A stretch of DNA of 64,000 nt, taken from Candidatus Sulfotelmatobacter sp. GTDB taxonomy: Bacteria > Acidobacteriota > Terriglobia > Terriglobales > Acidobacteriaceae. Positions 1 to 64,000 of the stretch are shown in pieces (the first letter of the stretch is position 1; every line of letters starts with the position of its first letter). The notes under the pieces are model-generated. The model was not told where the DNA came from. It ran no database searches and saw nothing but the letters and a program-made list of their open reading frames with translations. Location: positions 1,984,001-2,048,000 of the forward strand of contig DASYBM010000004.1 of the NCBI GenBank assembly GCA_036500765.1. Direction: 5' to 3'. The position numbers were made by a program, and so were the translations under genes.

Positions 1-1263
1 CACGGAGAACTGTTGCACGAAATGGTAAACGTCCTGATACGAGTTATATAAGGGCACGGCAGCTACCCGGAACGTGTCGGGCTCGCGCCAGTCTCCGATG
101 ACTCCTCCGGCGGTCAATCGGTCGCACAGCTTGCGGCCGTCAGTGGGCATGCGGATGGAGAGTTGGGCACCCCTTCGCTCCTGCTCCGGCGGAGTTATGA
201 TTGAGAACTTCGGCGAAGCATGTTGGCGGAGCAAAAACTCCATATATGCCGTGAGCGAAATGCTCTTGGCGCGCAAGGCTTCCATGCCGGCCCGAGAAAA
301 AATCTCCATCGACGCACGCAGAGGAGCCAGAGCAAGAATTGGAGGGTTGCTCAACTGCCAGCCTTCCGCGCCCGGCATGGCATGAAAGTCTGGCCCCATC
401 TGGAAGCGGACCTTTTCGTCATGTCCCCACCAGCCGGCGAAGCGCGGCAGATGCTGCGCGTGGGCGTGGCGCTCATGGACAAAGCAGCCCGCCACGCATC
501 CTGGGCCGCCATTCAAATATTTGTAGCTGCACCATACCCCGAAGTCCGGACCCCAGTCGTGGAGGTGGAGCGGAATATTTCCGGAGGCATGCGCCAGGTC
601 GAATCCGACCACGCATCCCTTGCGATGCCCCGCTTTTGTAACTGCCGCCAAATCGAAGGCCTGTCCGGTCGCGTAGTTCACGCCGCCCAGCAGGATCAGT
701 GCGATCGAGTCACCCTCGCGTTCGATCAGCGCTTCGATATCTTCGTCGCGCATGCAGGATTCGCCGTCGCGCGGCGTGAGTTCCACCAGCGACGATGCCG
801 GATCAAATTTATGAAACCGAATCTGAGAAGCCACGGCGTATTGATCCGACGGAAACGCTCCGCGTTCCACCAGAATCTTATGTCTAGCGTTCGTGGGGCG
901 GTAAAACGACGCCATCATCAGGTGCAGGTTTACGGTGAGCGAATTCATGACCACGACTTCTTCCGGCTGCGCGCCGACCAGAGCCGCGGTCTGCTCGGTC
1001 AGCAGACGGTGGTAGGGCATCCAGGGATTTTTGGCGTGGAAGTGTCCCTCGACGCCGAGATGCGCCCAGTCGCGCAGTTCCTGGTCGAGATAGGCTCGCG
1101 CCGATTTTGGTTGCAGCCCGAGAGAGTGCCCGCACAGGTAGATGCAGTCTTCGCCTGTTTTCGTTTTTGGAATAAAAAAGAGTTCACGAAAATAAGCCAG
1201 GGGATCGCGCTCATCCATGGCAACGGCAAAGTCTCTTCCAATGTGAAACGGTGGAAGGGTCAC
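1..1263 (-). CDS. kynU: Kynureninase (3' end cut by window edge)
   Basis: PLP enzyme that cleaves 3-hydroxykynurenine (or kynurenine) to 3-hydroxyanthranilate (or anthranilate) plus alanine. The frame is open for 421 codons to the left edge, so only the last few residues and the stop are missing. Family signatures are visible: an N-terminal ERDPLAYFRELFFIPK block, GHSLGLQPK near residue 45, and the PLP-lysine motif WCSYKYLNGGPG with the lysine at about residue 248. I chose the GTG start because it overlaps the TGA of the upstream monooxygenase gene (GTGA, 4 bp) and keeps N-terminal residues typical of the family; an ATG at 1218 is the alternative. Last visible gene of the kynurenine operon, probably translationally coupled. 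Confidence 0.93.
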   Translation of the reverse strand, partial: MTLPPFHIGRDFAVAMDERDPLAYFRELFFIPKTKTGEDCIYLCGHSLGLQPKSARAYLDQELRDWAHLGVEGHFHAKNPWMPYHRLLTEQTAALVGAQPEEVVVMNSLTVNLHLMMASFYRPTNARHKILVERGAFPSDQYAVASQIRFHKFDPASSLVELTPRDGESCMRDEDIEALIEREGDSIALILLGGVNYATGQAFDLAAVTKAGHRKGCVVGFDLAHASGNIPLHLHDWGPDFGVWCSYKYLNGGPGCVAGCFVHERHAHAQHLPRFAGWWGHDEKVRFQMGPDFHAMPGAEGWQLSNPPILALAPLRASMEIFSRAGMEALRAKSISLTAYMEFLLRQHASPKFSIITPPEQERRGAQLSIRMPTDGRKLCDRLTAGGVIGDWREPDTFRVAAVPLYNSYQDVYHFVQQFSV

Positions 1264-2627
1264 GCGGCCAGATCCAGAGGCGTGAGTCCGCTGCGAATCA
1301 GCTGGTCAGCCCTTTCCCAATCGAGACCCTCGACCCGATCGATGGACTCGCAGAGCTCGCTGAGGATGCCATCTTGCACTTTTCCGCGCTGCAGTGCGGT
1401 CGCGTAGGGGATGCGATGAAACGTGACCATCGAATACTTGGGCACGAAAAGCCGCGGATATTTCGCTTCGAGCGCCAGCTCAACTTTCTTGCGAAAGAGA
1501 AATCGCGGGTCGGCCACGCGATCTCTCATCTCTACAAAATTTTCCACTGCCAGGTCGGCGATGGCATCGGTATTGATCTTTCGGGCCGACTCAAATTCGC
1601 GGAAGATCCGCGCCCAATCGGTTCCATGGCGATCGAGCAGTTCGAGCAGAACCGAACAATCTTCAAAGCCGCAATTGATTCCTTGCCCAAAAAAGGGAAC
1701 GATCGCATGGGCCGCATCACCGAGCAGAAGAGCGCGGCGATCAATATGCCAGGGAGAACATTTGATCGTAACCATCGCGCCAGTAGGATTGGCAAAGAAA
1801 TTTGCCGCCAGATCCGGCATAAGCGGAATCGCGTCGGGAAAGCGCGCCCGAAAGAATTCCAGCACAAGCTCAGGTGATGTCAGATGGGCAAAGCTGTCGG
1901 GACCTTCAAATGGTAGAAAAAGAATGCAGGCAAATGTGCCGTCGACATTGGGCAAGGCGATGAGCATGTAATTGCCGCGCGGCCAAATGTGAAGCGCATT
2001 CGTTTCCAATACGTGCATGCCGTCTGGCCCGGCTGGAATCGAAAGCTCCTTGTAGCCGTAATTAAGATATTGTTGCGAAAAGTTGAACCCGGTCATCTTC
2101 AACATCTCGTTGCGAATCGCCGACACCGATCCGTCACAGCCGATCACAACCTCGCGTTCGATCGTTCTGTTCTCGCCGCTGCGTTCATCTCGCAATAAAA
2201 GCTCTCCGGTCTTCAGATCGATCCCGGTACAACGTTGTTGAAAATTGATCTTCACCCCTGCCTGCTCAGCCGCACTGATCAGCGCAATATTCAATTCGGC
2301 TCGCGAAATCGAATTGATGACCTCATTGTCATTCCTGCCGTAGGCTTGAAAAGTGAGCTGCGATGTCGCCGAATGCATCATTCTTCCCCGCATCGGAACG
2401 ACGATCTTCCGCATCTCGTCCCACAATCCAGCTTCGGTGAGGGCGTGAATTCCGCGGGTCGACAGGGCGAGGTTGATCGAGCGCCCGGCGCTCATGCGGA
2501 CGCGCCGCATGTCAGACCGGCGCTCATAGATCTCAACCCGATGCCCGCGCTTGACCAGGCCCAGCGCCAGCAGCGGGCCATTCAGTCCCGCGCCAATCAG
2601 TGAAATGGGTTGGAGTGGAGAAGTCAT
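1260..2627 (-). CDS. kmo: Kynurenine 3-monooxygenase
   Basis: FAD- and NADPH-dependent hydroxylase converting L-kynurenine to 3-hydroxykynurenine. The 455-residue product has the N-terminal Rossmann motif GAGLNG (residues 12-17), the CDGSVSAIR motif (164-172) and the FAD-binding GDAAHAIVPFFGQG motif (303-316), in the order expected for class A flavoprotein monooxygenases; its length fits KMO. The context between tryptophan dioxygenase and kynureninase supports KMO over other hydroxylases. No clear Shine-Dalgarno site precedes the ATG; the 103-bp gap to the upstream gene holds a long inverted repeat. Confidence 0.94.
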   Translation of the reverse strand: MTSPLQPISLIGAGLNGPLLALGLVKRGHRVEIYERRSDMRRVRMSAGRSINLALSTRGIHALTEAGLWDEMRKIVVPMRGRMMHSATSQLTFQAYGRNDNEVINSISRAELNIALISAAEQAGVKINFQQRCTGIDLKTGELLLRDERSGENRTIEREVVIGCDGSVSAIRNEMLKMTGFNFSQQYLNYGYKELSIPAGPDGMHVLETNALHIWPRGNYMLIALPNVDGTFACILFLPFEGPDSFAHLTSPELVLEFFRARFPDAIPLMPDLAANFFANPTGAMVTIKCSPWHIDRRALLLGDAAHAIVPFFGQGINCGFEDCSVLLELLDRHGTDWARIFREFESARKINTDAIADLAVENFVEMRDRVADPRFLFRKKVELALEAKYPRLFVPKYSMVTFHRIPYATALQRGKVQDGILSELCESIDRVEGLDWERADQLIRSGLTPLDLAA

Positions 2628-2632
2628 GACAT

Positions 2633-2695
2633 AGGTTTCAAAGTTTCAGAAGTTTCAAGGTTTCAAAGACACTAAACTTTGCAACTTTGAAACCT
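2633..2695. repeat. 12-bp inverted repeat with internal TTTCAA repeats
   Basis: Perfect 12-bp arms AGGTTTCAAAGT (2633-2644) and ACTTTGAAACCT (2684-2695) enclose more copies of a GTTTCAA-like word. The element fills most of the only sizeable gap inside the operon, between the dioxygenase fusion and kmo, so in the mRNA it could form a hairpin close to the kmo start. Function is not known; it could be a dispersed genomic repeat, a processing site or a partial terminator. Confidence 0.6.
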
Positions 2696-2730
2696 GGCAA
2701 CTTAAGGCTTAGCGTAACGGCGACGCTTCG

Positions 2731-4590
2731 CTACTGCGTCAGGAGCGTTCGCGCCTCCCACAATTCGGGAAAGAATTTCTTGTCCAGGGTAAGTTTCAAA
2801 TACGACGACCCGGCGCTGCCGCCCGTGCCCATGCGGACGCCAATCACGCGCTCGACCAGTTGTATATGTCGCAGCCGCCAGCTCACCACCAGTTCGTCGA
2901 ACTCGGTGAGCCGTTCGCAGACATCGATCCAATCGCGATGGCTTCGTTCGTCCTGATAGAGCGAGAGCACGGCGCGGGCGCGCGCCTCGAAACGTTCGCG
3001 CTCGGTCGCTGTGTCGTCGAATCGCAATTTGCCCATGGTCCGCAGCGCGTCAAAGAAAACATCGTGCAGCGAAGGCTCACGCAGCCGGCGCTCCAACTGC
3101 GCATGCGCCTCGGGCGTCGGGCGATGGTAGCGCAACATTTTCTCGTCCTTCAGGCCGCATAAGAATTCCAACTCGCGAAATTGTTCCGATTGAAAACCGC
3201 TGGCGGGCTCGAGCTTTCCGCGGAAGGCCAGAAAGTGCGTCGGAAGCATGGTTTCGAGGATCGTGAACTGCTCCACCAATACGCGAGTAATTTCCGTGCA
3301 GCGCCGCAGCAAACGCGCTGCTTCATACACCTCATCGCGCGATTCAGGGTTCGCGCCGGCGCCGCGCAGGTTGGCGACCACCGCGTCCAGATCGTGCAGC
3401 AACTCCCGGAACCACAACTCGTAAGTCTGGTGCACGATGATGAACAAGAGTTCATCGTGGTGTTGCGGGTTCGATTGCGGGCGCTGCAACTTCAGAAGTT
3501 CCGGAACTTTGAGGTAGGAACTGTACGTGAGTTGCTCGGCGTGGGGAACGATCGGGGCGGCCGAGGTTGAAACCTCAGGGGTCGCTTGAGGCTGCGGGCG
3601 ATTAAGCGCTAGAAATTCCACGGCATTCGCGCCCAGCAGCAGGTCTTTTTCGAGCGAGGACAATTCACTCGATCGAATCAGCGACCCGACGCGATGCTCG
3701 CCCAGCGGGAACGGATAGTCCGATCCGAGCATGACACGCTCCGCGCCCAGGGTTCCCACCAAAAACTGAAGAGCCCGCGCGTCGAACACTGCGGAATCTG
3801 TATAGAAGCGATTCAGATAATGCCTTGGAGGCAACTCGCAAACGCCGCGTGCCACGGGATGATGCTGCCAGGCGTTCTCGAGCCGTCCAAGCAAGAAGGC
3901 AAAACTTCCACCGCCATGAGCGAAGCAGATGCGTAGTTTCGTTGGCAGTTTGTCGAAGGCACCGCTTAAAATCATCGCGACGATGCCGAGTTGCGTCTCG
4001 GCCGGCATCGCGACGGTCCACGGCATCATGTACTTCGGCATGCGCTCGGGGGCGAGCATGTCCCAGGGGTGCACCAGTACAGCGGCGCCCTCATCCGAGC
4101 AATGATGCAGGAAGGTCACCATGCCGGGATCGTCGAGATTTTTCTCTCCGACGTGATTGCCGATCTGCACTCCCAGGTGCCCCGCGCGCATACACCGGCT
4201 CAGTTCTTGGCATGCGGAATCGATATCCTGTAGCGGAACCTGGCACAAGGACTTCAGCCGGCCCTGACCCTGGGCGCAGAGTCCGAGCGCCGCATCGTTG
4301 AACAGTTGCGCACAATCCAGCGCATGCTGAATGGGACGATCATAGGCGAACAGCACCGGCGTGGCCGAGAGAATTTGCATGTCCACTCCGTCGCGGTCCA
4401 TCTCACTCAGCCGCACTTCGGGGTCCCAGCAAGCGGAATAGATCTGGCGGAAGAACCGATCCCCCACCATGATTTCCGCTTTGCCCGTCTCTGTATGCTT
4501 GATCCAGGGCCAGTTGGGAGTGCCGTAACGCGCCGCAAGATCGGGCCAATTGCGTGGAAAAAAGTGATTATGAATGTCGATGATTCGCAT
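2731..4590 (-). CDS. kynA: Fusion protein: aminocarboxymuconate-semialdehyde decarboxylase (ACMSD) + tryptophan 2,3-dioxygenase
   Basis: A single 619-residue frame joins two kynurenine-pathway enzymes. Residues 1-330 are an ACMSD-type amidohydrolase: HxH metal ligands H7/H9 in DIHNHFFP, H174 in VLVHPWD, H225 in FAHGGGSF and D291 in GSDYPFPLGE. After a linker (about 331-355, rich in Pro, Ala and Thr), residues 356-619 are a full tryptophan 2,3-dioxygenase: HDELLFIIVHQTYELWF (378-394, with the conserved His387), the proximal heme-ligand candidate H575 in WRLRHIQLVERVIG, and GTGGSAGSSYL (588-598). The first domain decarboxylates 2-amino-3-carboxymuconate semialdehyde; the second opens the tryptophan indole ring. 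No stop or frame change lies between them. Both halves keep their key residues and are near full length, so both should be active. Confidence 0.93.
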   Translation of the reverse strand: MRIIDIHNHFFPRNWPDLAARYGTPNWPWIKHTETGKAEIMVGDRFFRQIYSACWDPEVRLSEMDRDGVDMQILSATPVLFAYDRPIQHALDCAQLFNDAALGLCAQGQGRLKSLCQVPLQDIDSACQELSRCMRAGHLGVQIGNHVGEKNLDDPGMVTFLHHCSDEGAAVLVHPWDMLAPERMPKYMMPWTVAMPAETQLGIVAMILSGAFDKLPTKLRICFAHGGGSFAFLLGRLENAWQHHPVARGVCELPPRHYLNRFYTDSAVFDARALQFLVGTLGAERVMLGSDYPFPLGEHRVGSLIRSSELSSLEKDLLLGANAVEFLALNRPQPQATPEVSTSAAPIVPHAEQLTYSSYLKVPELLKLQRPQSNPQHHDELLFIIVHQTYELWFRELLHDLDAVVANLRGAGANPESRDEVYEAARLLRRCTEITRVLVEQFTILETMLPTHFLAFRGKLEPASGFQSEQFRELEFLCGLKDEKMLRYHRPTPEAHAQLERRLREPSLHDVFFDALRTMGKLRFDDTATERERFEARARAVLSLYQDERSHRDWIDVCERLTEFDELVVSWRLRHIQLVERVIGVRMGTGGSAGSSYLKLTLDKKFFPELWEARTLLTQ

Positions 4591-4608
4591 GATGGATGAC
4601 TGACATGG

Positions 4609-5151
<543 letters not shown>

Positions 5152-5580
5152 TTAATTCTTTTTCTCCGGCTGGTATGCCATCGCTCGAATTTCGATCAGC
5201 AAGTGTGGATGCGGCAACTGGTGGACGGCCACGGTCGTCCGAGTCGGCCCATCGTAGCCGAAGAATTCACCATACACGTCGTTGTATCCCGCGAAATCGT
5301 TCATGTTCACCAGGTAGGTCGTCACCTCGACAACATCTTCCAGTTGCGCGCCCGCGCTTTTCAGGATGTCACGCACGTTCTCAATCACGGCCCTGGTCTG
5401 CAAGCGAATATCGAGATGCGTGGCGCCGAGTTCATCGGCCTCCGCGCCGGCAATGGAATTGTCGGGGCGGCGCGCGCTGGTACCGGAAACAAACAGGAAG
5501 TCGCCCGCGCGCTTGACGTGAGGAAATTTTCCCCGCGGCTTTGCCTTTCCCGCCACCACCGTGCTTTCGACTTTCCCCAT
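5152..5580 (-). CDS. 2-aminomuconate deaminase, RidA/YjgF family
   Basis: RidA-fold protein of 142 residues from the ATG used here. Within the operon its expected role is hydrolytic deamination of 2-aminomuconate to 4-oxalocrotonate (2-oxo-hex-3-enedioate). The sequence shows the RidA pattern: [31 protein letters not shown], and the C-terminal [14 protein letters not shown] with the Arg typical of the active site. It resembles the longer aminomuconate deaminase subgroup rather than housekeeping RidA. A TTG at 5598 could add six residues; neither start has a convincing Shine-Dalgarno site. The assignment rests partly on its position between the dehydrogenase and 3-hydroxyanthranilate dioxygenase. 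Confidence 0.85.
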
Positions 5581-5601
5581 TTTTGCGCTTTGCTGCAAGC
5601 C

Positions 5602-7077
5602 TTACAAGCCAATGCAGATATTGTTCAGTTCGGAATAAAAATTCAGCGAATGCATTCCGCCTTCACGCCCGATGCCGGAAAGTCCGGCGCCGCCGAAGGG
5701 CGTTCGCAGGTCGCGAAGGAACCAGCAATTCACCCACGTAATACCGACATTCATCGCCTGCGCTACGCGGTGACCTCGTTTCAAATTCGTCGTCCAGATC
5801 GACGCGGCCAAGCCGTATTTCGTATCGTTCGCCATCCGGATCGCTTCTTCTTCGTCATCAAAAGCAGCGATGTGACACACAGGGCCAAATATTTCTTCCT
5901 TCACGCAGCGCGCCGATTCCGACAATCCAGTATAGATCGTCGGCTGCACGTAGAAGCCCTGATCGAGCGCGTTGCCGAACTGCGGAATGCCGCCGCCCGT
6001 CAGTACCGTTGCGCCCTCTTCGCGCGCCAATCGGTAATAGGAGAGCACTTTGTCGCGATGCGTTGCCGAAATGAGCGGGCCAAGATTGGTATTGTTCTCC
6101 AGCGGAGACCCGACTTGCAGGGTTTCGGCTTTACCTTTCAGCGCCTCGACGAAACGCGGGAAGATGGCGCGCTCCACATAAACTCTCTCCGCGCAAAGAC
6201 AGACCTGCCCGGTGTTGAGGAACACCGCGTCGCGGATGCCGTTGACCGCTTCGTCAAAATTGCAATCGGCGAATACGATTGCGGCATTCTTGCCGCCGAG
6301 TTCGAAGGAGACCGGTTTCACCGAGGCCGCGACCGTCTTCATGATCGCGGCCCCAGTCTGCGACTCACCGGTGAAGGTCACGGCATTTACGTTGGGATGC
6401 TGCGTAAGAAATTCACCCGCCGAATTCGGACCGAAGCCGTGGACGACGTTGTAGACCCCGGCAGGAATTCCCGCCGCCGCTATCGCTTCGGCGAGAAGCG
6501 TGGCGGTCGCCGGAGTTTCCTCGGAGGGCTTGACCACGACCGTGTTGCCGCAGGCCAGGGCCGGCGCGACTTTCCAGGTGAGGAGCAACAGCGGCAGGTT
6601 CCATGGAGTGACGATGCCCACCACGCCGAGCGGCTTGCGCACCGCATAATTCAGCGCGCTCTTGCCATCGGGCGTTTCGGTTTGAAAAGATTCCAGAGGC
6701 GCGGTTTTGATCAGATCGGCAAATACGCGGAAGTTCGCGGCCGCGCGCGGAACGTCGAGCTTAGAAGCAAGGGCGACTGGCTTGCCCGTGTCCGCCACTT
6801 CGGCGGCGACAAAATCAGTGAAGCGCGCCTCGATCGCGTCCGCCACCTTGTGCAGCCGAGCGGCGCGCTCGCGGACGCCCAACCGGCCCCACTCCCCGCC
6901 CAACGCTCTACGGGCGGCCGCCACCGCATCGTCGACCAAGCCAGCGTCGGCTTCTGCCACTTGCGCAATCAAGCTGCCGTCGGCAGGATTCACATCGGCG
7001 AACTCACGCTTGCCGCGTACGAACTCGCCCCCGATGTAATTCAGAATGGACTTCAATTGGCGACAACCCCGCCGCAT
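5602..7077 (-). CDS. 2-aminomuconate-6-semialdehyde dehydrogenase
   Basis: NAD-dependent aldehyde dehydrogenase (491 aa) of the hydroxymuconic/aminomuconic semialdehyde dehydrogenase group. It has the catalytic Asn160 in TPWNLPLL, the general base Glu259 in SFELGGKN, and the nucleophile Cys293 in NTGQVCLCAERVYV. The C-terminal SGIGREGGMHSLNFYSE is typical of the DmpC/NbaE-type branch. In this operon it should oxidise 2-aminomuconate semialdehyde, the ACMSD product, to 2-aminomuconate. It is the first gene of the operon as seen here, so the promoter should lie in 7078-7300, where I see no convincing -35/-10 pair. A TTG at codon 8 is a possible alternative start. Confidence 0.9.
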   Translation of the reverse strand: MRRGCRQLKSILNYIGGEFVRGKREFADVNPADGSLIAQVAEADAGLVDDAVAAARRALGGEWGRLGVRERAARLHKVADAIEARFTDFVAAEVADTGKPVALASKLDVPRAAANFRVFADLIKTAPLESFQTETPDGKSALNYAVRKPLGVVGIVTPWNLPLLLLTWKVAPALACGNTVVVKPSEETPATATLLAEAIAAAGIPAGVYNVVHGFGPNSAGEFLTQHPNVNAVTFTGESQTGAAIMKTVAASVKPVSFELGGKNAAIVFADCNFDEAVNGIRDAVFLNTGQVCLCAERVYVERAIFPRFVEALKGKAETLQVGSPLENNTNLGPLISATHRDKVLSYYRLAREEGATVLTGGGIPQFGNALDQGFYVQPTIYTGLSESARCVKEEIFGPVCHIAAFDDEEEAIRMANDTKYGLAASIWTTNLKRGHRVAQAMNVGITWVNCWFLRDLRTPFGGAGLSGIGREGGMHSLNFYSELNNICIGL

Positions 7078-7302
7078 CGTAACAGTCTGGCGTCGGGCGA
7101 AGCAACGTCTGGGCGAAGTGCGGACAATCCTGCGCCCTTTGCCGTTTCCCTCTTAATTTTTCGCGGCGCGTTGGTGTCACGTCGAGCCGCAACGAGACCC
7201 AAAGGATCTGGTGCACTGAACCTTCGTCTCTGGCGGCTGCGCGCGCAATTGCGGGTGCAGGATGCGATTACGCAGGGTGGCTTAACTTGACTGCACGCCT
7301 TA

Positions 7303-7328
7303 AACGTGATACACGTATTTTACGTGTA
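7303..7328 (+). promoter_or_regulatory. Operator of alternating ACGTG/CACGT half-sites before a toxin-antitoxin operon
   Basis: Three half-sites alternate in orientation: ACGTG (7304-7308), CACGT (7312-7316) and ACGTG (7322-7326). The second and third lie in a perfect 8-bp inverted repeat, TACACGTA-TTT-TACGTGTA (7310-7328... arms 7310-7317 and 7321-7328). The block ends 9 bp before the antitoxin ATG, where a ribbon-helix-helix antitoxin would autorepress. The binding role is inferred from position and symmetry. Confidence 0.65.
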
Positions 7329-7337
7329 GAAGACTTT

Positions 7338-7574
7338 ATGCCCAAGCAAAATCTTACGGTTAGCCTCCCCCAGCAGACAATACGCAAAGCCAAAATCCTG
7401 GCTGCGAGGCGGGGTTCCTCTATCAGCGGACTTTTGGCCGAGCAGATTGAGATTCTGGTGGGAGAAGACGAGGCGTATGAGCGCGCCCAGCGTCAAGCCA
7501 CGGCTTTCCTGGAGCAGGGGTTTCATCTGGGCGGTGTGATTCGTGGCACCCGCGAGGAGCGGCATGAACGCTGA
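7338..7574 (+). CDS. Antitoxin, ribbon-helix-helix type (DUF6364-like)
   Basis: Small 78-residue protein starting MPKQNLTVSLPQQTIRKAKI. The N-terminal strand-helix-helix pattern (NLTVSLPQQTIRKAKILAARR, then SSISGLLAEQIE) is typical of ribbon-helix-helix DNA-binding antitoxins paired with PIN toxins. The C-terminal half would bind the toxin. The ATG is preceded by an AGAAGA-like site and by the ACGTG-repeat operator; upstream in-frame codons are rejected because they would run through that operator. A PIN-domain gene follows 23 bp downstream. Confidence 0.85.
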   Translation: MPKQNLTVSLPQQTIRKAKILAARRGSSISGLLAEQIEILVGEDEAYERAQRQATAFLEQGFHLGGVIRGTREERHER

Positions 7575-7597
7575 GCGGGGTGATCGACGGCGGAACG

Positions 7598-8023
7598 ATG
7601 ATCGATAAGACCTTCGTCGATACAAATATCCTGATTTACGCGCACGACGTTGATGCGAAAACCAAGCACGACATCGCCAGGAATGTTTTGCGAGAACTTT
7701 GGAGCGGGCGCAGCGGTGTTCTCAGCATGCAAGTGCTAAAGGAATTTTATGTGAACGTAACCCGCAAGATCGCTTCCCCGCTGCCGAGAAGCGAAGCGCG
7801 GCTGGTGGTGAACAGCTATTCGATCTGGTGCGTGGAAACAACGCCGACCGAAATTGCAGCCGCGTTCCGAATCGAGGACGAATCCCGCATCGGTTTCTGG
7901 GACGCACTCATTGTCGCTTCCGCAGCGAAAGCTGGAACGACGCGAATCCTGTCGGAGGACTTGGATGCCCAGCAGCAGATTGCGGGCATTCGCATAGAAA
8001 ATCCGTTCGCTCATCTGCGGTGA
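7598..8023 (+). CDS. PIN-domain ribonuclease toxin (VapC-like)
   Basis: PIN-domain protein of 141 residues, the likely toxin partner of the preceding antitoxin. It has the opening acidic motif FVDTNILIYAHD (Asp8), a central EFYVNVTRK segment, and the C-terminal IGFWDALIVASAAKAG with a further conserved Asp, followed by ILSEDLD. VapC-type toxins use these acids to hold metal and cleave RNA, often tRNA; the target here cannot be read. The ATG has a GGCGGA site upstream; a GTG at 7580 is an alternative start. The acidic motifs are intact, so the toxin should be functional. Confidence 0.88.
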   Translation: MIDKTFVDTNILIYAHDVDAKTKHDIARNVLRELWSGRSGVLSMQVLKEFYVNVTRKIASPLPRSEARLVVNSYSIWCVETTPTEIAAAFRIEDESRIGFWDALIVASAAKAGTTRILSEDLDAQQQIAGIRIENPFAHLR

Positions 8024-8349
8024 ATTGCGGAGGTTCGGCGCCCGAAGCGCGGATGTACCCATGAACCCGTGGTAACCTCGCCCTGGGTTACCTCCGGCAT
8101 TTCCGCCCGGTTCCTAAAATCTTCTAATACGCATATTTTTCAAGCGCTTGCCTCGATTACTCCGATGGTTCTACTCCCTTCGGAGAGATTGCCGGGTGCA
8201 TTCCTTCTGCCTATACTGGTCCTACTCTGGTTGAAGGATTCTCCGTGAGGTTCCGGGTGGTGGGTGGGGAGGGCAAGGCCTGTCTAGCGCGAGTCTTAGC
8301 TAGCGCCAGTCTCCCGACGAGAGTTTGGTGAAAGGGACAACGCCCGGAT
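8024..8349. other. Intergenic region, no gene
   Basis: 326 bp between the PIN toxin and the lytic transglycosylase gene. A 7-bp inverted repeat GGTAACC/GGTTACC (8071-8092) with an 8-base loop may be a weak terminator, though no T-run follows. A perfect palindrome CAAGCGCTTG lies at 8141-8150. The G-rich stretch 8240-8340 before the transglycosylase start could be a structured leader, but I could not match it to a known riboswitch class. Confidence 0.4.
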
Positions 8350-9228
8350 ATGCGAAAGCGCCTGCAACTCGCATTCATGCTGACGGCCGCCACGGCAATC
8401 GCGACCTCCTACTTTCTCTATCCACTGCACGTGTGGGCCGCCGAGGGCGACAGCACGTCCCAAGTAATCTCTACTACCGACGAGCACGGACGCAAGATCT
8501 ACGTGAACGATGAAGCCCCGGTGCAGAAACATGCGGCGACGCCGGCTCCGCAACCGAAGCGGTCCTCGCTGGTGTACTGGAGCAGCAAGGAGAATCGCTG
8601 GAAGCCGGTACCGTCGGTGAATACGGCCTCGATGCAGGCGGCGCGGTCGGCGGCGGCCGAGGTCGTCCAATACGAGGGTGCCCAATATTTCGGTCATGAG
8701 TCGAAGCAGTCAGCCAATGCCAGGATTTTAGCTGCCAACTACCGGGGACATCAGGCTACGCAAGACGAAATCGACGCCTCCATCACGATGGCGGCGGCGC
8801 GGCACAATGTAGACCCGAACCTGGTGCGGGCGGTGGTGAAAGTGGAGTCGAACTTCAATTCCAATGCCGTTTCGCGCAAGGGAGCGATGGGGCTGATGCA
8901 GTTAATGCCTTCCACGGCGAGGGAGTTGAAGGTGAAGAATCCGTTTGACCCCGACCAGAACGTGGATGCGGGCGTGCGGCATCTCAAGCAACTTCTTGAG
9001 AATTACGGCGGCGACGTGAATCTGACCCTGGCCGCTTATAACGCGGGTTCGGGCGCGGTGGCCCGCAATAACGGCGTCCCGCATTTCGCCGAGACGCAGA
9101 ATTACGTGCGGAGAATTACCAATCTTTACTATGGCGGTTTTGATCTTTCTCAGTCCGGCGTTACACGCGATCCGGTGCGGGTTCAACGAGATGCGCGGGG
9201 CATGCTTTACATCAGCAACACCGAATAG
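8350..9228 (+). CDS. Exported lytic murein transglycosylase (SLT domain)
   Basis: Exported peptidoglycan-cleaving enzyme of 292 residues. An N-terminal signal or anchor segment (about 5-30, ending VWAAEG) is followed by a short stretch with TTDEHGRKIYVND, as in DUF4124-type leaders, and then an SLT domain from about residue 140. The catalytic glutamate is E166 in VKVESNFNSNAVS. Downstream family motifs are GAMGLMQLMPSTA, NLTLAAYNAGSGAV and the C-terminal ETQNYVRRI. It should cleave glycan strands to anhydromuramyl products in the periplasm. An N-acetylmuramoyl-L-alanine amidase follows on the same strand. Confidence 0.92.
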   Translation: MRKRLQLAFMLTAATAIATSYFLYPLHVWAAEGDSTSQVISTTDEHGRKIYVNDEAPVQKHAATPAPQPKRSSLVYWSSKENRWKPVPSVNTASMQAARSAAAEVVQYEGAQYFGHESKQSANARILAANYRGHQATQDEIDASITMAAARHNVDPNLVRAVVKVESNFNSNAVSRKGAMGLMQLMPSTARELKVKNPFDPDQNVDAGVRHLKQLLENYGGDVNLTLAAYNAGSGAVARNNGVPHFAETQNYVRRITNLYYGGFDLSQSGVTRDPVRVQRDARGMLYISNTE

Positions 9229-9347
9229 GTTTACGGCATCTGTTTTCAGTAAGTTTTACTTAGCAATCTCTCAGGTACCTAAGGCAGTTCAACTGCAACG
9301 GCAGATCGAGACAGTTGGGTCAAGACAGTTACGGACCGACTTTGAAA

Positions 9348-11750
9348 ATGAAATTAAGCCAGCGCAGCCTGCGCTGGGGAGCGCTGCTGTTGCTGATGGC
9401 GCTTTCCGGAATGCCGGCGTACGCCCGGACGCATCATACGGAAGCTTGGGCGCGCGACCGCTTTGCCGCCGCGGAGCGCATGCGTGAAGCGCTCAACGGA
9501 CGTCCTCTCGCCGACCGCACCCGCCACAACTACCAGCGCGTACTCAACGCCTATCGCAATGTCTATCTAGGCGCACCCACTTCGACCAAGGCCGATCCCA
9601 GCGTGGTCGCCGTAGCCGAGACTCTAGTTGAGATGGGTCGCCGCTTCGAAGACGACAAAATTCTGAACGAAGCCATTGCCCAGTACAAGTTTCTGCGGAA
9701 GGAATATCCCGGCAGCAAGTACCGGTGCGATGCTCTGTTCACGATTGGTGAGATATACAAAGACGACTTGAATGACGCCCGGCAGGCGCGTGCGGTTTTT
9801 CAGGATTTTCTGCATCGCTATCCGCACAATCACCTGGTAGAAGATGCGCAGCAGGCAGTAGTAGAACTCGATCGCGAGGCCGCTGCCGCGAAGAAGGTCG
9901 ACAGCCCCAATAAGCCGGGGAGGGAAATCGCCGGCAATGCTACGGCCCTTAAGGATACTCGCGAGAAGGGTGGGGACCTTTCCGCTGATTCCAGGGTTTT
10001 TAAGCCTGCCCTTAACCTGGATCCGAAAGCAGATCCTAATTCCGACTCTCAAGCCGATGCCGGACAAGATTCATCCGGCACGGGGTTGCCACATCAGCCT
10101 CGGGTGACGGGAATCCGGCATTGGTCGACACCGGATTACACCCGCGTCGCCATCGATCTGGAGGGCGAGATCAAGTTTGGTTCGCAGCGCATCGCCCATC
10201 CCGACCGCATCTTTTTCGACCTGCGCAATACGAAGCTGGCGTCCACGCTGGTGGGCAAGAGCTTTGATGTGGATGATGGGTTCCTGAAGAAAATTCGCGT
10301 CGCGCAGTTTCAGCCCGGCCGCACGCGGGTGGTGCTCGAAGTTGACGATCTCTCGGACTACGACGCCTTTCTGCTACCGAATCCCTATCGTCTGATTATC
10401 GATATTCATGGCAAAGATTTTCACGCTAAAGACATGCGCGGAAGAGACCTAGCCGCAGGCCACGGGAAAGCGCTGGCGGATGAAACCGGAGATGTGGAAG
10501 AACCTCCGACCGCGACTTCGGCTGTGCCCACGAAGGCTGAGGGAACCAAGCCCGACGGTTCGAAGTCTGTCCCCAAATCGGAGTTGAAAGCTGACCTCAA
10601 AGCACTGGCCGGGAAGCCGATCACCCAGCACGAACAGCTTCATGAGAGTCAGGAGGTTGTGTCTAAAGACAATCTTGCTACAACTCCTGCGGGGGCCAGG
10701 ACCGCGACCGGGATCGTCAAAAAGGTCGTTGTAGAGGCTGACGATGATGATGACGAGAACGGCGCGCCTGCGCCAAAGGTCGCGAAACTTTCGACACCAT
10801 CGCATTCGCGTTCGTCGGCCTCGACATCTTCAAAAAAGGACGTCGCGGTGGATGCCGATTCCGTTCCCGAGGAGGCGTCGGCAACAGAACCGACGCTGAG
10901 CAACCCAGCACCCCAGAAAGCGTCGCGTTTGGCTTCGAAGCGAGGAGACCTGGGTATGCGTGGAACGGGAACGCGAGAGGCCAAGCCGACTGCCAGCGGC
11001 GACCGGTCTTTGATCAGAGCTCTGGGACTGAAGATTGGCAGAATTGTGATCGATCCCGGCCACGGCGGGCACGATACCGGAACCATCGGTCCCAACGGCC
11101 TCCAGGAAAAAGATCTCGTGCTCGAAGTAGGACGCCGCCTGGGCAAGTTGCTGGAAAGTCGGCTGGGGGCTGAGGTGGTCTACACTCGCAAGGACGATAC
11201 TTTCATTCCCCTCGAGACGCGCACCGCCATCGCCAACCAGCAGCGTGCCGATCTTTTTATTTCAATCCACGCCAACTCGAGCCATGACCCCGCGGCACGC
11301 GGCGTGGAAACGTATTACCTGAACTTCACCTCTTCGCCCGAAGCGCTGGAAGTAGCGGCGCGCGAAAACGCCGTGTCGGAAAAATCCATCTACGAACTTC
11401 AGGACCTGGTGAAGAAGATCGCGCTCAAGGAAAAAATTGAAGAGTCCCGCGAATTTGCCGGAGACGTGCAGGAGTCGCTGCATAGTGGCCTGGCGGCCAA
11501 GAGCCCGGCCATCCGCGACCGCGGAGTGAAGAAAGCGCCGTTCATCGTACTGATTGGCGCCAACATGCCGTCGATTTTGGCGGAAATTTCCTTCGTCAGC
11601 AACCCCGCCGACGAGCATCGCCTGGAAACCAGCGAATATCGCCAGCGCATTGCCGAATCGCTCTACCGCGGCATCGCGAAGTATGTGGACGGGCTGAGCG
11701 GCGTGAAAATGGCCAGCAAGATCGATAAAGCTGCGGGGCAGTATAAATAA
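9348..11750 (+). CDS. N-acetylmuramoyl-L-alanine amidase with TPR-like and AMIN domains
   Basis: Large exported amidase (800 aa). A signal peptide (MKLSQRS...MPAYA) is followed by a tetratricopeptide/YbgF-like helical region (about 40-180). An AMIN domain lies around 250-340 (RIFFDLRNTKL, VRVAQFQPGRTRVVLEV). A long low-complexity linker precedes a C-terminal Amidase_3 domain (about 565-790). Zinc and catalytic positions are visible in IVIDPGHGGHDTGTIG, KDLVLEVGRRL, LFISIHANSS and ILAEISFVSNPADE. It should cleave the amide bond between MurNAc and the stem peptide, with AMIN targeting it to the division site or envelope. I start at the ATG at 9348 because it opens directly into the signal peptide; a TTG at 9315 is disfavoured. 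Confidence 0.92.
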   Translation: MKLSQRSLRWGALLLLMALSGMPAYARTHHTEAWARDRFAAAERMREALNGRPLADRTRHNYQRVLNAYRNVYLGAPTSTKADPSVVAVAETLVEMGRRFEDDKILNEAIAQYKFLRKEYPGSKYRCDALFTIGEIYKDDLNDARQARAVFQDFLHRYPHNHLVEDAQQAVVELDREAAAAKKVDSPNKPGREIAGNATALKDTREKGGDLSADSRVFKPALNLDPKADPNSDSQADAGQDSSGTGLPHQPRVTGIRHWSTPDYTRVAIDLEGEIKFGSQRIAHPDRIFFDLRNTKLASTLVGKSFDVDDGFLKKIRVAQFQPGRTRVVLEVDDLSDYDAFLLPNPYRLIIDIHGKDFHAKDMRGRDLAAGHGKALADETGDVEEPPTATSAVPTKAEGTKPDGSKSVPKSELKADLKALAGKPITQHEQLHESQEVVSKDNLATTPAGARTATGIVKKVVVEADDDDDENGAPAPKVAKLSTPSHSRSSASTSSKKDVAVDADSVPEEASATEPTLSNPAPQKASRLASKRGDLGMRGTGTREAKPTASGDRSLIRALGLKIGRIVIDPGHGGHDTGTIGPNGLQEKDLVLEVGRRLGKLLESRLGAEVVYTRKDDTFIPLETRTAIANQQRADLFISIHANSSHDPAARGVETYYLNFTSSPEALEVAARENAVSEKSIYELQDLVKKIALKEKIEESREFAGDVQESLHSGLAAKSPAIRDRGVKKAPFIVLIGANMPSILAEISFVSNPADEHRLETSEYRQRIAESLYRGIAKYVDGLSGVKMASKIDKAAGQYK

Positions 11751-11771
11751 GACTCGAGCGGCAGTTGATCG

Positions 11772-11951
11772 CTACTGAATCGCGCTGCCCACCTGCGAGA
11801 ATACGTTGCCGGCGTTGGAGCCGATCAGGCGCACGGTGCCCACGACAATCACGAGAATCACGGCGAGCATCACCGAGTATTCGGCGATATCCTGGCCTTC
11901 CTCCTCAGTCCAAAGTCTATTCAGCCCACTATTGCGCGATGCGCAGCTCAT
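11772..11951 (-). CDS. Flp/Fap-pilin-like small membrane protein
   Basis: 59-residue protein running from an ATG at 11951 to a TAG at 11772. Its core, EEEGQDIAEYSVMLAVILVI, matches the Flp pilin pattern, in which a glycine/glutamate cleavage region precedes a single hydrophobic helix; VVGTVRLIGSNAGNVFSQVGS follows. Flp pilins are processed by a prepilin peptidase and assembled by Tad machinery, but no tad genes are in the window, so it may be an orphan pilin or pseudopilin. The neighbouring PilZ-like gene lies on the same strand upstream. Confidence 0.8.
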   Translation of the reverse strand: MSCASRNSGLNRLWTEEEGQDIAEYSVMLAVILVIVVGTVRLIGSNAGNVFSQVGSAIQ

Positions 11952-12000
11952 ACCGTAGTCCTCTCTTTAATTCTTTATACCTCTACACTCTGTACTACTT

Positions 12001-12381
12001 CTATACCGCCGCCAAGGCCTGAGAAGCCGCCGATCGCGAAACTGGTTGACGCCGGAACTCCGGAAAATCCAGTCCCCAGACTTCGCTGTCCTGGGCCACA
12101 GCCTGTAACCCGACTTGAAACTCAGACGAGCCCTTCATCTTCTTCGTCCAGACCACGCGAAACTGTATTCTGCGCTGGCGATAGAAAACGGTGACCTCGT
12201 CCAGTAAATTCAATTCGCGACGCACCGAACCCAAACGCGCTCCTTCGGGAGTAACATCGAGCGTATGCACCAGCTCTTCAAAAGCTCTACCGTTGCTGTC
12301 TTTGCCCTTCACTCGAACCGGAAGAACCGCTTTGGTGCGATTCCCGCGGCGCTGATTCTTATCCACACTGCTTGACGGCAT
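12001..12381 (-). CDS. PilZ-domain-like protein
   Basis: 126-residue protein from the ATG used here. It contains an RRGNR box close to the N-terminus and, about 30 residues later, LDVTPEGARL. This matches the RxxxR plus D/NxS/TxxG signature of c-di-GMP-binding PilZ domains. The remainder (VTVFYRQRRIQFRVVWTKK, then EFQVGLQAV) is beta-rich as expected. The start is uncertain: the GAAGGA before this ATG is too close to act as a normal ribosome site, and a GTG at 12453 would add 24 residues. It lies 49 bp upstream of the Flp-pilin-like gene on the same strand, so a surface or motility role is possible. Confidence 0.7.
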   Translation of the reverse strand: MPSSSVDKNQRRGNRTKAVLPVRVKGKDSNGRAFEELVHTLDVTPEGARLGSVRRELNLLDEVTVFYRQRRIQFRVVWTKKMKGSSEFQVGLQAVAQDSEVWGLDFPEFRRQPVSRSAASQALAAV

Positions 12382-12568
12382 TCCTTCACCCACAACCAGT
12401 TTGCCCGTGGAATGGCAAACTGTGAATGGCCCTGATGTGTAGGGAAGCGGCACGTAGGTAACCAGCCCGTACGGAGAAACTTCGAGACCTGGGTGATAGA
12501 AAGCGCTAGAAACTTTTCTGGCCGCTCTGTGGTCTAATTGTGAGTAGGTGTTTCAAGCCAGGATATTC

Positions 12569-13774
12569 ATGAGTTTTTCCCGTACCGTTATCATCGTCCT
12601 GTTGACCGGAAGCCTGTTGGGTGTGGCGTGGGCAGCGCATCCGCAAGCGGCGCAGAAAGCCGCAGTCCATTCGGATCAGGCGCCTGCGTTGCTGCCAGCG
12701 CAGTTTGGCGGATGGCAGATGCAGGGGGCGCCGCAGATCAGCCAGGATCCCGCAGCCGCCGACCCTACGAATGCCGCCGTGCTCAAGGAGTACCGCTTCA
12801 CCGACGTTGCCACATGTACCTACTCGCGGGACGACGGCCGTACGTTGAAGATTCGCGCTGCGCGCTTCGCCGATGCTTCTGGAGCCTTTGGCGCCTACAC
12901 GTTCTACCTTCAGCCGGGGATGGCCAAGGAAGACATTGGCGACCAGGGGGTATCGCTGGGCCGGCGCACACTCTTCTATCGCGGGCATGTGCTGGTGGAC
13001 GCGCAGTTCAGCGCAGAGTCCGTCATGTCGGCGGAGCAGTTGCGGGAGCTGGCGGGAGCGCTCCCGCGACCCCGTGGGAACTCCGGCAACCTGCCGTCAT
13101 TTATCCAGTTCATGCCACGCCGCGGCTATATCGCGAACACCCAAAAGTATGTGATGGGACCGGAAGCACTCGCCGCGCAAGCGCCTCCGGTCGCCGCGGA
13201 CCAGGTCGATTTCGATGCCAGTTCGGAAGTAACTTTGGCGCGTTACAACACAACGAGCGGCGAAGCGACGTTGATGCTGATCTCCTATCCCACGCCACAA
13301 CTAGCCGCCGAGCATTTGCGCCGGATTGATGCTGCGCATCACATGGCACCGCCGCAGGCGGGCGTCGCCGCGATTGAAAGCGCAGGTTCATTCTTCGACA
13401 AACGCACCGGGCCCATCGTTGCCATCGCGACCGGACCGATCTCTGACGGTGATGCAAAGTCGCTGCTCGGAATGGTGAACTGGGAAGCCAGCGTCACCTG
13501 GAACCAGGCCACCGACAATGCGCAGGCGCGCGACCTCTACATGCTGATTCTCAACATCGTGATTCTCTGCGGAATTCTTGCGGGACTCGCAGTCGTGGCC
13601 GGTGTAGCCTTCGGGGGAATCAGAATTTTGATGAAACGCATGTATCCCGACAAAGTATTTGACCGTCCCGAACAGATGGAATTTATCTCGCTGCGGCTGA
13701 CAGAAACGGTGGTCAAAGGTACGTCTGGAAGTGGGACTGAGAGCACCGGTTCGGTCCCCCAAAACCCTCTCTAA
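12569..13774 (+). CDS. DUF6599-type exported/membrane protein
   Basis: 401-residue protein with an N-terminal signal segment (FSRTVIIVLLTGSLLGVAWA), an extracytoplasmic body, and one C-terminal membrane helix (LILNIVILCGILAGLAVVAG) before a short positively charged cytoplasmic tail. The body (LLPAQFGGWQMQG, EYRFTDVATCTYSRDD, GAFGAYTFYLQPGM) resembles the uncharacterised acidobacterial DUF6599 family. The ATG at 12569 follows an AGGA site; a GTG at 12548 would only lengthen the cytoplasmic end. No enzymatic function can be assigned. Confidence 0.75.
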   Translation: MSFSRTVIIVLLTGSLLGVAWAAHPQAAQKAAVHSDQAPALLPAQFGGWQMQGAPQISQDPAAADPTNAAVLKEYRFTDVATCTYSRDDGRTLKIRAARFADASGAFGAYTFYLQPGMAKEDIGDQGVSLGRRTLFYRGHVLVDAQFSAESVMSAEQLRELAGALPRPRGNSGNLPSFIQFMPRRGYIANTQKYVMGPEALAAQAPPVAADQVDFDASSEVTLARYNTTSGEATLMLISYPTPQLAAEHLRRIDAAHHMAPPQAGVAAIESAGSFFDKRTGPIVAIATGPISDGDAKSLLGMVNWEASVTWNQATDNAQARDLYMLILNIVILCGILAGLAVVAGVAFGGIRILMKRMYPDKVFDRPEQMEFISLRLTETVVKGTSGSGTESTGSVPQNPL

Positions 13775-13911
13775 ACCCCGGTAAGTGCCTTTAGAAATAT
13801 CGGCTTAGAACCTTTGCATGAACATTTTGTCTCAAATTGGTACATTCTCCGCGAGTATTGATCGCTTATGTAAGCCATTGAAAACAAAGACATTTATTTC
13901 ATAAAAATCGC

Positions 13912-13941
13912 TTGACACCCCCGTTTTTAGACTCATAAGAT
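13912..13941 (+). promoter_or_regulatory. Strong sigma-70-type promoter
   Basis: A consensus -35 TTGACA (13912-13917) is separated by 18 bp from a -10 TAAGAT (13936-13941), placing a start near 13948. It is one of the best promoter matches in the window. The first thing downstream is a terminator at 13998-14036, not a gene. Confidence 0.65.
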
Positions 13942-13947
13942 TTCGGC

Positions 13948-14036
13948 AGAAAGTTTTGACGGATTTTTAAGCTCCGTTGGAACTATTCTCCCTTGAAGAA
14001 GAGGCTGCCCTGTTGCCGGGTGGCCTCTTCGTTTTT
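13948..14036 (+). ncRNA. Candidate small RNA or attenuated leader (about 90 nt)
   Basis: Bounded by a consensus promoter upstream and an intrinsic terminator at its 3' end, with no Shine-Dalgarno site plus reading frame inside. It could be a free-standing small RNA, or a terminated 5' leader of the zinc-ribbon gene 190 bp downstream. I do not recognise the sequence as a named RNA family. Confidence 0.4.
13998..14036 (+). terminator. Intrinsic terminator
   Basis: Eight-base stem GAAGAGGC (13998-14005) and GCCTCTTC (14023-14030), with inner GCCC/GGGT pairing possible, followed at once by GTTTTT. Confidence 0.75.
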
Positions 14037-14226
14037 GCGTTCCATTCAGCATTCTCAAGACAACTTCCCCTGGGTAGCAAAAAAGCGCCCAAAAAAACGA
14101 TCCTGCGAAAACTTAGGCGGGAACTGTTTCGCGGGTTCTGCGTATTATCTTTTGTTGAAGTGTTTGAGGGTTTCGAAATTCTCCGGCCTTCAGACGAACT
14201 TCTAGATGGTAAGCGGCGGAGGGATT

Positions 14227-14730
14227 ATGTTCTGCGATCAGTGCGGCATGGCAGTGCAGCCGGGTCAGGCTTTTTGCAACAAATGCGGCAAGCAGATCAT
14301 CGGTCCGGTATCGCTCATGCAGCCGCGGCCGGGCCGGGTGCAGGAGCATGTGCGCCTGCTAGCGATATTGTGGTTCGGGCTCTCGGCGCTGAACACGATC
14401 GGTGGCCTGGCGCTATTCATTGTCGCGAATACTTTGTTCCCACATCTGCGCGCCCGCGGACCGGAGAGTGGTCCGCCGCAGTTTCTGACTCCGCTCTTGA
14501 GCGCGATTGCGATTATCCTCCTCGCCAAAGCAGCCTGTGGGTTCATCGCCGGCTACGGTTTATTGCAGCGCGAGCGCTGGGCTCGCGTGCTCACGCTCGT
14601 GGTGGCCTTTCTTTCGCTGTTTACCAACATTCCATTCGGAACGGCGCTGGGCATCTACACCATGTGGGTTCTGCTTCCCGCAGAGTCGGAGGAGGAGTAC
14701 GAGGCCCTGGCTGCGGCTCGGGCTGCCTAG
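14227..14730 (+). CDS. Zinc-ribbon membrane protein
   Basis: 167-residue protein that begins with a cytoplasmic zinc ribbon, CxxC at C3/C6 and C17/C20, in MFCDQCGMAVQPGQAFCNKC. Three to four hydrophobic segments follow (about 45-70, 92-115 and 122-150) and an acidic tail. The ATG at 14227 is preceded by GGAGGGATT, better than the ATG at 14206. Proteins with this zinc-ribbon plus membrane layout are common but uncharacterised; no enzymatic motif is visible. A tRNA gene follows 67 bp downstream. Confidence 0.75.
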   Translation: MFCDQCGMAVQPGQAFCNKCGKQIIGPVSLMQPRPGRVQEHVRLLAILWFGLSALNTIGGLALFIVANTLFPHLRARGPESGPPQFLTPLLSAIAIILLAKAACGFIAGYGLLQRERWARVLTLVVAFLSLFTNIPFGTALGIYTMWVLLPAESEEEYEALAAARAA

Positions 14731-14797
14731 CGGGTAGCGCCCCTTCATCGGCGTTTCTCTTTACGCTTTCCGGCCTCGCATTTAGAATCGTTAAGAA

Positions 14798-14873
14798 GCC
14801 GACGTAGCTCAGTTGGTAGAGCAGCCGATTCGTAATCGGCAGGTCAGCGGTTCAAGTCCGCTCGTCGGCTCCA
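14798..14873 (+). tRNA. tRNA-Thr (anticodon CGT)
   Basis: A full cloverleaf can be drawn. The acceptor arm GCCGACG pairs with CGTCGGC; the D arm is GCTC...GAGC; the anticodon stem GCCGA/TCGGC has loop TTCGTAA, giving anticodon CGT for ACG codons; the T arm is AGCGG-TTCAAGT-CCGCT. Discriminator T is followed by an encoded CCA at 14871-14873. Confidence 0.97.
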
Positions 14874-15265
14874 TTTCCAACTCCGTCAGGGTTTCATCGG
14901 TCCTCCTCAATCCCGATGTTCTGGCTCTTTCATCTACTTTGCGAAATGCCGCGGGCTTGTACAAATCAATGTCAGAATTATTTCTTCCGGCATTTGCCCT
15001 TAGCAACATGGAAGATGCTGCCTGGCAATGAGGCCTTATTTTTCATGTGCTTACGCTACGGCGCGTTAGACCCCACTTTCGTGCCATATATGGCACTGGT
15101 GAGCCATTTACCGGGGATTGGGTCAGAGTTAGATTGTGCTTGAGCAGCACTTGGGGGAGGGCTGATCAACAGACGTCCCATGACTCTATGAGTCTGGGGC
15201 GTTTTGTTTTGCGCTGAACAATTGCCCTTTCCATAGGAGCAACACCGCTCGGTTTGCCGGTATCT
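14874..15265. other. Intergenic region with palindrome and terminator
   Basis: 392 bp after tRNA-Thr with no credible gene. It contains a perfect 16-bp palindrome GTGCCATATATGGCAC at 15081-15096 and a strong plus-strand terminator at 15174-15209. The presence of a terminator suggests something is transcribed here, perhaps the tRNA transcript tail or an unrecognised RNA. Confidence 0.5.
15174..15209 (+). terminator. Intrinsic terminator
   Basis: Long hairpin: CGTCCCA, a bulged T and GACTC pair with GAGTC and TGGGGCG around a TAT loop (15174-15201), followed by TTTTGTTTT. Confidence 0.75.
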
Positions 15266-15652
15266 CTACTTCTCCAGGGGCTTGGCTTCGGTGCTTTCGA
15301 CTGCTCGTTTCGCTTTGCGCCAAACGCTAGCCACTGCCATCGTCCAGAAAGGAACCAGATCCATTCCCGGCACCAGCTTGGCGAAAAATGAGGGTAGAAA
15401 TTCCCAGTGCCATCCCAGTAGCCGTACCATCGCGGCCGCCACGCCGAGATCAAGAAGGTCCTCTGCCGGAGAAAGCGCACCCTCCACAAACAAAGGAAAA
15501 ATCACAAGCTGCAACACGTCGGCCACGATAGCCAGCGCCATGGCGGTCATAAACTGCGGGCCGGGAGAAATCCTGGTTGGAGAATCGCCAGCCGGGGAAG
15601 CGCTGGCGGAAGAAATGCTAGTGGAAGAAATAATGATCGATTCGCGCGCCAT
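15266..15652 (-). CDS. Small membrane protein, function unknown
   Basis: 128-residue protein with a Ser-rich N-terminus and hydrophobic segments at about 34-57 and 66-80, then LLGWHWEFLPSFFAKLVPG and a short helix before a basic tail. I do not recognise a named family. The Trp/Pro-rich loop and terminal VPFWTMAVASVWRKAK suggest a conserved integral membrane protein rather than a chance frame. It is divergent from a TetR regulator across a 287-bp gap containing dyad sequences, so it could be that regulator's target. Confidence 0.65.
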   Translation of the reverse strand: MARESIIISSTSISSASASPAGDSPTRISPGPQFMTAMALAIVADVLQLVIFPLFVEGALSPAEDLLDLGVAAAMVRLLGWHWEFLPSFFAKLVPGMDLVPFWTMAVASVWRKAKRAVESTEAKPLEK

Positions 15653-15773
15653 TTCTAAAAGTCCGCCGCATCTATTTTAAGACATTTAGCGCAGCATCGA
15701 ATAGCCATTACAGGGCGCATCGCCTTTTCCTGATAGCGCAATCTGTTGTGATGGGTGAGGACTTGTATTTCTG

Positions 15774-15796
15774 CGTATAACGGTGTTATGTATACG
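15774..15796. promoter_or_regulatory. Nested dyads, possible TetR operator
   Basis: CGTATA (15774-15779) mirrors TATACG (15791-15796), and inside it ATAAC (15777-15781) mirrors GTTAT (15785-15789) around GGT. The site lies between the divergent membrane-protein and TetR genes, as expected for an autoregulated TetR operator, but binding is not shown. Confidence 0.4.
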
Positions 15797-15939
15797 ATGT
15801 CAACACAATTTCCGGGATTATGGCGCCGGTGCCGCAGTATCGCGTGAAATCCGGCCGGATTTACCAGATCGTACATAACCAGGTTGTAGAGAACCAAGTC
15901 TTAGAGAAACCGGTCGTTTCAAAGCAGAAGGAACGCAGA

Positions 15940-16527
15940 ATGCCCCGGCGCCCTGATCCCGATCTGGAAGACCGCATTCTGAATGCCGCACACCGCTTGT
16001 GGAAGCGCGGGGGAGACAAATCTCTGACCATGCGGGCGGTGGCGCGGGCGGCGGGAACGAACACCCCGGCAGTGTACCGGCGCTTCAAAGACCGTCGCGA
16101 CCTGGTACGCGGGTTGTTGCTGCGCATTGCGGATCGCATCCGGCAGGATTTTGCGGCGCGGGATACGTTGGAGGAAATGGCCGAGGCCTACGTCGAGCAG
16201 GCGCTCCGGGTGCCGCATGAGTACCAGCTTTTTTATACTCACGCCCGGGAGCTTTCGCCGCCGCGAGGCAATGGCCGGCCGCGGCCGATCCGGGAATCGA
16301 GGCCGAACTTCGCATTCGTGGAACGGTTATTGGCCAAACGGCTGGGAGGCATGCCCGAAGATCACACGCAATTGGCGCTGGCGGTGTGGGCGACTCTGCA
16401 CGGGACCACCACTCTGCTGCTCTCGAAATCGATTCCCGATGGTCACGAGCAAGAGTTGCGCTCGGCCTGTCGTGCGGCCGTAAAGGCCATGCTGGAAGGA
16501 GCGCACAAGTTTCCTATAGAGAAGTGA
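15940..16527 (+). CDS. TetR/AcrR family transcriptional regulator
   Basis: 195-residue repressor. The N-terminal helix-turn-helix is clear: DRILNAAHRLWKRGGDKSLT, MRAVARAAGTNTPAVYRRFK and DRRDLVRGLL (about residues 9-58). The C-terminal all-alpha domain contains VWATLHGTTTLLLSKSIP, typical of the ligand-binding half. I chose the ATG at 15940 because AAGGA lies 7 bases upstream; an ATG at 15820 would add 40 residues with no TetR similarity. The ligand cannot be deduced, and no transporter or enzyme is beside it apart from the divergent small membrane protein. Confidence 0.88.
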   Translation: MPRRPDPDLEDRILNAAHRLWKRGGDKSLTMRAVARAAGTNTPAVYRRFKDRRDLVRGLLLRIADRIRQDFAARDTLEEMAEAYVEQALRVPHEYQLFYTHARELSPPRGNGRPRPIRESRPNFAFVERLLAKRLGGMPEDHTQLALAVWATLHGTTTLLLSKSIPDGHEQELRSACRAAVKAMLEGAHKFPIEK

Positions 16528-16765
16528 TTCTGGGCAGAGCGGCTGCTGCCCCTGGTTCTACCAAACCAGCGGGCGAGATTACCCACTGCACACAATTGGC
16601 CTTTCGAGAGAGCCCACCTGAGACGAATCTCATCCTAGTTACTCCTGATTGCTCGCCCGCTTCACAAAACTGCCGATAGCAATACGGTGACGGCTCGTTC
16701 ACGGTCGATTCCCTCCAGGAATCCGAGTGAACGCAGGCGAGACTTCTGAAAAGAGACATGGAGAG

Positions 16766-17191
16766 ATGACCAAGATTCTGCTCGTCGATGACAGCAAATT
16801 CCTGAGACTGGCTACGGAGCGTGCTCTCGCGCGTGCCGGCTATGACGTCTGCACCGCGACCGATGGGGAGCGAGCCCTGGAAATTGCGCGAGAAAAGAAG
16901 CCGGACGTGATCCTGTTGGACATGCTGCTGCCGAAGATGACGGGGCCGAATGTATTGAAGGCTTTAAAGAGCGATCCCGAGACAGCGAAAATCGCGGTCG
17001 TAGCGTTTACCGCGCTGTCGCAGAAGAATGAGGAACGCCTGCGGCAAGACGGGGCATGCGCCTTCCTGGAAAAGTCGGCGATGGGAATGGATAAGAGTTA
17101 CGAAACGTTGCTGACCGCGCTGGCTGAGATCGTGCGCAGATTGGATCTGAAGGTCCCGAACGGAGCCGCTATAACAGCCAGAGCAGATTGA
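16766..17191 (+). CDS. Single-domain response regulator (CheY-like)
   Basis: 141-residue receiver domain with no output domain. It has the acidic pair D8/D9 (ILLVDDSKFLR), phospho-acceptor D52 in VILLDMLLPKMTG, a Thr in VVAFTALSQ, and the Lys in FLEKS. The ATG at 16766 has GGAG just upstream; a GTG at 16727 is unlikely. It probably relays phosphate or interacts with a partner protein. No kinase is adjacent. The upstream 238 bp contains a 9-bp inverted repeat with arms far apart (16569-16577 and 16652-16660). Confidence 0.9.
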   Translation: MTKILLVDDSKFLRLATERALARAGYDVCTATDGERALEIAREKKPDVILLDMLLPKMTGPNVLKALKSDPETAKIAVVAFTALSQKNEERLRQDGACAFLEKSAMGMDKSYETLLTALAEIVRRLDLKVPNGAAITARAD

Positions 17192-17589
17192 ACGGCGAAG
17201 GATCGTTGTAATCCGGTGAAAGCTTGAGAGGAATGAGGGAATTCTATAGGAATCCGCCAGCTTTCAAGGGTCGGTTGCCATGTCTTAGCGCGCCGGGGAA
17301 CGGCGAGTAACCATAGAGAGGTGACCTTTGCGCTAAAAACGTGGTCGTCGCCCGCTTCGCTCACTCTCAGTCTTGGTCGCCGGTGTCATGAAAACAAAAC
17401 ACTTACAGATCGGGAACTCTAGACAGGTGGGCGGAGTCTATGTGGAGTGAGAGTGTCGTTCCACAGTTTTCGCGCGGGGAGCATCGAACACACCGGGCAC
17501 GCAGCAGTTTGGAGCAGGCTGGGCAGCAGATTTTAAGGCGCGGTAGGGTGTAAAATCCTATAATGATTTAGGAAGCAGGGGACGCCATT
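17192..17589. other. Intergenic region / leader of sigma factor gene
   Basis: 398 bp with no gene. It holds an 8-bp inverted repeat TGAAAGCT (17217-17224) and AGCTTTCA (17259-17266). A perfect TATAAT lies at 17559-17564, 25 bp before the sigma-factor ATG, without a clear -35, which may suggest regulated initiation. No known riboswitch was recognised. Confidence 0.4.
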
Positions 17590-18324
17590 ATGGCGGGAGT
17601 AACCACCTTGGGTGATCTGGCAAGTGCAATCGGAGCACGGTCGCAAGCAGAGGCGGCGATTGTCGCCGAACTGAAAGCTGGTTCGGAAGAGGCCTATGCC
17701 TGGCTGATTGGCGAGTTTCAGCAGCCGGTGTATGGGCTCGTCTATCGGATCGTGAATGATCCGGCGGACGCGGCCGACACGACCCAGGATGTGTTTCTGA
17801 AAGTGTTTCGCGGGATGAAGCATTTTCATGGCGGCTCGACGCTGAAGACGTGGATCTACCGCATCGCGCTGCATGAGGCGGCGAACCGGCGGCGGTGGTG
17901 GTTCCGGCATAAGGCGAAAGAGACTTCGATTGAGCCGGTGGAATCCGATGGACCGAGCCTGGGAGAGAATGCGATGCAGGTGGCGCTGACCGATCATGCG
18001 GAATCTCCGTTTGACCAGGTCGCGCATCACGAAGTGCAGCACCGGGTGGATGAGGAGTTGCGCAAAGTCCCGGAGCCGTACCGGACAACCTTGATTCTGC
18101 GCGATCTGGAAGACATGTCGTACGAAGAGATTGCCGAGGTTCTCGAGATTTCGCTGGGAACGGTGAAGTCTCGGCTTACGCGTGGCAGAGACGCACTGCG
18201 GCAACGGCTGGCGCCGTACGTACGCGAAGTTGGAAACGAATTGGGGTTAGCTTCGTCAAAACAAAATCATAAAGAGCGGTCGCAGGTTGCTGGAGGGGGT
18301 AGAAGGTTCGAGGTGATTTCATGA
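17590..18324 (+). CDS. ECF-type RNA polymerase sigma factor
   Basis: 244-residue extracytoplasmic-function sigma factor. Region 2 is visible as QPVYGLVYRIVNDPADAADT and TQDVFLKVFRG...LKTWIYRIALHEAANRRR (about 45-105). Region 4 is PEPYRTTLILRDLEDMSYEE...EVLEISLGTVKSRLTRGR (about 158-205). The stop overlaps the anti-sigma start by 4 bp (ATGA), the classic layout of a sigma factor controlled by its co-translated inhibitor. The pair probably responds to an envelope signal. The C-terminal extension beyond region 4 (about 30 residues) is basic and poorly conserved. Confidence 0.93.
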   Translation: MAGVTTLGDLASAIGARSQAEAAIVAELKAGSEEAYAWLIGEFQQPVYGLVYRIVNDPADAADTTQDVFLKVFRGMKHFHGGSTLKTWIYRIALHEAANRRRWWFRHKAKETSIEPVESDGPSLGENAMQVALTDHAESPFDQVAHHEVQHRVDEELRKVPEPYRTTLILRDLEDMSYEEIAEVLEISLGTVKSRLTRGRDALRQRLAPYVREVGNELGLASSKQNHKERSQVAGGGRRFEVIS

Positions 18325-19034
18325 TGGGCACAGTGAAGACAGGCACAGTGAATAATGCGCCACTGGAGTGCCCGCGGGCGAAGCGGCTATTCTCGCCATA
18401 TCTGGATGGAGCAATTACGGGCACGGAGATGCTCGCGCTGCAGGATCATTTGTCGGGGTGCGCGGATTGCAGCGGGGAGTATCGCGAACTGCGAAAGACG
18501 CAACAGTTGCTGGTGAGCACGATGCGGCCGAGGGTTCCGGCGGACCTGGGGTTGAGGCTGCGGTTGGCCATTTCGCGGGAAACGGACCAGGCCCGGCGAG
18601 TTCGTTTCGAAGGCTGGAGAATTCGGCTGGAAAATTCCCTGCACGCCTTCATGGTTCCGGCTACGGCTGGATTTCTGAGCGCATTGATTATCTTTGGCAT
18701 CGCCATGGTTTACTTTGTGGCGCCGTCGTCGCTGGTGGCGAGTAACGATGTACCGCTGGTCATGCTCAATACCGCGCCCGAATTGCAGCAGAGCGCCTTT
18801 GGCATGACTATGGATTCGATCGATGCCGATTCACTGGTGATTGAGGCTTACGTCGACGCCAACGGCCGGGTGCAGGATTACCGCATTCTGTCGGACACCG
18901 AAGCGTCAAAGGAAGTGTTGCCCCAAGTGAAGCGCATGTTGATCTTCACGACATTTCGTCCTGCGCTCTCAATGGGCCGGCCGACGCCGAGTCGTGCCGT
19001 ACTGTCGTTTTCGAAGATCAGCGTTCGAGGGTAA
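18321..19034 (+). CDS. Zinc-finger anti-sigma factor with periplasmic TonB-C-like domain
   Basis: 237-residue membrane anti-sigma factor. The cytoplasmic N-terminus carries a zinc-binding anti-sigma pattern: C17, then HLSGCADC as the HxxxCxxC motif. A membrane segment follows around residues 112-136 (FMVPATAGFLSALIIFGIAM). The periplasmic part ends in SLVIEAYVDANGRVQDYRIL and FRPALSMGRPTPSRAVLSF, which resembles the TonB C-terminal domain. It should hold the upstream ECF sigma factor until a signal releases it. The TonB-like end is unusual for this class and could sense an outer-membrane or periplasmic partner. A GAGGTG site precedes the start, inside the sigma gene. Confidence 0.85.
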   Translation: MMGTVKTGTVNNAPLECPRAKRLFSPYLDGAITGTEMLALQDHLSGCADCSGEYRELRKTQQLLVSTMRPRVPADLGLRLRLAISRETDQARRVRFEGWRIRLENSLHAFMVPATAGFLSALIIFGIAMVYFVAPSSLVASNDVPLVMLNTAPELQQSAFGMTMDSIDADSLVIEAYVDANGRVQDYRILSDTEASKEVLPQVKRMLIFTTFRPALSMGRPTPSRAVLSFSKISVRG

Positions 19035-19068
19035 TTAACACCGTACCGAAAACATGCCATCAAAGGAC

Positions 19069-19102
19069 GGGCACCCATGCCGGGTGCCCATTTCGTTTTT
19101 TC
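19069..19102 (+). terminator. Intrinsic terminator of the sigma/anti-sigma operon
   Basis: Perfect 8-bp stem GGGCACCC (19069-19076) and GGGTGCCC (19082-19089) with loop ATGCC, then a run of six T at 19097-19102. It lies 35 bp after the anti-sigma stop and just before the convergent gene ending at 19118. Confidence 0.85.
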
Positions 19103-19117
19103 ACTTCCGATACGAGC

Positions 19118-19504
19118 CTACTGGTGGCAGGAATCGGAAACCTGATGGACGTCGGTGGCTTTCAGGTGACCATGTTCGGCGTTGTTTTTCTTCATTCCGG
19201 TATCGTGCGCCATATCTTTCTCATCTTCTTTCATATTGTGGGCCATGGTGTGCGAGACCGCGCCAGTGACTTCCACGGTATGGTTCACCTGGCTAGCCAA
19301 ATCGACCGAACTGTTGCCGTGAATCTCCCAGGTGCTGCCATCGTTGGCGGTTAAGGTGTAGTTGTTGCCGTTCTGGGTGAGGCATCCGGTCATGGTTCGT
19401 ACTTCGCTCTTGGACTTGTCTTCGCTGGAGTTTTGGGCGAAGGTCCAAGCTGTCATCAGACATATCAGCGTCACACACATCAACAGGCGATTGAATGTAT
19501 TCAT
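19118..19504 (-). CDS. Small exported protein, DUF5818-like
   Basis: 128-residue secreted protein. It has a signal peptide MNTFNRLLMCVTLICLMTAW with a cleavage region near TFAQN, then a beta-rich core MTGCLTQNGNNYTLTAND, GSTWEIHGNSSVDLASQVNH and TVEVTGAV, and a His/Met/Lys-rich C-terminus (MAHNMKEDEKDMAHDTGMKK). The core resembles the acidobacterial DUF5818 family; the tail could bind metal but that is only suggested by composition. The ATG at 19504 follows an AAAGGAG site, so the longer upstream frame is rejected. Confidence 0.75.
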   Translation of the reverse strand: MNTFNRLLMCVTLICLMTAWTFAQNSSEDKSKSEVRTMTGCLTQNGNNYTLTANDGSTWEIHGNSSVDLASQVNHTVEVTGAVSHTMAHNMKEDEKDMAHDTGMKKNNAEHGHLKATDVHQVSDSCHQ

Positions 19505-19666
19505 TCGGATTGCTCCTTTTTTGTTAGCGCCCCCAAAACCGCTGCCGAGGGGCCACTCAAGATTTACGTTGAAAGTAGGTTGCGCGTTGCTGGCGGAGAG
19601 TTGCCGCTGCCCGGCCGAGATAGGATTTTGCACGAGGCAGACTGCGCGCATTCAGACAAAATAGCA

Positions 19667-20128
19667 CTACCCCGCCGCGGCAGAGTTTGTTGCGGGAGCC
19701 GTCTGGTTGACAATCAACCAGTAGAGCCCGAGTTGCTGCACGATCTGCTGGAATTTTGCGAAGTCTACGGGTTTTTGGATGTAACTGTTGACGTGCAATT
19801 GATAGCTGTCGATCAGATCCCGTTGTTCGTTCGATGCAGTCAGAATTACCACCGGAAGAAGACTGGTGCGGGGATTGTTGCGAATAGCTCGCAGCACCTC
19901 GATGCCTCCAATTTTGGGTAGTTTCAAATCGAGCAGAACAAACTTGGGATTGGAGAATTCACGACTGGCGTGCGAACCCTGGCAAAACAAAAAGTCAAGT
20001 GCTTCTGCCCCATCGCGGGCGATGTGCATGGTGTTTACCATCTTGCCCCGTCGCATGGCCGCCAGCGTTAGTTCCACGTCTGCCTGGTCATCTTCGACAT
20101 ACAGGATTTCTACTTCATCATGAATCAT
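19667..20128 (-). CDS. Response regulator, Rcp1-type single receiver domain
   Basis: 153-residue receiver of the type paired with phytochrome-like and hybrid sensor kinases. Acidic residues are E12/D13/D14 in LYVEDDQADVELT; phospho-acceptor D67 lies in FVLLDLKLPKIGG; Thr and Lys switch positions appear in VVILTASNEQ and YIQKPVDFAKFQQIV. The GSHASREFSNP insertion before the phosphorylation strand is characteristic of Rcp1-like proteins. It starts 10 bp after the histidine kinase stop behind an AGGAG site, so the two form an operon and a likely cognate pair. Confidence 0.93.
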   Translation of the reverse strand: MIHDEVEILYVEDDQADVELTLAAMRRGKMVNTMHIARDGAEALDFLFCQGSHASREFSNPKFVLLDLKLPKIGGIEVLRAIRNNPRTSLLPVVILTASNEQRDLIDSYQLHVNSYIQKPVDFAKFQQIVQQLGLYWLIVNQTAPATNSAAAG

Positions 20129-20138
20129 TGGGTTACTC

Positions 20139-22109
20139 CTATTGGCTGGCTCCCGGGAACGGACAAGTCCGCCCGGTCAATGCCAGGGTCTCCTCCGGCG
20201 TTGGGTTCAGGTTTTGCCCTAGTTCGAAAAAGAAAGCGGCGCCTTGATCTACCTTCCCTTCTGCCCAGATGCGGCCCCCATGTTTTCGGACGATGCGCTG
20301 GACCGTGGCCAATCCCACGCCGGCTCCTTCAAACTCTTCGGCGCGGTGCAGTCGCTGGAAAGCGCCAAATAGTTTGTGGACGTATTGCTGCTCAAATCCT
20401 GCGCCGTTGTCTCGGACATAGATAACCGAACGGCCCTCGACCGCAGGTTCACGAACAAGTTCGCCAATCTCGATGAGAGCCGAATCCCGGCGTCGGGTGT
20501 ACTTCACGGCATTGGAAAGCAGGTTGGCGAACACCTGCTTCATCAATCCGGGATCGCATGGCACACTGGGCAATTCTTGAATGCGCCACTCGATCTGCCG
20601 TCCCTCGCAGTCGGGTTGAAGATCGCGGAGCACGCTCTTCACCAGCAAATTCAAATCCGTGAGTTTACAATCGAGTTCCTTCCGCCCGATGCGGCCCAGG
20701 TTCAACAAGCCGTCCACCAGTCCACCCATGCTGGTGGCGCCTTCCTGAATCATGCGCAGGTAATGCTGGGCTGTCGTGTCCAGGTCGGGGCCGTACTCGT
20801 CGTGGAGCAACTTGGAGAATCCATCCATGTGCCGGATTGGAGCCCTGAGATCGTGCGACACGGAGTAACTGAAACTCTCCAATTCTTCGTTGGCCGCGAT
20901 GAGTTCGGTGTTTCGCCCCGCCAGTTCGCGGTTCAAGTTCTGAATCTGGTCTTGCGCCCGTTTGCGCTCAGTAATATCTCGTATTGCGCTGGAGACCAGG
21001 ATCCCATCTTCCGTTTCCAATGGGCTGAGGCTGATCTCGATGGGAAATTCCCGGCCGTCCTTATGTAATCCATACAATTCTAGGCCGGCGCCCATGGGAC
21101 GGACCCGGGGATCGGAAAAAAACGCGTCGCGGTGAGCCGGGTGCTGATCCTGAAAACGTTTGGGCACCAGGACCTCAATCTTTCGGCCCAAAACTTCCTC
21201 TCTACGATAGCCAAACAAGCGGTCGACCTGCGCGTTGACCAGGACAATCGTTCCGGTTCGATCCACTACCACCATGGCATCGGGGGCTGCTTCCAGCAGA
21301 GCGCGAAACTTGGCCTCGGCCCGCTTGCGGCTGGTAATGTCGCGGATGGCGCCGGAGACTAATATGCCCTCCGCTGTCTGCAAGGGACTGAGACTGATTT
21401 CGATGGGGAACTCGCGGCCGTATTTGTGCAATCCATACAACTCAATGCCGGCCCCCATGGGACGTACCCGGGGATCGGCGAAGAAGGCATTGCGATGGCC
21501 GGGATGCTGTCCGCGGAATCGCTCCGGCACTAATATTTCGATCGGCTGTTGCAACAGTTCCTCGCGACCATATCCGAATAACTTCTCGACCTGGGCGTTG
21601 ACGAGTACGATTTTTCCTTCGCGATTCACCACGACCATGGCGTCGGGGGCAGCTTCCAGTAGAGCGCGAAACCTCTCTTCCGCCTGTCTTCGCTCCGCGG
21701 CCTGTTTGGCGAGTTCGCTATTGACCGCCAGTAATCCGGCGGGACTGGGCAGCGTCAATACTTTGGGAACCACTGCCAGTAGCAATGCCGCCGTGGTCAC
21801 GGAGACCGCCGCGGTGGCCGCCTTTACGATGCCCGATAAAAAATAGTCCGGGCGCCATACCGTCCACACTTCCAGCAGGTGGGTTGTGCCACAACTCAGT
21901 ATGAACGCTCCGAACATGAGGAACATCCAGTGGAAAGGCAAGTCCCGGCGCTTGCGGACAACGTAAATCAGCACCAGTGGTATGCAGTAATACGAAATCG
22001 TGATAAGGAGATCGGAGATGACATGAAGCCATACAATCCACGGATTCCACTGATAGCAGTAGCCGTGCGGCATGAAGTCGGAAGAAAATAGCGGATTGAG
22101 AGATTCCAA
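20139..22109 (-). CDS. Ethylene-receptor-like sensor histidine kinase with two PAS domains
   Basis: 656-residue kinase. Residues 20-115 form three membrane helices that match the ethylene-binding domain of plant ETR1. Asp33, Tyr40, Ile43, Pro44, Ile70, Cys73 and His77 correspond to ETR1 Asp25, Tyr32, Ile35, Pro36, Ile62, Cys65 and His69 with identical spacing; Cys and His bind copper in ETR1. Two nearly duplicate PAS domains follow (about 147-260 and 268-381), then HisKA with phospho-His419 ([15 protein letters not shown]) and an HATPase with N (NLLSNAVKY), G1 (VRDNGAGFE) and G2 (GAGVGLATV) boxes. I prefer the TTG start because GGAG lies 8 bases upstream; ATG 22073 would lose 12 residues before the domain. 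It is transcribed with the Rcp1-type regulator. Confidence 0.93.
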
Positions 22110-22483
22110 AACCCCAACTCCTGCGTCGGATCCGATGAAGAGAGCGCGGACGCAGTTCTGACGTCTGAATTCCAGGATTCGCTACCGATATCCGGTAGTA
22201 TCTCTGGCCGTGTGCGGCTCCGCCGCCTGTGAGTAATAGTCGTACAGTTCGGCGAGAGCCGAAAGGACCGAAGGGGCATGCTGACGCGAAATGCAATAGT
22301 GTATTTCCTATTTCGACACTATTCCGGAAACGGATCGGCTCGGAAGACTCATGACGGGCGCCTCCCCGTTTTCAGACAAGCACGCCAACGTCCGCATGTC
22401 ATCGATGAAGCAAAACCTTGCAAAAAGCGCGGCCACGGCGCAGTTTATGTAGGGAGTGGCCGGAAATGGAGGCAGAGGCGGGA
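22110..22483. other. Divergent intergenic region
   Basis: 374 bp between the histidine kinase (leftward) and the truncated UnbV-type gene (rightward). No gene is visible. One short dyad, CTACCG (22182-22187) and CGGTAG (22193-22198) around ATATC, lies 73 bp from the kinase start and could be an operator. Confidence 0.35.
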
Positions 22484-22990
22484 ATGCGCGTCCTAAAGCT
22501 TGTTTTACTTACCTTCGCTCTCATGCTGGGTTCGCTTCCTTCTGCAATAACCGATTCCAGCCCTAGCCCAATCCTATTCGAGCTGCAGAAAATCCCGTTT
22601 CACTTGGAGAATGGAGTTACTCCGGCGAAGAACGCACCTGAAACTATGGCTGGCGGCGTGGCCATTTTCGATTACAACGGCGACGGACGTCCCGACATTT
22701 TCTTCACCAATGGCGCCAACCTTGCGACGCTCCAGAAAGACTCGCCAAAATTCCGCAACCGCCTCTTCCGAAATGACGGCAACGGCACCTTCACCGATGT
22801 TACCAATACCGCCGGCCTGGCAGGCGCGGGATATGGCTATGCGTCGTCGAGCAATGGCCCCGTGCATTTTGGCCTGGGTGCCGACAGCCATGTAGGAGCG
22901 ATCGAAATTCACTGGCCCCCAGGTGCCATCCAAATACTGCGCGACGTCGACGCGGACCGCGTCCTGAAGGTAACGGAACCCGAAAAGTAA
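22484..22990 (+). pseudogene. CRTAC1/ASPIC-UnbV family protein, internally deleted
   Basis: The open 168-residue frame has a signal peptide (MRVLKLVLLTFALMLGSLPS), one FG-GAP-type calcium-binding repeat (GGVAIFDYNGDGRPDIFFTN), then NRLFRNDGNGTFTDVTNTAG. Immediately after AGYGYA it jumps to the family's C-terminal ASPIC/UnbV segment, VHFGLGADSHVGAIEIHWPP...DRVLKVTEPEK. Intact family members are, from general knowledge, 500 or more residues with several FG-GAP repeats, so several hundred residues are missing at about 22840-22862 without loss of frame. I call it a relic of an exported repeat protein; a shortened but functional protein cannot be excluded. Confidence 0.7.
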
Positions 22991-23121
22991 GCACAAGGTT
23001 TTTAGACGACTTAGGCTCGGGAAGCACACTGGGGCGGAAGCTTTTCCCGCTAGCGCAAAGGACGTGACTTGCCGAGGTTAACCTGTTCCGTCTTCCAAAA
23101 GGCATAAACGGCCCATGCTAG

Positions 23122-24240
23122 TCACCCCATCCGCTTCTGCTTTACGGAGAGAGTGGAGTTCACCACAGGAGTCGCCCCATTTTGAGCATCATCGGAACCC
23201 TTCGACGCGTTCCGCGAATCGATCACACGTCGGACAGCCCAATACGGTATTTTGATCTGATTCATCAGGACTTCCCCGCTTACCCAAACTGCCGATCGCA
23301 TCGAAAAGTACGAAACCCGCAGGGGTGCGTGAGACTCCCCTTCGTGCGCTGGCTCATAACCCAAACCTGCCATCTGCCTTCCCGCAACCTGCTCGATGAG
23401 TTTGGACTGAGCAGGGGAAAGAATTCCTCGCCAGGCATCGGTGCGGCCGGAATCCAATGGTTTTCGAGTCAGGACGTGCAAATCCGGTTTGCCGCCACAT
23501 CTGCGCGGCCGTACGTAGTCGGACGCGACTTGATGAGCCTTCAGCATCGCTCTCACGAACGTAATGCCCAGGAACGAACAGATTCCATTTAGACTTTCCT
23601 CTGGCTGAGTTACGAAATCTTCGTATCGCACCAGCATGTAGCGGTCGCTGTTTTCCGATTCCTTGCGCGACTCTTGCCGGGCATGAACTTCTAAACAGCG
23701 CAGCCAGTGGTGGGCAGCGCTATAGACATTCCAGTCGGTGAATTGCCCTCGGTTGAAGGCCTTGATGGTAGAGCAAACCACGGCGCGAGGGTCGCGCACG
23801 ATGTGGATAATCCCCGCGTTCGGAAAGCAGGCGCGAATCTCGGGCAGCTTTAAAATATGCGCCGGAGTCTTTTCACCCCAGCGGCTCTTGCCTTCGCGGG
23901 CGGCTATCGCTCCCATCAGTATGTTCAGTATGTGGGCGTAGCTCGGCGCATCAGCCAACTGGCTTTGTATCTCTCGATTCTCGAGGAGATCGTTGTAAGG
24001 GCAACACTCGGAAAGAACACCGCGCCAGTGGTCGAGCAGAGATCGGAAGTTCACTTCATTGGCGGGCGGCCCAAACCTTCGATACTCAAAGAATGCCTGC
24101 GTTTCCCCATACACACCAAGTTCAGGATGCATATTGAGGGCAAGTTGTAGCGGAGTAGTGCCGGAGCGGCCCGCTCCCACTACGAACACAGGTTCAATGC
24201 CAGGGATCGAGCCCAAGGGAATTGGACGTAAGTTGAGCAT
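23122..24240 (-). CDS. PAPS-dependent sulfotransferase family protein
   Basis: About 372 residues from the ATG used here. The 5'-phosphosulfate-binding loop is VFVVGAGRSGTTPLQLAL near the N-terminus. The 3'-phosphate-binding element is IIHIVRDPRAVVCSTIKAFN, with Arg and Ser at expected positions. This matches Sulfotransfer_1/3 proteins that move sulfate from PAPS to a carbohydrate, lipid or other acceptor; the acceptor is not identifiable. A GTG at 24273 would add 11 hydrophobic residues. Neither start has a good ribosome site. The flanking genes are decayed, so no pathway context is available. Confidence 0.82.
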   Translation of the reverse strand: MLNLRPIPLGSIPGIEPVFVVGAGRSGTTPLQLALNMHPELGVYGETQAFFEYRRFGPPANEVNFRSLLDHWRGVLSECCPYNDLLENREIQSQLADAPSYAHILNILMGAIAAREGKSRWGEKTPAHILKLPEIRACFPNAGIIHIVRDPRAVVCSTIKAFNRGQFTDWNVYSAAHHWLRCLEVHARQESRKESENSDRYMLVRYEDFVTQPEESLNGICSFLGITFVRAMLKAHQVASDYVRPRRCGGKPDLHVLTRKPLDSGRTDAWRGILSPAQSKLIEQVAGRQMAGLGYEPAHEGESHAPLRVSYFSMRSAVWVSGEVLMNQIKIPYWAVRRVIDSRNASKGSDDAQNGATPVVNSTLSVKQKRMG

Positions 24241-24316
24241 CAAAGGGACCAGCAGCAGGAGAAATGCTAGCACACAAGAGCGATGTCGGGTCGGCGTTTA
24301 GGAGCGACTGGGTCGG

Positions 24317-24898
24317 TTAATTCACCGTGAAATTTCCTCCAGGGACAGTGGTCGACAGGCCACCGATTATCACCACGACGGGACTTGGGTATTGTTCGAG
24401 CTGAAAACCGTTTGTGTCGAACCCGTAATGTCGAGCGTGGTGCCGTCGCCGAAGGTTCCGATGACATAGGTTGGGTATTGGTCGCCGACCGACTTGAGAT
24501 TGAGCGGGGGGCGGATTGGCCGCAATGCTGGTGGGAACGTACTGTCGCTCAACGTCAATTGCAACCGGCACAGACTCGACATCGCCGCTCGCGTTGGTTC
24601 CGATCGCAGTAAGGTTGTAGAGTCCTGCGGGAATAGTGGTTGGAACGGCAAGCGTAAACTGGTTCGCGGACGAGGTCGCTTGCACCTCCGGAAGCGGACC
24701 TTGGGGAATCACGCCCACGATTTGGACCGAGGGGTCAGCAGAGACGGTTATGGTGATTGTCTGGCCCTCGGTAGCTAAGCTATTGTTGGCCGGGGCAGTA
24801 ATCTGGATCAGAGGTTGTTGGGCATAGGCAGGCATCGATCCAAGCGCCGTGAGCCCAAAAAGAATGGTCGAAAGAAAGATTCCGTTCTTGCGATTCAT
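24317..24898 (-). pseudogene. Exported Ig-like domain protein, frameshifted
   Basis: The frame starts MNRKNGIFLSTILFGLTALG with a signal peptide ending near PAYAQQ. A first beta-sandwich repeat follows (ITAPANNSLATEGQTITITV...YNLTAIGTNASGDVESVPVA). After QYVPTSIAANPP the frame turns into basic, non-Ig sequence. A neighbouring frame (about 24370-24500) continues the expected Ig-like repeat as LNLKSVGDQYPTYVIGTFGD and TTLDITGSTQTVFSSNNTQV. The original frame resumes as VVVIIGGLSTTVPGGNFTVN before the stop. At least two compensating indels, or sequencing errors, therefore interrupt a bacterial Ig-like (Big_2-type) repeat protein. Confidence 0.65.
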
Positions 24899-24946
24899 TA
24901 TTTCCTCCGCAATACCGGCCCGCGTCATGCTGCCGTCTAGGTCTAG

Positions 24947-25210
24947 TCATCGAGACCTTTGTCGAAGCCTCGTAACCACAAAATAGATCAGGCACATCAA
25001 GGCGAACCAGAAAGCGCAGTCAACAGACAACTGCGTAGCGAACGCCGCGCTGAGGCCTCGACCTGACGTGCCGACAGACTCCGCTGCTCTGACGCCGGGA
25101 GTACGGATGCCATAGTCTGCTTTCAATGCCCAGCCGCCGAGCGCGAGGTAAAGCGACAGAGCCAGCCCCGCTGATGCAAGAACGATCTTGAATATAGCCT
25201 GTCTAGTCAT
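24947..25210 (-). CDS. Small membrane protein A (paralogue of adjacent gene)
   Basis: 87 residues, two hydrophobic helices (about 9-27 and 60-80). The C-terminal helix region DCAFWFALMCLIYFVVTRLR parallels DWIFWFAMMCAVYLAVAKMS of the upstream neighbour. Its ATG lies inside the last codons of that neighbour (8-bp overlap), pointing to translational coupling. I do not recognise a family. A longer frame starting at 25288 is rejected because its extra N-terminus is the other gene read out of frame. Confidence 0.65.
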   Translation of the reverse strand: MTRQAIFKIVLASAGLALSLYLALGGWALKADYGIRTPGVRAAESVGTSGRGLSAAFATQLSVDCAFWFALMCLIYFVVTRLRQRSR

Positions 25211-25394
25211 CGAACCTAAAGTCCCTGGCCCTATTAGCGAATCCCTTTGCCCTTCGCGACATCTTCGCGACCGCGAGATAGACCGCACACATCATGGCGA
25301 ACCAGAAAATCCAGTCGACGAAGACCGCCAAGAAGCCGGACAGCATGAGCGCGGCGAGAATCAGCGCGACAATGAATGCGGTATTCCTTTTCAT
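25203..25394 (-). CDS. Small membrane protein B
   Basis: 63 residues with two helices (about 5-26 and 28-45) and a basic tail ending ARDFRFDD. The second helix, DWIFWFAMMCAVYLAVAKMS, is shared in pattern with the downstream paralogue. It is the first of two overlapping genes and probably arose with it by duplication. Function is unknown; the FWFAxMCxxY motif may be useful for a search. Confidence 0.65.
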   Translation of the reverse strand: MKRNTAFIVALILAALMLSGFLAVFVDWIFWFAMMCAVYLAVAKMSRRAKGFANRARDFRFDD

Positions 25395-25723
25395 AACATC
25401 TCGCAGCCAGGCTGGCCCACCTTTTCGGGGTGAGCTTTCTCGTACCCATTATAGAAATGTGGGTGCCCCGTGCTTGCTACTTTGCAATGACGGGACGCGA
25501 TGCTATCTCTGACGTGGGATTTACTTATGCGCAGCCGTGTGCATCGAACCTACGGCGCTCATCATCCGCACCTTATCAAGCGCTCGTGCTACCGGCGATT
25601 GCCTCTGCTTGGATTTCGATTCGTGATCGGGTAGAGTAGCGCTCTCCTGCCTCAAACCTCTAGTGCCAGCATTCCCCATTCCCACCCTTCGCAAAAAGCG
25701 CGAAGGATGGGGGACCCACTTTG
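25395..25723. other. Intergenic region with hairpin repeat
   Basis: 329 bp with no gene. At 25681-25711 a hairpin CCCACCCTTCGC / GCGAAGGATGGG (one mismatch, AAAAAGC loop region) looks like a dispersed palindromic repeat rather than a terminator, since no T-run follows. The rest is unremarkable. Confidence 0.45.
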
Positions 25724-27406
25724 ATGGTCGTGCAGGAAAGATCAACCACCATAAGCCCCCAAATCGGTTTGACCCTCTGCCTACGAGCCCTTAAACTGAA
25801 GGTGTTCTCCGCCTATGGTTCATGTTGGCCATCGTGTGTGGTTTGCCTGCGGGAGGGATTCCTGAGTCGGTTTCTTCACTTTTGGAAACGTTGTGGGCTT
25901 CGCGGTTTCGTGGTGGCCGGGTTGGTGGGGCTGCTGGGGCCGGTGTGTCTGGCGGACAATAATAATCCGATTACGCTGGATACGAGTGAGACGCTGTTCG
26001 CCGTGCTGACGGCGATGAATACCTGCGGCTACGGCGAAGGCCTGAACATTTCCGATGCGCAGCGGCTCAACATTCGGGCTGAGGTGGAGCGGAACCTGCG
26101 AAATTCCGAGGACGCGCAGGGCGCCATGACTGCGATGTGCGACTGGTACCTGGGGCATAAGGGAAAAGATGCGGCGCATGACTTGTCGCAGTATGTATCG
26201 CTGGCGCTGTACTTGCAAGGGCCTCCGCACTTTTTGCCGCGAGTGAAGGAGGATGACATGCCTCCGGATGCCGAGCCGCTGTCGGCATTTGGCACGGTGC
26301 TGGAAAAGTTCTACGACAAGGCCGGGCTGCATAATATCTGGGAGAAGCACCGCGCGAACTATGCGGCGCTGGTGGATCGCTATCATGTCCCGCTGTCGAA
26401 GATGGTGTTCGATACCGACATTTATCTAAAAATGCAGTCGGGCGGATTTCTCGGGCGGACGTTCACCGTCTATCTCGATTTCATGGGCGATCCCAATGAG
26501 GCGAACGCCCGCAATTACGGGACTGACTATGACGTGGTCGTCTTTCCTTCGCCGGACCCGAGTTCGACCGATCCGCTGAAGATGCCGCAGATTCGGCATG
26601 CGTATCTGCACTATCTGCTCGATCCGCTGGCGGAGAAACATTTCAGCTCGATCAAGCGCATTGAACCGCTACTGCAATCGGTAAGGCGGGCGCCGCTGGA
26701 AGAGGGATTCAAGTCGGACATCTCGCTGCTGGTGACCGAGTGCCTGATACGGGCGATTGAGATACGCACGCTGGGAAACAAGCAGACCGTCGAGGCCATG
26801 CGTCAGCAGGCGGTGGACGATGCGGTCAAGCAAGGTTACGTGCTAACCCGATACTTCTACAACGCCCTGGTGGTGTTTGAAAAAGATCCGGCAGGACTGC
26901 GAACAGCGTATTCGGACATTCTAAATAACGTCGATTTGAAGGCGGAGGAGAAGGCAGCGGGTGAGGTGCAGTATGTGCGTGTATCGGCGCCGGAGTTGGT
27001 GCAACTTTCCCGACTCGAAGATCGCCGGATGCTGATGACGGCCGAAAAGCGTCTGGCGGCGGGCGATCCCAAGGGCGCACAGGAACTGGCGCAGCAGGCA
27101 TTGGATAAGAAAATCGGAGATCCCGGTCGGGCGCTGTTCATCCTGGCACAGGCCGCGGTGGCGACTAAGAATCGCGAGGGCGCGCAACAGAATTTCCAGA
27201 AGGCGATCCAGGAGACGAAAGATCCCAAGGTGGTTGGATGGTCGCACGTATATCTGGGCAGGATTCTGGATATGAAGGAAGATCGCGAGGCGGCCATGAA
27301 GGAGTACCAGGCGGCTTTGACTGCCGGGGCGGAACTGCCCGAGGTCAAGGCAGCGGCGGAGCACGGTCTGGAGCAGGCATACGAGCCTCCGGCAAAACCG
27401 CAGTAG
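25724..27406 (+). CDS. Exported tetratricopeptide-repeat protein
   Basis: Open frame of 560 residues from the ATG shown, but the true start is uncertain. The first 45 residues look non-coding, and a signal peptide (GFVVAGLVGLLGPVCLADNN) begins only near residue 61. A GGGAGGGA site at 25851-25858 lies just before an in-frame CTG at 25862. The mature part has a helical domain with conserved ISLLVTECLIRAIEIR-like text and C-terminal TPR repeats (AEKRLAAGDPKGAQELAQQA, ALFILAQAAVATKNREGAQQ, HVYLGRILDMKEDREAAMKE). It may be a periplasmic scaffold. A second exported TPR gene follows on the same strand. Confidence 0.75.
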   Translation: MVVQERSTTISPQIGLTLCLRALKLKVFSAYGSCWPSCVVCLREGFLSRFLHFWKRCGLRGFVVAGLVGLLGPVCLADNNNPITLDTSETLFAVLTAMNTCGYGEGLNISDAQRLNIRAEVERNLRNSEDAQGAMTAMCDWYLGHKGKDAAHDLSQYVSLALYLQGPPHFLPRVKEDDMPPDAEPLSAFGTVLEKFYDKAGLHNIWEKHRANYAALVDRYHVPLSKMVFDTDIYLKMQSGGFLGRTFTVYLDFMGDPNEANARNYGTDYDVVVFPSPDPSSTDPLKMPQIRHAYLHYLLDPLAEKHFSSIKRIEPLLQSVRRAPLEEGFKSDISLLVTECLIRAIEIRTLGNKQTVEAMRQQAVDDAVKQGYVLTRYFYNALVVFEKDPAGLRTAYSDILNNVDLKAEEKAAGEVQYVRVSAPELVQLSRLEDRRMLMTAEKRLAAGDPKGAQELAQQALDKKIGDPGRALFILAQAAVATKNREGAQQNFQKAIQETKDPKVVGWSHVYLGRILDMKEDREAAMKEYQAALTAGAELPEVKAAAEHGLEQAYEPPAKPQ

Positions 27407-27525
27407 TAAGCTGTCAGCTGTTAGGTATCAGCTCTCAGTGAAAACAACCCACACTACGATAAGATTTATCGTTGCGGCTGTCGCGGGTGATTGAGATCGG
27501 AAAAGTTCAGGGGCGAGGAGAAAGC

Positions 27526-28416
27526 ATGAAGCGAGCAGCGATCGTCTTGGAGGCGGTGGCAGTTCTGGGCATGTACGTCGGCGGAATGTGCGCCTGGAGT
27601 TTCGGACAGAGTAGCGGCAACACGGGCAAACCCGCGTCGGCGCCCGCAGCACAAACAGCGAATCCTGCCGCGCCGCAGGGAAAGCGTCCGCCACAGGCCA
27701 AGACGCAGCCGGAGTTTGCGGCCTACAACGCGGCCATGGCGCAGGCCGATCCAGCGGCGCTGGAAAAGTCTGCCGACGATTTCGCGACCAAATTTCCTGA
27801 GAGTGAACTGCGTGCTCTGCTCTATACGGCAGCCATGCAACGGTATCAGCAGGCCAATAACGCCGACAAAATGATCGAAATGGCCAAGAAAGTCCTGGCG
27901 ATTGATCCCGATGACCCGGCCGCCCTGGTTGGAGTGGCGCACGCGCTGGCGGAACGGACGCACGATACGGATCTGGACAAAGACCAGCGCCTGGCTGAAG
28001 CCAAGAAGGATGCGGAGCATGCTTTGGTGACGATTGAGACGGACGTTCCGACTTCGGGCTATGATCCGGCAAAGCTAGCCGCGTTCAAGGGCTTCTTGCG
28101 GTCCGAGGCCTACTTTATTTTGGGGACATTGTCATTCAAAGCCAGTAACTGGCCGGATGCGGAGACGAATCTGCGCAAGTCGATTGACGCGTTGCCGGAG
28201 CAGCCTGATACCGTCGCGGTTTTCCAACTGGCGGTCGCGCTGGATATGCAGAACAAACTTCCGGAGGCGATGAAGTATTGCGACCAGGCAGTGGAGCTTA
28301 CGAAGGATCGACCTGACTCGGGCGTGGGTAAAGCCGCGCGGGATGAGAAGGACCGGTTGACAAAACTGAGCAGTGGGTCGGCGCCGGGGCAAACGACGGC
28401 GCCTCCGAAGAATTAG
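27526..28416 (+). CDS. Exported tetratricopeptide-repeat protein
   Basis: 296-residue protein with a signal peptide (MKRAAIVLEAVAVLGMYVGG, cleavage near SFGQ), a low-complexity Pro/Ala linker, then TPR-like helices from residue 60 (FAAYNAAMAQADPAALEKSA, MIEMAKKVLAIDPDDPAALV, LKAFKGFLRSEAYFIL-type helix, DAETNLRKSIDALPEQPDTV). The ATG is preceded by an excellent GAGGAG site. Likely a periplasmic protein-protein interaction module; no catalytic motif is visible. It sits between another TPR gene and rnc. Confidence 0.85.
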   Translation: MKRAAIVLEAVAVLGMYVGGMCAWSFGQSSGNTGKPASAPAAQTANPAAPQGKRPPQAKTQPEFAAYNAAMAQADPAALEKSADDFATKFPESELRALLYTAAMQRYQQANNADKMIEMAKKVLAIDPDDPAALVGVAHALAERTHDTDLDKDQRLAEAKKDAEHALVTIETDVPTSGYDPAKLAAFKGFLRSEAYFILGTLSFKASNWPDAETNLRKSIDALPEQPDTVAVFQLAVALDMQNKLPEAMKYCDQAVELTKDRPDSGVGKAARDEKDRLTKLSSGSAPGQTTAPPKN

Positions 28417-28462
28417 GGCAGCGTTGCTCAAATCGGTAGCACAAACCTGGCGATCTGCGCTC

Positions 28463-28496
28463 GCCGGACAGCCGAGGGCGGCTCTCCCCACATAAG
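28463..28496 (+). repeat. Dispersed palindromic repeat, copy 1
   Basis: A 34-base element starting GCCGGACAGCCG and ending TCCCCACATAAG is nearly identical to the reverse complement of 59709-59741. It contains internal GCCG/CGGC complementarity. It lies between a TPR gene and rnc. Confidence 0.7.
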
Positions 28497-28517
28497 AATG
28501 ACACCGCGTATGGACGT

Positions 28518-29345
28518 ATGAAAGAACGGGAAATCACGGCGCTGGAAGAAGGATTGGATTATCACTTCCGGCGGCGCGCGTTCATTGAGCAGGCAGTGAC
28601 GCACAGTTCGCAGGCGCGGGAACAGGAAGCGCAACAGGCGGGCGAGAGCAAATACAAGGTAAGCGACAACGAACAGTTGGAATTTTTGGGCGACGCCGTG
28701 CTGGCCCTGGTGACCAGCGAAGAATTGTTTCAGCGCTTTCCTCAATTCCGCGAGGGTGAGCTTTCGAAGCTTCGGGCTCACCTGGTGAGCGAAAGGCATT
28801 TGATCCGGGTGGCGCAGGAACTGGAATTGGGCCACTACCTGCGGCTGGGACGTGGCGAAGAAAAGAGCGGCGGGCGCGGCAAGACAGCTCTGCTGGTCGA
28901 TGCGCTGGAGGCGATCCTGGCGGCGATCTATCTGGATGGCGGGCTGGAGGTGGCGCGGGCGTTCGTGATCCGTAATGTGATCGCGCCTGAGTTGGAACGG
29001 ATGGAGCGGGGCGGCGGCACGCTTCCGGTGACTGATTTCAAGTCGGCTCTCCAGGAAGCGGTGCAAAGCCTGGGACTGCCTCAACCCGCGTATGTGCTGG
29101 TCGAGGAGGCCGGTCCGGAACATAGCAAGACGTTCACGGTCGAGGCGCGATTGCATCCAAAGAATGGTGGGAAGAGCACGGAGTTCGTTGGGCGGGCTCA
29201 GGGTTCGACCAAAAAAACGGCCGAGCAGGACGCGGCGCGGCAACTGTTGACGTTTCTGGCCTCCCGCCCGAAAGCCGGCGATGCGAAGGGAGCGCCGCTA
29301 CATTCTGCCGGGCTTCATTCGGCCGAAGCTTTAGAGGATAAGTAG
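28518..29345 (+). CDS. rnc: Ribonuclease III
   Basis: 275-residue double-strand-specific endoribonuclease. The catalytic signature NEQLEFLGDAVLALV is at residues 51-65, with the second acidic motif DALEAILAAIYLDGG near 135-149. A C-terminal double-stranded-RNA-binding domain follows, with FKSALQEAVQSLG and GSTKKTAEQDAARQLL. It processes rRNA precursors and structured mRNAs. A short tail follows the dsRBD. lepB starts 32 bp downstream, an arrangement seen in many bacteria. Confidence 0.96.
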   Translation: MKEREITALEEGLDYHFRRRAFIEQAVTHSSQAREQEAQQAGESKYKVSDNEQLEFLGDAVLALVTSEELFQRFPQFREGELSKLRAHLVSERHLIRVAQELELGHYLRLGRGEEKSGGRGKTALLVDALEAILAAIYLDGGLEVARAFVIRNVIAPELERMERGGGTLPVTDFKSALQEAVQSLGLPQPAYVLVEEAGPEHSKTFTVEARLHPKNGGKSTEFVGRAQGSTKKTAEQDAARQLLTFLASRPKAGDAKGAPLHSAGLHSAEALEDK

Positions 29346-29377
29346 AAGATTCAGTAGAAAAGAAGAAATTAGATTTC

Positions 29378-30244
29378 ATGGATTCGCCAAACTTTCCTAT
29401 CGCTTCGATCGAAGATCCTGTGGCCCCTCCGGCTCCCGTCGCCGCTCCGCCTGGGGTTCCAGTTGAGCTCCAGGCCGCAGTCGAACAACCTCCTATGCCG
29501 ACGCGGCGCCTAGTTAACACTTTCGGCAGCGATATAATCGGATCGCTCCAGTCGTTGATGGGCACCGTCGTGATTGCGATTTTCGTAATCACGTTTATCG
29601 TTCAGGCGTTCCAGATTCCTTCCGAGTCGATGCAGAACACGCTGCTGGTCGGCGACTACCTGTTGGTGAACAAGTTGTGCTACGGAGGACGTGGGCCGGG
29701 CGATCACCTGATGCCGTATCAGGCGATCAAGCGTGGGGATGTTATCGTGTTTCACTACCCGGTCGATCCGCAGCAGCACTTTGTGAAGCGCGTAATCGGC
29801 GTCCCCGGAGACCATCTGCGAATGGTGAACAAGAAGGTGTTCATCAACGGCAAGCCGCTGGACGAACCGTATGTACGGTTTCTGGAACCACCGAACAATC
29901 TGTTTCGCGACGATTTTCCGCGCGTGGATATTCCCGCTCCTTTTCTCGAGGGAAAGTGGTGGCTGGAGATGCGGAAGTTGGTGGAAGACGGCCAATTGAT
30001 TATTCCCGACGGGCACTATTTCGTGATGGGCGACAACCGCGACGACAGCCAGGACAGCCGGTATTGGGGATTCGTGCCGCGGGAGAACATCATTGGAACG
30101 CCGCTGGTAATTTACTGGTCGGTGCGGGATTGGGATAAGAGCCCATCTTCATCGATTGCAGGCCGACTCTATCATCTGGCGTACGCGGTGACGCATATTT
30201 TTCAGCTCACGCGCTGGAATCGGACGCTGCGACTGGTACACTGA
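29378..30244 (+). CDS. lepB: Signal peptidase I
   Basis: 288-residue membrane protease that removes signal peptides at the periplasmic face. A Pro/Ala-rich N-terminus leads to one membrane helix (about 58-77). The nucleophile Ser84 lies in FQIPSESMQNTLL and the general base Lys137 in HFVKRVIGVPGD. The C-terminal box MGDNRDDSQDSRYWGF is canonical. A second lepB copy follows 151 bp downstream, so this is one of a tandem pair; this copy has the textbook active-site boxes. Confidence 0.95.
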   Translation: MDSPNFPIASIEDPVAPPAPVAAPPGVPVELQAAVEQPPMPTRRLVNTFGSDIIGSLQSLMGTVVIAIFVITFIVQAFQIPSESMQNTLLVGDYLLVNKLCYGGRGPGDHLMPYQAIKRGDVIVFHYPVDPQQHFVKRVIGVPGDHLRMVNKKVFINGKPLDEPYVRFLEPPNNLFRDDFPRVDIPAPFLEGKWWLEMRKLVEDGQLIIPDGHYFVMGDNRDDSQDSRYWGFVPRENIIGTPLVIYWSVRDWDKSPSSSIAGRLYHLAYAVTHIFQLTRWNRTLRLVH

Positions 30245-30395
30245 AAATGTCCCTCAGGGGCTGAGGCGCCCACTTTTTACGGGGCTTAGGGCACGTCCAA
30301 AGCCGCGCCTACCAATAACTACGGTACGGCTCAAACCCGCACCCTGGCCACAGTACTCAACAGACTCGAGAGACGCTTTGAGCCGACAACGAACG

Positions 30396-31199
30396 ATGAC
30401 GGTGGCGAAAAAAGAGATAGCAGTCAAAGAAGCGCCCGAAGACAACGTCGCGGAAGAGAAACCGAAGGAGACTACGGTCGAGTTTCTGTCGTCGCTGGCC
30501 GCGGTGCTCGTTACGGGACTCTTCATCATCACCTTTGTCGTACAGGCGTTCGAGATTCCATCGAGTTCGATGGAGAATACGCTCCTGATCGGCGACCACG
30601 TGTTCGTGAATCGCATCCAGTTTGCTCCGCGGAGCAAGTGGATCGGTCCGCTGCTTCCCTATCGGGACGTACGTTTCCGGGACATCGTTGTGTTTCTGCA
30701 TCCCGACCCAAATCAGGCCGGCACCTACGTGGTAAAGCGCATCATTGGCGTCCCGGGAGACCGTATCCATCTGCGTAATGGCGTGGTCTATCGCAACGGC
30801 GTGGCTCTGGACGAGCCTTATGTGCTGCACGACGCCGACACTTTCGATCCTTATCGCAATGATTTTCCATCTGTCCCACCAGCCGATGACGGCAACATGT
30901 CGCCCAACTGGTTTGTCGATTTGCATTCCTACATTCAGGGGGACGATCTGGTAGTGCCGCCGGACCACTACTTCGCGATGGGCGATCATCGCGGTGTGAG
31001 TCTTGACAGCCGCTACTGGGGCTTCATTCCAAAGGAGAACGTGATCGGGCGGCCGATGTTCATCTATTGGTCGTTCGAGACGCCCAGCGATCAATATCGC
31101 AAGACCAGTTGGGGCGACCGAATCTTGTTTTTCGGCAAGGTGGTTCTGCACTTCTTCGACGAGACCCGCTGGGGACGGACGCTCCGGGTTGTAAAATAA
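30396..31199 (+). CDS. lepB: Signal peptidase I, second copy
   Basis: 267-residue paralogue of the preceding protein. Membrane helix at about 31-50; nucleophile Ser58 in FEIPSSSMENTLL; base Lys114 in YVVKRIIGVPGD; and box E variant MGDHRGVSLDSRYWGF, in which the usual Asn of GDNR is His. I start at the ATG at 30396; the TTG at 30378 adds six residues. The catalytic dyad is intact, so it should be active, perhaps with different substrate preference. Both copies end in a similar TRW.RTLR tail, supporting local duplication. Confidence 0.94.
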   Translation: MTVAKKEIAVKEAPEDNVAEEKPKETTVEFLSSLAAVLVTGLFIITFVVQAFEIPSSSMENTLLIGDHVFVNRIQFAPRSKWIGPLLPYRDVRFRDIVVFLHPDPNQAGTYVVKRIIGVPGDRIHLRNGVVYRNGVALDEPYVLHDADTFDPYRNDFPSVPPADDGNMSPNWFVDLHSYIQGDDLVVPPDHYFAMGDHRGVSLDSRYWGFIPKENVIGRPMFIYWSFETPSDQYRKTSWGDRILFFGKVVLHFFDETRWGRTLRVVK

Positions 31200-31227
31200 T
31201 GCCCCTCGAAGGTCTGGTGAGGGTGCG

Positions 31228-33828
31228 GTGAAACTGTTCTCCTCCAAGCGACGATTGGCAGTTGCGGCAGCGATTGTGCTGGGGCTGTTCCTTCTGCGTC
31301 CCGGCGCCTCCCATCTGAAATCGAGAATCGTCTCCTCCATTAGTTCGGCTGTGGGCCGATCGGTGGACGTTGGCTCGGTGCATATGCGGTTGCTGCCGCG
31401 GCCAGGATTCGATCTGGAAAATCTGGTGGTGTACGACGCTCCAGCGTTTGGAGCCGAGCCGATGCTGCGGGCTGGCGGAGTGACGGCGTCTCTGCGCCTG
31501 TCGTCGCTGTTGCGCGGAAGACTGGAAATCGCGCGGCTGGAACTTACCGAACCAAGCTTGAACCTGGTACACACGCCGGGTGGGCGCTGGAATCTGGAGG
31601 CGCTGTTGGAACGCACCGCGCACAACCCTCTGGCTCCTACGGGAAAAGCGAAGTCCGAGCCCCGGCCGGGATTTCCATATATCGAAGCCACCTCGGCGCG
31701 GATCAATTTCAAGAGCGGCCCAGAGAAAAAACCTTACGCCCTTACCAACGCCGATTTTTCTCTATGGCAGGATTCCGAAAATAGCTGGGGCGTTCGATTG
31801 AAGGCGCAACCGTTCCGCACCGACTTGAACTTGAATGATACTGGACTTTTGCAAGTGAGCGGAACTTGGCAGCGGGCGGACACGCTGCGCGACACGCCGC
31901 TGCAATTCACGATTCAGTGGAGCCGCGCACAGTTAGGACAGTTCACGAAATTCTTCACCGGCAACGACCAGGGCTGGCGGGGTCAAGTTCTGCTGAATGT
32001 CGCGCTGGCTGGAACTCCGGCCGATTTGCAAATTGCGAGCAATGCCTCGATTCAGGATTTTCGACGGTACGACATCACCAGCGGCAATGCGCTCCGCTTG
32101 GCAGGACACTGCGACGCCGGATACAGCTCCGTCGATCATGCCTTTCATGGGCTGCTATGCAGCGCCCCGGTCGGCACCGGATTGATCACGCTGAAAGGAA
32201 ATATGGGTCTGCTGGGCAGCCGTAATTATGAACTTGCGGTCATGGCGCAAAATGTCCCGGCGAGCGCAGCCGTAGCGCTGGCCCAGCGGGCGAAGAATAA
32301 TCTTCCCGAGGATCTTGTCGCTTCCGGATCGGTAGGCGGAAGTCTGCGGATTGAGCAAAAACCGGCGGCGAATCTTCGACTGGAAGGTCATGGCGCGTTC
32401 AGCGACTTCCATCTGGCCTCCGTGGCTAATAAGACGGAGATCGGGCCGGAGACGGTGCCCTTCGTGATCTCCGTCGGGGACTCGTCGGCGAGCGTTGGAT
32501 CTCGCCGTATCGCCTTTCGAAAAAATGCGACCGGAATGCGAATACCCGACGAACCATATGTTGAGTTTGGACCCTTTCCGGTCGCGATTGGAGGCGCAAC
32601 TCCCGCTACAGCGCAAGGATGGATAAACCGCGGTGGTTACAATCTGACGATTGCAGGCGAAGCCGAGATTTCGAAGGCATTGCGTTTGGGTCGAATGTCC
32701 GGGCTGCCGGCGTTGCAATCGACGGCGGAAGGCACGGCGGAGGTTGACCTGCACATTGCCGGATCATGGGCTGAGCGCAGTCATGGTACAAATTCCGGGT
32801 TCACGGGACCGCAGGTAACAGGCTCGGCGAAGCTGCGCAATGCGCGCGTTGCCCTGCGCGGCGTGGGTGAGCCGATCGCGGTCGCAGCGGCCGATGTGCA
32901 GTTCTTGCACGATGTAGTTCGCGTCAGCAAGTTAAACGCGAAAGCCGGGGAGACCCGATGGACGGGATCGTTGGAGATGCCGCGTGGGTGCGGAACTCCC
33001 GAAGCCTGCGAAGTGCATTTCGCTTTGAGCGCAAACCAGATTGCTCTCGCCGAATTCGGCGAGTGGGTGAGCCCGAGCACGAAACAGCGACCGTGGTATC
33101 GAATTCTGGAATCGAGCGCGACAGCCGGGCCGTCGGAAACATCGTTTCTGACGATCGCGCGCGCCTCGGGGCAGATAACGGCAGACCGCCTCCTCCTCCA
33201 GGGTCTTCCGGCAACGCGCGTTTCGGCGAAGGTGCGACTTGCCAGCGGGAAGCTGCAAATCTCAGAGTTGAATGCAGATTTTCTGGGCGGCAAACATCGC
33301 GGGCATTGGCAGGCGGACTTCAAAGCGAAACCGATCGTTTGCAATGGAAGCGGGACTCTGACGGGCGCCTCTTTAGCGGAACTCGCCGGTGCCACGAAAA
33401 ACGACTGGATCGCAGGGACGGTAAATGCGAGCTACGAAATGAACGGGCCTTGCACACCGGAGTTTTGGGGTACGGCCGAAGGCAGCCTTCAGTTTGATAT
33501 GAAGGATGGGGCCTTGCCGGGCGGTTCCTGGGAGGCCAGCCCGAGAGAAACTGCGGAGACCCTTCGAGTCGCGGAGTTTGCCGGGCAGGCGCAATTGCAC
33601 GCAGGAATGATCGAGATCAAGGATGGGAAGCTGGATTCTCCGGGCGGAAAGTTTCAGGTCAGCGGAACCGCATCGTTGAAAGGCGAGCTTGATTTGCGAA
33701 TGGCGGGGACTCCGAATGCCGGGGCGGCCGCAGGATACACGATTACCGGGACGCTGGCCGAACCACGAGTGATTCGGCTGGCGGGGCCGGAAACGCAGGC
33801 GCGACTGAAACCGGATGCTGCGAAATAG
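31228..33828 (+). CDS. AsmA family protein
   Basis: 866-residue envelope protein with one N-terminal membrane helix (LAVAAAIVLGLFLLRPGAS) followed by a long beta-rich periplasmic region. The AsmA opening, AVGRSVDVGSVHMRLLPRPG then FDLENLVVYDAPAFGAEPM, and the C-terminal segment with QLHAGMIEIKDGKLDSPGG and KFQVSGTASLKGELDLRM are typical. AsmA-like proteins are thought to help move lipids between inner and outer membranes. The GTG start has a GGTGAGGG site just upstream and lies 28 bp from the second lepB, so they may be co-transcribed. Confidence 0.88.
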   Translation: MKLFSSKRRLAVAAAIVLGLFLLRPGASHLKSRIVSSISSAVGRSVDVGSVHMRLLPRPGFDLENLVVYDAPAFGAEPMLRAGGVTASLRLSSLLRGRLEIARLELTEPSLNLVHTPGGRWNLEALLERTAHNPLAPTGKAKSEPRPGFPYIEATSARINFKSGPEKKPYALTNADFSLWQDSENSWGVRLKAQPFRTDLNLNDTGLLQVSGTWQRADTLRDTPLQFTIQWSRAQLGQFTKFFTGNDQGWRGQVLLNVALAGTPADLQIASNASIQDFRRYDITSGNALRLAGHCDAGYSSVDHAFHGLLCSAPVGTGLITLKGNMGLLGSRNYELAVMAQNVPASAAVALAQRAKNNLPEDLVASGSVGGSLRIEQKPAANLRLEGHGAFSDFHLASVANKTEIGPETVPFVISVGDSSASVGSRRIAFRKNATGMRIPDEPYVEFGPFPVAIGGATPATAQGWINRGGYNLTIAGEAEISKALRLGRMSGLPALQSTAEGTAEVDLHIAGSWAERSHGTNSGFTGPQVTGSAKLRNARVALRGVGEPIAVAAADVQFLHDVVRVSKLNAKAGETRWTGSLEMPRGCGTPEACEVHFALSANQIALAEFGEWVSPSTKQRPWYRILESSATAGPSETSFLTIARASGQITADRLLLQGLPATRVSAKVRLASGKLQISELNADFLGGKHRGHWQADFKAKPIVCNGSGTLTGASLAELAGATKNDWIAGTVNASYEMNGPCTPEFWGTAEGSLQFDMKDGALPGGSWEASPRETAETLRVAEFAGQAQLHAGMIEIKDGKLDSPGGKFQVSGTASLKGELDLRMAGTPNAGAAAGYTITGTLAEPRVIRLAGPETQARLKPDAAK

Positions 33829-33876
33829 TTCCCACGTGTGCAATCGCTGCGCTGAAGGCGGGGCCACTCCGAAATC

Positions 33877-35574
33877 TTAAGGCCCATATCCCAGGCCGCG
33901 CAGCACTTTGCCGGGAAGGGCTCCGCTCATCTTGCCTTGATCAATCACGGGCACGCCGTTGACCAGAACATATTCCATCCCCTCGGAAAGTTGATTGGGA
34001 TTGTCGTAGGTTGCGCGATCGCGAACCGTTGCGGGATCGAAGATCACCACATCGGCCCACATACCAGCTTTGAGCACTCCGCGGTCGGTCAGGCGCATGC
34101 GCTGTGCAGGCAGCGCGGAAAATTTGCGGATGGCGTCTTCCAGGGTCAGGGCTTTCTCTTCTCGAACATATTTGGCCAGGATTCGCGGAAATGTTCCGTA
34201 CGCGCGCGGATGCGGATGGGCTTGGCCGAGGATGCCTTCGGGCGAGGTGCCTCCGTTGTCATTGTCGATGGCGACCCAGGGTTGTTGCAGGGCGAGAGTC
34301 ACATCGGCCTGCGACATGCCGAAGACAGCGACGCTGCTCGAGGGATCCTGGATCAGAAAATCGAAGAGCGCGTCGATCGGATCTTTATTCCACACCTTTG
34401 CAATCTCCGACAGGCGCTTGCCTTGGAGCGAAAGCAGTTGCGCATTTCCCACGTCGGTGATCAGAATTGCCTCCGGTCCGGGAATCTCTTCCCATTCGTT
34501 GTCCCAGGCGTCGGAGGGAGTGAGCATGTCCTGGCGAATGCGTTGGCGTGTGGCGGGATCTTTCAGGCGCTCCACCATTTTCGCGGTTCCGCCATCGTGC
34601 GCCCAGGGCGGGATGAAAGCAGAAAAATCGTTGTCCCAAGCGGTATAGGCGTAGGTGTCGGCGGAGACATCGGCGCCAGCCGCGCGTGCTGAATTTATTT
34701 TCGCCACAACTTCCGGCATGCGTCCCCAGTTTTTCTTGCCCGCGACTTTGAGGTGCCAGATCTCCACGGGAACGTGCGCTTCGCGGCCGATTCGCAGGGC
34801 TTCGTCGATCGCGGGAATGATTGCGTTGCTCTCGTCGCGCATGTGCGTGGAGTAGATGCCGCCGAACTTTCCCCCTTCGGTGGCAAGCGCGATCAGTTCC
34901 TCAGTTTTGGCGTAGGGCGCGGGGGCGTATTCAAGCGCAGTGGAGACGCCGACGGCGCCGTCTTTCATGGCGTCGCGCACCAGTGACCGCATCTCATCGA
35001 GTTGCGCCGGGGTGGGCTGTTTGTCGTCATCGCCGAGCACCATGCGACGCACTTGCGTTGCGCCGACATAACTTGCGAGGTTGATACCCATGCCCTGCTT
35101 TTCGAGGCGCGCGAAATATTGGCGGAACGTGCGCCAGTTGGGTGTGATCTTGTAGTGCTCGTAGCTTTCGCGGTCGGAGTGAATGATCGCGTCGTTGAGG
35201 GGAGCGATGGAATTGCCTTCGCCGGTAATTTCCGAAGTAATGCCCTGATAGATCTTCGAGGGTAGGCGCGGGTCGACCAGGATCGAGAGTTCGGACTGAC
35301 CGAGCATATCGATGAAACCGGGCGCGACGACCTTGCCGGCGGCATCGATCGTGCGCTTGCGCGACGCCCCGGAAAGATTGCCGATGACGGCGATTTTGCC
35401 GTCTCGGATGCCGACGTCTCCCGAGTACCACGGCGAGCCGGTGCCGTCGATGATGTGGCCGTTGACGATGACGAGGTCGAAGGCGGGGGATTGCGCGGGC
35501 AGCGGGAAAGCGGCGAATAGAAAAATGAATGCTGACAATGAGAGTTGCAGTTTCCCTGAAATCGCGTTGGTCAA
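33877..35574 (-). CDS. Exported D-aminoacylase / N-acyl-D-amino-acid deacylase family hydrolase
   Basis: 565-residue amidohydrolase of the D-aminoacylase/dihydroorotase-like group. After a signal peptide (LQLSLSAFIFLFAAFPLPAQ) comes DLVIVNGHIIDGTGSPWYSG, then KVVAPGFIDMLGQSELSI where intact HxH enzymes have the first metal ligands; here the HxH looks replaced by GQSE. IYSTHMRDE and PVEIWHLKVAGKKNWG hold conserved metal and active-site residues, and the C-terminus GVLKAGMWADVVIFDPATV is typical. The TTG start at 35574 is chosen because AAGGAGG lies 6 bases upstream and it opens into the signal peptide. The substrate is unknown. Confidence 0.85.
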   Translation of the reverse strand: MTNAISGKLQLSLSAFIFLFAAFPLPAQSPAFDLVIVNGHIIDGTGSPWYSGDVGIRDGKIAVIGNLSGASRKRTIDAAGKVVAPGFIDMLGQSELSILVDPRLPSKIYQGITSEITGEGNSIAPLNDAIIHSDRESYEHYKITPNWRTFRQYFARLEKQGMGINLASYVGATQVRRMVLGDDDKQPTPAQLDEMRSLVRDAMKDGAVGVSTALEYAPAPYAKTEELIALATEGGKFGGIYSTHMRDESNAIIPAIDEALRIGREAHVPVEIWHLKVAGKKNWGRMPEVVAKINSARAAGADVSADTYAYTAWDNDFSAFIPPWAHDGGTAKMVERLKDPATRQRIRQDMLTPSDAWDNEWEEIPGPEAILITDVGNAQLLSLQGKRLSEIAKVWNKDPIDALFDFLIQDPSSSVAVFGMSQADVTLALQQPWVAIDNDNGGTSPEGILGQAHPHPRAYGTFPRILAKYVREEKALTLEDAIRKFSALPAQRMRLTDRGVLKAGMWADVVIFDPATVRDRATYDNPNQLSEGMEYVLVNGVPVIDQGKMSGALPGKVLRGLGYGP

Positions 35575-35804
35575 ACCGTCCTCCTTGAATCGACCTATCG
35601 ACGCGGCGGGCAGGGCGATCCAAATTCCCAAAGCCATCGTGCGCAGCGGCGCGAATTATAAAGCATTTGCAGGGAAACGGATTCCTGCTCTCGCCTTCCG
35701 GCTTCGTTTTTTATTGGCTCTGCGGACTGGCGATTTTCCCGAAGCCGAGCGCCGGAAACCTAAAACCGCTTGAACCCGCGTGATAGTATCGAAGTCAGCC
35801 CTGC

Positions 35805-35882
35805 ATGAGACTTCAACAGTTGATCCGCTCGTACAGCCCTGCCGCGGCTGATCCGCTGGCGGCGCGGGGCCTCATCCATTAA
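35805..35882 (+). CDS. Possible 25-residue upstream ORF overlapping the trpS start
   Basis: The frame MRLQQLIRSYSPAAADPLAA-RGLIH ends in TAA, and its last A is the first base of the trpS ATG (TAATG). The overlap would allow translational coupling. It has no Trp codon, so it is not a classical attenuation leader for trpS. It could also be the worn 3' end of a lost gene or chance. Confidence 0.3.
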   Translation: MRLQQLIRSYSPAAADPLAARGLIH

Positions 35883-36940
35883 TGACTCCATCTTCAGCAA
35901 ATCGCTCACAATCTCGTCAGCGCGTGCTCAGCGGGATGCGCTCGACCGGGAAGCTACACCTTGGCAATTACGTGGGTGCGCTGCAGAACTGGGTTCGCAT
36001 GCAGGACGAGTACGACTGTTTTTTCATGGTGGCCGACTGGCATGCGCTCACCACCGATTACGCCGACACTTCGAAGGTGAAGGAAAATTCTCTCGAGGTC
36101 ACGCTGGATTGGCTCGCGGCGGGGCTTGATCCCGAAAAGTCGGTCATCTTTATTCAGTCGCATGTGCCGGCGCATGCCGAGTTGCACTTGCTGTTTTCCA
36201 TGATCACGCCGCTGGGCTGGCTGGAGCGCGTGCCGACATATAAAGAACAGCGCGAAAATATCAAGGACAAAGATCTGGGGACCTACGGATTTCTGGGATA
36301 TCCCGTACTGCAATCGGCGGACATTCTGGTGTATAAGGCCGACTGTGTTCCGGTGGGCGAGGATCAGGTTGCGCATGTGGAGCTGACGCGGGAAATTGCG
36401 CGGAGGTTCAATGGGTTCTACGGCAAGTCTAGGGACGTTTTTCCCGAGCCCAAGGCGCTGCTGACCCCAGCCGCGAAGTTGCCGGGGACGGATGGGCGCA
36501 AGATGTCGAAGTCATACGGCAATGCAATTATGCTGACCGATCCGGAGCCGGTGGTGCGGCAGAAGTTGAAGACAATGGTGACCGACCCGGCGCGAGTGCG
36601 GCGGTCGGATCCGGGGAATCCAGATGTGTGTCCGGTGGGCGATCTGCATAAGATTTTCAGCAACCAAGAAACGATGGCAAGAGTAAATGACGGCTGCCGG
36701 TCGGCGGGAATTGGATGCATCGAGTGCAAAAGCTGGGCCGCCGACGCGCTGGTGACGCTTCTGAATCCGATGCAGGAGCGGCGCAGGAAATTTGAGGAGA
36801 ATCCGCGGCTGGCATGGGATATTCTGGAGGCAGGCACGGAGCGGGCGCGCAAGGCGGCGGGCGAGACGATGGACGATGTGCGCGCGGCGATGGGGATGTC
36901 GCTGGAGTATGAAGGGCTGAACGTGGGGAAGAATCCGTAG
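35882..36940 (+). CDS. trpS: Tryptophanyl-tRNA synthetase
   Basis: Class I aminoacyl-tRNA synthetase of 352 residues charging tRNA-Trp. The HIGH-type box appears as GKLHLGNYVGAL near residue 23 and the KMSKS loop as GRKMSKSYGNAI around 205. The motif FFMVADWHALTTDY and the dimer-core PVLQSADILVYKADCVPVGE are typical of bacterial TrpRS. Length is normal. Followed by scpA on the same strand after 85 bp. Confidence 0.96.
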   Translation: MTPSSANRSQSRQRVLSGMRSTGKLHLGNYVGALQNWVRMQDEYDCFFMVADWHALTTDYADTSKVKENSLEVTLDWLAAGLDPEKSVIFIQSHVPAHAELHLLFSMITPLGWLERVPTYKEQRENIKDKDLGTYGFLGYPVLQSADILVYKADCVPVGEDQVAHVELTREIARRFNGFYGKSRDVFPEPKALLTPAAKLPGTDGRKMSKSYGNAIMLTDPEPVVRQKLKTMVTDPARVRRSDPGNPDVCPVGDLHKIFSNQETMARVNDGCRSAGIGCIECKSWAADALVTLLNPMQERRRKFEENPRLAWDILEAGTERARKAAGETMDDVRAAMGMSLEYEGLNVGKNP

Positions 36941-37025
36941 CAGGCGCAGACAAAAGCAGGTTCCTCGCTTCGCTCGGACAAAGAATCTCGGGACGACAAA
37001 GCCGAGGAGTGTTGATAGTCAGAAA

Positions 37026-37916
37026 ATGATGACGGAGAACTCTAAACTCGTTTCGGCGGATGAGCGGGGAAACTCCTTGCCTGGAATCGTCGCGGTCGCG
37101 TCCGCGGTTGCGCCATCCAAGATCGCGGCCAAGAGGGAAGAGAGCGATTCTCCTTTTGCCGTTGCCGTCACCGATGTTTACGAGGGACCGCTCGACCTGC
37201 TGCTCGACCTGATTCGTAAGCAGGACATCGACATCTACGACATTCCGATCGCGAAGATTACGGCGCAGTATCTGGCATACGTGGAGAAAATTCGCGAACT
37301 CGATGTGAACGTAGCGGCCGAATTTATATACATGGCGGCGGTGCTGATTCACATCAAGTCGAAGATGCTGCTGCCGCGCGATCCGGCTGCGACGCCGGAG
37401 GAGCAGGAAGATCCGCGGAGTGAATTAGTCAACCGACTGCTGGAGCATGAAAAATTCAAGTCGGCGGCGCAGATGCTCTTGCAAAAACAGCAGATCGAAG
37501 ACGCGGTGCTGTCGAATCCTTCGCTGAAGGAATTCATGGATGCGGAAGGTACCGAGCCAGAAATTGAGGCGGACGTCATCGACCTGGTCAAGACGTTTCA
37601 ACAGGTGCTGGAGCGGGTGCGCACGCGTCCCGTGCTGAATGTCGACGAGGAAACTGTCACGGTCGGGCAGATGATTGACTATCTGCGGCGGCGGCTTTCG
37701 CTGGAAGATCAGCCGATTCGGTTGAAGCAGTTGCTGATGCGGGTTCCATCGCGGCAGGCGCTGGTGTGCATGTTCCTGGCGCTGCTTGAGATGGTGCGGT
37801 TGCAGGCGATCCAGGTGCGGCAGGAAAAATTGTTCGGCGAAATCGCGGTGCGCAAGCACACGCACTTCGACGAGATCATGAAAGAGCAGTCGGCGGTGCG
37901 AGACGACTGGCGATAA
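37026..37916 (+). CDS. scpA: Segregation and condensation protein A
   Basis: 296-residue kleisin subunit of the SMC-ScpAB condensin. A non-conserved N-terminus of about 40 residues precedes YEGPLDLLLDLIRKQDIDIY and EFIYMAAVLIHIKSKMLLPR (N-terminal SMC-neck binding part). The C-terminal winged-helix has RQALVCMFLALLEMVRLQAI. It bridges the SMC dimer during chromosome compaction. scpB follows 87 bp downstream, the usual pairing. Two tandem ATGs (37026, 37029) are possible starts. Confidence 0.95.
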   Translation: MMTENSKLVSADERGNSLPGIVAVASAVAPSKIAAKREESDSPFAVAVTDVYEGPLDLLLDLIRKQDIDIYDIPIAKITAQYLAYVEKIRELDVNVAAEFIYMAAVLIHIKSKMLLPRDPAATPEEQEDPRSELVNRLLEHEKFKSAAQMLLQKQQIEDAVLSNPSLKEFMDAEGTEPEIEADVIDLVKTFQQVLERVRTRPVLNVDEETVTVGQMIDYLRRRLSLEDQPIRLKQLLMRVPSRQALVCMFLALLEMVRLQAIQVRQEKLFGEIAVRKHTHFDEIMKEQSAVRDDWR

Positions 37917-37920
37917 AAGT

Positions 37921-38003
37921 AGTGGTCGGTGATTAGAGGTCAGTGGCCGGCCAGCTCGATTTGTTACTAGTCACCGATCGCTAGACACCGATCACTAACC
38001 ACT
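37921..38003. repeat. Imperfect inverted repeat filling the scpA-scpB gap
   Basis: Arms AGTGGTCGGTGAT (37921-37933) and ATCACTAACCACT (37991-38003) match at 11 of 13 positions, and a TCACCGATC-like word occurs again inside. The right arm touches the scpB start. Probably a dispersed intergenic repeat; it could form an mRNA hairpin hiding the scpB ribosome site. Confidence 0.45.
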
Positions 38004-38687
38004 ATGCCCTTAAAAGCTCAACTCGAAGCCATTATTTATGCGGCGGAGACGCCGATCACGCTGGAGCAGATCACCCAACTCGTGAAAGAGACTGTGATTG
38101 CACAGGGAGCGGGGGACGAGGCTGAAATTAAGTCGCGGGTGCGCTCCAGCCTCGAAGAGTTGGTCGGGCAATTTGACTCGCCCGATCACGGCATCGAGAT
38201 TCGGCAGGTTGCGGGCGGCTATCGCATGTCGACCAAGCCGGAGCAGCATGAAGTGGTGCGGGCGTTCGCAAAGAGCCTGAAGCCGCCCATCCGGCTGTCG
38301 CTGCCGGCGCTGGAAACGCTCGCCGTGATTGCCTACAAGCAGCCGGTGACGGTGCCGGAGATTAACGATGTTCGCGGCGTCGACTCGGGTGGAGTGATTG
38401 GGACGCTGCTGGATCGCAAGCTGATTACGACGGCGGGGCGCAAGCAGGTGATCGGGCGCCCGATTCTTTATAAAACGACCAAAGAGTTTTTGATGCGTTT
38501 TGGATTGAAAGATATAAGCGAGTTGCCCAGCATGGAGGAGTTCGAGAAGTTGGTGGCGGAGTCGTTTCATGCGGAGTTGATTCCGGCGGAGGCTGAGTTG
38601 GCAGAATCTGCCGTGCGCGGAAAGAACGATCAGTCATCCGAGGCAGAGTCGTCGGAGAGCGTGCAGGAAGCCGAGAACGCGGGGTAG
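38004..38687 (+). CDS. scpB: Segregation and condensation protein B
   Basis: 227-residue partner of ScpA with two winged-helix domains. MPLKAQLEAIIYAAETPITL opens the first. SLPALETLAVIAYKQPVTVP and EINDVRGVDSGGVIGTLLDR are the highly conserved second domain. The C-terminal 45 residues are acidic and low-complexity, as is common. Dimeric ScpB regulates the SMC complex. Confidence 0.95.
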   Translation: MPLKAQLEAIIYAAETPITLEQITQLVKETVIAQGAGDEAEIKSRVRSSLEELVGQFDSPDHGIEIRQVAGGYRMSTKPEQHEVVRAFAKSLKPPIRLSLPALETLAVIAYKQPVTVPEINDVRGVDSGGVIGTLLDRKLITTAGRKQVIGRPILYKTTKEFLMRFGLKDISELPSMEEFEKLVAESFHAELIPAEAELAESAVRGKNDQSSEAESSESVQEAENAG

Positions 38688-38732
38688 GCGCTTGTGTCGT
38701 CCCTCCGGGACTTGTTCCTCATTTTGTGCTTA

Positions 38733-38752
38733 CCCAGCGCTGAAGCGCTGGG
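38733..38752 (+). repeat. Hairpin element between scpB and the pseudouridine synthase gene
   Basis: Perfect 8-bp stem CCCAGCGC / GCGCTGGG with TGAA loop. A TTGTTTT tract follows 6 bases later, so it may end scpB transcription, but the sequence also looks like a dispersed acidobacterial palindrome. Confidence 0.55.
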
Positions 38753-38817
38753 CTAGATTGTTTTCGCCTCTCCGTGGCGGTTGACTTCACGCTCCGCACG
38801 GGATTGGAATTTTAATT

Positions 38818-39567
38818 ATGCCGCTGGAGCGCCTGCAAAAAATTATCGCTGCTGCCGGAGTCGCGTCGCGGCGCACGGCCGAGAAGTTAATCTCGGCGGG
38901 GCAGGTGCAGGTGAACGGGACGGTGGTCACCGAACTGGGCACGAAAGCCGATCCGGAAACCGATCACGTGCGCGTAAACGGAAAGCTGCTTCACGGGGCC
39001 CAGCGCCACACGTATCTTCTGCTGAACAAACCCAAGGGATACGTGACCACGATGAGCGATCCGGAAAAGCGGCCCACCGTGATGGATTTGATTCGTGGTG
39101 TGAAGGGGCGCGTCTATCCGATCGGTCGTCTCGACTACGCGAGCGAAGGCTTGCTCCTTCTGACCAACGACGGTGAACTCGCGCACACCCTGATGAAAGC
39201 GGCTTCGCATGTGGCCAAGACTTACGTCGTGAAAGTCGCAGGCACGCCGAAGGCGGAGGCGATCGAGAAGTTGCGAGCCGGAGTATCGATCGCAACCGAT
39301 GACGGAAAACGCGTGAAGACGGGACCGGCTTTAGTGCGCGTGGTGAAAGAGGCGGCGAACCCGTGGTATGAGATCACGCTGGTCGAGGGTCGGAACCGCC
39401 AGATTCGGCGCATGTTTGAGACGGTTGGGCATCACGTCGAAAAGATCAAACGCGTTCGCTACGGACCGCTCACGCTCGATGTTCCTCCCGGCAAGTTTCG
39501 TTCGCTCACGCTGAGAGAGATCGAGAAATTAAAGTCCGCCAGCAATACGAAGCCAATAATCAAGTAA
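38818..39567 (+). CDS. rluB: Ribosomal large-subunit pseudouridine synthase, RluB/RsuA family
   Basis: 249-residue enzyme isomerising a uridine in rRNA. An N-terminal S4 RNA-binding domain (LQKIIAAAGVASRRTAEKLI) is followed by the RsuA-type catalytic core with the Asp in GRLDYASEGLLLLTNDGELA, the upstream LLNKPKGYVTTMSD, and the C-terminal VEGRNRQIRRMFETVGHHV. Its position after scpA-scpB is a common bacterial arrangement and supports RluB over RsuA, though exact target specificity cannot be read. Confidence 0.93.
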   Translation: MPLERLQKIIAAAGVASRRTAEKLISAGQVQVNGTVVTELGTKADPETDHVRVNGKLLHGAQRHTYLLLNKPKGYVTTMSDPEKRPTVMDLIRGVKGRVYPIGRLDYASEGLLLLTNDGELAHTLMKAASHVAKTYVVKVAGTPKAEAIEKLRAGVSIATDDGKRVKTGPALVRVVKEAANPWYEITLVEGRNRQIRRMFETVGHHVEKIKRVRYGPLTLDVPPGKFRSLTLREIEKLKSASNTKPIIK

Positions 39568-39592
39568 ACCCGTGAAGTGACCCATTGCGAGC

Positions 39593-40711
39593 ATGAGCCG
39601 ATTTTTTGATCTGGTTTCGAGACCGGCGCGCGAGATGGATGGATTCCATTCAACGCCGCGAGCCAAGCGATCTGCCGCTGAACTTCAGCCGCGCCTTATC
39701 AAACTTGATTCCAACGAAAACCCCTTTGGTCCATCGCCGCGAGCGATAGAGGCGATGCAATCTGCTCTGGTGTCGGCGCACGCCTACCCGGACGATGATT
39801 GCACTGAGTTGCGCCGCAAACTAGCCGGGCATCACGACGTGTCGATCGAACAAGTGCTGGTGACGGCGGGTTCGACCGCATTGCTCGGCCTGCTCTGCCA
39901 GACGATGTTGGCGCCTGGACGGAATGCGGTGACGAGCGAACGATCATTCATCGTTTATGCGATGGCGGTGCACGCCACTGGAGCGCAGTTGATTGAAACT
40001 CCAATGCGCGAGGATAGGTTCGACCTCGACGCGATTCTGGGAGCGATCAACGAAGACACGCGCATCGTATTCCTGGCGAATCCAAACAATCCAACTGGGA
40101 CCATGGTCGACGCCGATGCGGTCGACAAGTTTATTGCGGAAGTTCCTGGTCACGTCGTGGTGGTGCTCGACGAGGCGTACTTCGAATTTGCAACGCACTT
40201 CGCCGCGCGCCGCAAAGTGCAGTATTCCCGGTCGCTGAATTACCTGCGGCAGGGCGCGAGCGTAATTGTGCTGCGCACATTTTCGAAGGCGCACGGCCTC
40301 GCAGGCTTGCGCGTGGGATACGGACTGGGTCCGGCAGAGCTGCTGGCATATTGCGCGCGCATGCGCGACACATTCTCGGTCTCCTCGGTGGCGCAGGCCG
40401 CAGCCGTGGCGGCGCTCGACGATTTGAATCATATCGACCGGGTCGTCTCGAATAACGCGTCTCAGGCACAGATACTAGGCGTGGGAATGTCAGAGCTGGG
40501 ATTTCGCGTAGTGCCGACCTCTGCGAATTTTCTTTATTGCGACTTGGGAGAAGAGGCTGCCGGCTTCGTAGGCCGGCTGAGAGATGAAGGGGTCAGCGTA
40601 CGCCCGTTGGGAGCGTGGAGCGCTCCAAATTGCATCCGGGTTAGCATTGGAACGCCGGAACAGAATGAGATGTTTCTGCGGGCGGCGCGGAAGATCAGGG
40701 GCGTCGGGTAG
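39593..40711 (+). CDS. hisC: Histidinol-phosphate aminotransferase
   Basis: 372-residue fold-type I PLP aminotransferase of histidine synthesis. KLDSNENPFGPSPRAIEAM, VFLANPNNPTGTMVD, VVVLDEAYFEFA and the PLP-lysine motif TFSKAHGLAGLRVGYGLG are all typical of HisC. An Arg near the C-terminus (CIRVSIGTPEQN) should bind the substrate phosphate or carboxylate. It is not within a his operon here; a broad-specificity aromatic aminotransferase is a weaker alternative. Confidence 0.9.
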   Translation: MSRFFDLVSRPAREMDGFHSTPRAKRSAAELQPRLIKLDSNENPFGPSPRAIEAMQSALVSAHAYPDDDCTELRRKLAGHHDVSIEQVLVTAGSTALLGLLCQTMLAPGRNAVTSERSFIVYAMAVHATGAQLIETPMREDRFDLDAILGAINEDTRIVFLANPNNPTGTMVDADAVDKFIAEVPGHVVVVLDEAYFEFATHFAARRKVQYSRSLNYLRQGASVIVLRTFSKAHGLAGLRVGYGLGPAELLAYCARMRDTFSVSSVAQAAAVAALDDLNHIDRVVSNNASQAQILGVGMSELGFRVVPTSANFLYCDLGEEAAGFVGRLRDEGVSVRPLGAWSAPNCIRVSIGTPEQNEMFLRAARKIRGVG

Positions 40712-40740
40712 TGAGCCCAGCCAAGCGTCCCGCTGCCAAG

Positions 40741-41757
40741 TCACGACGCGGGAACTCTGGCGGCGCCGTACAAGCCGGCGTCGCTGCCTAGCAGGGCACG
40801 GGTGATGATCGTTTTCTTCCGGGTGTAGGCGGCAATCTGCGCTGACGCGCCTTGCTTTTTTCCTGTTAGATCTTCGGGAGCGGTGGCGGCGTAAACCAAC
40901 GAGCGGTCGCGCAGCTCGGCAAACATCTTTGGCGCGAATGCGTCCCATGCATCGACCACGCCGCCCCCAATCACAAACATATCGAGATTCAAGACGTTGA
41001 TGAGACCTGCCAGAACTATTCCTAATACTTCTCCAAAACGGTGGAAGATGCGCTGTGCATCTTCGTTGCCCTGGATTGCGAGACTATAGATGGACCGCGC
41101 GTTGAACTCCGGGTCGGAACTGGCGGCCTGCGCGAGGGCGGGCGCCTGGCCGGAGTCGATGGCCTCGCGCGCCATGCGCACGACCGCGGTTGCGGAAGCG
41201 TAGCGTTCGGCGCAGCCGTGATTGCCGCAGCCGCAGGGCTCGCCGTTCGGTTCGACGGTAACGTGTCCGAATTCGCCGGCCATGCCATTCATGCCGTAGA
41301 AAATTTTACCGTTCAGAATGATGGCTCCACCGATACCGGTCCCCAAGGTGATCATCGCCATGTTGTCGACGTCGCGCCCCGCTCCCATCCATTTTTCACC
41401 GAGGGCCGCCATCTTGGCATCGTTGTCGAGGAAGACGCGCGCGCCCAGGCGGCGTTCGATTTCATCGCGCACAGGATAGTCGGACCAGCCGGGAAGATTC
41501 GCCGACATGCGCATCATTCCGGTTTCCATGTCGATGATTCCGGGGACGCCAATGCCCGCGCCCACGAACCGGCCACTGTCATGATATTGCGCAATAAGAC
41601 GGAGAATCGCATCGCACATTTCTCCAATGACGTGGTCGCGTCCGAGGGCGACTTTGACGCCGAGAGTAATCTTTTCGAGCAGATGGCCCTCGGTGCTGAC
41701 GGCGGCGATGCGGAGGTTGGTGCCGCCTAGATCGACTCCAATGGAAAAGTCGGGCAT
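40741..41757 (-). CDS. ROK family sugar kinase (glucokinase-like)
   Basis: 338-residue sugar kinase. The N-terminal phosphate-binding motif is IGVDLGGTNLRIAAV. The catalytic Asp lies in FLDNDAKMAALGEKW, followed by ITLGTGIGGAIILNGK and EFGHVTVEP. The ROK zinc motif is GEPCGCGNHGCAERYAS. Glucose or N-acetylglucosamine are likely substrates; the family does not allow a firm choice. Convergent with hisC, 29 bp apart. A second ROK kinase is at 56177. Confidence 0.9.
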   Translation of the reverse strand: MPDFSIGVDLGGTNLRIAAVSTEGHLLEKITLGVKVALGRDHVIGEMCDAILRLIAQYHDSGRFVGAGIGVPGIIDMETGMMRMSANLPGWSDYPVRDEIERRLGARVFLDNDAKMAALGEKWMGAGRDVDNMAMITLGTGIGGAIILNGKIFYGMNGMAGEFGHVTVEPNGEPCGCGNHGCAERYASATAVVRMAREAIDSGQAPALAQAASSDPEFNARSIYSLAIQGNEDAQRIFHRFGEVLGIVLAGLINVLNLDMFVIGGGVVDAWDAFAPKMFAELRDRSLVYAATAPEDLTGKKQGASAQIAAYTRKKTIITRALLGSDAGLYGAARVPAS

Positions 41758-41855
41758 GGGAATGAGAGTACCAGAATTGTTGATTTTTGATTGCCGATTG
41801 AAAGCCGGCTGTACTGGGACGTTTAATCCGCAATCGGTAAATCGTCAGTCAACAA

Positions 41856-42767
41856 TTATTTCTGGCATTGCGGGCAGTAGTGGCTGCTGCGTCCGGCGAT
41901 AACGACTCGCTTGATCCGGGCCTTGCAGATGAGGCACGGCTCGCCCTCGCGGGCGTAGACGCGATGCCGGAGCTGGAAGAATCCTTCTTCGCCGTCGGGG
42001 TCGACGTAGTCGGAGATCGACGAGCCGCCCAGAGCGATTGCTTCGTTAAGCACTTCTTTCACCGCGAGCAAAAGTTTCGCCATTTGCTCACGCGTGATCG
42101 TCGACACGCGGCGGCGGGGACGAAGACCGGCGCGGAATAAAGATTCGTCGGCATAAATGTTGCCGACCCCGCGCAGAAGACTCTGGTTGAGCAAGGCGCT
42201 CTTGATGGGAGTCTTGCGGCCCCGGAACAACCTGAGGAAGCGGTCCAGATCGGCCTCAAGCGGTTCGATGCCGGTGGCGTCGAAATCTCCAGCCGGGGCC
42301 ACGCTCAGGCGACCGAAACGACGCGGATCTACAAACCGCAGTTCCCTTCCAGAAGATAATTTGAGAATGGCGTGGGTGTGCTTCGCCACTTCCGCTTCGG
42401 GCTCACAAACGCGCAGGCTGCCCGTCATGCCGAGATGCACGATCCATTGGGCTTGAGTGCGGATAGCGCCCCCACCCGCTTCTAAGGTTGACGATGCTGG
42501 CGTCCCTCTCGGTTTTTGCCACGATTTCTGGCTTTTAGCGGACGAAAGCGCCCGCTCCACACCATCTCGTTCCAGATCGAACACGATGTGCTTACCCATG
42601 CGGCGGATTGCGGTGATGCGGCTGCGCTCCAAGGTCGCGGCGATTACCGGCGCAGGGGATTTCAGCGGCTCTGTCTTCTGACCGAGCCATACCGATTCGA
42701 CACTATCTCCTGTCACGCGCTTGGCCAGACCGCGAGCAATGGTTTCGACTTCAGGTAGTTCAGGCAT
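41856..42767 (-). CDS. mutM: Formamidopyrimidine-DNA glycosylase
   Basis: 303-residue DNA repair glycosylase/AP lyase removing 8-oxoguanine and formamidopyrimidines. It starts MPELPEVETIARGL, giving the N-terminal catalytic proline and Glu3, which fixes the start at 42767 rather than the longer frame to 42863. WIVHLGMTGSLRV, LRFVDPRRFGRL and the LLRGVGNIYADESLFRAGL block are typical. The C-terminal zinc finger has C-x2-C twice (CLIC ... CPQC). An insertion of about 35 residues (SSAKSQKSWQKPRGTPASST onward) sits before WIVHLGM, where the family normally has a short loop. Confidence 0.94.
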   Translation of the reverse strand: MPELPEVETIARGLAKRVTGDSVESVWLGQKTEPLKSPAPVIAATLERSRITAIRRMGKHIVFDLERDGVERALSSAKSQKSWQKPRGTPASSTLEAGGGAIRTQAQWIVHLGMTGSLRVCEPEAEVAKHTHAILKLSSGRELRFVDPRRFGRLSVAPAGDFDATGIEPLEADLDRFLRLFRGRKTPIKSALLNQSLLRGVGNIYADESLFRAGLRPRRRVSTITREQMAKLLLAVKEVLNEAIALGGSSISDYVDPDGEEGFFQLRHRVYAREGEPCLICKARIKRVVIAGRSSHYCPQCQK

Positions 42768-42889
42768 GGTTGAATCTATTGTCGCATCGAACCTCCGCGC
42801 GGGCGCAGGGCGCGCAGAAAAAGAAGCTTCCTCGCCCCAAGAACAAGGCGCCCGGAATGACAAAAATGAACTGGGGCTGATCGGCCTTA

Positions 42890-43138
42890 TTAGTCTTTCA
42901 GTGGGACGACCGCGCTGCCGTCGCGGCAGAAGGTGGCGACTCGCTGCAACTCACCGTTGGCACGCGGCAGCGTCATCACGGGGCCGTAACAGTAGACGGC
43001 GTGCCCGGAGGCGGCAAAGTACCAGCGCCCGCCTTTGGAATGTTTGGTGATCTGAGTAATGGGCTGCGGCATGGGTTTTTGCGGCGACAAGGGGACCGCC
43101 GGCAGACTGAACAACAAGGCTAGGGTCAGGACCTTCAT
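42890..43138 (-). CDS. Small exported protein, function unknown
   Basis: 82 residues with a likely signal peptide (MKVLTLALLFSLPAVPLSPQ). The mature part contains GGRWYFAASGHAVYCYGPVM, two cysteines and an ending AVVPLKD. No family recognised. The reasonable signal sequence and codon pattern argue for a real gene; length and lack of homology keep confidence moderate. Confidence 0.6.
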   Translation of the reverse strand: MKVLTLALLFSLPAVPLSPQKPMPQPITQITKHSKGGRWYFAASGHAVYCYGPVMTLPRANGELQRVATFCRDGSAVVPLKD

Positions 43139-43284
43139 CGGTTTCCGACTTTCTACTTACGAATGCTCGCTCACAGAACGAAAGTGCGGCAATGTTCAGG
43201 TGCTAAGAAACTTTTTGCAATCGTGCTTTCAAATCTCCAACTGAAATTCGCTAAATTTACGCATCGCTAATACGATCGCGAAGT

Positions 43285-43758
43285 TTATATCGTGATTAAA
43301 GTGCGGACATCGTCAATCAGATCTGGTTCCGGTTTCGAAGGCATCTTGAAATCGGGCTTCTGCTTGGCTGATTGGTTTTGGGCGCGTTGTTGTCGCGATC
43401 CCTGGGAAGACGGGGCCGGACTGGCTGATGTCTGGGTCGACGGGGCTGGTTTGGGCTGAGCCTGGGAAGGCGGGGTTTGGGTATCTGCGGCCTGGGTCTG
43501 GGCCGAGAGCGATTGAGCACGATCCTGTAAGTTCTTTTTTGCGGCAGACAATTCAGTGCTGTCGCGGAAGAGTTCGCGAATCAGGGCGCGCTGCGATTCG
43601 ATGGTTCGTCCTTGCTCCACGATCAGCATGGTCATCAGGCCGTAGGAGATCAGAAACAGCACGGTCAACAGCGGTAACCAGCCACGCTTGTTAGCAACAG
43701 CGGGAGCGTCGGTTGCAGGCACGGCGGGTAAGGCGTCAATAGCGAATAAAGTCGTCAA
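43285..43758 (-). CDS. Single-pass membrane protein with coiled coil and low-complexity tail
   Basis: 157 residues from the TTG at 43758, which has GGAG 6 bases upstream; a GTG at 43842 would add 28 residues. One membrane helix (WLPLLTVLFLISYGLMTMLI) is followed by a predicted coiled coil (VEQGRTIESQRALIRELFRD, STELSAAKKNLQDRAQSLSA) and a Pro/Gln/Ser-rich tail. Topology resembles small envelope or septal proteins, but no family is recognised. Confidence 0.6.
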   Translation of the reverse strand: MTTLFAIDALPAVPATDAPAVANKRGWLPLLTVLFLISYGLMTMLIVEQGRTIESQRALIRELFRDSTELSAAKKNLQDRAQSLSAQTQAADTQTPPSQAQPKPAPSTQTSASPAPSSQGSRQQRAQNQSAKQKPDFKMPSKPEPDLIDDVRTLITI

Positions 43759-44093
43759 ATGGCACTCCGGTCTTTGCCGCAAAATTGTCGGCACATCGGG
43801 AATTGCACCCCGAGAGCCAATGGGAGGGATCCTTTTAACCACCTGATAAGACGCTAGTTATCATGCCAGCACACGCCATGAAAGACAGAAGGATGTGCAA
43901 CTGAATGCACAATATGAGAAACCCACATTGGTGCCACCCCCAGGCAAGGAGTCAGTCTTGTTTTCATTCAAGCTTGGCCGATGCGCAAGCCGTCTTACGG
44001 TCGACCGCCGTTACCCCAGTCACTTTTGTGGAAGGCGGCAATCTCTTAAGATTCTCACAGAAGTCGAATACTACTTTTCTCAGGGACCCAATC
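43759..44093. other. Divergent intergenic region
   Basis: 335 bp between two divergent genes. A short dyad TGATAA / TTATCA (43844-43849 and 43858-43863) is the only symmetric site noted. No additional gene is supported; the long plus-strand frame here is just an upstream extension of the TonB-domain gene. Confidence 0.35.
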
Positions 44094-44426
44094 ATGCGGA
44101 CGCGGTACGTTTCGATACTATTTCTCCTCCTTTCTACTGGTTTTGGAACAGCCATCGCCCAGAACGCACAACTTTCAGCGGAACTGCGGCGGATAGTACG
44201 GAAAGTAAACCCCTCCTATCCTGATATTGCGAAGAGAATGAACCTCGCGGGAACCGTAAAAGTGTTGGCCATCGTGGCGGCGGATGGAACTGTAAAGTCG
44301 GTCCAACCCATGGGCGGCAGCCCGGTTCTCATTCAGGCAGCACAAGATGCGGTCTACAAATGGAAATTTGCCCCCGCCAACTCTGAAACCAAAGAACCCC
44401 TCGAACTTCGTTTCGACCCGCAGTAG
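44094..44426 (+). CDS. Small periplasmic TonB C-terminal-domain protein
   Basis: 110 residues. The signal peptide is MRTRYVSILFLLLSTGFGTA with cleavage near IAQN. The mature part is a TonB C-terminal-like domain: VRKVNPSYPDIAKRMNLAGT, VKVLAIVAADGTVKSVQPMG and AAQDAVYKWKFAPANSETKE. There is no N-terminal membrane anchor like that of real TonB, so it is a soluble periplasmic variant of unknown partner. An AGGGA site supports this start over the longer frame from 43905. Confidence 0.8.
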   Translation: MRTRYVSILFLLLSTGFGTAIAQNAQLSAELRRIVRKVNPSYPDIAKRMNLAGTVKVLAIVAADGTVKSVQPMGGSPVLIQAAQDAVYKWKFAPANSETKEPLELRFDPQ

Positions 44427-44462
44427 GATCGCCGGCCCCGAGAGCACGATTTGCTTGGAAGT

Positions 44463-45638
44463 TTATTTGCCCAGCACCAGTTTGGCGATGGTGGCCAGTT
44501 GCATGTTCGACGTTCCTTCGTAAATCTTGCCGATCTTGGCGTCGCGCCAGTATTTTTCGACGGGATAGTCTTTGGTAAATCCGTAGCCGCCGTAAATTTC
44601 GATAGCCAGCGAAGTCACGCGCTCGGCAACTTGTGAGGCGAACAACTTGGTCATGGCTGCCTCTTTTACGAAATTGACTCCGGCGTCTTTCATGCGGGCG
44701 CAGTTGTAAACCATGAGACGCGCGGCCTCGATCTCGGTGGCCATTTGGGCAATCTGAAACTGGATGCCCTGAAATTCAGAGATCGATTTGCCGAACTGCT
44801 TGCGCTCCACGGCATACTTGCAGGCGAATTCCCAGGCCCCGCGGGCCAACCCGATCATCTGCGCTCCAATGCCGATGCGGCCTTCGTTCAGCGTTTCAAT
44901 CGCGATCTTGTAACCTTTGCCGGGCTCGCCGAGCACGTTTTGTTTGGGTACGCGGCAGTCTTCCAGAATCAGTTCGCAGGTAGATGACGCGCGGATGCCG
45001 AGCTTGTCCTCCTTTTTTCCTACAGTGAACCCGGGGAAATCTTTCTCGATCAGAAATGCCGTGATGCCTTTATATCCTGCGGCGGGATCGATGCTGGCGA
45101 ACAGGACGAATAACCCGGCTTCTTTGCCGTTGGTGATCCAGAGCTTACGGCCGTTCAGCACATACTCGGCGCCTTGGAGCACAGCCCGGGTCTGTAAGGC
45201 GAAAGCGTCGGAGCCGGAGCCTGCTTCGCTCAAAGCATAGGCGCCTACGGTTTCTGTAGCCATTTTCGGCAGAAACCGCTTCTTCTGTTCTTCGTTGCCC
45301 CAGCGCAGCAGCGCGTTGTTCACCAGAGTGTTCTGCACGTCGACGATGACGCCGGAGGAAGCATCCACGCGTGAAAGTTCTTCCACGGCAAGGATCGCCT
45401 CGAAAAACTTAGCGCCGCCTCCGCCGAATTGTTCGGGAATTTCGATGCCCATCAGGCCTAGCTGGAAAAAATCGTGGATGAGATCCTTCTCGAAGACGCC
45501 CTTCTCATCCATCTCCTTCACCAGAGGACGAATCTTCTCGTCGGCGAACTGGCGGATGTTGTCGCGGAAGAGAATTTCATCTTCGGTGAGAGTGGTTAGC
45601 GGAGGGGGAACAGAGGCTTGCAGTGTGGTCTCGGGCAT
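44463..45638 (-). CDS. Acyl-CoA dehydrogenase (short/medium-chain type)
   Basis: 391-residue FAD-dependent dehydrogenase of fatty-acid or branched-chain acyl-CoA oxidation. It has the signature AYALSEAGSGSDAFALQTRA, the second motif (RKQFGKSISEFQGIQFQIAQ) and the catalytic glutamate in KIYEGTSNMQLATIAKLVLG. The Glu position matches short-chain/butyryl-CoA dehydrogenases. No electron-transfer flavoprotein genes are adjacent, so the exact chain-length class is open. Confidence 0.93.
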   Translation of the reverse strand: MPETTLQASVPPPLTTLTEDEILFRDNIRQFADEKIRPLVKEMDEKGVFEKDLIHDFFQLGLMGIEIPEQFGGGGAKFFEAILAVEELSRVDASSGVIVDVQNTLVNNALLRWGNEEQKKRFLPKMATETVGAYALSEAGSGSDAFALQTRAVLQGAEYVLNGRKLWITNGKEAGLFVLFASIDPAAGYKGITAFLIEKDFPGFTVGKKEDKLGIRASSTCELILEDCRVPKQNVLGEPGKGYKIAIETLNEGRIGIGAQMIGLARGAWEFACKYAVERKQFGKSISEFQGIQFQIAQMATEIEAARLMVYNCARMKDAGVNFVKEAAMTKLFASQVAERVTSLAIEIYGGYGFTKDYPVEKYWRDAKIGKIYEGTSNMQLATIAKLVLGK

Positions 45639-45716
45639 GGGGGCACCTTCGAAAACTAAGATGGCAAACCAGCAATTTTAGCACCGGAAGACGGGGATGT
45701 TTTGTGAGCCGTACCT

Positions 45717-46616
45717 TTAGCGGGGACGGGAATGAATCAGCTTCAGTGCATCCGCTTGCAGGATGCGCTTGATCTGGCTGCGCGCGTGCACTGACCAGGG
45801 CCCTGAAGTATCGAGCTTGACGTAGGCCTGCCAGTGCTTGAGCGCCTTGCGTGGCTCGCGAACCTTCTCATAGGCCAGCGCCAGATTGTAGTGCGCGTCG
45901 GCATAAGTAGGAGCAAGTTGCAGAGCAGTCTTATAAGTCTGGATCGCTTCCTGCACGCGGCCAGTTTCGTCGAGCACGTTTCCGAGGTCGAAGTAAGCCA
46001 GGGCGTAGCGCGCATCGGCTTCGATAGCCCGACGGTAGTGGCGTTCGGCAAGCGCGAATTCCTGGCGATTGTAGTACAGCGTGCCCAGGTTGATATGCGC
46101 GGCCGCATGCGCCGGTTGAATTTCGAGCACCTGATGGTATGCGGCAATGGCCTCAGGCTGCGTATTGAGATTCTCTTCGAGGGCAATGCCCCGCGCAAAC
46201 CACGCGGCTACTTCGCTCTCGCGCGGAGTGGGCTCAGACCGCGGCACCGGCGTGCTGGTCACGACCTTCTCGCGCTCGGAAAAGTCCATCAGGAACTGGC
46301 CTGCGATTGGCTCCAGCAATCTGCCTTGGTGGCGGAAGGCCACGCGATGCTTACTCGTCGACGATGCTCCCGCTTCGAGCAGCGGCTTCTCCACCCCCGC
46401 AGCCTGCTTGCGCATGGCATCCAGCGACTGGCGAATCACCGCCGGGCGCACGCTCATGGCGCACAGGTCGCGCACCTTTTTAATTTCCAGGAGATCGGAA
46501 AAAGAATAAGCTTCCGCGGACGTTATCAGGCCATTCCGCTCCCAGTTGGCCAACTGGCGCGGGGTCACGTGAAGAATCCTCAGTAAATCAGTTCGACTGT
46601 ACACGGCAGCACACAA
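45717..46616 (-). CDS. MerR-type HTH protein fused to tetratricopeptide repeats
   Basis: 299 residues. The N-terminal 60 (RTDLLRILHVTPRQLANWER...EAYSFSDLLEIKKVRDLC) form a MerR-like winged helix-turn-helix. A variable linker leads to TPR repeats from about 140 (AIAAYHQVLEIQPAHAAAHI, NLGTLYYNRQEFALAERHYR, YFDLGNVLDETGRVQEAIQT, HYNLALAYEKVREPRKALKH). The start is a TTG behind AGGTCTGG; a GTG at 46604 is also possible. DNA binding plus protein scaffolding is inferred; no target is known. Confidence 0.82.
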   Translation of the reverse strand: MCAAVYSRTDLLRILHVTPRQLANWERNGLITSAEAYSFSDLLEIKKVRDLCAMSVRPAVIRQSLDAMRKQAAGVEKPLLEAGASSTSKHRVAFRHQGRLLEPIAGQFLMDFSEREKVVTSTPVPRSEPTPRESEVAAWFARGIALEENLNTQPEAIAAYHQVLEIQPAHAAAHINLGTLYYNRQEFALAERHYRRAIEADARYALAYFDLGNVLDETGRVQEAIQTYKTALQLAPTYADAHYNLALAYEKVREPRKALKHWQAYVKLDTSGPWSVHARSQIKRILQADALKLIHSRPR

Positions 46617-46744
46617 CCAGACCTACAAATAAATGTTCGCGAACATTATCTGCAACTTTGGGGTGAGAACGCAACAGCTAACGGTGCAAAAACCTGTGGA
46701 GAACCTGGTTAATTTACATGCCGCGGACGTGGTGCAAATACGCA

Positions 46745-48376
46745 CTACACAGCTACAGCCGCCTGGTAATCCTCGTAAGTGCCCTTGAAGTCGGTGATTT
46801 TGTGGTCGCTCTCGAAGTGCCAGATGCGGGTCGCCACTTCGTCGATCAGGTCGTGATCGTGGGTCACAAGAAAAACGGTCCCCTGATAGCGCTGCAAAGA
46901 GATGTTCAGCGCATTGATGGATTCGAGGTCCAGGTGATTGGTCGGTTCGTCGAGCACGAGGACGTTCGGTTTCTGGAGCATGAGTTTGCAAAAGAGCAGG
47001 CGCGCAGCTTCTCCACCGGAGAGAACGCTAGTAGATTTTGTAGCTTCCTCGCGCTGGAACAGCATTTGCCCTAGGATTCCACGTAGTTCTTCGGTGACGG
47101 CCGCGCCGTCCCACTGATGCAGCCATTCGATCGCGGTCGTGCCGCCTTCGATCAGGCTGCGGTGATCTTGCGCGAAGTAGCCGATCGACGCTTCGTGTCC
47201 CCAGATCACCTTGCCGGAGTCGACAAAGGGTCCATCGTAACCGCTGGTCTTGCGGAGCTCGGCGTCCGGCGTGGTAGGAGAATTCGCCAGCAGCGCATTC
47301 AACAGCGTGGTCTTCCCTGCTCCGTTGCGTCCCATGAGCGCGATGCGTTCGCCGCGGATGATGCTGGCAGTAAAGTCGCGGATCACGGAATTGTCGCCAT
47401 AAGCCTTGCCGAGATGCTCGATTTCGAGGATGTGCTTCCCCGAAGGGCGTTTCTGTTCGAACTTGATGAAGGGACGTGCGATGTTGGACCTGGCGAGTTC
47501 AGTGACCTGAAGGCGCTCGACTTCCTTACGCCGCGACTGCACCTGACTGGAGCGTGTGCCGGCAGCGAAGCGCGCGATAAATTCATTCAACTGCGAGATT
47601 TTCTTTTCCCGCTGCGCGTTCTGCGATTCGATCTGCGAGCGCACCTGCGTCTTGGCCACGACCATGTCGTCGTAGGTGCCGGTGTAGGTGATGATGGTTT
47701 CGTAATCGATGTCGGCGATGTGAGTGCAGATGCTGTTCAAAAAGTGGCGATCGTGCGAGATGGCGATCACAACGCCGTCGTAGACGTTGAGAAATCCTTG
47801 CAGCCAGTGAATCGAGTCGAGATCAAGATGGTTCGTAGGTTCGTCAAGCAGCAGCGCCTGGGGATGGCCGAAGAGAGCTTGCGCCAGCAGCACACGAACT
47901 TTCTGTCCGCCCTGGAGTTCTGCCATTTTGCGGGTGTGCAGTTCATCGGGAATGTCGAGGCCTTGGAGCAAAATAGCGGCGTCGCTCTCGGCGGTGTAGC
48001 CGTCTTCTTCGCCGACAATGCCTTCAAGTTCTCCGAGCTTCATGCCGTCGGCGTCGGTCATTTCCGGCTTCTCGTAGATGGCGTCGCGCTCCTGCATGGC
48101 AGCCCACAGGCGCTTATTGCCCATAATGACGGTGTCGATCGCGGAATAGGCGTCGAAGGCGAATTGATCCTGGCTCAACACGCCCACCTTGCGCGGACGG
48201 ACGACCGTGCCTTTTTGCGGCTCAAGTTCTCCGCTGAGCAGTTTCATGAACGTAGATTTGCCCGCGCCGTTGGGCCCGGTCAGGCCATAGCGTTTGCCCG
48301 GCGTGAACGCCGTAGAGACTTCATCGAACAGTATTTTGGCGCCGTAGCGCATCGACACATTGCTGACTGAAAGCAT
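46745..48376 (-). CDS. ABC-F family ATPase
   Basis: 543-residue protein with two ABC nucleotide-binding domains and no membrane segment. Walker A motifs are GLTGPNGAGKST and ALMGRNGAGKTT, Walker B is ALLLDEPTNHLDLDS and VLVLDEPTNHLDLES, and the interdomain P-site linker is basic and helical (KKISQLNEFIARFAAGTRSS). The overall pattern is closest to YbiT-type ABC-F factors that act on the ribosome in translation. A role in antibiotic resistance cannot be told from sequence. Confidence 0.93.
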   Translation of the reverse strand: MLSVSNVSMRYGAKILFDEVSTAFTPGKRYGLTGPNGAGKSTFMKLLSGELEPQKGTVVRPRKVGVLSQDQFAFDAYSAIDTVIMGNKRLWAAMQERDAIYEKPEMTDADGMKLGELEGIVGEEDGYTAESDAAILLQGLDIPDELHTRKMAELQGGQKVRVLLAQALFGHPQALLLDEPTNHLDLDSIHWLQGFLNVYDGVVIAISHDRHFLNSICTHIADIDYETIITYTGTYDDMVVAKTQVRSQIESQNAQREKKISQLNEFIARFAAGTRSSQVQSRRKEVERLQVTELARSNIARPFIKFEQKRPSGKHILEIEHLGKAYGDNSVIRDFTASIIRGERIALMGRNGAGKTTLLNALLANSPTTPDAELRKTSGYDGPFVDSGKVIWGHEASIGYFAQDHRSLIEGGTTAIEWLHQWDGAAVTEELRGILGQMLFQREEATKSTSVLSGGEAARLLFCKLMLQKPNVLVLDEPTNHLDLESINALNISLQRYQGTVFLVTHDHDLIDEVATRIWHFESDHKITDFKGTYEDYQAAVAV

Positions 48377-48466
48377 GGTTTCGTTGTAACTTCTTCAGGA
48401 CCTGCGAGGAATTCCGCCAAGACGGTGCGCAGCTGGAGTTAATAGAATATCACGGCAGGCTACATT

Positions 48467-48883
48467 TTATGCCGTCCAAGGATTGATGATCGTGGTAGCA
48501 ATGTCACTAAAGTGCGCTGTGTTACGGGTCGCCAAACTCGCATGATGGGCGAGCGCAATACCCGCAATCATAGTGTCGCGCAGCTCTACCACGGTTCCCT
48601 TTTTCTGCCGATAGGCGTTGAGTTGGGCAGCTTGCCTGGCTGCTTCTTCGTCAAAAAAAGAAATTCGGTGGTCGATTTCGCCTAGCAGCCGTTCGAACGC
48701 CTCAGACAGAGCTGATCTCCTCTTTCCGGCCGGCATGACTAGTAGGCCGGATTGGATCTCGAAGATCGTGACTGATGTGGTCCAGATTGAGAACTCCGGC
48801 TGTTTGTCAAGCCATTCCGACACCTTTGGGTCGGGGACGTCATACATGAGAGCTGAAACGACATTTGTATCGAGAACAATCAT
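48467..48883 (-). CDS. PIN-domain toxin, FitB/VapC-like
   Basis: 138 residues. Acidic residues are at MIVLDTNVVSALM (Asp5), VTIFEIQSGLL, ELRDTMIAGIALAHHASLAT and RNTAHFSD, the FitB-type PIN pattern. It should be an RNase held by the antitoxin encoded upstream, with which it overlaps by 4 bp (ATGA). All metal-binding acids are present. Codon use and GC resemble the neighbours. Confidence 0.92.
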   Translation of the reverse strand: MIVLDTNVVSALMYDVPDPKVSEWLDKQPEFSIWTTSVTIFEIQSGLLVMPAGKRRSALSEAFERLLGEIDHRISFFDEEAARQAAQLNAYRQKKGTVVELRDTMIAGIALAHHASLATRNTAHFSDIATTIINPWTA

Positions 48884-49134
48884 GCTTCGTCGTCAAAACT
48901 AACGGGTTTGACCGGATATCCGCGCAATTCTGGAATCTCGAAGTCGAGCCCTTTGCCTTTGAATATTGCCGCGATTCGTGTTCCCAGTCCAGCGGCGGGC
49001 GCTTTCGGCGTGTTCACCGCGCTACGGAGAATATCCCGCACTTCTTCTTCCATGCTGCGGCCATTGCGCCGCGCGCGGCGTTGCAGGCGGGTTTTCACAC
49101 GATCTTCAAGGTTTCGGACTACAAGCTGTGCCAT
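48880..49134 (-). CDS. Antitoxin, FitA-like ribbon-helix-helix
   Basis: 84 residues starting MAQLVVRNLEDRVKTRLQRR, then ARRNGRSMEEEVRDILRSAV, which is the FitA/Arc ribbon-helix-helix pattern. The C-terminal tail (GLDFEIPELRGYPVKPVSFD) would wrap the PIN toxin. The ATG at 49134 is chosen over an upstream frame because the 22-bp palindrome operator lies just before it. First gene of a two-gene operon. Confidence 0.9.
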   Translation of the reverse strand: MAQLVVRNLEDRVKTRLQRRARRNGRSMEEEVRDILRSAVNTPKAPAAGLGTRIAAIFKGKGLDFEIPELRGYPVKPVSFDDEA

Positions 49135-49152
49135 GGCTGAGCGCCTCCCGCC

Positions 49153-49174
49153 AAATGATATCATGATATCATTT
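49153..49174. promoter_or_regulatory. 22-bp perfect palindromic operator of the FitAB-like operon
   Basis: The sequence AAATGATATCATGATATCATTT shortened is AAATGATATCA / TGATATCATTT: two TGATATCA octamers, themselves palindromic, overlapping around a central CATG. It is positioned 18 bp before the antitoxin ATG, ideal for autorepression by a ribbon-helix-helix dimer pair. The symmetry is visible; binding is inferred. Confidence 0.75.
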
Positions 49175-49277
49175 TCGCGCCTTGCGGTCAATGTGTCCCC
49201 TTCGAATTCATGCTAAAGTTCTAACCCGCTACCGATAACGTAGCCTGTTCAATCGGAGCTGCATTCTTGGAGGGAAC

Positions 49278-50507
49278 ATGGGAAGCCGGCCTTTCATGCG
49301 ATTTGTGAGGAACATATTGGCAATTGTTAGCGCGACCGCGTGCCTGGTGACTGCTGCCTGGGCCGCCAGCACGACGAAATTAATCTACAGCTTCGCTGGC
49401 AATGCTGACGGCGAGTACACCGACACGGAATTGGTGGCCGACAGCGCCGGCAACTTGTACGGCACATCAGTTCAGGGCGGAACCTTCGGTGGTGGCACCA
49501 TCTTCCAGGTCACGCCGGCTGGCGTGCACACGGTGCTTTACAACTTCACCGGAGGCACCGACGGCGGAGAGCCCTACAAGGGCGTCACACTCGATGCGCA
49601 AGGAAATCTCTATGGCACGGCCGTAACTGGCGGCGGCGGATCGTGCGAGGGCGGCTGCGGCGTAGTTTTCAAACTGATGAATTCTGGCGGAACCTGGACG
49701 CAAAGTGTAGTTCATACCTTCCTCGGTAGCGACGGCTCGGGTCCAGGCAGTCCGGTGGCGATCGATACGCACGGAAATATCTACGGCACGACTCCTACGG
49801 GTGGTGTCAATGGTATGGGTGTGGTCTACGAGTTAAAGCAGAACGGGACTGGCGGGTGGGCGTTCGGAGTAATCCACACCTTCACCGGCGGAAACGACGG
49901 TGGAGGAGGATCCGCGAGCCCGCTGCTGATTGACGCCGCTGGAAATCTCTTTGGCGTCTGCACCGTCGGAGGCGCGAACGGCTTCGGCACGGTCTACGAG
50001 ATGTCGCTGACGCAGGGGAAATGGCGGCTCACAACTCTTTACGCCTTCAAAGATCAGCCCGACGGCGCGTTGCCTTACGGCGGCGTAATCTCCGACAAGG
50101 CAGGAAATCTCTACGGCACTACTTATTACGCCGGGGTTTATGACGTGGGCACGGTCTACAAGTTGACGCGCACCAACGGAACCTGGACCGAAACCGTGCT
50201 TTACAGCTTCAAAGGGGGGCAGGACGGCTCCAGTCCCATCAGCAGCCTGGTCGCCGATGCCGCAGGAAATCTTTACGGCACCACCAGCGATGGCGGTGCA
50301 GCGGCTTGCAGTTGCGGAGTGATTTTCAAGATGACGCGCGGCACGACAGGCAAGTGGACCGAGTCCGTGGCGTACCGATTCCCAGGGACTCCGCAGCCGG
50401 GATTCGCATACAACGGAATGGTTCTGGATTCGGCCGGGCATTTTTACGGCGCGACGGTTCACGGTGGCAGCGGCAATGATGGCGCCATTTACGAATTCAC
50501 GCCATAG
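49278..50507 (+). CDS. Exported GloVer-type tandem repeat protein
   Basis: 409 residues with a signal peptide (FVRNILAIVSATACLVTAAW). Repeats of about 50-55 residues follow, each with a core like LVADSAGNLYGTSVQGGTFG, GTIFQVTP or GVVYELKQNGTG, and a return strand like VLYNFTGGTDGGEPYKGV. This is the Gloeo-Verruco (GloVer) repeat family of exported beta proteins, common in Acidobacteria and Verrucomicrobia, function unknown. The ATG follows GGAGGGAAC. A convergent hexosaminidase gene ends 27 bp downstream. Confidence 0.88.
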   Translation: MGSRPFMRFVRNILAIVSATACLVTAAWAASTTKLIYSFAGNADGEYTDTELVADSAGNLYGTSVQGGTFGGGTIFQVTPAGVHTVLYNFTGGTDGGEPYKGVTLDAQGNLYGTAVTGGGGSCEGGCGVVFKLMNSGGTWTQSVVHTFLGSDGSGPGSPVAIDTHGNIYGTTPTGGVNGMGVVYELKQNGTGGWAFGVIHTFTGGNDGGGGSASPLLIDAAGNLFGVCTVGGANGFGTVYEMSLTQGKWRLTTLYAFKDQPDGALPYGGVISDKAGNLYGTTYYAGVYDVGTVYKLTRTNGTWTETVLYSFKGGQDGSSPISSLVADAAGNLYGTTSDGGAAACSCGVIFKMTRGTTGKWTESVAYRFPGTPQPGFAYNGMVLDSAGHFYGATVHGGSGNDGAIYEFTP

Positions 50508-50533
50508 TTTTGCGGAGAACCCGTTCGGCGATC

Positions 50534-52561
50534 TCAGTTGTGCTGGGCTGCGCTGGCTTCTATTAACTCCTGCACTGGCGCAGCTACCATCAGCAGCAGG
50601 TCGGCGCTGCGGGTCTTTGCCTGATCGAGCATTGCGGTTTGCTGCGCCTTCCACGAATCGGGTGCAGGCTGCGCTTTGTCGAGATAGTCGAGCGCCTGCA
50701 GACCTGCTGCGCCCACGGCAGACAGATTCTGCGACAGCGCCTTATCTTCCTGTAGAAGATAGGTTTGGTCGAGCAGCGGATTCAGTCGGGCGTCGTTATT
50801 CCGCCAGATCGTGAGCCACATGCGGATCTGAGTTTCGGTGCCCTGATCTTTATAACCGCTCCGGATGAAAGTCTGCACCAGGTCGCCGAAATGCCGCGCC
50901 ACGTCGCTCTCGGGATAGACCGCGTCGATCATCCGAGTCAGCGGGGCGTGGAAGTCTATGGGACCCTTCGCGTCATCCCAGCGGTTGTAATCTTTGACGG
51001 GCTCGATGACGTCGGCGAGATTGCGCAGCGCGGTAATGTCTGCGGTGCCGGCCATGCGATGCAACATGCGCAGGCGCGCGGAGCGGTGAGTCAAGCCGAG
51101 AAATTCGAGGTCGAGACTCACGGCATTCATCCTCTCATACATGGAGGGAACGTCGGTGACGTTCTGCGGAGACCACAGGCGCTCGGCGATGACGGCATTG
51201 CGCGGCCAAATGTGCGAGTCGATATTTTCCGGAGTGACCCATTCGGCCCACTGGCAGGACTCACCGCCGAGGATGAGTTTCTGCTCTTCGGGCGTCAGAG
51301 TGGCTGCGGCGTCACTCATGGGATCGACTGCATAGTGCCGCGCCGCGGGCCACATCAGGTCGAGGTAGTAACCGAACGACAGTAGTCCGGTATAGCCTTG
51401 TTTCGCCGCGGCCGCGAGCGATGCTTGACCCCGCCAGGACTGCACGACGATGGTCTTCGGCAAATCGGGATGCAGAATCTCATCCCAGCCCACCATGATT
51501 TTGTGATTCTTCGCCACGATCTTCTGTAGGCGCTGATTGAAATACGCCTGCAGGTCCTGATTATTTTTCATGCCGTGAGACTTGATGAACGCCTGAATTT
51601 TCGGATTGGCGTCCCACTGCTTGCCGTCGACTTCATCGCCGCCAATGTGGAAATAGGCGTCGGGAAATAGCTTGGCCATTTCGGCAATGAATTTCCCCAA
51701 AAACTTGTAGGTCGATTCCTCAGTGGGATTCATGATCGGATCGAGACCGTCGCCAGCAAGCGCGTAGGGGCCGGGACCGCTGGCCAGTTCGGGATACCCG
51801 ACATACCAGGAATGCGTGTGGCCAGGCATGTCGAACTCAGGAATCACGCGAATGCCGCGATCGTGCGCGTAGGCGATGAACTCCCGAATCTCTTCCTGGG
51901 TATAGAACAGGCCGTCGGAGCCCATGCCGGTGAGTTTGGGAAACTTCTTGCTCTCGATGCGGAAGCCTTGATCGTCGGAAAGATGCCAGTGCAGAACGTT
52001 CATCTTCACAGCGGCCATGCCGTCGAGGTTGCGCTTGAGCACATCGAGGGGAATAAAGTGGCGGCTGACGTCGATCAGCGTTCCGCGCCACGGAAAGCGT
52101 GGCTGATCTTTGATGGTGACGACGGGAGCGGCGAATCCGGTAGGCGTGATTTGGACAAGCTGCAGAAACGTTTGCAGGCCGCGCAGAATGCCGAGCGTGG
52201 TCGGCGCGGTGAGCTTCGCGCCGGATTCGGCGACGGTCAGTTCGTAGGATTCATCTTCGCCAAGCTTCTGCACAGCCTCGCGGCCGTGGTCGGCATGGAT
52301 TTGCAGCGTCGGAGCAACGCCGGGCTTGGGGTAGAACGGGATTCCGGTTTGCCGCGAAAGCTGCGTTGTGAAACGCTGCACCTCGCTGTCGAGCGCCGCG
52401 TCATGAGTTCCGGTGACGGCAACGGAGAACGACTGCGTGATTGGCAGCTGGCCGGCGCCAAGCTGCACGCTTGCGGGCATGGGCATCAGAGGGAGTTGGG
52501 GTTGGGCAGCGGCGAAAGAAACTGCCAGGAGGACGGAAATAATAACGGATGAAATTCGCAT
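50534..52561 (-). CDS. Exported beta-N-acetylhexosaminidase, glycoside hydrolase family 20
   Basis: 675-residue exported glycosidase releasing terminal GlcNAc or GalNAc from chitin fragments, glycans or murein pieces. The signal peptide (RISSVIISVLLAVSFAAAQP) is followed by a GH20b N-domain. The catalytic TIM barrel contains FPWRGTLIDVSRHFIPLDVL, LHWHLSDDQGFRIESKKFPK, and the acid/assisting pair in FHIGGDEVDGKQW. The start at 52561 follows a GAGG site and begins directly before the signal peptide. Confidence 0.93.
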   Translation of the reverse strand: MRISSVIISVLLAVSFAAAQPQLPLMPMPASVQLGAGQLPITQSFSVAVTGTHDAALDSEVQRFTTQLSRQTGIPFYPKPGVAPTLQIHADHGREAVQKLGEDESYELTVAESGAKLTAPTTLGILRGLQTFLQLVQITPTGFAAPVVTIKDQPRFPWRGTLIDVSRHFIPLDVLKRNLDGMAAVKMNVLHWHLSDDQGFRIESKKFPKLTGMGSDGLFYTQEEIREFIAYAHDRGIRVIPEFDMPGHTHSWYVGYPELASGPGPYALAGDGLDPIMNPTEESTYKFLGKFIAEMAKLFPDAYFHIGGDEVDGKQWDANPKIQAFIKSHGMKNNQDLQAYFNQRLQKIVAKNHKIMVGWDEILHPDLPKTIVVQSWRGQASLAAAAKQGYTGLLSFGYYLDLMWPAARHYAVDPMSDAAATLTPEEQKLILGGESCQWAEWVTPENIDSHIWPRNAVIAERLWSPQNVTDVPSMYERMNAVSLDLEFLGLTHRSARLRMLHRMAGTADITALRNLADVIEPVKDYNRWDDAKGPIDFHAPLTRMIDAVYPESDVARHFGDLVQTFIRSGYKDQGTETQIRMWLTIWRNNDARLNPLLDQTYLLQEDKALSQNLSAVGAAGLQALDYLDKAQPAPDSWKAQQTAMLDQAKTRSADLLLMVAAPVQELIEASAAQHN

Positions 52562-52590
52562 AGGCCTCGTGAACTCTGGCGCGGGGACCG

Positions 52591-52866
52591 TCAACGCCGG
52601 TCCTGAGCGCCGTGGTAGATGCGCAATACTTCTACGAATCGATCTTGAACTTTATAAACCACGATGTAGGGCAAGGGAGGAAAAACCAATTCGCGGGTTC
52701 CCGGTTGCCGCCCATCACGTCCGAGTCGCGGAAAGTTTACTAGACGTTAGCAGCCATCGTATATCACCGTGGCCACTTTGGCAGCAGCCGCAGGATCCTC
52801 TCTCCGGATACGCTGCACGATGTCGAACAGGTCATTGGCGGCGGGCATGGTCCAGCGCAGGCGCAT
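52591..52866 (-). pseudogene. ParE-type toxin gene with an in-frame nonsense codon
   Basis: Reading from the ATG at 52866 gives MRLRWTMPAANDLFDIVQRI-RREDPAAAAKVATVIYDGC, then TAA at 52749-52747. The same frame continues as RLVNFPRLGRDGRQPGTREL, VFPPLPYIVVYKVQDRFVEV, LRIYHGAQDRR and a TGA at 52591. The whole 91-codon frame fits a ParE/RelE toxin; the stop sits where homologues often have Gln (CAA to TAA is one base change). The C-terminal catalytic half would not be made, so the toxin is probably dead unless the stop is suppressed or is a sequencing error. Its ATG overlaps the antitoxin TGA by one base (TGATG). Confidence 0.85.
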
Positions 52867-53090
52867 CAGGACCGTAAGATCTGCTGTAGTCTCTTTCCGA
52901 CCTCATCGTGCTCCATGAAATCTCCGCGCTCGGCGGCTGCCAAACCAATATTGACTGCCTCGACGAAACAGTCGTCGTCCTCCAGATAATGGCTGAGGAC
53001 CTGCTGCACGAGTTCGTCAGTCTTCAAGCCCTTTTGAACGGCAATCTGCGCCAACCGCGCCTCTTTTTCGGGCTGTAGGCGGATGTCCAT
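52866..53090 (-). CDS. Antitoxin partner of the broken ParE
   Basis: 74 residues: MDIRLQPEKEARLAQIAVQK, GLKTDELVQQVLSHYLEDDD and a C-terminal tail ending EVGKRLQQILRS. The pattern fits ParD/RelB-like antitoxins. The frame is intact although the toxin gene directly after it carries a stop. The ATG at 53090 is chosen because the N-terminus then matches the family; a longer frame from 53126 is less likely. Confidence 0.8.
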   Translation of the reverse strand: MDIRLQPEKEARLAQIAVQKGLKTDELVQQVLSHYLEDDDCFVEAVNIGLAAAERGDFMEHDEVGKRLQQILRS

Positions 53091-53163
53091 GGATTTCAGT
53101 CTAGGAAGGCTCATCAACACTGTCAAACATTTTCTCGTCCAGCGAGCTACCAGAGCGGCCCCA

Positions 53164-54552
53164 TTAGTGTCCGCCGCTCAACTCGCGCACAATGCCTCCG
53201 ACGAACTGCTTCGCGTCGCCAAACAGCATCAGCGTGCGATCCAGATAATACAGCGGATTATCGATCCCGGCGAAGCCAGGGCTCATGCCGCGCTTGATGA
53301 CCATGACGGTGTGCGCTTTGTCGACGTCAAGAATGGGCATGCCGAAGATGGGGCTCGACTGATCGGTGCGGGCGGCGGGATTGGTCACGTCATTAGCCCC
53401 GATGATGAGGGCGACATCGGTCTGCGGGAAGTCGCCGTTGATCTCGTCCATTTCGATGAGGCGGTCGTAGGGAATGTCGGCTTCCGCGAGCAGCACATTC
53501 ATGTGCCCGGGCATGCGCCCGGCGACCGGATGGATCGCGAAGCGTACTTCTATTCCCTTCTTCGTGAGCGCGTCATAAAGCTCTCGAACTTTATGTTGCG
53601 CCTGCGCTACGGCCATGCCATAGCCGGGAACGATGACCACTTTATTCGCAGCCAACAGAATCGCGGCCGCTTCTTCAGGCGTAGCGCTGCGTACGACTCG
53701 CTCTTCTTTAGCCCCAGCGGCAGACGCCTGCACTTGTCCGAACGCTCCGAACATCACGTTGGTGAACGAGCGATTCATGGCCTTGCACATGATCACCGAC
53801 AGAACGAAGCCCGAAGAACCATCGAGCGCCCCCGCCACGACCAGCACCTTACTATTCAGAACGAATCCCAGCAGCGCCGCCGAAAAGCCGGCGTACGAAT
53901 TCAATAGCGAGATGACCGTTGGCATATCTGCCCCGCCAATGGGCGTAACCAGCAGCACGCCAAAAATCAATGCCACGACCACCATCACGGGAAACAGGAT
54001 TGCGTGCGCGGGATTCACCACCAACGCAATCGCCAGCCCGAGGGCTCCTGCCAGAACGGAGAGGCTCACGATATTCTGCCCGGGATATACGATCGGTCGC
54101 TGCGGCAGCAATTCCTGCAACTTTCCCGCGGCAATCACGCTGCCCGTGAATGTGAGTGACCCGATAATGACTTCCAGGGCGATCTCGCCCATTTGAAACC
54201 GCGTGACCGGCGCGGTGCCCACGTAATATTCGGCGATGCCAATGATCGCCGCCGAAAGCGCGCCGAAAGCATGGCTCAAGGCCGTTCGTTGCGGCACCGC
54301 CGTCATGTGCACCAGGCCCAGCGGGACACCAATCCCTGCCCCAACGATCAGGGTTATCAGGATCCACCTGTACTGCACCACCTCGGGATTGAACAGCGTG
54401 GCGCCCACGGCCAGCGCCGCGCCGATCTCTCCCGCCAGGACGCCCCACCGCGCACTGGCCGGTGAACTCAGAAACCTGAGCGAAAGAATGAACAGAACCA
54501 CCGCGGCGATATAGGCGAAATCGAGATATTGCTGAAGGTCGAGCACGGTCAT
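53164..54552 (-). CDS. pntB: NAD(P) transhydrogenase, beta subunit
   Basis: 462-residue membrane subunit of the proton-pumping enzyme that reduces NADP+ with NADH. About eight or nine hydrophobic helices fill the first 270 residues. The C-terminal NADP-binding domain (dIII) is clear: VVIVPGYGMAVAQAQHKVRE, RFAIHPVAGRMPGHMNVLLA, ALIIGANDVTNPAARTDQSS and KRGMSPGFAGIDNPLYYLD. Overlaps the previous subunit by 4 bp. Confidence 0.95.
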   Translation of the reverse strand: MTVLDLQQYLDFAYIAAVVLFILSLRFLSSPASARWGVLAGEIGAALAVGATLFNPEVVQYRWILITLIVGAGIGVPLGLVHMTAVPQRTALSHAFGALSAAIIGIAEYYVGTAPVTRFQMGEIALEVIIGSLTFTGSVIAAGKLQELLPQRPIVYPGQNIVSLSVLAGALGLAIALVVNPAHAILFPVMVVVALIFGVLLVTPIGGADMPTVISLLNSYAGFSAALLGFVLNSKVLVVAGALDGSSGFVLSVIMCKAMNRSFTNVMFGAFGQVQASAAGAKEERVVRSATPEEAAAILLAANKVVIVPGYGMAVAQAQHKVRELYDALTKKGIEVRFAIHPVAGRMPGHMNVLLAEADIPYDRLIEMDEINGDFPQTDVALIIGANDVTNPAARTDQSSPIFGMPILDVDKAHTVMVIKRGMSPGFAGIDNPLYYLDRTLMLFGDAKQFVGGIVRELSGGH

Positions 54553-54845
54553 GATTGTTTCGACCTGCCGGATTTGAACATGCGCAGCATACGGTCGGTA
54601 ATCAGGAATCCGCCCACCATATTGCTGAAGGATGCCGCCACCGCAATCGCGCCCAACACCGTGGTCAGCCGCGTCTCATGCCGACCGGCAATGATGATGG
54701 CCGCGACGACTACGATCGCGTCCAAAGCATTGGTCAGAGACATGAGCGGCGTGTGCAGTAGTGGCGAGACCCGCCGGATCACTTCGAATCCCACGAACCC
54801 GGCCAGGATGAAGACATAAAGATTAGAAATGAAATCCGCTGGCAT
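54549..54845 (-). CDS. pntAB: NAD(P) transhydrogenase, small alpha subunit (membrane part)
   Basis: 98 residues with about three membrane helices: ISNLYVFILAGFVGFEVIRR, ALDAIVVVAAIIIAGRHETR and LGAIAVAASFSNMVGGFLIT. It corresponds to the membrane part of PntA when alpha is split into two polypeptides. The ATG has AAGGAG 6 bases upstream, and the end overlaps pntB (ATGA), so the two are coupled. Confidence 0.93.
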   Translation of the reverse strand: MPADFISNLYVFILAGFVGFEVIRRVSPLLHTPLMSLTNALDAIVVVAAIIIAGRHETRLTTVLGAIAVAASFSNMVGGFLITDRMLRMFKSGRSKQS

Positions 54846-54896
54846 GATTACTCCTTCGCATTCTTCCGTGCCCGGTTCAGCAATTCCGTTCAGCAA

Positions 54897-56081
54897 CTAC
54901 TTTGTTACTAACGCCGGCATCTTGAAAAAATCGCGCACGCGCGCGTTCACCACTTCTCCGCCGTTCGTGATCATCGTCTCCCGAATAATTTCATCCTGCT
55001 GATTTAACGAGCGTTCGTTCAGTTGCAGCTTGCCCTCTTTCACCATGTAGAGCAGGAACGCAGTGATGTTGCGAGCGTACATCTGGCTGGCGTGATAGGG
55101 AACGCTCGTAGCCAGGTTGATCGCGCCGATGATCGTCACTCCGCCGACCGTTACGGTCTCTCCGGTGCGCGTCAGTTCGCAGTTGCCGCCGCGCTCTGCG
55201 GCGAGATCGACAATGACCGACCCCGGAGCCATACCTTTCACCATCTCTGCCGTAATCAGCACAGGAGACTTCTTGCCGGGAATGACCGCCGCCGTAATGA
55301 CGATGTCACTCTCGGCGACCACGCGTGTCAGGAGCTCGCGCTGGCGGGCGTAAAAAGTTTCGTCCTGCGCTGTGCCGTAGCCGCGGGCGTCCTGCGCATT
55401 TTGAGCTTCGATGGGGAGTTCGACGAAGCGTCCGCCCAGGCTCTGCACCTGTTCTTTCGCGGCCGGCCGCATATCGTAAGCAGAGGCCACGGCTCCCAGG
55501 CGGCGCGCGGTCGAGATCGCCTGCAATCCCGCCACGCCCGCGCCGATCACGAACACGCGCGCGGGTGTAATGGTTCCGGCGGCGGTGGTCATCATGGGAA
55601 AAATTCGCGGCGATGTTTCGGCCGCGATCAATACGGCCTTGTACCCGCAACAGGTAGCCATCGACGAAAGCGCGTCCATGCTCTGGGCGCGCGTGGTGCG
55701 CGGCATAAGCTCGACGGAGAAAGCGGTAACCCCGGCATGCGCGATTTCCCCGATGATTTCCGCCGAGCCCAAAGGCCGCAGGAATCCGATGATCGCCTGA
55801 CCGCGCCGCATCAGGGGAAGGTCGGCTTTGCCGGTAACGTCATTCGAGCCGTAGCACAACACCTGCACGACAACGTCAGCGGCCGCAAACACGGCGGCGC
55901 GATCGGACACAATCTTCGCGCCCTTTTCAACATACATCGCGTCCGGATAACCGGCCTGTTCGCCAGCCCCGCCCTCGACAACGACTTCGAGCCCCGCCTT
56001 AATCAGATTTGGAACGACGACAGGAACGAGCGCCACGCGTCGCTCCCCGGGATAGCTTTCTTTCGGAACTCCAACAATCAC
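54897..56081 (-). CDS. pntAA: NAD(P) transhydrogenase, alpha subunit (NAD-binding domain)
   Basis: 394 residues of the NAD(H)-binding domain I, related to alanine dehydrogenase: VIVGVPKESYPGERRVALVP at the N-terminus, VFVIGAGVAGLQAISTARRL for the nucleotide fold and AYDMRPAAKEQVQSLGGRFV. The GTG at 56081 is taken as start because the conserved domain begins immediately; AAAGGA lies about 11 bases upstream. The upstream extension of the frame to 56198 is not conserved. First gene of the three-gene pnt operon. Confidence 0.94.
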   Translation of the reverse strand: MIVGVPKESYPGERRVALVPVVVPNLIKAGLEVVVEGGAGEQAGYPDAMYVEKGAKIVSDRAAVFAAADVVVQVLCYGSNDVTGKADLPLMRRGQAIIGFLRPLGSAEIIGEIAHAGVTAFSVELMPRTTRAQSMDALSSMATCCGYKAVLIAAETSPRIFPMMTTAAGTITPARVFVIGAGVAGLQAISTARRLGAVASAYDMRPAAKEQVQSLGGRFVELPIEAQNAQDARGYGTAQDETFYARQRELLTRVVAESDIVITAAVIPGKKSPVLITAEMVKGMAPGSVIVDLAAERGGNCELTRTGETVTVGGVTIIGAINLATSVPYHASQMYARNITAFLLYMVKEGKLQLNERSLNQQDEIIRETMITNGGEVVNARVRDFFKMPALVTK

Positions 56082-56176
56082 GCGGCTGTCATCCTTTCGC
56101 TTGCACAAAAAAGCGAACTGAAAACAGTAACAGATCGAGGGGGGAACTGAAAGGCGGATGCCGCCGGGACGCTCCA

Positions 56177-57094
56177 CTATGCAAACCGATAGTGCCACAC
56201 TCGCGCCGCACCAATCAGATTCGTATCTTCGCCGAGAGACGCCAAAGTGAGCTCCGTTTTTTCCGCCGGCACGAAGCGGCAGCCGCCGCGAATCACTTCG
56301 CGGATGCGATCCATAAAAAGCGGCGCGCTCTTCATCACGCTGCCGCTCAGCACGATGGCGTCGGGCGTGAACAGGTTGATGAGATTCGCAAGTCCCAATC
56401 CCAGATAGTAGGCCTCATGCTCGACAGCTTGAAGCGCGATCTCGTCTCCCTCTTGCGCAAGCTCGCAAATTCTCCTGGCGGTAATTCCCGGCCGATGTAG
56501 GTAGGCAGCAGGCGCATGCCTGGCGATCCACGCCACCATCGCCGGGCCCGCGGCCAGCGACTCCCAGCAGCCGCGAAATCCGCACGAGCAGACCGGACCG
56601 GCCGGATCGACCACATGATGCCCAACCTCCGGATGCGCGCCGTCGACCCCGCGGTAAAGCTTGCCATCGAAAACCATTCCACCGCCGATGCCAGTGCCAA
56701 CGGTTACATAGATCAAACGCGAACGATCCCGCCCGGCACCCCATCCGGCTTCCGCGAGTGCAGCGGCATCGCCGTCATTCTCGAGAGCCACGCGAACATC
56801 GAAAATCCGCGCCAGATCGTTCACTGGACTCTTTCCCCGCCACCCGGGCAGAAAATCAACATCACCGAACTCGCCGCGCATGGGATCGACCGGACCCGTG
56901 GACCCGATCCCGATGCCGGTGATTTCGACTCCCGCTTGCCGCGCCGTCTCGCGCAACATTCGTGCAATCTCGTCGATGCCCTGCGCGTAGCCATTCGGAT
57001 CGGTCGGCGCTTGCATGCGGGCGAGCACTTTTCCGCTATCGTCGACGATGCCGACCGCGATTTTCGTTCCGCCGATGTCAACCGCGCCGATCAT
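56177..57094 (-). CDS. ROK family sugar kinase
   Basis: 305-residue kinase: MIGAVDIGGTKIAVGIVDDS (phosphate loop), VALENDGDAAALAEAGWGAG (catalytic Asp), YVTVGTGIGGGMVFDGKLYR, EVGHHVVDP, and zinc motif CSCGFRGCWE. Likely glucokinase or N-acetylmannosamine/glucosamine kinase. It lies downstream of the Gfo/Idh/MocA gene on the same strand. A 14-bp tandem duplication spans its start, producing a second ATG 14 bases upstream in another frame. Confidence 0.9.
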   Translation of the reverse strand: MIGAVDIGGTKIAVGIVDDSGKVLARMQAPTDPNGYAQGIDEIARMLRETARQAGVEITGIGIGSTGPVDPMRGEFGDVDFLPGWRGKSPVNDLARIFDVRVALENDGDAAALAEAGWGAGRDRSRLIYVTVGTGIGGGMVFDGKLYRGVDGAHPEVGHHVVDPAGPVCSCGFRGCWESLAAGPAMVAWIARHAPAAYLHRPGITARRICELAQEGDEIALQAVEHEAYYLGLGLANLINLFTPDAIVLSGSVMKSAPLFMDRIREVIRGGCRFVPAEKTELTLASLGEDTNLIGAARVWHYRFA

Positions 57095-57116
57095 GCCGCT
57101 CCGATCATGCCGCTCC
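57089..57116. repeat. 14-bp tandem duplication across the kinase start
   Basis: GATCATGCCGCTCC occurs twice in direct succession (57089-57102 and 57103-57116). On the gene strand this doubles the Shine-Dalgarno/ATG module. The upstream ATG encodes only M-I-G-A-A before a TGA that overlaps the real ATG. Confidence 0.85.
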
Positions 57117-57198
57117 GATCAATGTAAAGTACGGTTCTGTCATTTTTCGTGTGGGGCCTTTCATGAAATCATCTGACGGTTTCGGCGCTCTCTGCGCC

Positions 57199-57240
57199 GA
57201 GGGCGAGGACGCCCTCGGGACAGCCGGCGGGACGCCGGCG
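57199..57240. repeat. Double hairpin repeat after the Gfo/Idh/MocA gene
   Basis: GAGGGCG-AGGA-CGCCCTC (57199-57216) is followed by GCCGGC / GCCGGC (57223-57228 and 57234-57239), ending exactly at the stop codon of the oxidoreductase. It looks like a REP-type element; it could also act as a weak terminator or mRNA stabiliser. Confidence 0.6.
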
Positions 57241-58470
57241 CTACGAAAATTCCGGCGCGATTGCCTTCGCTTCCTCGAGGGTGAGTCGCCGCTTGTTCTT
57301 GTAGGACAAATTCGACATATGCACCGCCATGGCCGATCGGTAGCCCATCTCCGGCGGAGCGTTCGGAATCCCGCGGCTGCGGACGCAGTCGATCCAGTTC
57401 TGCATGTGGTTCCCTTCATGAGTCCTGCCGCGTTCCGCCTCGTCGTTCGGACGATTCGCTTTCTCCGGCCAATACTCCAGCGGTTGTTCGAAGTGATGTT
57501 CGAGGGTACCGTCACTGCCCAGAATTCGGTCGCCCAGTTCGTAGTGCTTGTTGCTGAAGGTGGACTGCCAGGTCACGACGCAATCGGGAAAATCGAGCGT
57601 CACGGCGATGGTGTCGGGCACCTCGCGTCCATCTTTTTCGGAAAATACTCCGCCCGACATATAGGCCGCTGAGGGCAACGGCAGGTCGAGCGCGCCCATG
57701 ATCCAGGCGATCTGGTGCACCATGTTCTCGGCGCAATTGCCTCCCGAAAATTCCCAGAACAGGCGCCAGTTGATAAGCCTGTACGGATCGAACGGCCGAT
57801 CGGGCCGGCCGTTGAGAAAGGCGCTCCAGTTGACATTCTGCGCCGTGCAGTCGGAGGGAATCGCCCGCACCCACTGGCCCTTGCCGTGCGGCGTATTGCG
57901 GCTCATCCACGATTCGACCTGCGTAATCTTTCCGACGCGTCCATCTTTGATCATCTGTTTCGCGTCGACCATCGCGCCGGAACTTTGATGCTGCAATCCA
58001 ATCTGGATAACGCGATTCGACGCTTTAGCCGCCGCCAGACACTTCTCGGCCTCAGGGATCGACCACGTCATCGTCTTCTCCGCATACAGATCCTTTCCCG
58101 CAGCGAGCGTATCTACAAAATGTCGCGCGTGAATGTGCAACGGGCTGGCCACGATCACTGCATCGACATCCTTCATATCGAGGACACGGCGGTGGTCGTC
58201 GAAAGTTTGAATGCCGGAAACTCGGCTCTTGGCTTGGTCGCGGCGGCGGCGGTAAACGTCGGCCATGGCCACGACCTCGACTCCGTTCACCTTGAGGATC
58301 TGCCCCAGCAGATCGTTGCCACGGTCGCCTACCCCAATCATGCCGACACGGATGCGGTCGTTCGCGCCCAGCACCGTGGCGGCTGGATACGCCAGCACCG
58401 CGGCAGTTCCGAGCGCGGCCCGCTTTATGAAGGTCCGTCTGGTTTGATCGAAACTAATTTGATCGGTCAT
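57241..58470 (-). CDS. Gfo/Idh/MocA family oxidoreductase with Tat signal
   Basis: 409 residues. The twin-arginine signal TRRTFIKRAALGTAAVLAYP sends the folded protein across the inner membrane. The NAD(P)-binding Rossmann fold opens with RIRVGMIGVGDRGNDLL. The EK(P/T) active-site motif appears as LYAEKTMTWSIPEAEK. The C-terminal half has the alpha/beta domain of the family (NWRLFWEFSGGNCAENMVHQ). Substrate is probably a sugar or inositol derivative; periplasmic family members often carry tightly bound cofactor. Upstream lies a sugar phosphate isomerase-like gene, also exported. Confidence 0.9.
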   Translation of the reverse strand: MTDQISFDQTRRTFIKRAALGTAAVLAYPAATVLGANDRIRVGMIGVGDRGNDLLGQILKVNGVEVVAMADVYRRRRDQAKSRVSGIQTFDDHRRVLDMKDVDAVIVASPLHIHARHFVDTLAAGKDLYAEKTMTWSIPEAEKCLAAAKASNRVIQIGLQHQSSGAMVDAKQMIKDGRVGKITQVESWMSRNTPHGKGQWVRAIPSDCTAQNVNWSAFLNGRPDRPFDPYRLINWRLFWEFSGGNCAENMVHQIAWIMGALDLPLPSAAYMSGGVFSEKDGREVPDTIAVTLDFPDCVVTWQSTFSNKHYELGDRILGSDGTLEHHFEQPLEYWPEKANRPNDEAERGRTHEGNHMQNWIDCVRSRGIPNAPPEMGYRSAMAVHMSNLSYKNKRRLTLEEAKAIAPEFS

Positions 58471-58548
58471 TTATTTATCCCCTGTTATTTATCTCCTCGC
58501 AGCTTGACTGCCTCACGGTAGCGGTGAAGTTTAGCTCCCTAGGCGGTT

Positions 58549-58591
58549 GTCATCCTGAGCGTAGCCGTTTCTCGGGCGAAGCGAAGGATCT
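58549..58591. repeat. Dispersed ATCCT...AGGAT palindromic repeat
   Basis: A stretch beginning GTCATCCTGAGCG and ending GCGAAGGATCT has inverted ends and resembles a repeat word widespread in many bacterial genomes. It occupies part of the gap between two co-oriented genes. Other copies would be expected in the same genome. Confidence 0.5.
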
Positions 58592-58640
58592 CCCGCTTAT
58601 CGGGCGCGTTGCGCAAGCCAAAATGAATCTCTACCTTGAC

Positions 58641-59600
58641 TCACAGCGCGTCGGCTTGTTGCAGAAGCTTTTTCATTCCCGCCCAACTCTGGCGCGAGCA
58701 TTCTTCGGGCGATCCGCCGCCATTCCAATGAGTCTCAAGGCTCACCGCGAAGCGATACCCGTCGCGCTTGAGCGCTTTGAACTGCCCCGTCCAGTCGATA
58801 ATTCCGGCGCCCATCGCCGCCCACTCTCCCTTACCCCTCTTAACAAAATCCTTGCAATGGCAATGCCCGATGCGTTCCTTCGGCAGAAGATTGTAGCCGT
58901 CGGGATAAGGTGTTTCGCCCGCCGCCGCGGCGTTGCCGGCATCCCAATTCAGCATAAACGCCGGGGACTGCACCGCGCCAAGAACTTTCGCCGCTTCAGC
59001 CCCGGTTGCCGCGTTGCAGGCCGATTCATTCTCAAGCACCAAGATGATGCCATTTTTCGCGGCCTTGTCCGCCGCTTCCCGCAGTTTGTCGTTGATGGCA
59101 GAGCGATACGGCCCCTGGTCTTCGAGCCGCCAGAAATCGAAGCAACGCACGCGATCGGTTCCGAAGGCCTTCGCCATTTCTATGGCGCGCTCCAGAACTT
59201 CGTCCTGCTCCTTCCAGTTGAAATCTGCGCCAAAACTCTTGGCCTCGCTGAATTTGGATTTCGGCGCGCCGGGCCAGTCAACTTTAAAAAGCGGGCTGGC
59301 GATGTCGGTGACTTTCAATTTGAATTTTTTCAGAATGCGGCGGGCCTCGGCGACTTCTTTCTCATCGAGCTTGACGATGTTCTTCTTCCACATGCCGCGC
59401 AGCTCGATCCAGCCCATGCCGAATTCACGCGACGCCACCTCGCAGGCCCGGCCAAAATCCTGGGAAATTTCATCGTTGATTACAGAGATACGAAATGGGG
59501 ATTTGGCCTCAGCCGCCGTCACAAAACGGGACACCGCCGTCACCGCCGTCACGGCAGCTATTCCTTCGAGAAATTTGCGGCGGGCAAAGGGCACGGGCAT
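58641..59600 (-). CDS. Exported sugar phosphate isomerase/epimerase-like TIM barrel
   Basis: 319 residues with a signal region (MPVPFARRKFLEGIAAVTAV, RR near the start, Tat-like). The xylose-isomerase-like TIM barrel includes FRISVINDEISQDFGRACEV, GIILVLENESACNAATGAEA, FMLNWDAGNAAAAGETPYPD and RIGHCHCKDFVKRGKGEWAA with candidate metal ligands Glu, Asp and His. It is paired with the Gfo/Idh/MocA gene, a frequent pairing in exported carbohydrate modules. Start chosen at 59600 because GAGGAG lies 7 bases before it. Confidence 0.85.
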   Translation of the reverse strand: MPVPFARRKFLEGIAAVTAVTAVSRFVTAAEAKSPFRISVINDEISQDFGRACEVASREFGMGWIELRGMWKKNIVKLDEKEVAEARRILKKFKLKVTDIASPLFKVDWPGAPKSKFSEAKSFGADFNWKEQDEVLERAIEMAKAFGTDRVRCFDFWRLEDQGPYRSAINDKLREAADKAAKNGIILVLENESACNAATGAEAAKVLGAVQSPAFMLNWDAGNAAAAGETPYPDGYNLLPKERIGHCHCKDFVKRGKGEWAAMGAGIIDWTGQFKALKRDGYRFAVSLETHWNGGGSPEECSRQSWAGMKKLLQQADAL

Positions 59601-59708
59601 AAGTTGCTCCTCGAACTCCATCGTTCAAGATGATGGTCTGTAAAGATGATGAAAGACGCCAACAAATCTACCACCATCGAAACATCGAGTGGTAGCAGCC
59701 TAGCTGCT

Positions 59709-59741
59709 CATGTGGGGACAGCCGCCCCCGGCTGTCCGGCG
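59709..59741 (-). repeat. Dispersed palindromic repeat, copy 2
   Basis: Reverse complement of 59709-59741 matches 28463-28496 with only three differences over the shared length, including GCCGGACAGCCG and TCCCCACAT. Here the element lies in the presumed 5' leader of the sugar isomerase gene. Confidence 0.7.
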
Positions 59742-59815
59742 GCCCAGGTGTATCGGGCCGCGGTAGGCTGCAATTTGCCCTCCCCGCCAAAGGTGTAAGT
59801 GCTTTGGTTTCGTCG

Positions 59816-59917
59816 AGTGTTCCTGCGGGAACACAATTGCGGTTTTGCACAAGTGTTCCTGCGGGAACATTATAATGTACAGACGTGTACATACAATATG
59901 GTACGTAACGACGTAAG
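59816..59917. promoter_or_regulatory. Bidirectional promoter with two operator types
   Basis: Two identical 18-bp repeats AGTGTTCCTGCGGGAACA (59816-59833 and 59852-59869) each hold the dyad TGTTCC-TGCG-GGAACA. ATTATAAT (59869-59876) is palindromic, so it offers a -10 on both strands. On the minus strand TTGTAT (59896-59891) lies 16 bp from it, a good sigma-70 promoter facing the sugar isomerase gene 260 bp away. TGTACA-GACG-TGTACA (59876-59891) sits inside its spacer. Two different regulators could therefore act here. Confidence 0.55.
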
Positions 59918-60148
59918 TGCATTGTTTTGTTGGGCTGGGCGGGTGCCGAAATATCGGCAGAGGCGTGAGAAGAGGCGAAATCAGGGTGCAGAAAGCCCGC
60001 TCGAGCAAGTTATTGAGGACAAAGTGCTTAGGTACGCGGCAGCGACGGCGAAAGTGGAGGGCTTGTGTTTTCTTGCAGTTGCGGCACTCTTATTTTCTTA
60101 TATTTATTGCCGATGTCCAGCAAATCAAAAGGCCGAAGATCTGCCCTC

Positions 60149-60190
60149 AAAAAGCCCCACTTCTCGCACAAAACGCGCGAGAAATGGGGC
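60149..60190 (-). terminator. Intrinsic terminator of ahcY
   Basis: On the minus strand a 14-bp stem with one mismatch (GCCCCATTTCTCGC at 60190-60177 pairing with GCGAGAAGTGGGGC at 60167-60154) is followed by TTTTT. It lies 46 bp after the ahcY stop. Confidence 0.85.
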
Positions 60191-60235
60191 ATCCGATCCT
60201 TGCTGACGGCTGAGGGCTGACGCCCCGCGCCTGCT

Positions 60236-61507
60236 CTATGTTCCTTCGCTCCACCCTGCCAAATACTCTTCCTGCTCGGGGCTGAGCCGGTCGATCTTAA
60301 TCGCCATTGATTCCAGCTTCAACTTGGCCACGCGCTTGTCGAGTTCGTCGGGGACTTTGTATACCGTTTTCTCCAGCTTCTTGGAGTTCTTGACCATGTA
60401 CTCGACCGAAAGCGCCTGGTCGGCGAACGACATATCCATCACCGAGGCCGGATGCCCTTCCGCCGCGGCCAGGTTGATGAGGCGACCGTCGCCGAGCAGG
60501 TTGATCTTGCGTCCGTCTTTCAGTGAGTACTCTTCGACGAAGGTGCGGGTAGTGCGCTTCGAGGACGACATCTTATCCAGCGCCGGGATGTCGATCTCGA
60601 CGTTGAAGTGCCCGGAGTTCGAAATAATCGCGCCATCTTTCATGTGGTCGAAATGTTCTTTGGTGAGCACGCTCTTGTTGCCGGTGACGGTGCAGAAAAC
60701 GTCGCCCAGCTTGGCCGCTTCGGTCATTGACATCACGCGGAAGCCGTCCATCACGGCTTCGAGCGCCTTCGTAGGATCGACCTCGGTGACGATGACTTCG
60801 GCGCCGCAGCCACGCGCGCGCGACGCGAGTCCGCGGCCGCACCAGCCGTAGCCGGCGACTACAAACTTCGAGCCGGCCAGCAGAAAATTCGTAGCGCGGA
60901 TAATGCCATCGATCGTGGACTGCCCGGTTCCGTAACGATTATCAAAAAGATGCTTCGTGTCGGCATCGTTCACGGCGACGACCGGGAACTTCAACATGCC
61001 TTCCTTCGCCATCGCGCGCAGGCGAATGACGCCGGTCGTGGTCTCTTCCGTTCCGCCGATTACGTCAGTGAGCGCGTCGGTGCGCTTGGTGTGCAGAATC
61101 GTCACCAGGTCAGCGCCATCGTCCATGGTAATGTGCGGCTTGTGGTCGATCGCGGCCAGGATGTGGTTGTAATAAGTGTCGTTGTCCTCGCCCTTGATGG
61201 CGAATACGGGAATGTTGTGGTCGCGCACCAGGCTGGCGGCGACATCGTCCTGAGTCGACAGCGGATTCGAGGCACACAGCACAACCTCCGCCCCGCCGTC
61301 CCGCAGGCAAATGCCCAGGTTCGCAGTCTCCGCCGTCACGTGCAGGCAGGCCGAGATACGGATGCCTTTCAGCGGTTGGTTCTTAATGAACTCCTTGCGG
61401 ATAATCTGGAGCACTTTCATGGACTGGTTCGCCCACTCAATGCGCTTCTTGCCCAAATCGGCCATTTCTACGTTCTTGATATCGCAATTCACAGCTGCGG
61501 TTGACAT
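60236..61507 (-). CDS. ahcY: Adenosylhomocysteinase
   Basis: 423-residue NAD-dependent enzyme splitting S-adenosylhomocysteine to adenosine and homocysteine. [40 protein letters not shown], the NAD-binding [20 protein letters not shown], and [17 protein letters not shown] are diagnostic. The C-terminal [20 protein letters not shown] lacks the long Lys-Tyr extension of eukaryotic forms. An AGGAG site precedes the ATG. It removes the product inhibitor of methylation, working with metK encoded upstream on the same strand. Confidence 0.96.
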
Positions 61508-61710
61508 TGCTTCTCCTGTGCGGCGCGCTTAAAGCGGCGGAAAGCTAAAGTTGGATTGCCGGTAGATGATGTGAGTCCACAACTATTTTCGCAGAATACA
61601 CCAGATTTCGGGAACCAGATCAGCGTATCCAACCGCTCATACGGGATGGGTCTTTCGACCCTTGCACTATGGCACTTCGGTTCTGCATTTTCTTCGCGAC
61701 CTTCGCGGCA

Positions 61711-61781
61711 TTTTCTTCGCGTCTTTGCGGTTAAAGGATCTTTTCAAAACAAAAAGCCTGGCGCAAAGTGCGCGAAGAAAA
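61711..61781. repeat. Inverted repeat between metK and ahcY
   Basis: Left arm TTTTCTTCGCGTCTTTGCG (61711-61729) and right arm CGCAAAGTGCGCGAAGAAAA (61762-61781) are complementary apart from a one-base indel. It looks like a dispersed repeat. A transcript reading from metK into ahcY would form a long hairpin here. Confidence 0.6.
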
Positions 61782-61804
61782 GCCGCAAAGTTCGCTGAGA
61801 AACC

Positions 61805-62995
61805 CTACTTGCGAACAGCTACGGGTTCCCGCAAGCCAGCATCGCTCGCCAGTTTCGCCGCTTTGCCGATTGCCTCCCACGTGAAATCGGGATCGTTGCG
61901 GCCGAAGTGACCATACGCCGCCGTCTTTTTATAAATCGGGCGCCGCAGGTTGAGCGATTCGATGATGCCGCGCGGCGTCAGGCTGAAGTGGGCGCGAATC
62001 AGATCCGGAATGATCGCCGGATCAACTTTCTCCGTGCCAAAGGTCTCAACTCGCACGCTGACCGGATCGGCTACGCCGATGGCATACGCGAGTTGCACTT
62101 CGCAGCGTCCCGCGAGTCCGGCGGCAACCACGTTCTTCGCAATGTGCCGCGCCATGTAAGCCGCCGAGCGATCGACCTTGGTCGGGTCCTTTCCGGAAAA
62201 AGCCCCGCCGCCATGACGTCCCATGCCGCCGTAAGTATCGACGATGATCTTGCGCCCCGTGAGCCCTGTGTCGCCCATGGGCCCGCCAATCACAAACCGT
62301 CCCGTGGGATTGATGTGATACTTCGTATCTTCATCGAGCAGGTGCGCAGGAATCACAGCCTGAATCACATGCTTCAGAATGCCCGCGCGGAGTTCGTCGT
62401 TGCCTACGGTCTCGGAATGCTGCGTGGAAATGACCACTGCATCCACGCGGAGAACTTTTCCGTTCGCGTCGTATTCAACTGTGACTTGGGATTTGCCGTC
62501 GGGGCGAAGGAAGGGAAGCGTTCCGTTCTTGCGAACCTGCGAGAGCCGCATGGTCAGCTTGTGCGCCAGAGAGATGGGAGTCGGCATCAACTCCTCATTC
62601 CCGTTCACACCCTCATCGACCGCATAGCCAAACATCATTCCCTGGTCGCCGGCGCCGCCGGTGTCTACGCCCATGGCGATGTCGCCGGACTGCTTGTTGA
62701 TGCTGGAAATCACGGCGCAGGTATTCGAATCGAAGCCGTAGAGCGCGTTGTTGTAACCGATCGAAGCGATCACGCCGCGCACCAGGGCTTGGAAATCCAC
62801 ATAGGCTTTGGTGGTAATTTCTCCGGCAATAACCACCAGCCCGGTCGCGGTCAACGTTTCGCAGGCCACGCGGCTCATGGGATCTTCCGCCAGGCAAGCA
62901 TCAAGTACTGAATCAGAAATCTGGTCGGCGATCTTATCCGGATGGCCCTCAGTCACAGACTCAGAGGTAAAGAGGTACGGGTTGCGGGATGACAA
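61805..62995 (-). CDS. metK: S-adenosylmethionine synthetase
   Basis: 396 residues from the TTG at 62995, which follows AAGGAG by 8 bases and gives the usual N-terminus [20 protein letters not shown]. It makes S-adenosylmethionine from methionine and [15 protein letters not shown](V)DE and [20 protein letters not shown] are the two family signatures. A TTG at 63013 would put the ribosome site inside the gene. With ahcY downstream it forms a methyl-cycle pair. No SAM riboswitch was recognised upstream. Confidence 0.95.
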
Positions 62996-63411
62996 TTTAG
63001 TTTTCTCCTTCAAACGCGGTCAAGGTGCGAGCTGCTCTCCAGCTCCGTTCCTGTTTTCCCGATCGACGCGGAATGTCTACGCCATCTTGAATCAGGGCCA
63101 TTCGACTCAGGGGAGGTCTGGGCCACTCTTCGGAACCCAATATGAGAACAGAAGGCAATTAAATGAACACCTTGCAGCCTAATAAGAAAGTTATCAAAGA
63201 ACCTCGGCAGGTGCAATGGATTTTGGCTCAAGCGTACCTCCGTACAGTGGAAGGGGAAAGCAACGGCGTGGGCGGGGAAAGCGATAACCCGAATGGACTC
63301 TTTCGTTTGTCCGGTTTTGACCTTGCTACCACTCAGTTACCATGGTTCATTGCTCATGGTTCCCCGGGGTGCCTATAATTTGAAAACTTCAAAGCTTCAA
63401 AGGACCCTTTG
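62996..63411. other. Divergent intergenic region between metK and the GAF-GGDEF gene
   Basis: 416 bp. A plus-strand frame at 63163-63378 (71 codons) has no family features and I do not accept it. The segment just before the GAF-GGDEF gene has short CTTCAAAG repeats resembling those near 2640. No riboswitch, terminator or RNA gene was recognised. Confidence 0.4.
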
Positions 63412-64000
63412 ATGTCGAACGCGGCGGGAACCGAGACTGCTCGTCAATCTCAGGAATTGCGCATTTTTCATGACGTGGCCAAGGCCCTGACTTCGTCTCT
63501 GGACTTGGATTCTATCCTGCAAACCATCATGGAAAAGATGGCGGAATACTTCCGTCCGGATACGTGGTCTCTATTGATGGTGGATGAGCAAAAGAGTGAA
63601 CTCTACTTTGCCATTGCCGTGGGCTCGGCTTCCGAGGCGCTGAAGAATGTTCGCCTGAAAGTTGGCGAAGGCATCGCCGGGCATGTCGCTAAATACGGCG
63701 AGAAACTCATCGTTCCCGACGTCCGTTCCGACAAACGCTTCACCAAACGCATCGACAAAGTCACGCAGATGGAAACGCAATCCATTATTTGCGTTCCCCT
63801 GAAATCCAAGCTGCGCGTGCTGGGCGTGATTCAGCTGGTGAACGTCAATATGAACCACTTCACCGAAGCGGAGTCGTTCTTTCTGCAATCGCTCTGTGAC
63901 TATGCAGCCATCGCCATCGAAAATGCCCGGTCAGTGGAGCGAATCCAGGAATTGACCATCACCGACGATTGCACCGGACTTTACAATGCACGCCACCTTT
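63412..64000 (+). CDS. GAF-GGDEF protein, probable diguanylate cyclase (3' end cut by window edge)
   Basis: Visible 196 codons. A GAF domain spans about residues 20-170 (LRIFHDVAKALTSSLDLDSI, VGEGIAGHVAKYGEKLIVPD, SIICVPLKSKLRVLGVIQLV, YAAIAIENARSVERIQEL). It is followed by the hallmark opening of a GGDEF domain, ELTITDDCTGLYNARHL. The complete protein should synthesise c-di-GMP under control of the GAF sensor. The ATG has AAAGGA 8 bases upstream. The GGDEF active-site motif itself is outside the window, so catalytic competence cannot be judged. Confidence 0.88.
   Translation, partial: MSNAAGTETARQSQELRIFHDVAKALTSSLDLDSILQTIMEKMAEYFRPDTWSLLMVDEQKSELYFAIAVGSASEALKNVRLKVGEGIAGHVAKYGEKLIVPDVRSDKRFTKRIDKVTQMETQSIICVPLKSKLRVLGVIQLVNVNMNHFTEAESFFLQSLCDYAAIAIENARSVERIQELTITDDCTGLYNARHL

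Follow-up and report, generated by a model that had tools for sequence, protein, structure and literature searches.

A conserved operon of six genes lies within the window, the whole 64,000-nucleotide stretch of Candidatus Sulfotelmatobacter DNA analyzed here. The genes are read from the minus strand in the order AMSDH-RidA-HAO-ACMSD::TDO-KMO-KynU, and the fourth joins ACMSD and tryptophan 2,3-dioxygenase (TDO) in one reading frame. Neighboring genes lie 3 to 103 bases apart, except for one pair that overlaps by 5 bases, and the 3' end of the KynU gene lies 8 bases beyond the window. The operon and the parts of the fused gene are as follows.

5602..7077, minus strand: AMSDH, the first operon gene (PDB 7bzv, E 2.8e-220; NCBIfam TIGR03216 over its cut-off)
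5152..5598, minus strand: RidA-family protein, a probable 2-aminomuconate deaminase (PF01042)
4609..5142, minus strand: HAO, 3-hydroxyanthranilate 3,4-dioxygenase (PF06052 and NCBIfam TIGR03037 over cut-off)
2731..4590, minus strand: ACMSD-TDO fusion, 619 amino acids, ATG start, stop at 2731-2733
3604..4590, minus strand: ACMSD domain of the fusion, residues 1-329 (Pfam, PDB and fold match)
3532..3603, minus strand: linker of the fusion, residues 330-353 (no in-frame start codon; pLDDT under 50 at residues 332-356)
2734..3531, minus strand: TDO domain of the fusion, residues 354-619 (Pfam, NCBIfam, PDB and fold match)
1260..2627, minus strand: KMO, kynurenine 3-monooxygenase (PDB 6lkd, E 1.8e-99)
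1..1264, minus strand: KynU, kynureninase, the last gene (L174:7993-9264; Pfam KYNU_C, 2.9e-27)

TIGR03216 is the model for 2-hydroxymuconic semialdehyde dehydrogenase. AmnE of Pseudomonas AP-3 is described as a RidA-family 2-aminomuconate deaminase (PMC6742747), and thus the RidA gene of the operon has a ready role. For formamidase, only a cyclase-family candidate was found (PF04199 at G000:C4:1786610), 200 kb from the operon. As judged from its genes, the operon is predicted to be one for the breakdown of tryptophan to 2-aminomuconate and beyond. A promoter scan was uninformative (1 site, versus an average of 2.4 in shuffled sequences).

The frame of the fused gene runs for 625 codons from stop to stop, and the plus strand of 2731-4590 is broken by stops. 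An earlier note, made from the letters of the sequence, had described a single uninterrupted frame of 619 residues holding a complete ACMSD and a complete TDO; the translation and the Pfam and PDB matches all agree with this description. The protein has one matching place only in the 5.04-Mb genome (E 0.001). Pfam Amidohydro_2 matches residues 4-327 with 104 bits (cut-off 26.4), and Pfam Trp_dioxygenase exceeds its gathering score in two stretches, the better of which spans residues 354-494 with 191 bits (cut-off 34.9). Sequence matches in the PDB cover residues 4-330 for the ACMSD 2hbv (E 6e-118) and residues 353-616 for the TDO 2nw7 (E 1e-51). Positions 4-263 of the 264 in the NCBIfam equivalog model TIGR03036 are covered by the TDO half, but its 240 bits fall below the cut-off of 390.7, which is a score threshold for naming and not a biochemical feature; this half is thus best regarded as a diverged TDO.

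An AlphaFold2 model built from 35 aligned proteins (mean pLDDT 82, pTM 0.55) contains two mostly confident domains. Outside the linker, pLDDT also drops below 50 at residues 177-196, 291-298, 462-465, and 586-592, some of which lie at active sites. With Foldseek, the model matches 2hbv over 331 columns (E 8e-31, TM 0.92 by target, 51% identity) and, lower in the ranking, the Xanthomonas campestris TDO 7p46 (E 1.8e-15, TM 0.78).

The residues that the earlier note had singled out were all found at the positions claimed and are kept in the alignments: H7, H9, H174, H225, D291, H387, and H575 are invariant across 39 fused proteins, and the GTGG motif (residues 588-591) is invariant in 11. The five ACMSD residues align with the metal-binding and catalytic H9, H11, H177, H228, and D294 of the Pseudomonas fluorescens enzyme. 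In the TDO half, H387 is presumably the base and H575 the heme ligand, with R457 (invariant in the 39) and T589 (invariant in the 11) presumably binding substrate. The P. fluorescens ACMSD (2hbv and others), a member of the amidohydrolase superfamily, is 51% identical over the whole length and has the same fold, and it shares with the fusion its metal and catalytic residues and its interface arginines; unlike the ACMSD of the fusion, which carries a C-terminal TDO, it stands alone. The interface arginines are R48 and R236 of the fusion, invariant in 39 fused proteins and aligned with P. fluorescens R51 and R239, which come from the neighboring subunit (title of PDB 4ifk). The X. campestris TDO (2nw7, 7p46) matches over its whole length, with H55, H240, R117, T254, and F51 corresponding to H387, H575, R457, T589, and F383, and its N-terminal Y24 and Y27 corresponding to Y356 and Y359, both of which are invariant in the 39; it lacks the ACMSD and linker that precede the TDO of the fusion. 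We infer that 2731-4590 encodes a bifunctional enzyme of the kynurenine pathway that has both activities.

The fusion is not an oddity of one genome but is shared by a group of soil and peat Acidobacteria, whereas the two enzymes are normally separate proteins. A search for further proteins covering both domains, as the earlier note had proposed, led to 46 distinct fused proteins from several genera; the genome collections overlap and contain many of the same genomes, hence the count of distinct proteins. Within the genus, a match was found in 38 of 45 genomes, while the other seven had no match to either half. The earlier note had also named a stop or frameshift at the junction as what would refute the claim; the fusion is full length and in one frame in 35 of the 45 genus genomes. 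It lies in pieces at contig ends in G049, and it is frame-broken outside the linker in two more (G015 near residue 380, G021 near residue 280). These two were considered as de-fused, split genes and rejected, as the breaks fall inside a domain, the frames overlap, and the linker is untouched; they are taken for frameshifts, either true or made by assembly.

In a sample of the class, 13 of 399 genomes carry the fusion: five of the genus, two from other genera of the same family (G284 and G381), and six of g68, a genus of family f7. Outside the genus, it is thus full length in seven of these genomes and cut by a contig end in one (G327 of g68, in which only the TDO side is visible). Among the matches listed for a phylum sample of 396 genomes, there was no fusion outside the class. 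A scan of named genome contigs with two N-terminal ACMSD patterns, which could miss distant fusions, gave 93 pattern matches and 47 relatives, 42 of which proved to be intact fusions in a frame check. The remaining five comprise two frame-broken genes, one cut gene, and two alphaproteobacterial ACMSDs with no TDO in the stretch examined. All 47 relatives come from MAGs, many of them from palsa and bog, and are labeled Candidatus Sulfotelmatobacter, Acidobacteriaceae, Acidobacteria, Terriglobia, or Bryobacterales. HAO accompanies 41 of the 42 intact fusions; at the exception, the Bryobacterales locus L123, KMO follows the fusion and no lower module (AMSDH-RidA-HAO-ACMSD) was found in the stretch examined. 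Although 410 of 72,556 plasmid records match, none covers 80% of the fusion protein at one place, and these limited searches of plasmids and, by pattern, of named contigs detected no ACMSD-TDO fusion outside Acidobacteriota.

Candidates for further fusions in the phylum, namely several TDO matches in open frames of 500-1125 codons, were set aside. These frames run from stop to stop in GC-rich DNA, and in the ones inspected in detail (L140, L142, L149, L157, and L158) the TDO match is closely preceded by a methionine. The earlier note knew of no described example, and indeed no report of an ACMSD-TDO fusion was found in the open-access PMC literature. Both enzyme families and the kind of operon are already known; what appears to be new is the joined architecture, together with the finding that its carriers mostly lack the quinolinate synthase NadA and mostly keep NadC.

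Because the same fusion recurs in many assemblies, including the one-contig genome G284, an artefact of sequencing or assembly at the junction can be dismissed with near certainty. Whether the two halves could nonetheless be made as, or become, separate proteins depends on the linker, estimated at about 25 residues in the earlier note and found to span 24 (330-353). Across the 46 distinct fused proteins, linkers range from 9 to 53 residues and are poorly conserved in sequence. Separation through internal initiation, or through proteolysis in a disordered linker, would fit the low model confidence there, and 24 of the 46 linkers do contain an ATG, GTG, or TTG, four of them with a purine-rich stretch ahead of the start. 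Against this, none of the three start codons occurs in frame in the linker of the window or in 22 of the 46, and 39 of the 46 have no ATG. Of the 92 shifted frames of the 46 linkers, two for each, 44 contain a stop. Separate translation of the halves is unlikely, and separation by either route is, in our judgment, very improbable. Purifying selection clearly acts on both halves: for the 19 of 45 pairs among ten close relatives that yielded a dS, the median dN/dS is 0.07 for the ACMSD half and 0.04 for the TDO half, values that are rough because dS is near saturation.

Eight of the 46 linkers (L034-L040 and L118) contain GCP with F, V, A, or M as the next residue; these are eight of the nine linkers of at least 31 residues. 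The motif may be a relic of the N-terminal tail of a free TDO, although the nearest free TDOs (L137-L139) have short tails that lack it.

Comparison with unfused relatives places the fusion where two gene modules meet, a point that the earlier note missed. The lower module is found elsewhere with ACMSD at its end: Mycetohabitans (L172) has AMSDH-RidA-HAO-ACMSD in identical order, followed by a gene on the opposite strand. Parts of the module occur in Polaromonas (L169), where a LysR regulator comes after RidA-HAO-ACMSD, and in Niveispirillum (L168), where HAO precedes ACMSD and transport-like genes come next. At the Rhodospirillales locus L130, the genes downstream of HAO-ACMSD lie on the opposite strand, and the order of the module differs in Vibrio (L171). 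The ACMSDs of L172, L169, and L168 are 54-63% identical to that of the fusion, but unlike the operon of the window, these three loci have no TDO, KMO, or KynU in the stretches examined. A second point of comparison is the unfused operon HAO-ACMSD-KynU-KMO-TDO of other Acidobacteriota (L140-L152), which encodes an identical pathway but keeps ACMSD and TDO separate and non-adjacent, with 40-49% and 40-45% identity to the respective halves of the fusion; in most of the 13 such operons fetched, KynU and KMO lie between them.

Identity to the genes of the window is 57-67% for AMSDH, 66-76% for RidA, and 53-63% for ACMSD at five plasmid loci, versus 46-48%, 40-45%, and 40-49%, respectively, in the unfused operons of Acidobacteriota, whereas HAO does not discriminate between the sources (48-58% at the five plasmid loci and 48-61% for proteobacterial genes overall, versus 46-55% for unfused acidobacterial genes). 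Trees were built from 19 fused and 16 unfused rows chosen by hand; the pools comprised 46 fused and 40 unfused rows for TDO, and 46 and 34 for ACMSD. In each unfused pool, two rows are really frame-broken or cut fusions, and these were left out. In the ACMSD tree, the half from the fusion clusters with proteobacterial sequences and not with the other acidobacterial ones (support 100/100); in the TDO tree, the corresponding half clusters with free TDOs from the acidobacterial family f83 (100/99). All fused rows fall on the same side of a branch in each tree, with modest support of 59/88 and 71/83 (not starred), and a single origin of the fusion is favored on these sequences. The f83 TDOs (L059-L061, L137-L139) are 75-77% identical to the TDO half but are free proteins with no ACMSD in the stretches examined, and NadA is present in all three genomes; these TDOs could be the product of a later split. 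At L137-L139, a distant kynureninase-like gene (24-26%) lies near the free TDO.

The fusion thus seems, from gene order and sequence, to sit at the former boundary between the lower module and the tryptophan-side genes. The lower module and the tryptophan-side genes (TDO, KMO, and KynU) would have come into one operon, and loss of the ACMSD stop ahead of TDO would then have yielded the fused chain. Adjacency in an operon can explain the origin of the fusion, and two enzymes that are not consecutive would have been joined because they were neighbors as genes and not in the pathway. The main rival to a functional explanation, a neutral operon fusion, accounts for the origin equally well: the modules were joined, the stop was lost, both domains continued to fold, and the resulting chain was simply passed on, with no gain from the linkage. 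The join at a module junction, the variable and poorly conserved linker, and the separate ACMSD and TDO of other Acidobacteriota with complete-looking operons all speak for such a history. On the other side, none of the 38 matching genus genomes holds the halves as two intact genes, although retention alone is no proof of advantage. We regard a purely neutral fusion as a serious possibility, albeit one that we would not choose as our first answer.

The steps catalyzed by TDO and ACMSD are separated by those of formamidase, KMO, KynU, and HAO, in keeping with the remark in the earlier note that they are not consecutive. This spacing weighs heavily against substrate channeling, in which the fusion would position ACMSD for the direct hand-over of an intermediate: TDO and ACMSD have no common substrate or product, and none of the four intervening enzymes is in the fused chain. 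To deal with the unstable intermediates, HAO, ACMSD, and AMSDH have been suggested to form a transient complex (PMC10143591), and HAO directly precedes the fusion gene in the operon. Even so, we consider channeling a poor candidate, with little chance of being correct.

A further line of evidence comes from NAD biosynthesis, for which bacteria usually make the precursor with NadA. In the genome of the window, NadC is present and no NadA match was found by a search that gives matches in 12 of 14 controls. Within the genus, not one of the 38 genomes that contain the fusion or pieces of it gave a NadA match, as against three of the seven without it (Fisher p 0.0025, kinship ignored); NadC was found in 35 of the 38 and five of the seven. 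When only the 20 genus genomes with a completeness of at least 90% and a contamination of no more than 5% are considered, NadA is absent from all 16 with the fusion or pieces and present in two of the remaining four. The pattern recurs in g68, in which, among the matches listed, NadA occurs in none of six carriers and all 12 non-carriers (p 5e-5, kinship ignored); the six carriers are 73-95% complete, and the chance that NadA fell into the missing share in all of them is about 1e-5. Across the class sample, two of the 13 carriers have NadA, compared with 340 of the 386 other genomes (kinship ignored).

The two carriers with NadA are G284 and G381, and NAD supply is therefore not the reason why the fusion exists everywhere. 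Of the genus genomes, G001, G006, G019, and G054 have neither the fusion nor NadA, and the first two also lack a NadC match; they may have lost NadA by another route, be NAD auxotrophs, or be incomplete MAGs. NadA is present in ten of the 13 unfused kynurenine-operon genomes fetched, a set limited to genomes in which the two genes lie near each other on one contig and not covering every genome that has both; thus, the kynurenine pathway alone does not go with loss of NadA, and separate enzymes suffice.

Bacteria can reportedly make quinolinate from tryptophan, as Kurnasov and others are said to have described in 2003. Sequence searches find the corresponding combination in the genome of the window, namely no NadA, a NadC, and a pathway to ACMS. 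Bacteria that import quinolinate can likewise have NadC but no NadA, as described for Bordetella (PMC11452294). ACMSD probably sits at the carriers' own NAD branch point. In most carriers examined, because NadA was not found, the quinolinate for NAD would come from leakage past ACMSD or from outside. Separately, five genomes of family f45 (G493, G504, G534, G558, and G595) contain ACMSD, with no TDO found (E 1e-40) and NadA in none of the five; their loci are L153, L154, and L167, the first of which holds RidA, HAO, ACMSD, KynU, and KMO.

In its known relatives, TDO is a homotetramer in which an N-terminal segment reaches into the active site of the neighboring subunit. The activity of ACMSD is described as depending on its oligomeric state: the monomer is inactive, the dimer is active, and larger forms are more active still, because each active site needs the arginines of a neighbor (PMC10143591). 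The same source has ACMS cyclizing spontaneously to quinolinate and calls the regulation of this split unknown (PMC10143591). On balance, we lean towards a bifunctional enzyme in which the TDO tetramer holds ACMSD as active dimers and fixes the ratio of the entry enzyme to the branch-point enzyme. The four ACMSD domains carried by one TDO tetramer would stay paired in two active dimers, and the chain would fix ACMSD to TDO at 1:1. ACMS formed from tryptophan would then meet active ACMSD, and the share cyclizing to quinolinate would stay steady. The adaptive part of this explanation we infer; if the fusion has a function, the holding of dimers and the fixed ratio are presumably the part most likely to matter.

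The earlier note had suggested that the fusion fixes the entry and exit of the pathway at equal dose. This idea survives in sharper form, because ACMSD competes with spontaneous quinolinate formation and most of the carriers examined lack NadA; ACMSD is accordingly more than just the exit, and the fusion may bring a functional advantage. A bolder version, which we put forward as speculation and consider rather unlikely, is that the fusion acts as a metabolic valve in NadA-less Terriglobia: a 4:4 complex would keep the fraction of tryptophan going to NAD constant whatever the expression or tryptophan supply, and would have let at least two lineages drop NadA. If so, the sole new quinolinate in these bacteria would be what escapes ACMSD. 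A natural protein that links ACMSD to a tetrameric entry enzyme allows the split of ACMS flux to be tested, with one construct set against its split version, and the NadA pattern singles out bacterial lineages that may derive their NAD from tryptophan.

Two minor observations concern the surroundings of the operon. Divergent from it, on the plus strand at 7287-8023, lie a small gene (a weak DUF6364 match, under cut-off) and then a PIN-domain gene, a pair that resembles a toxin-antitoxin system of the VapBC type. Beyond KynU, on the same strand, the genome of the window encodes a GGDEF-domain protein (L174:6059-7936; Pfam), and a frame that looks similar by eye follows KynU at L087:12621-14456.
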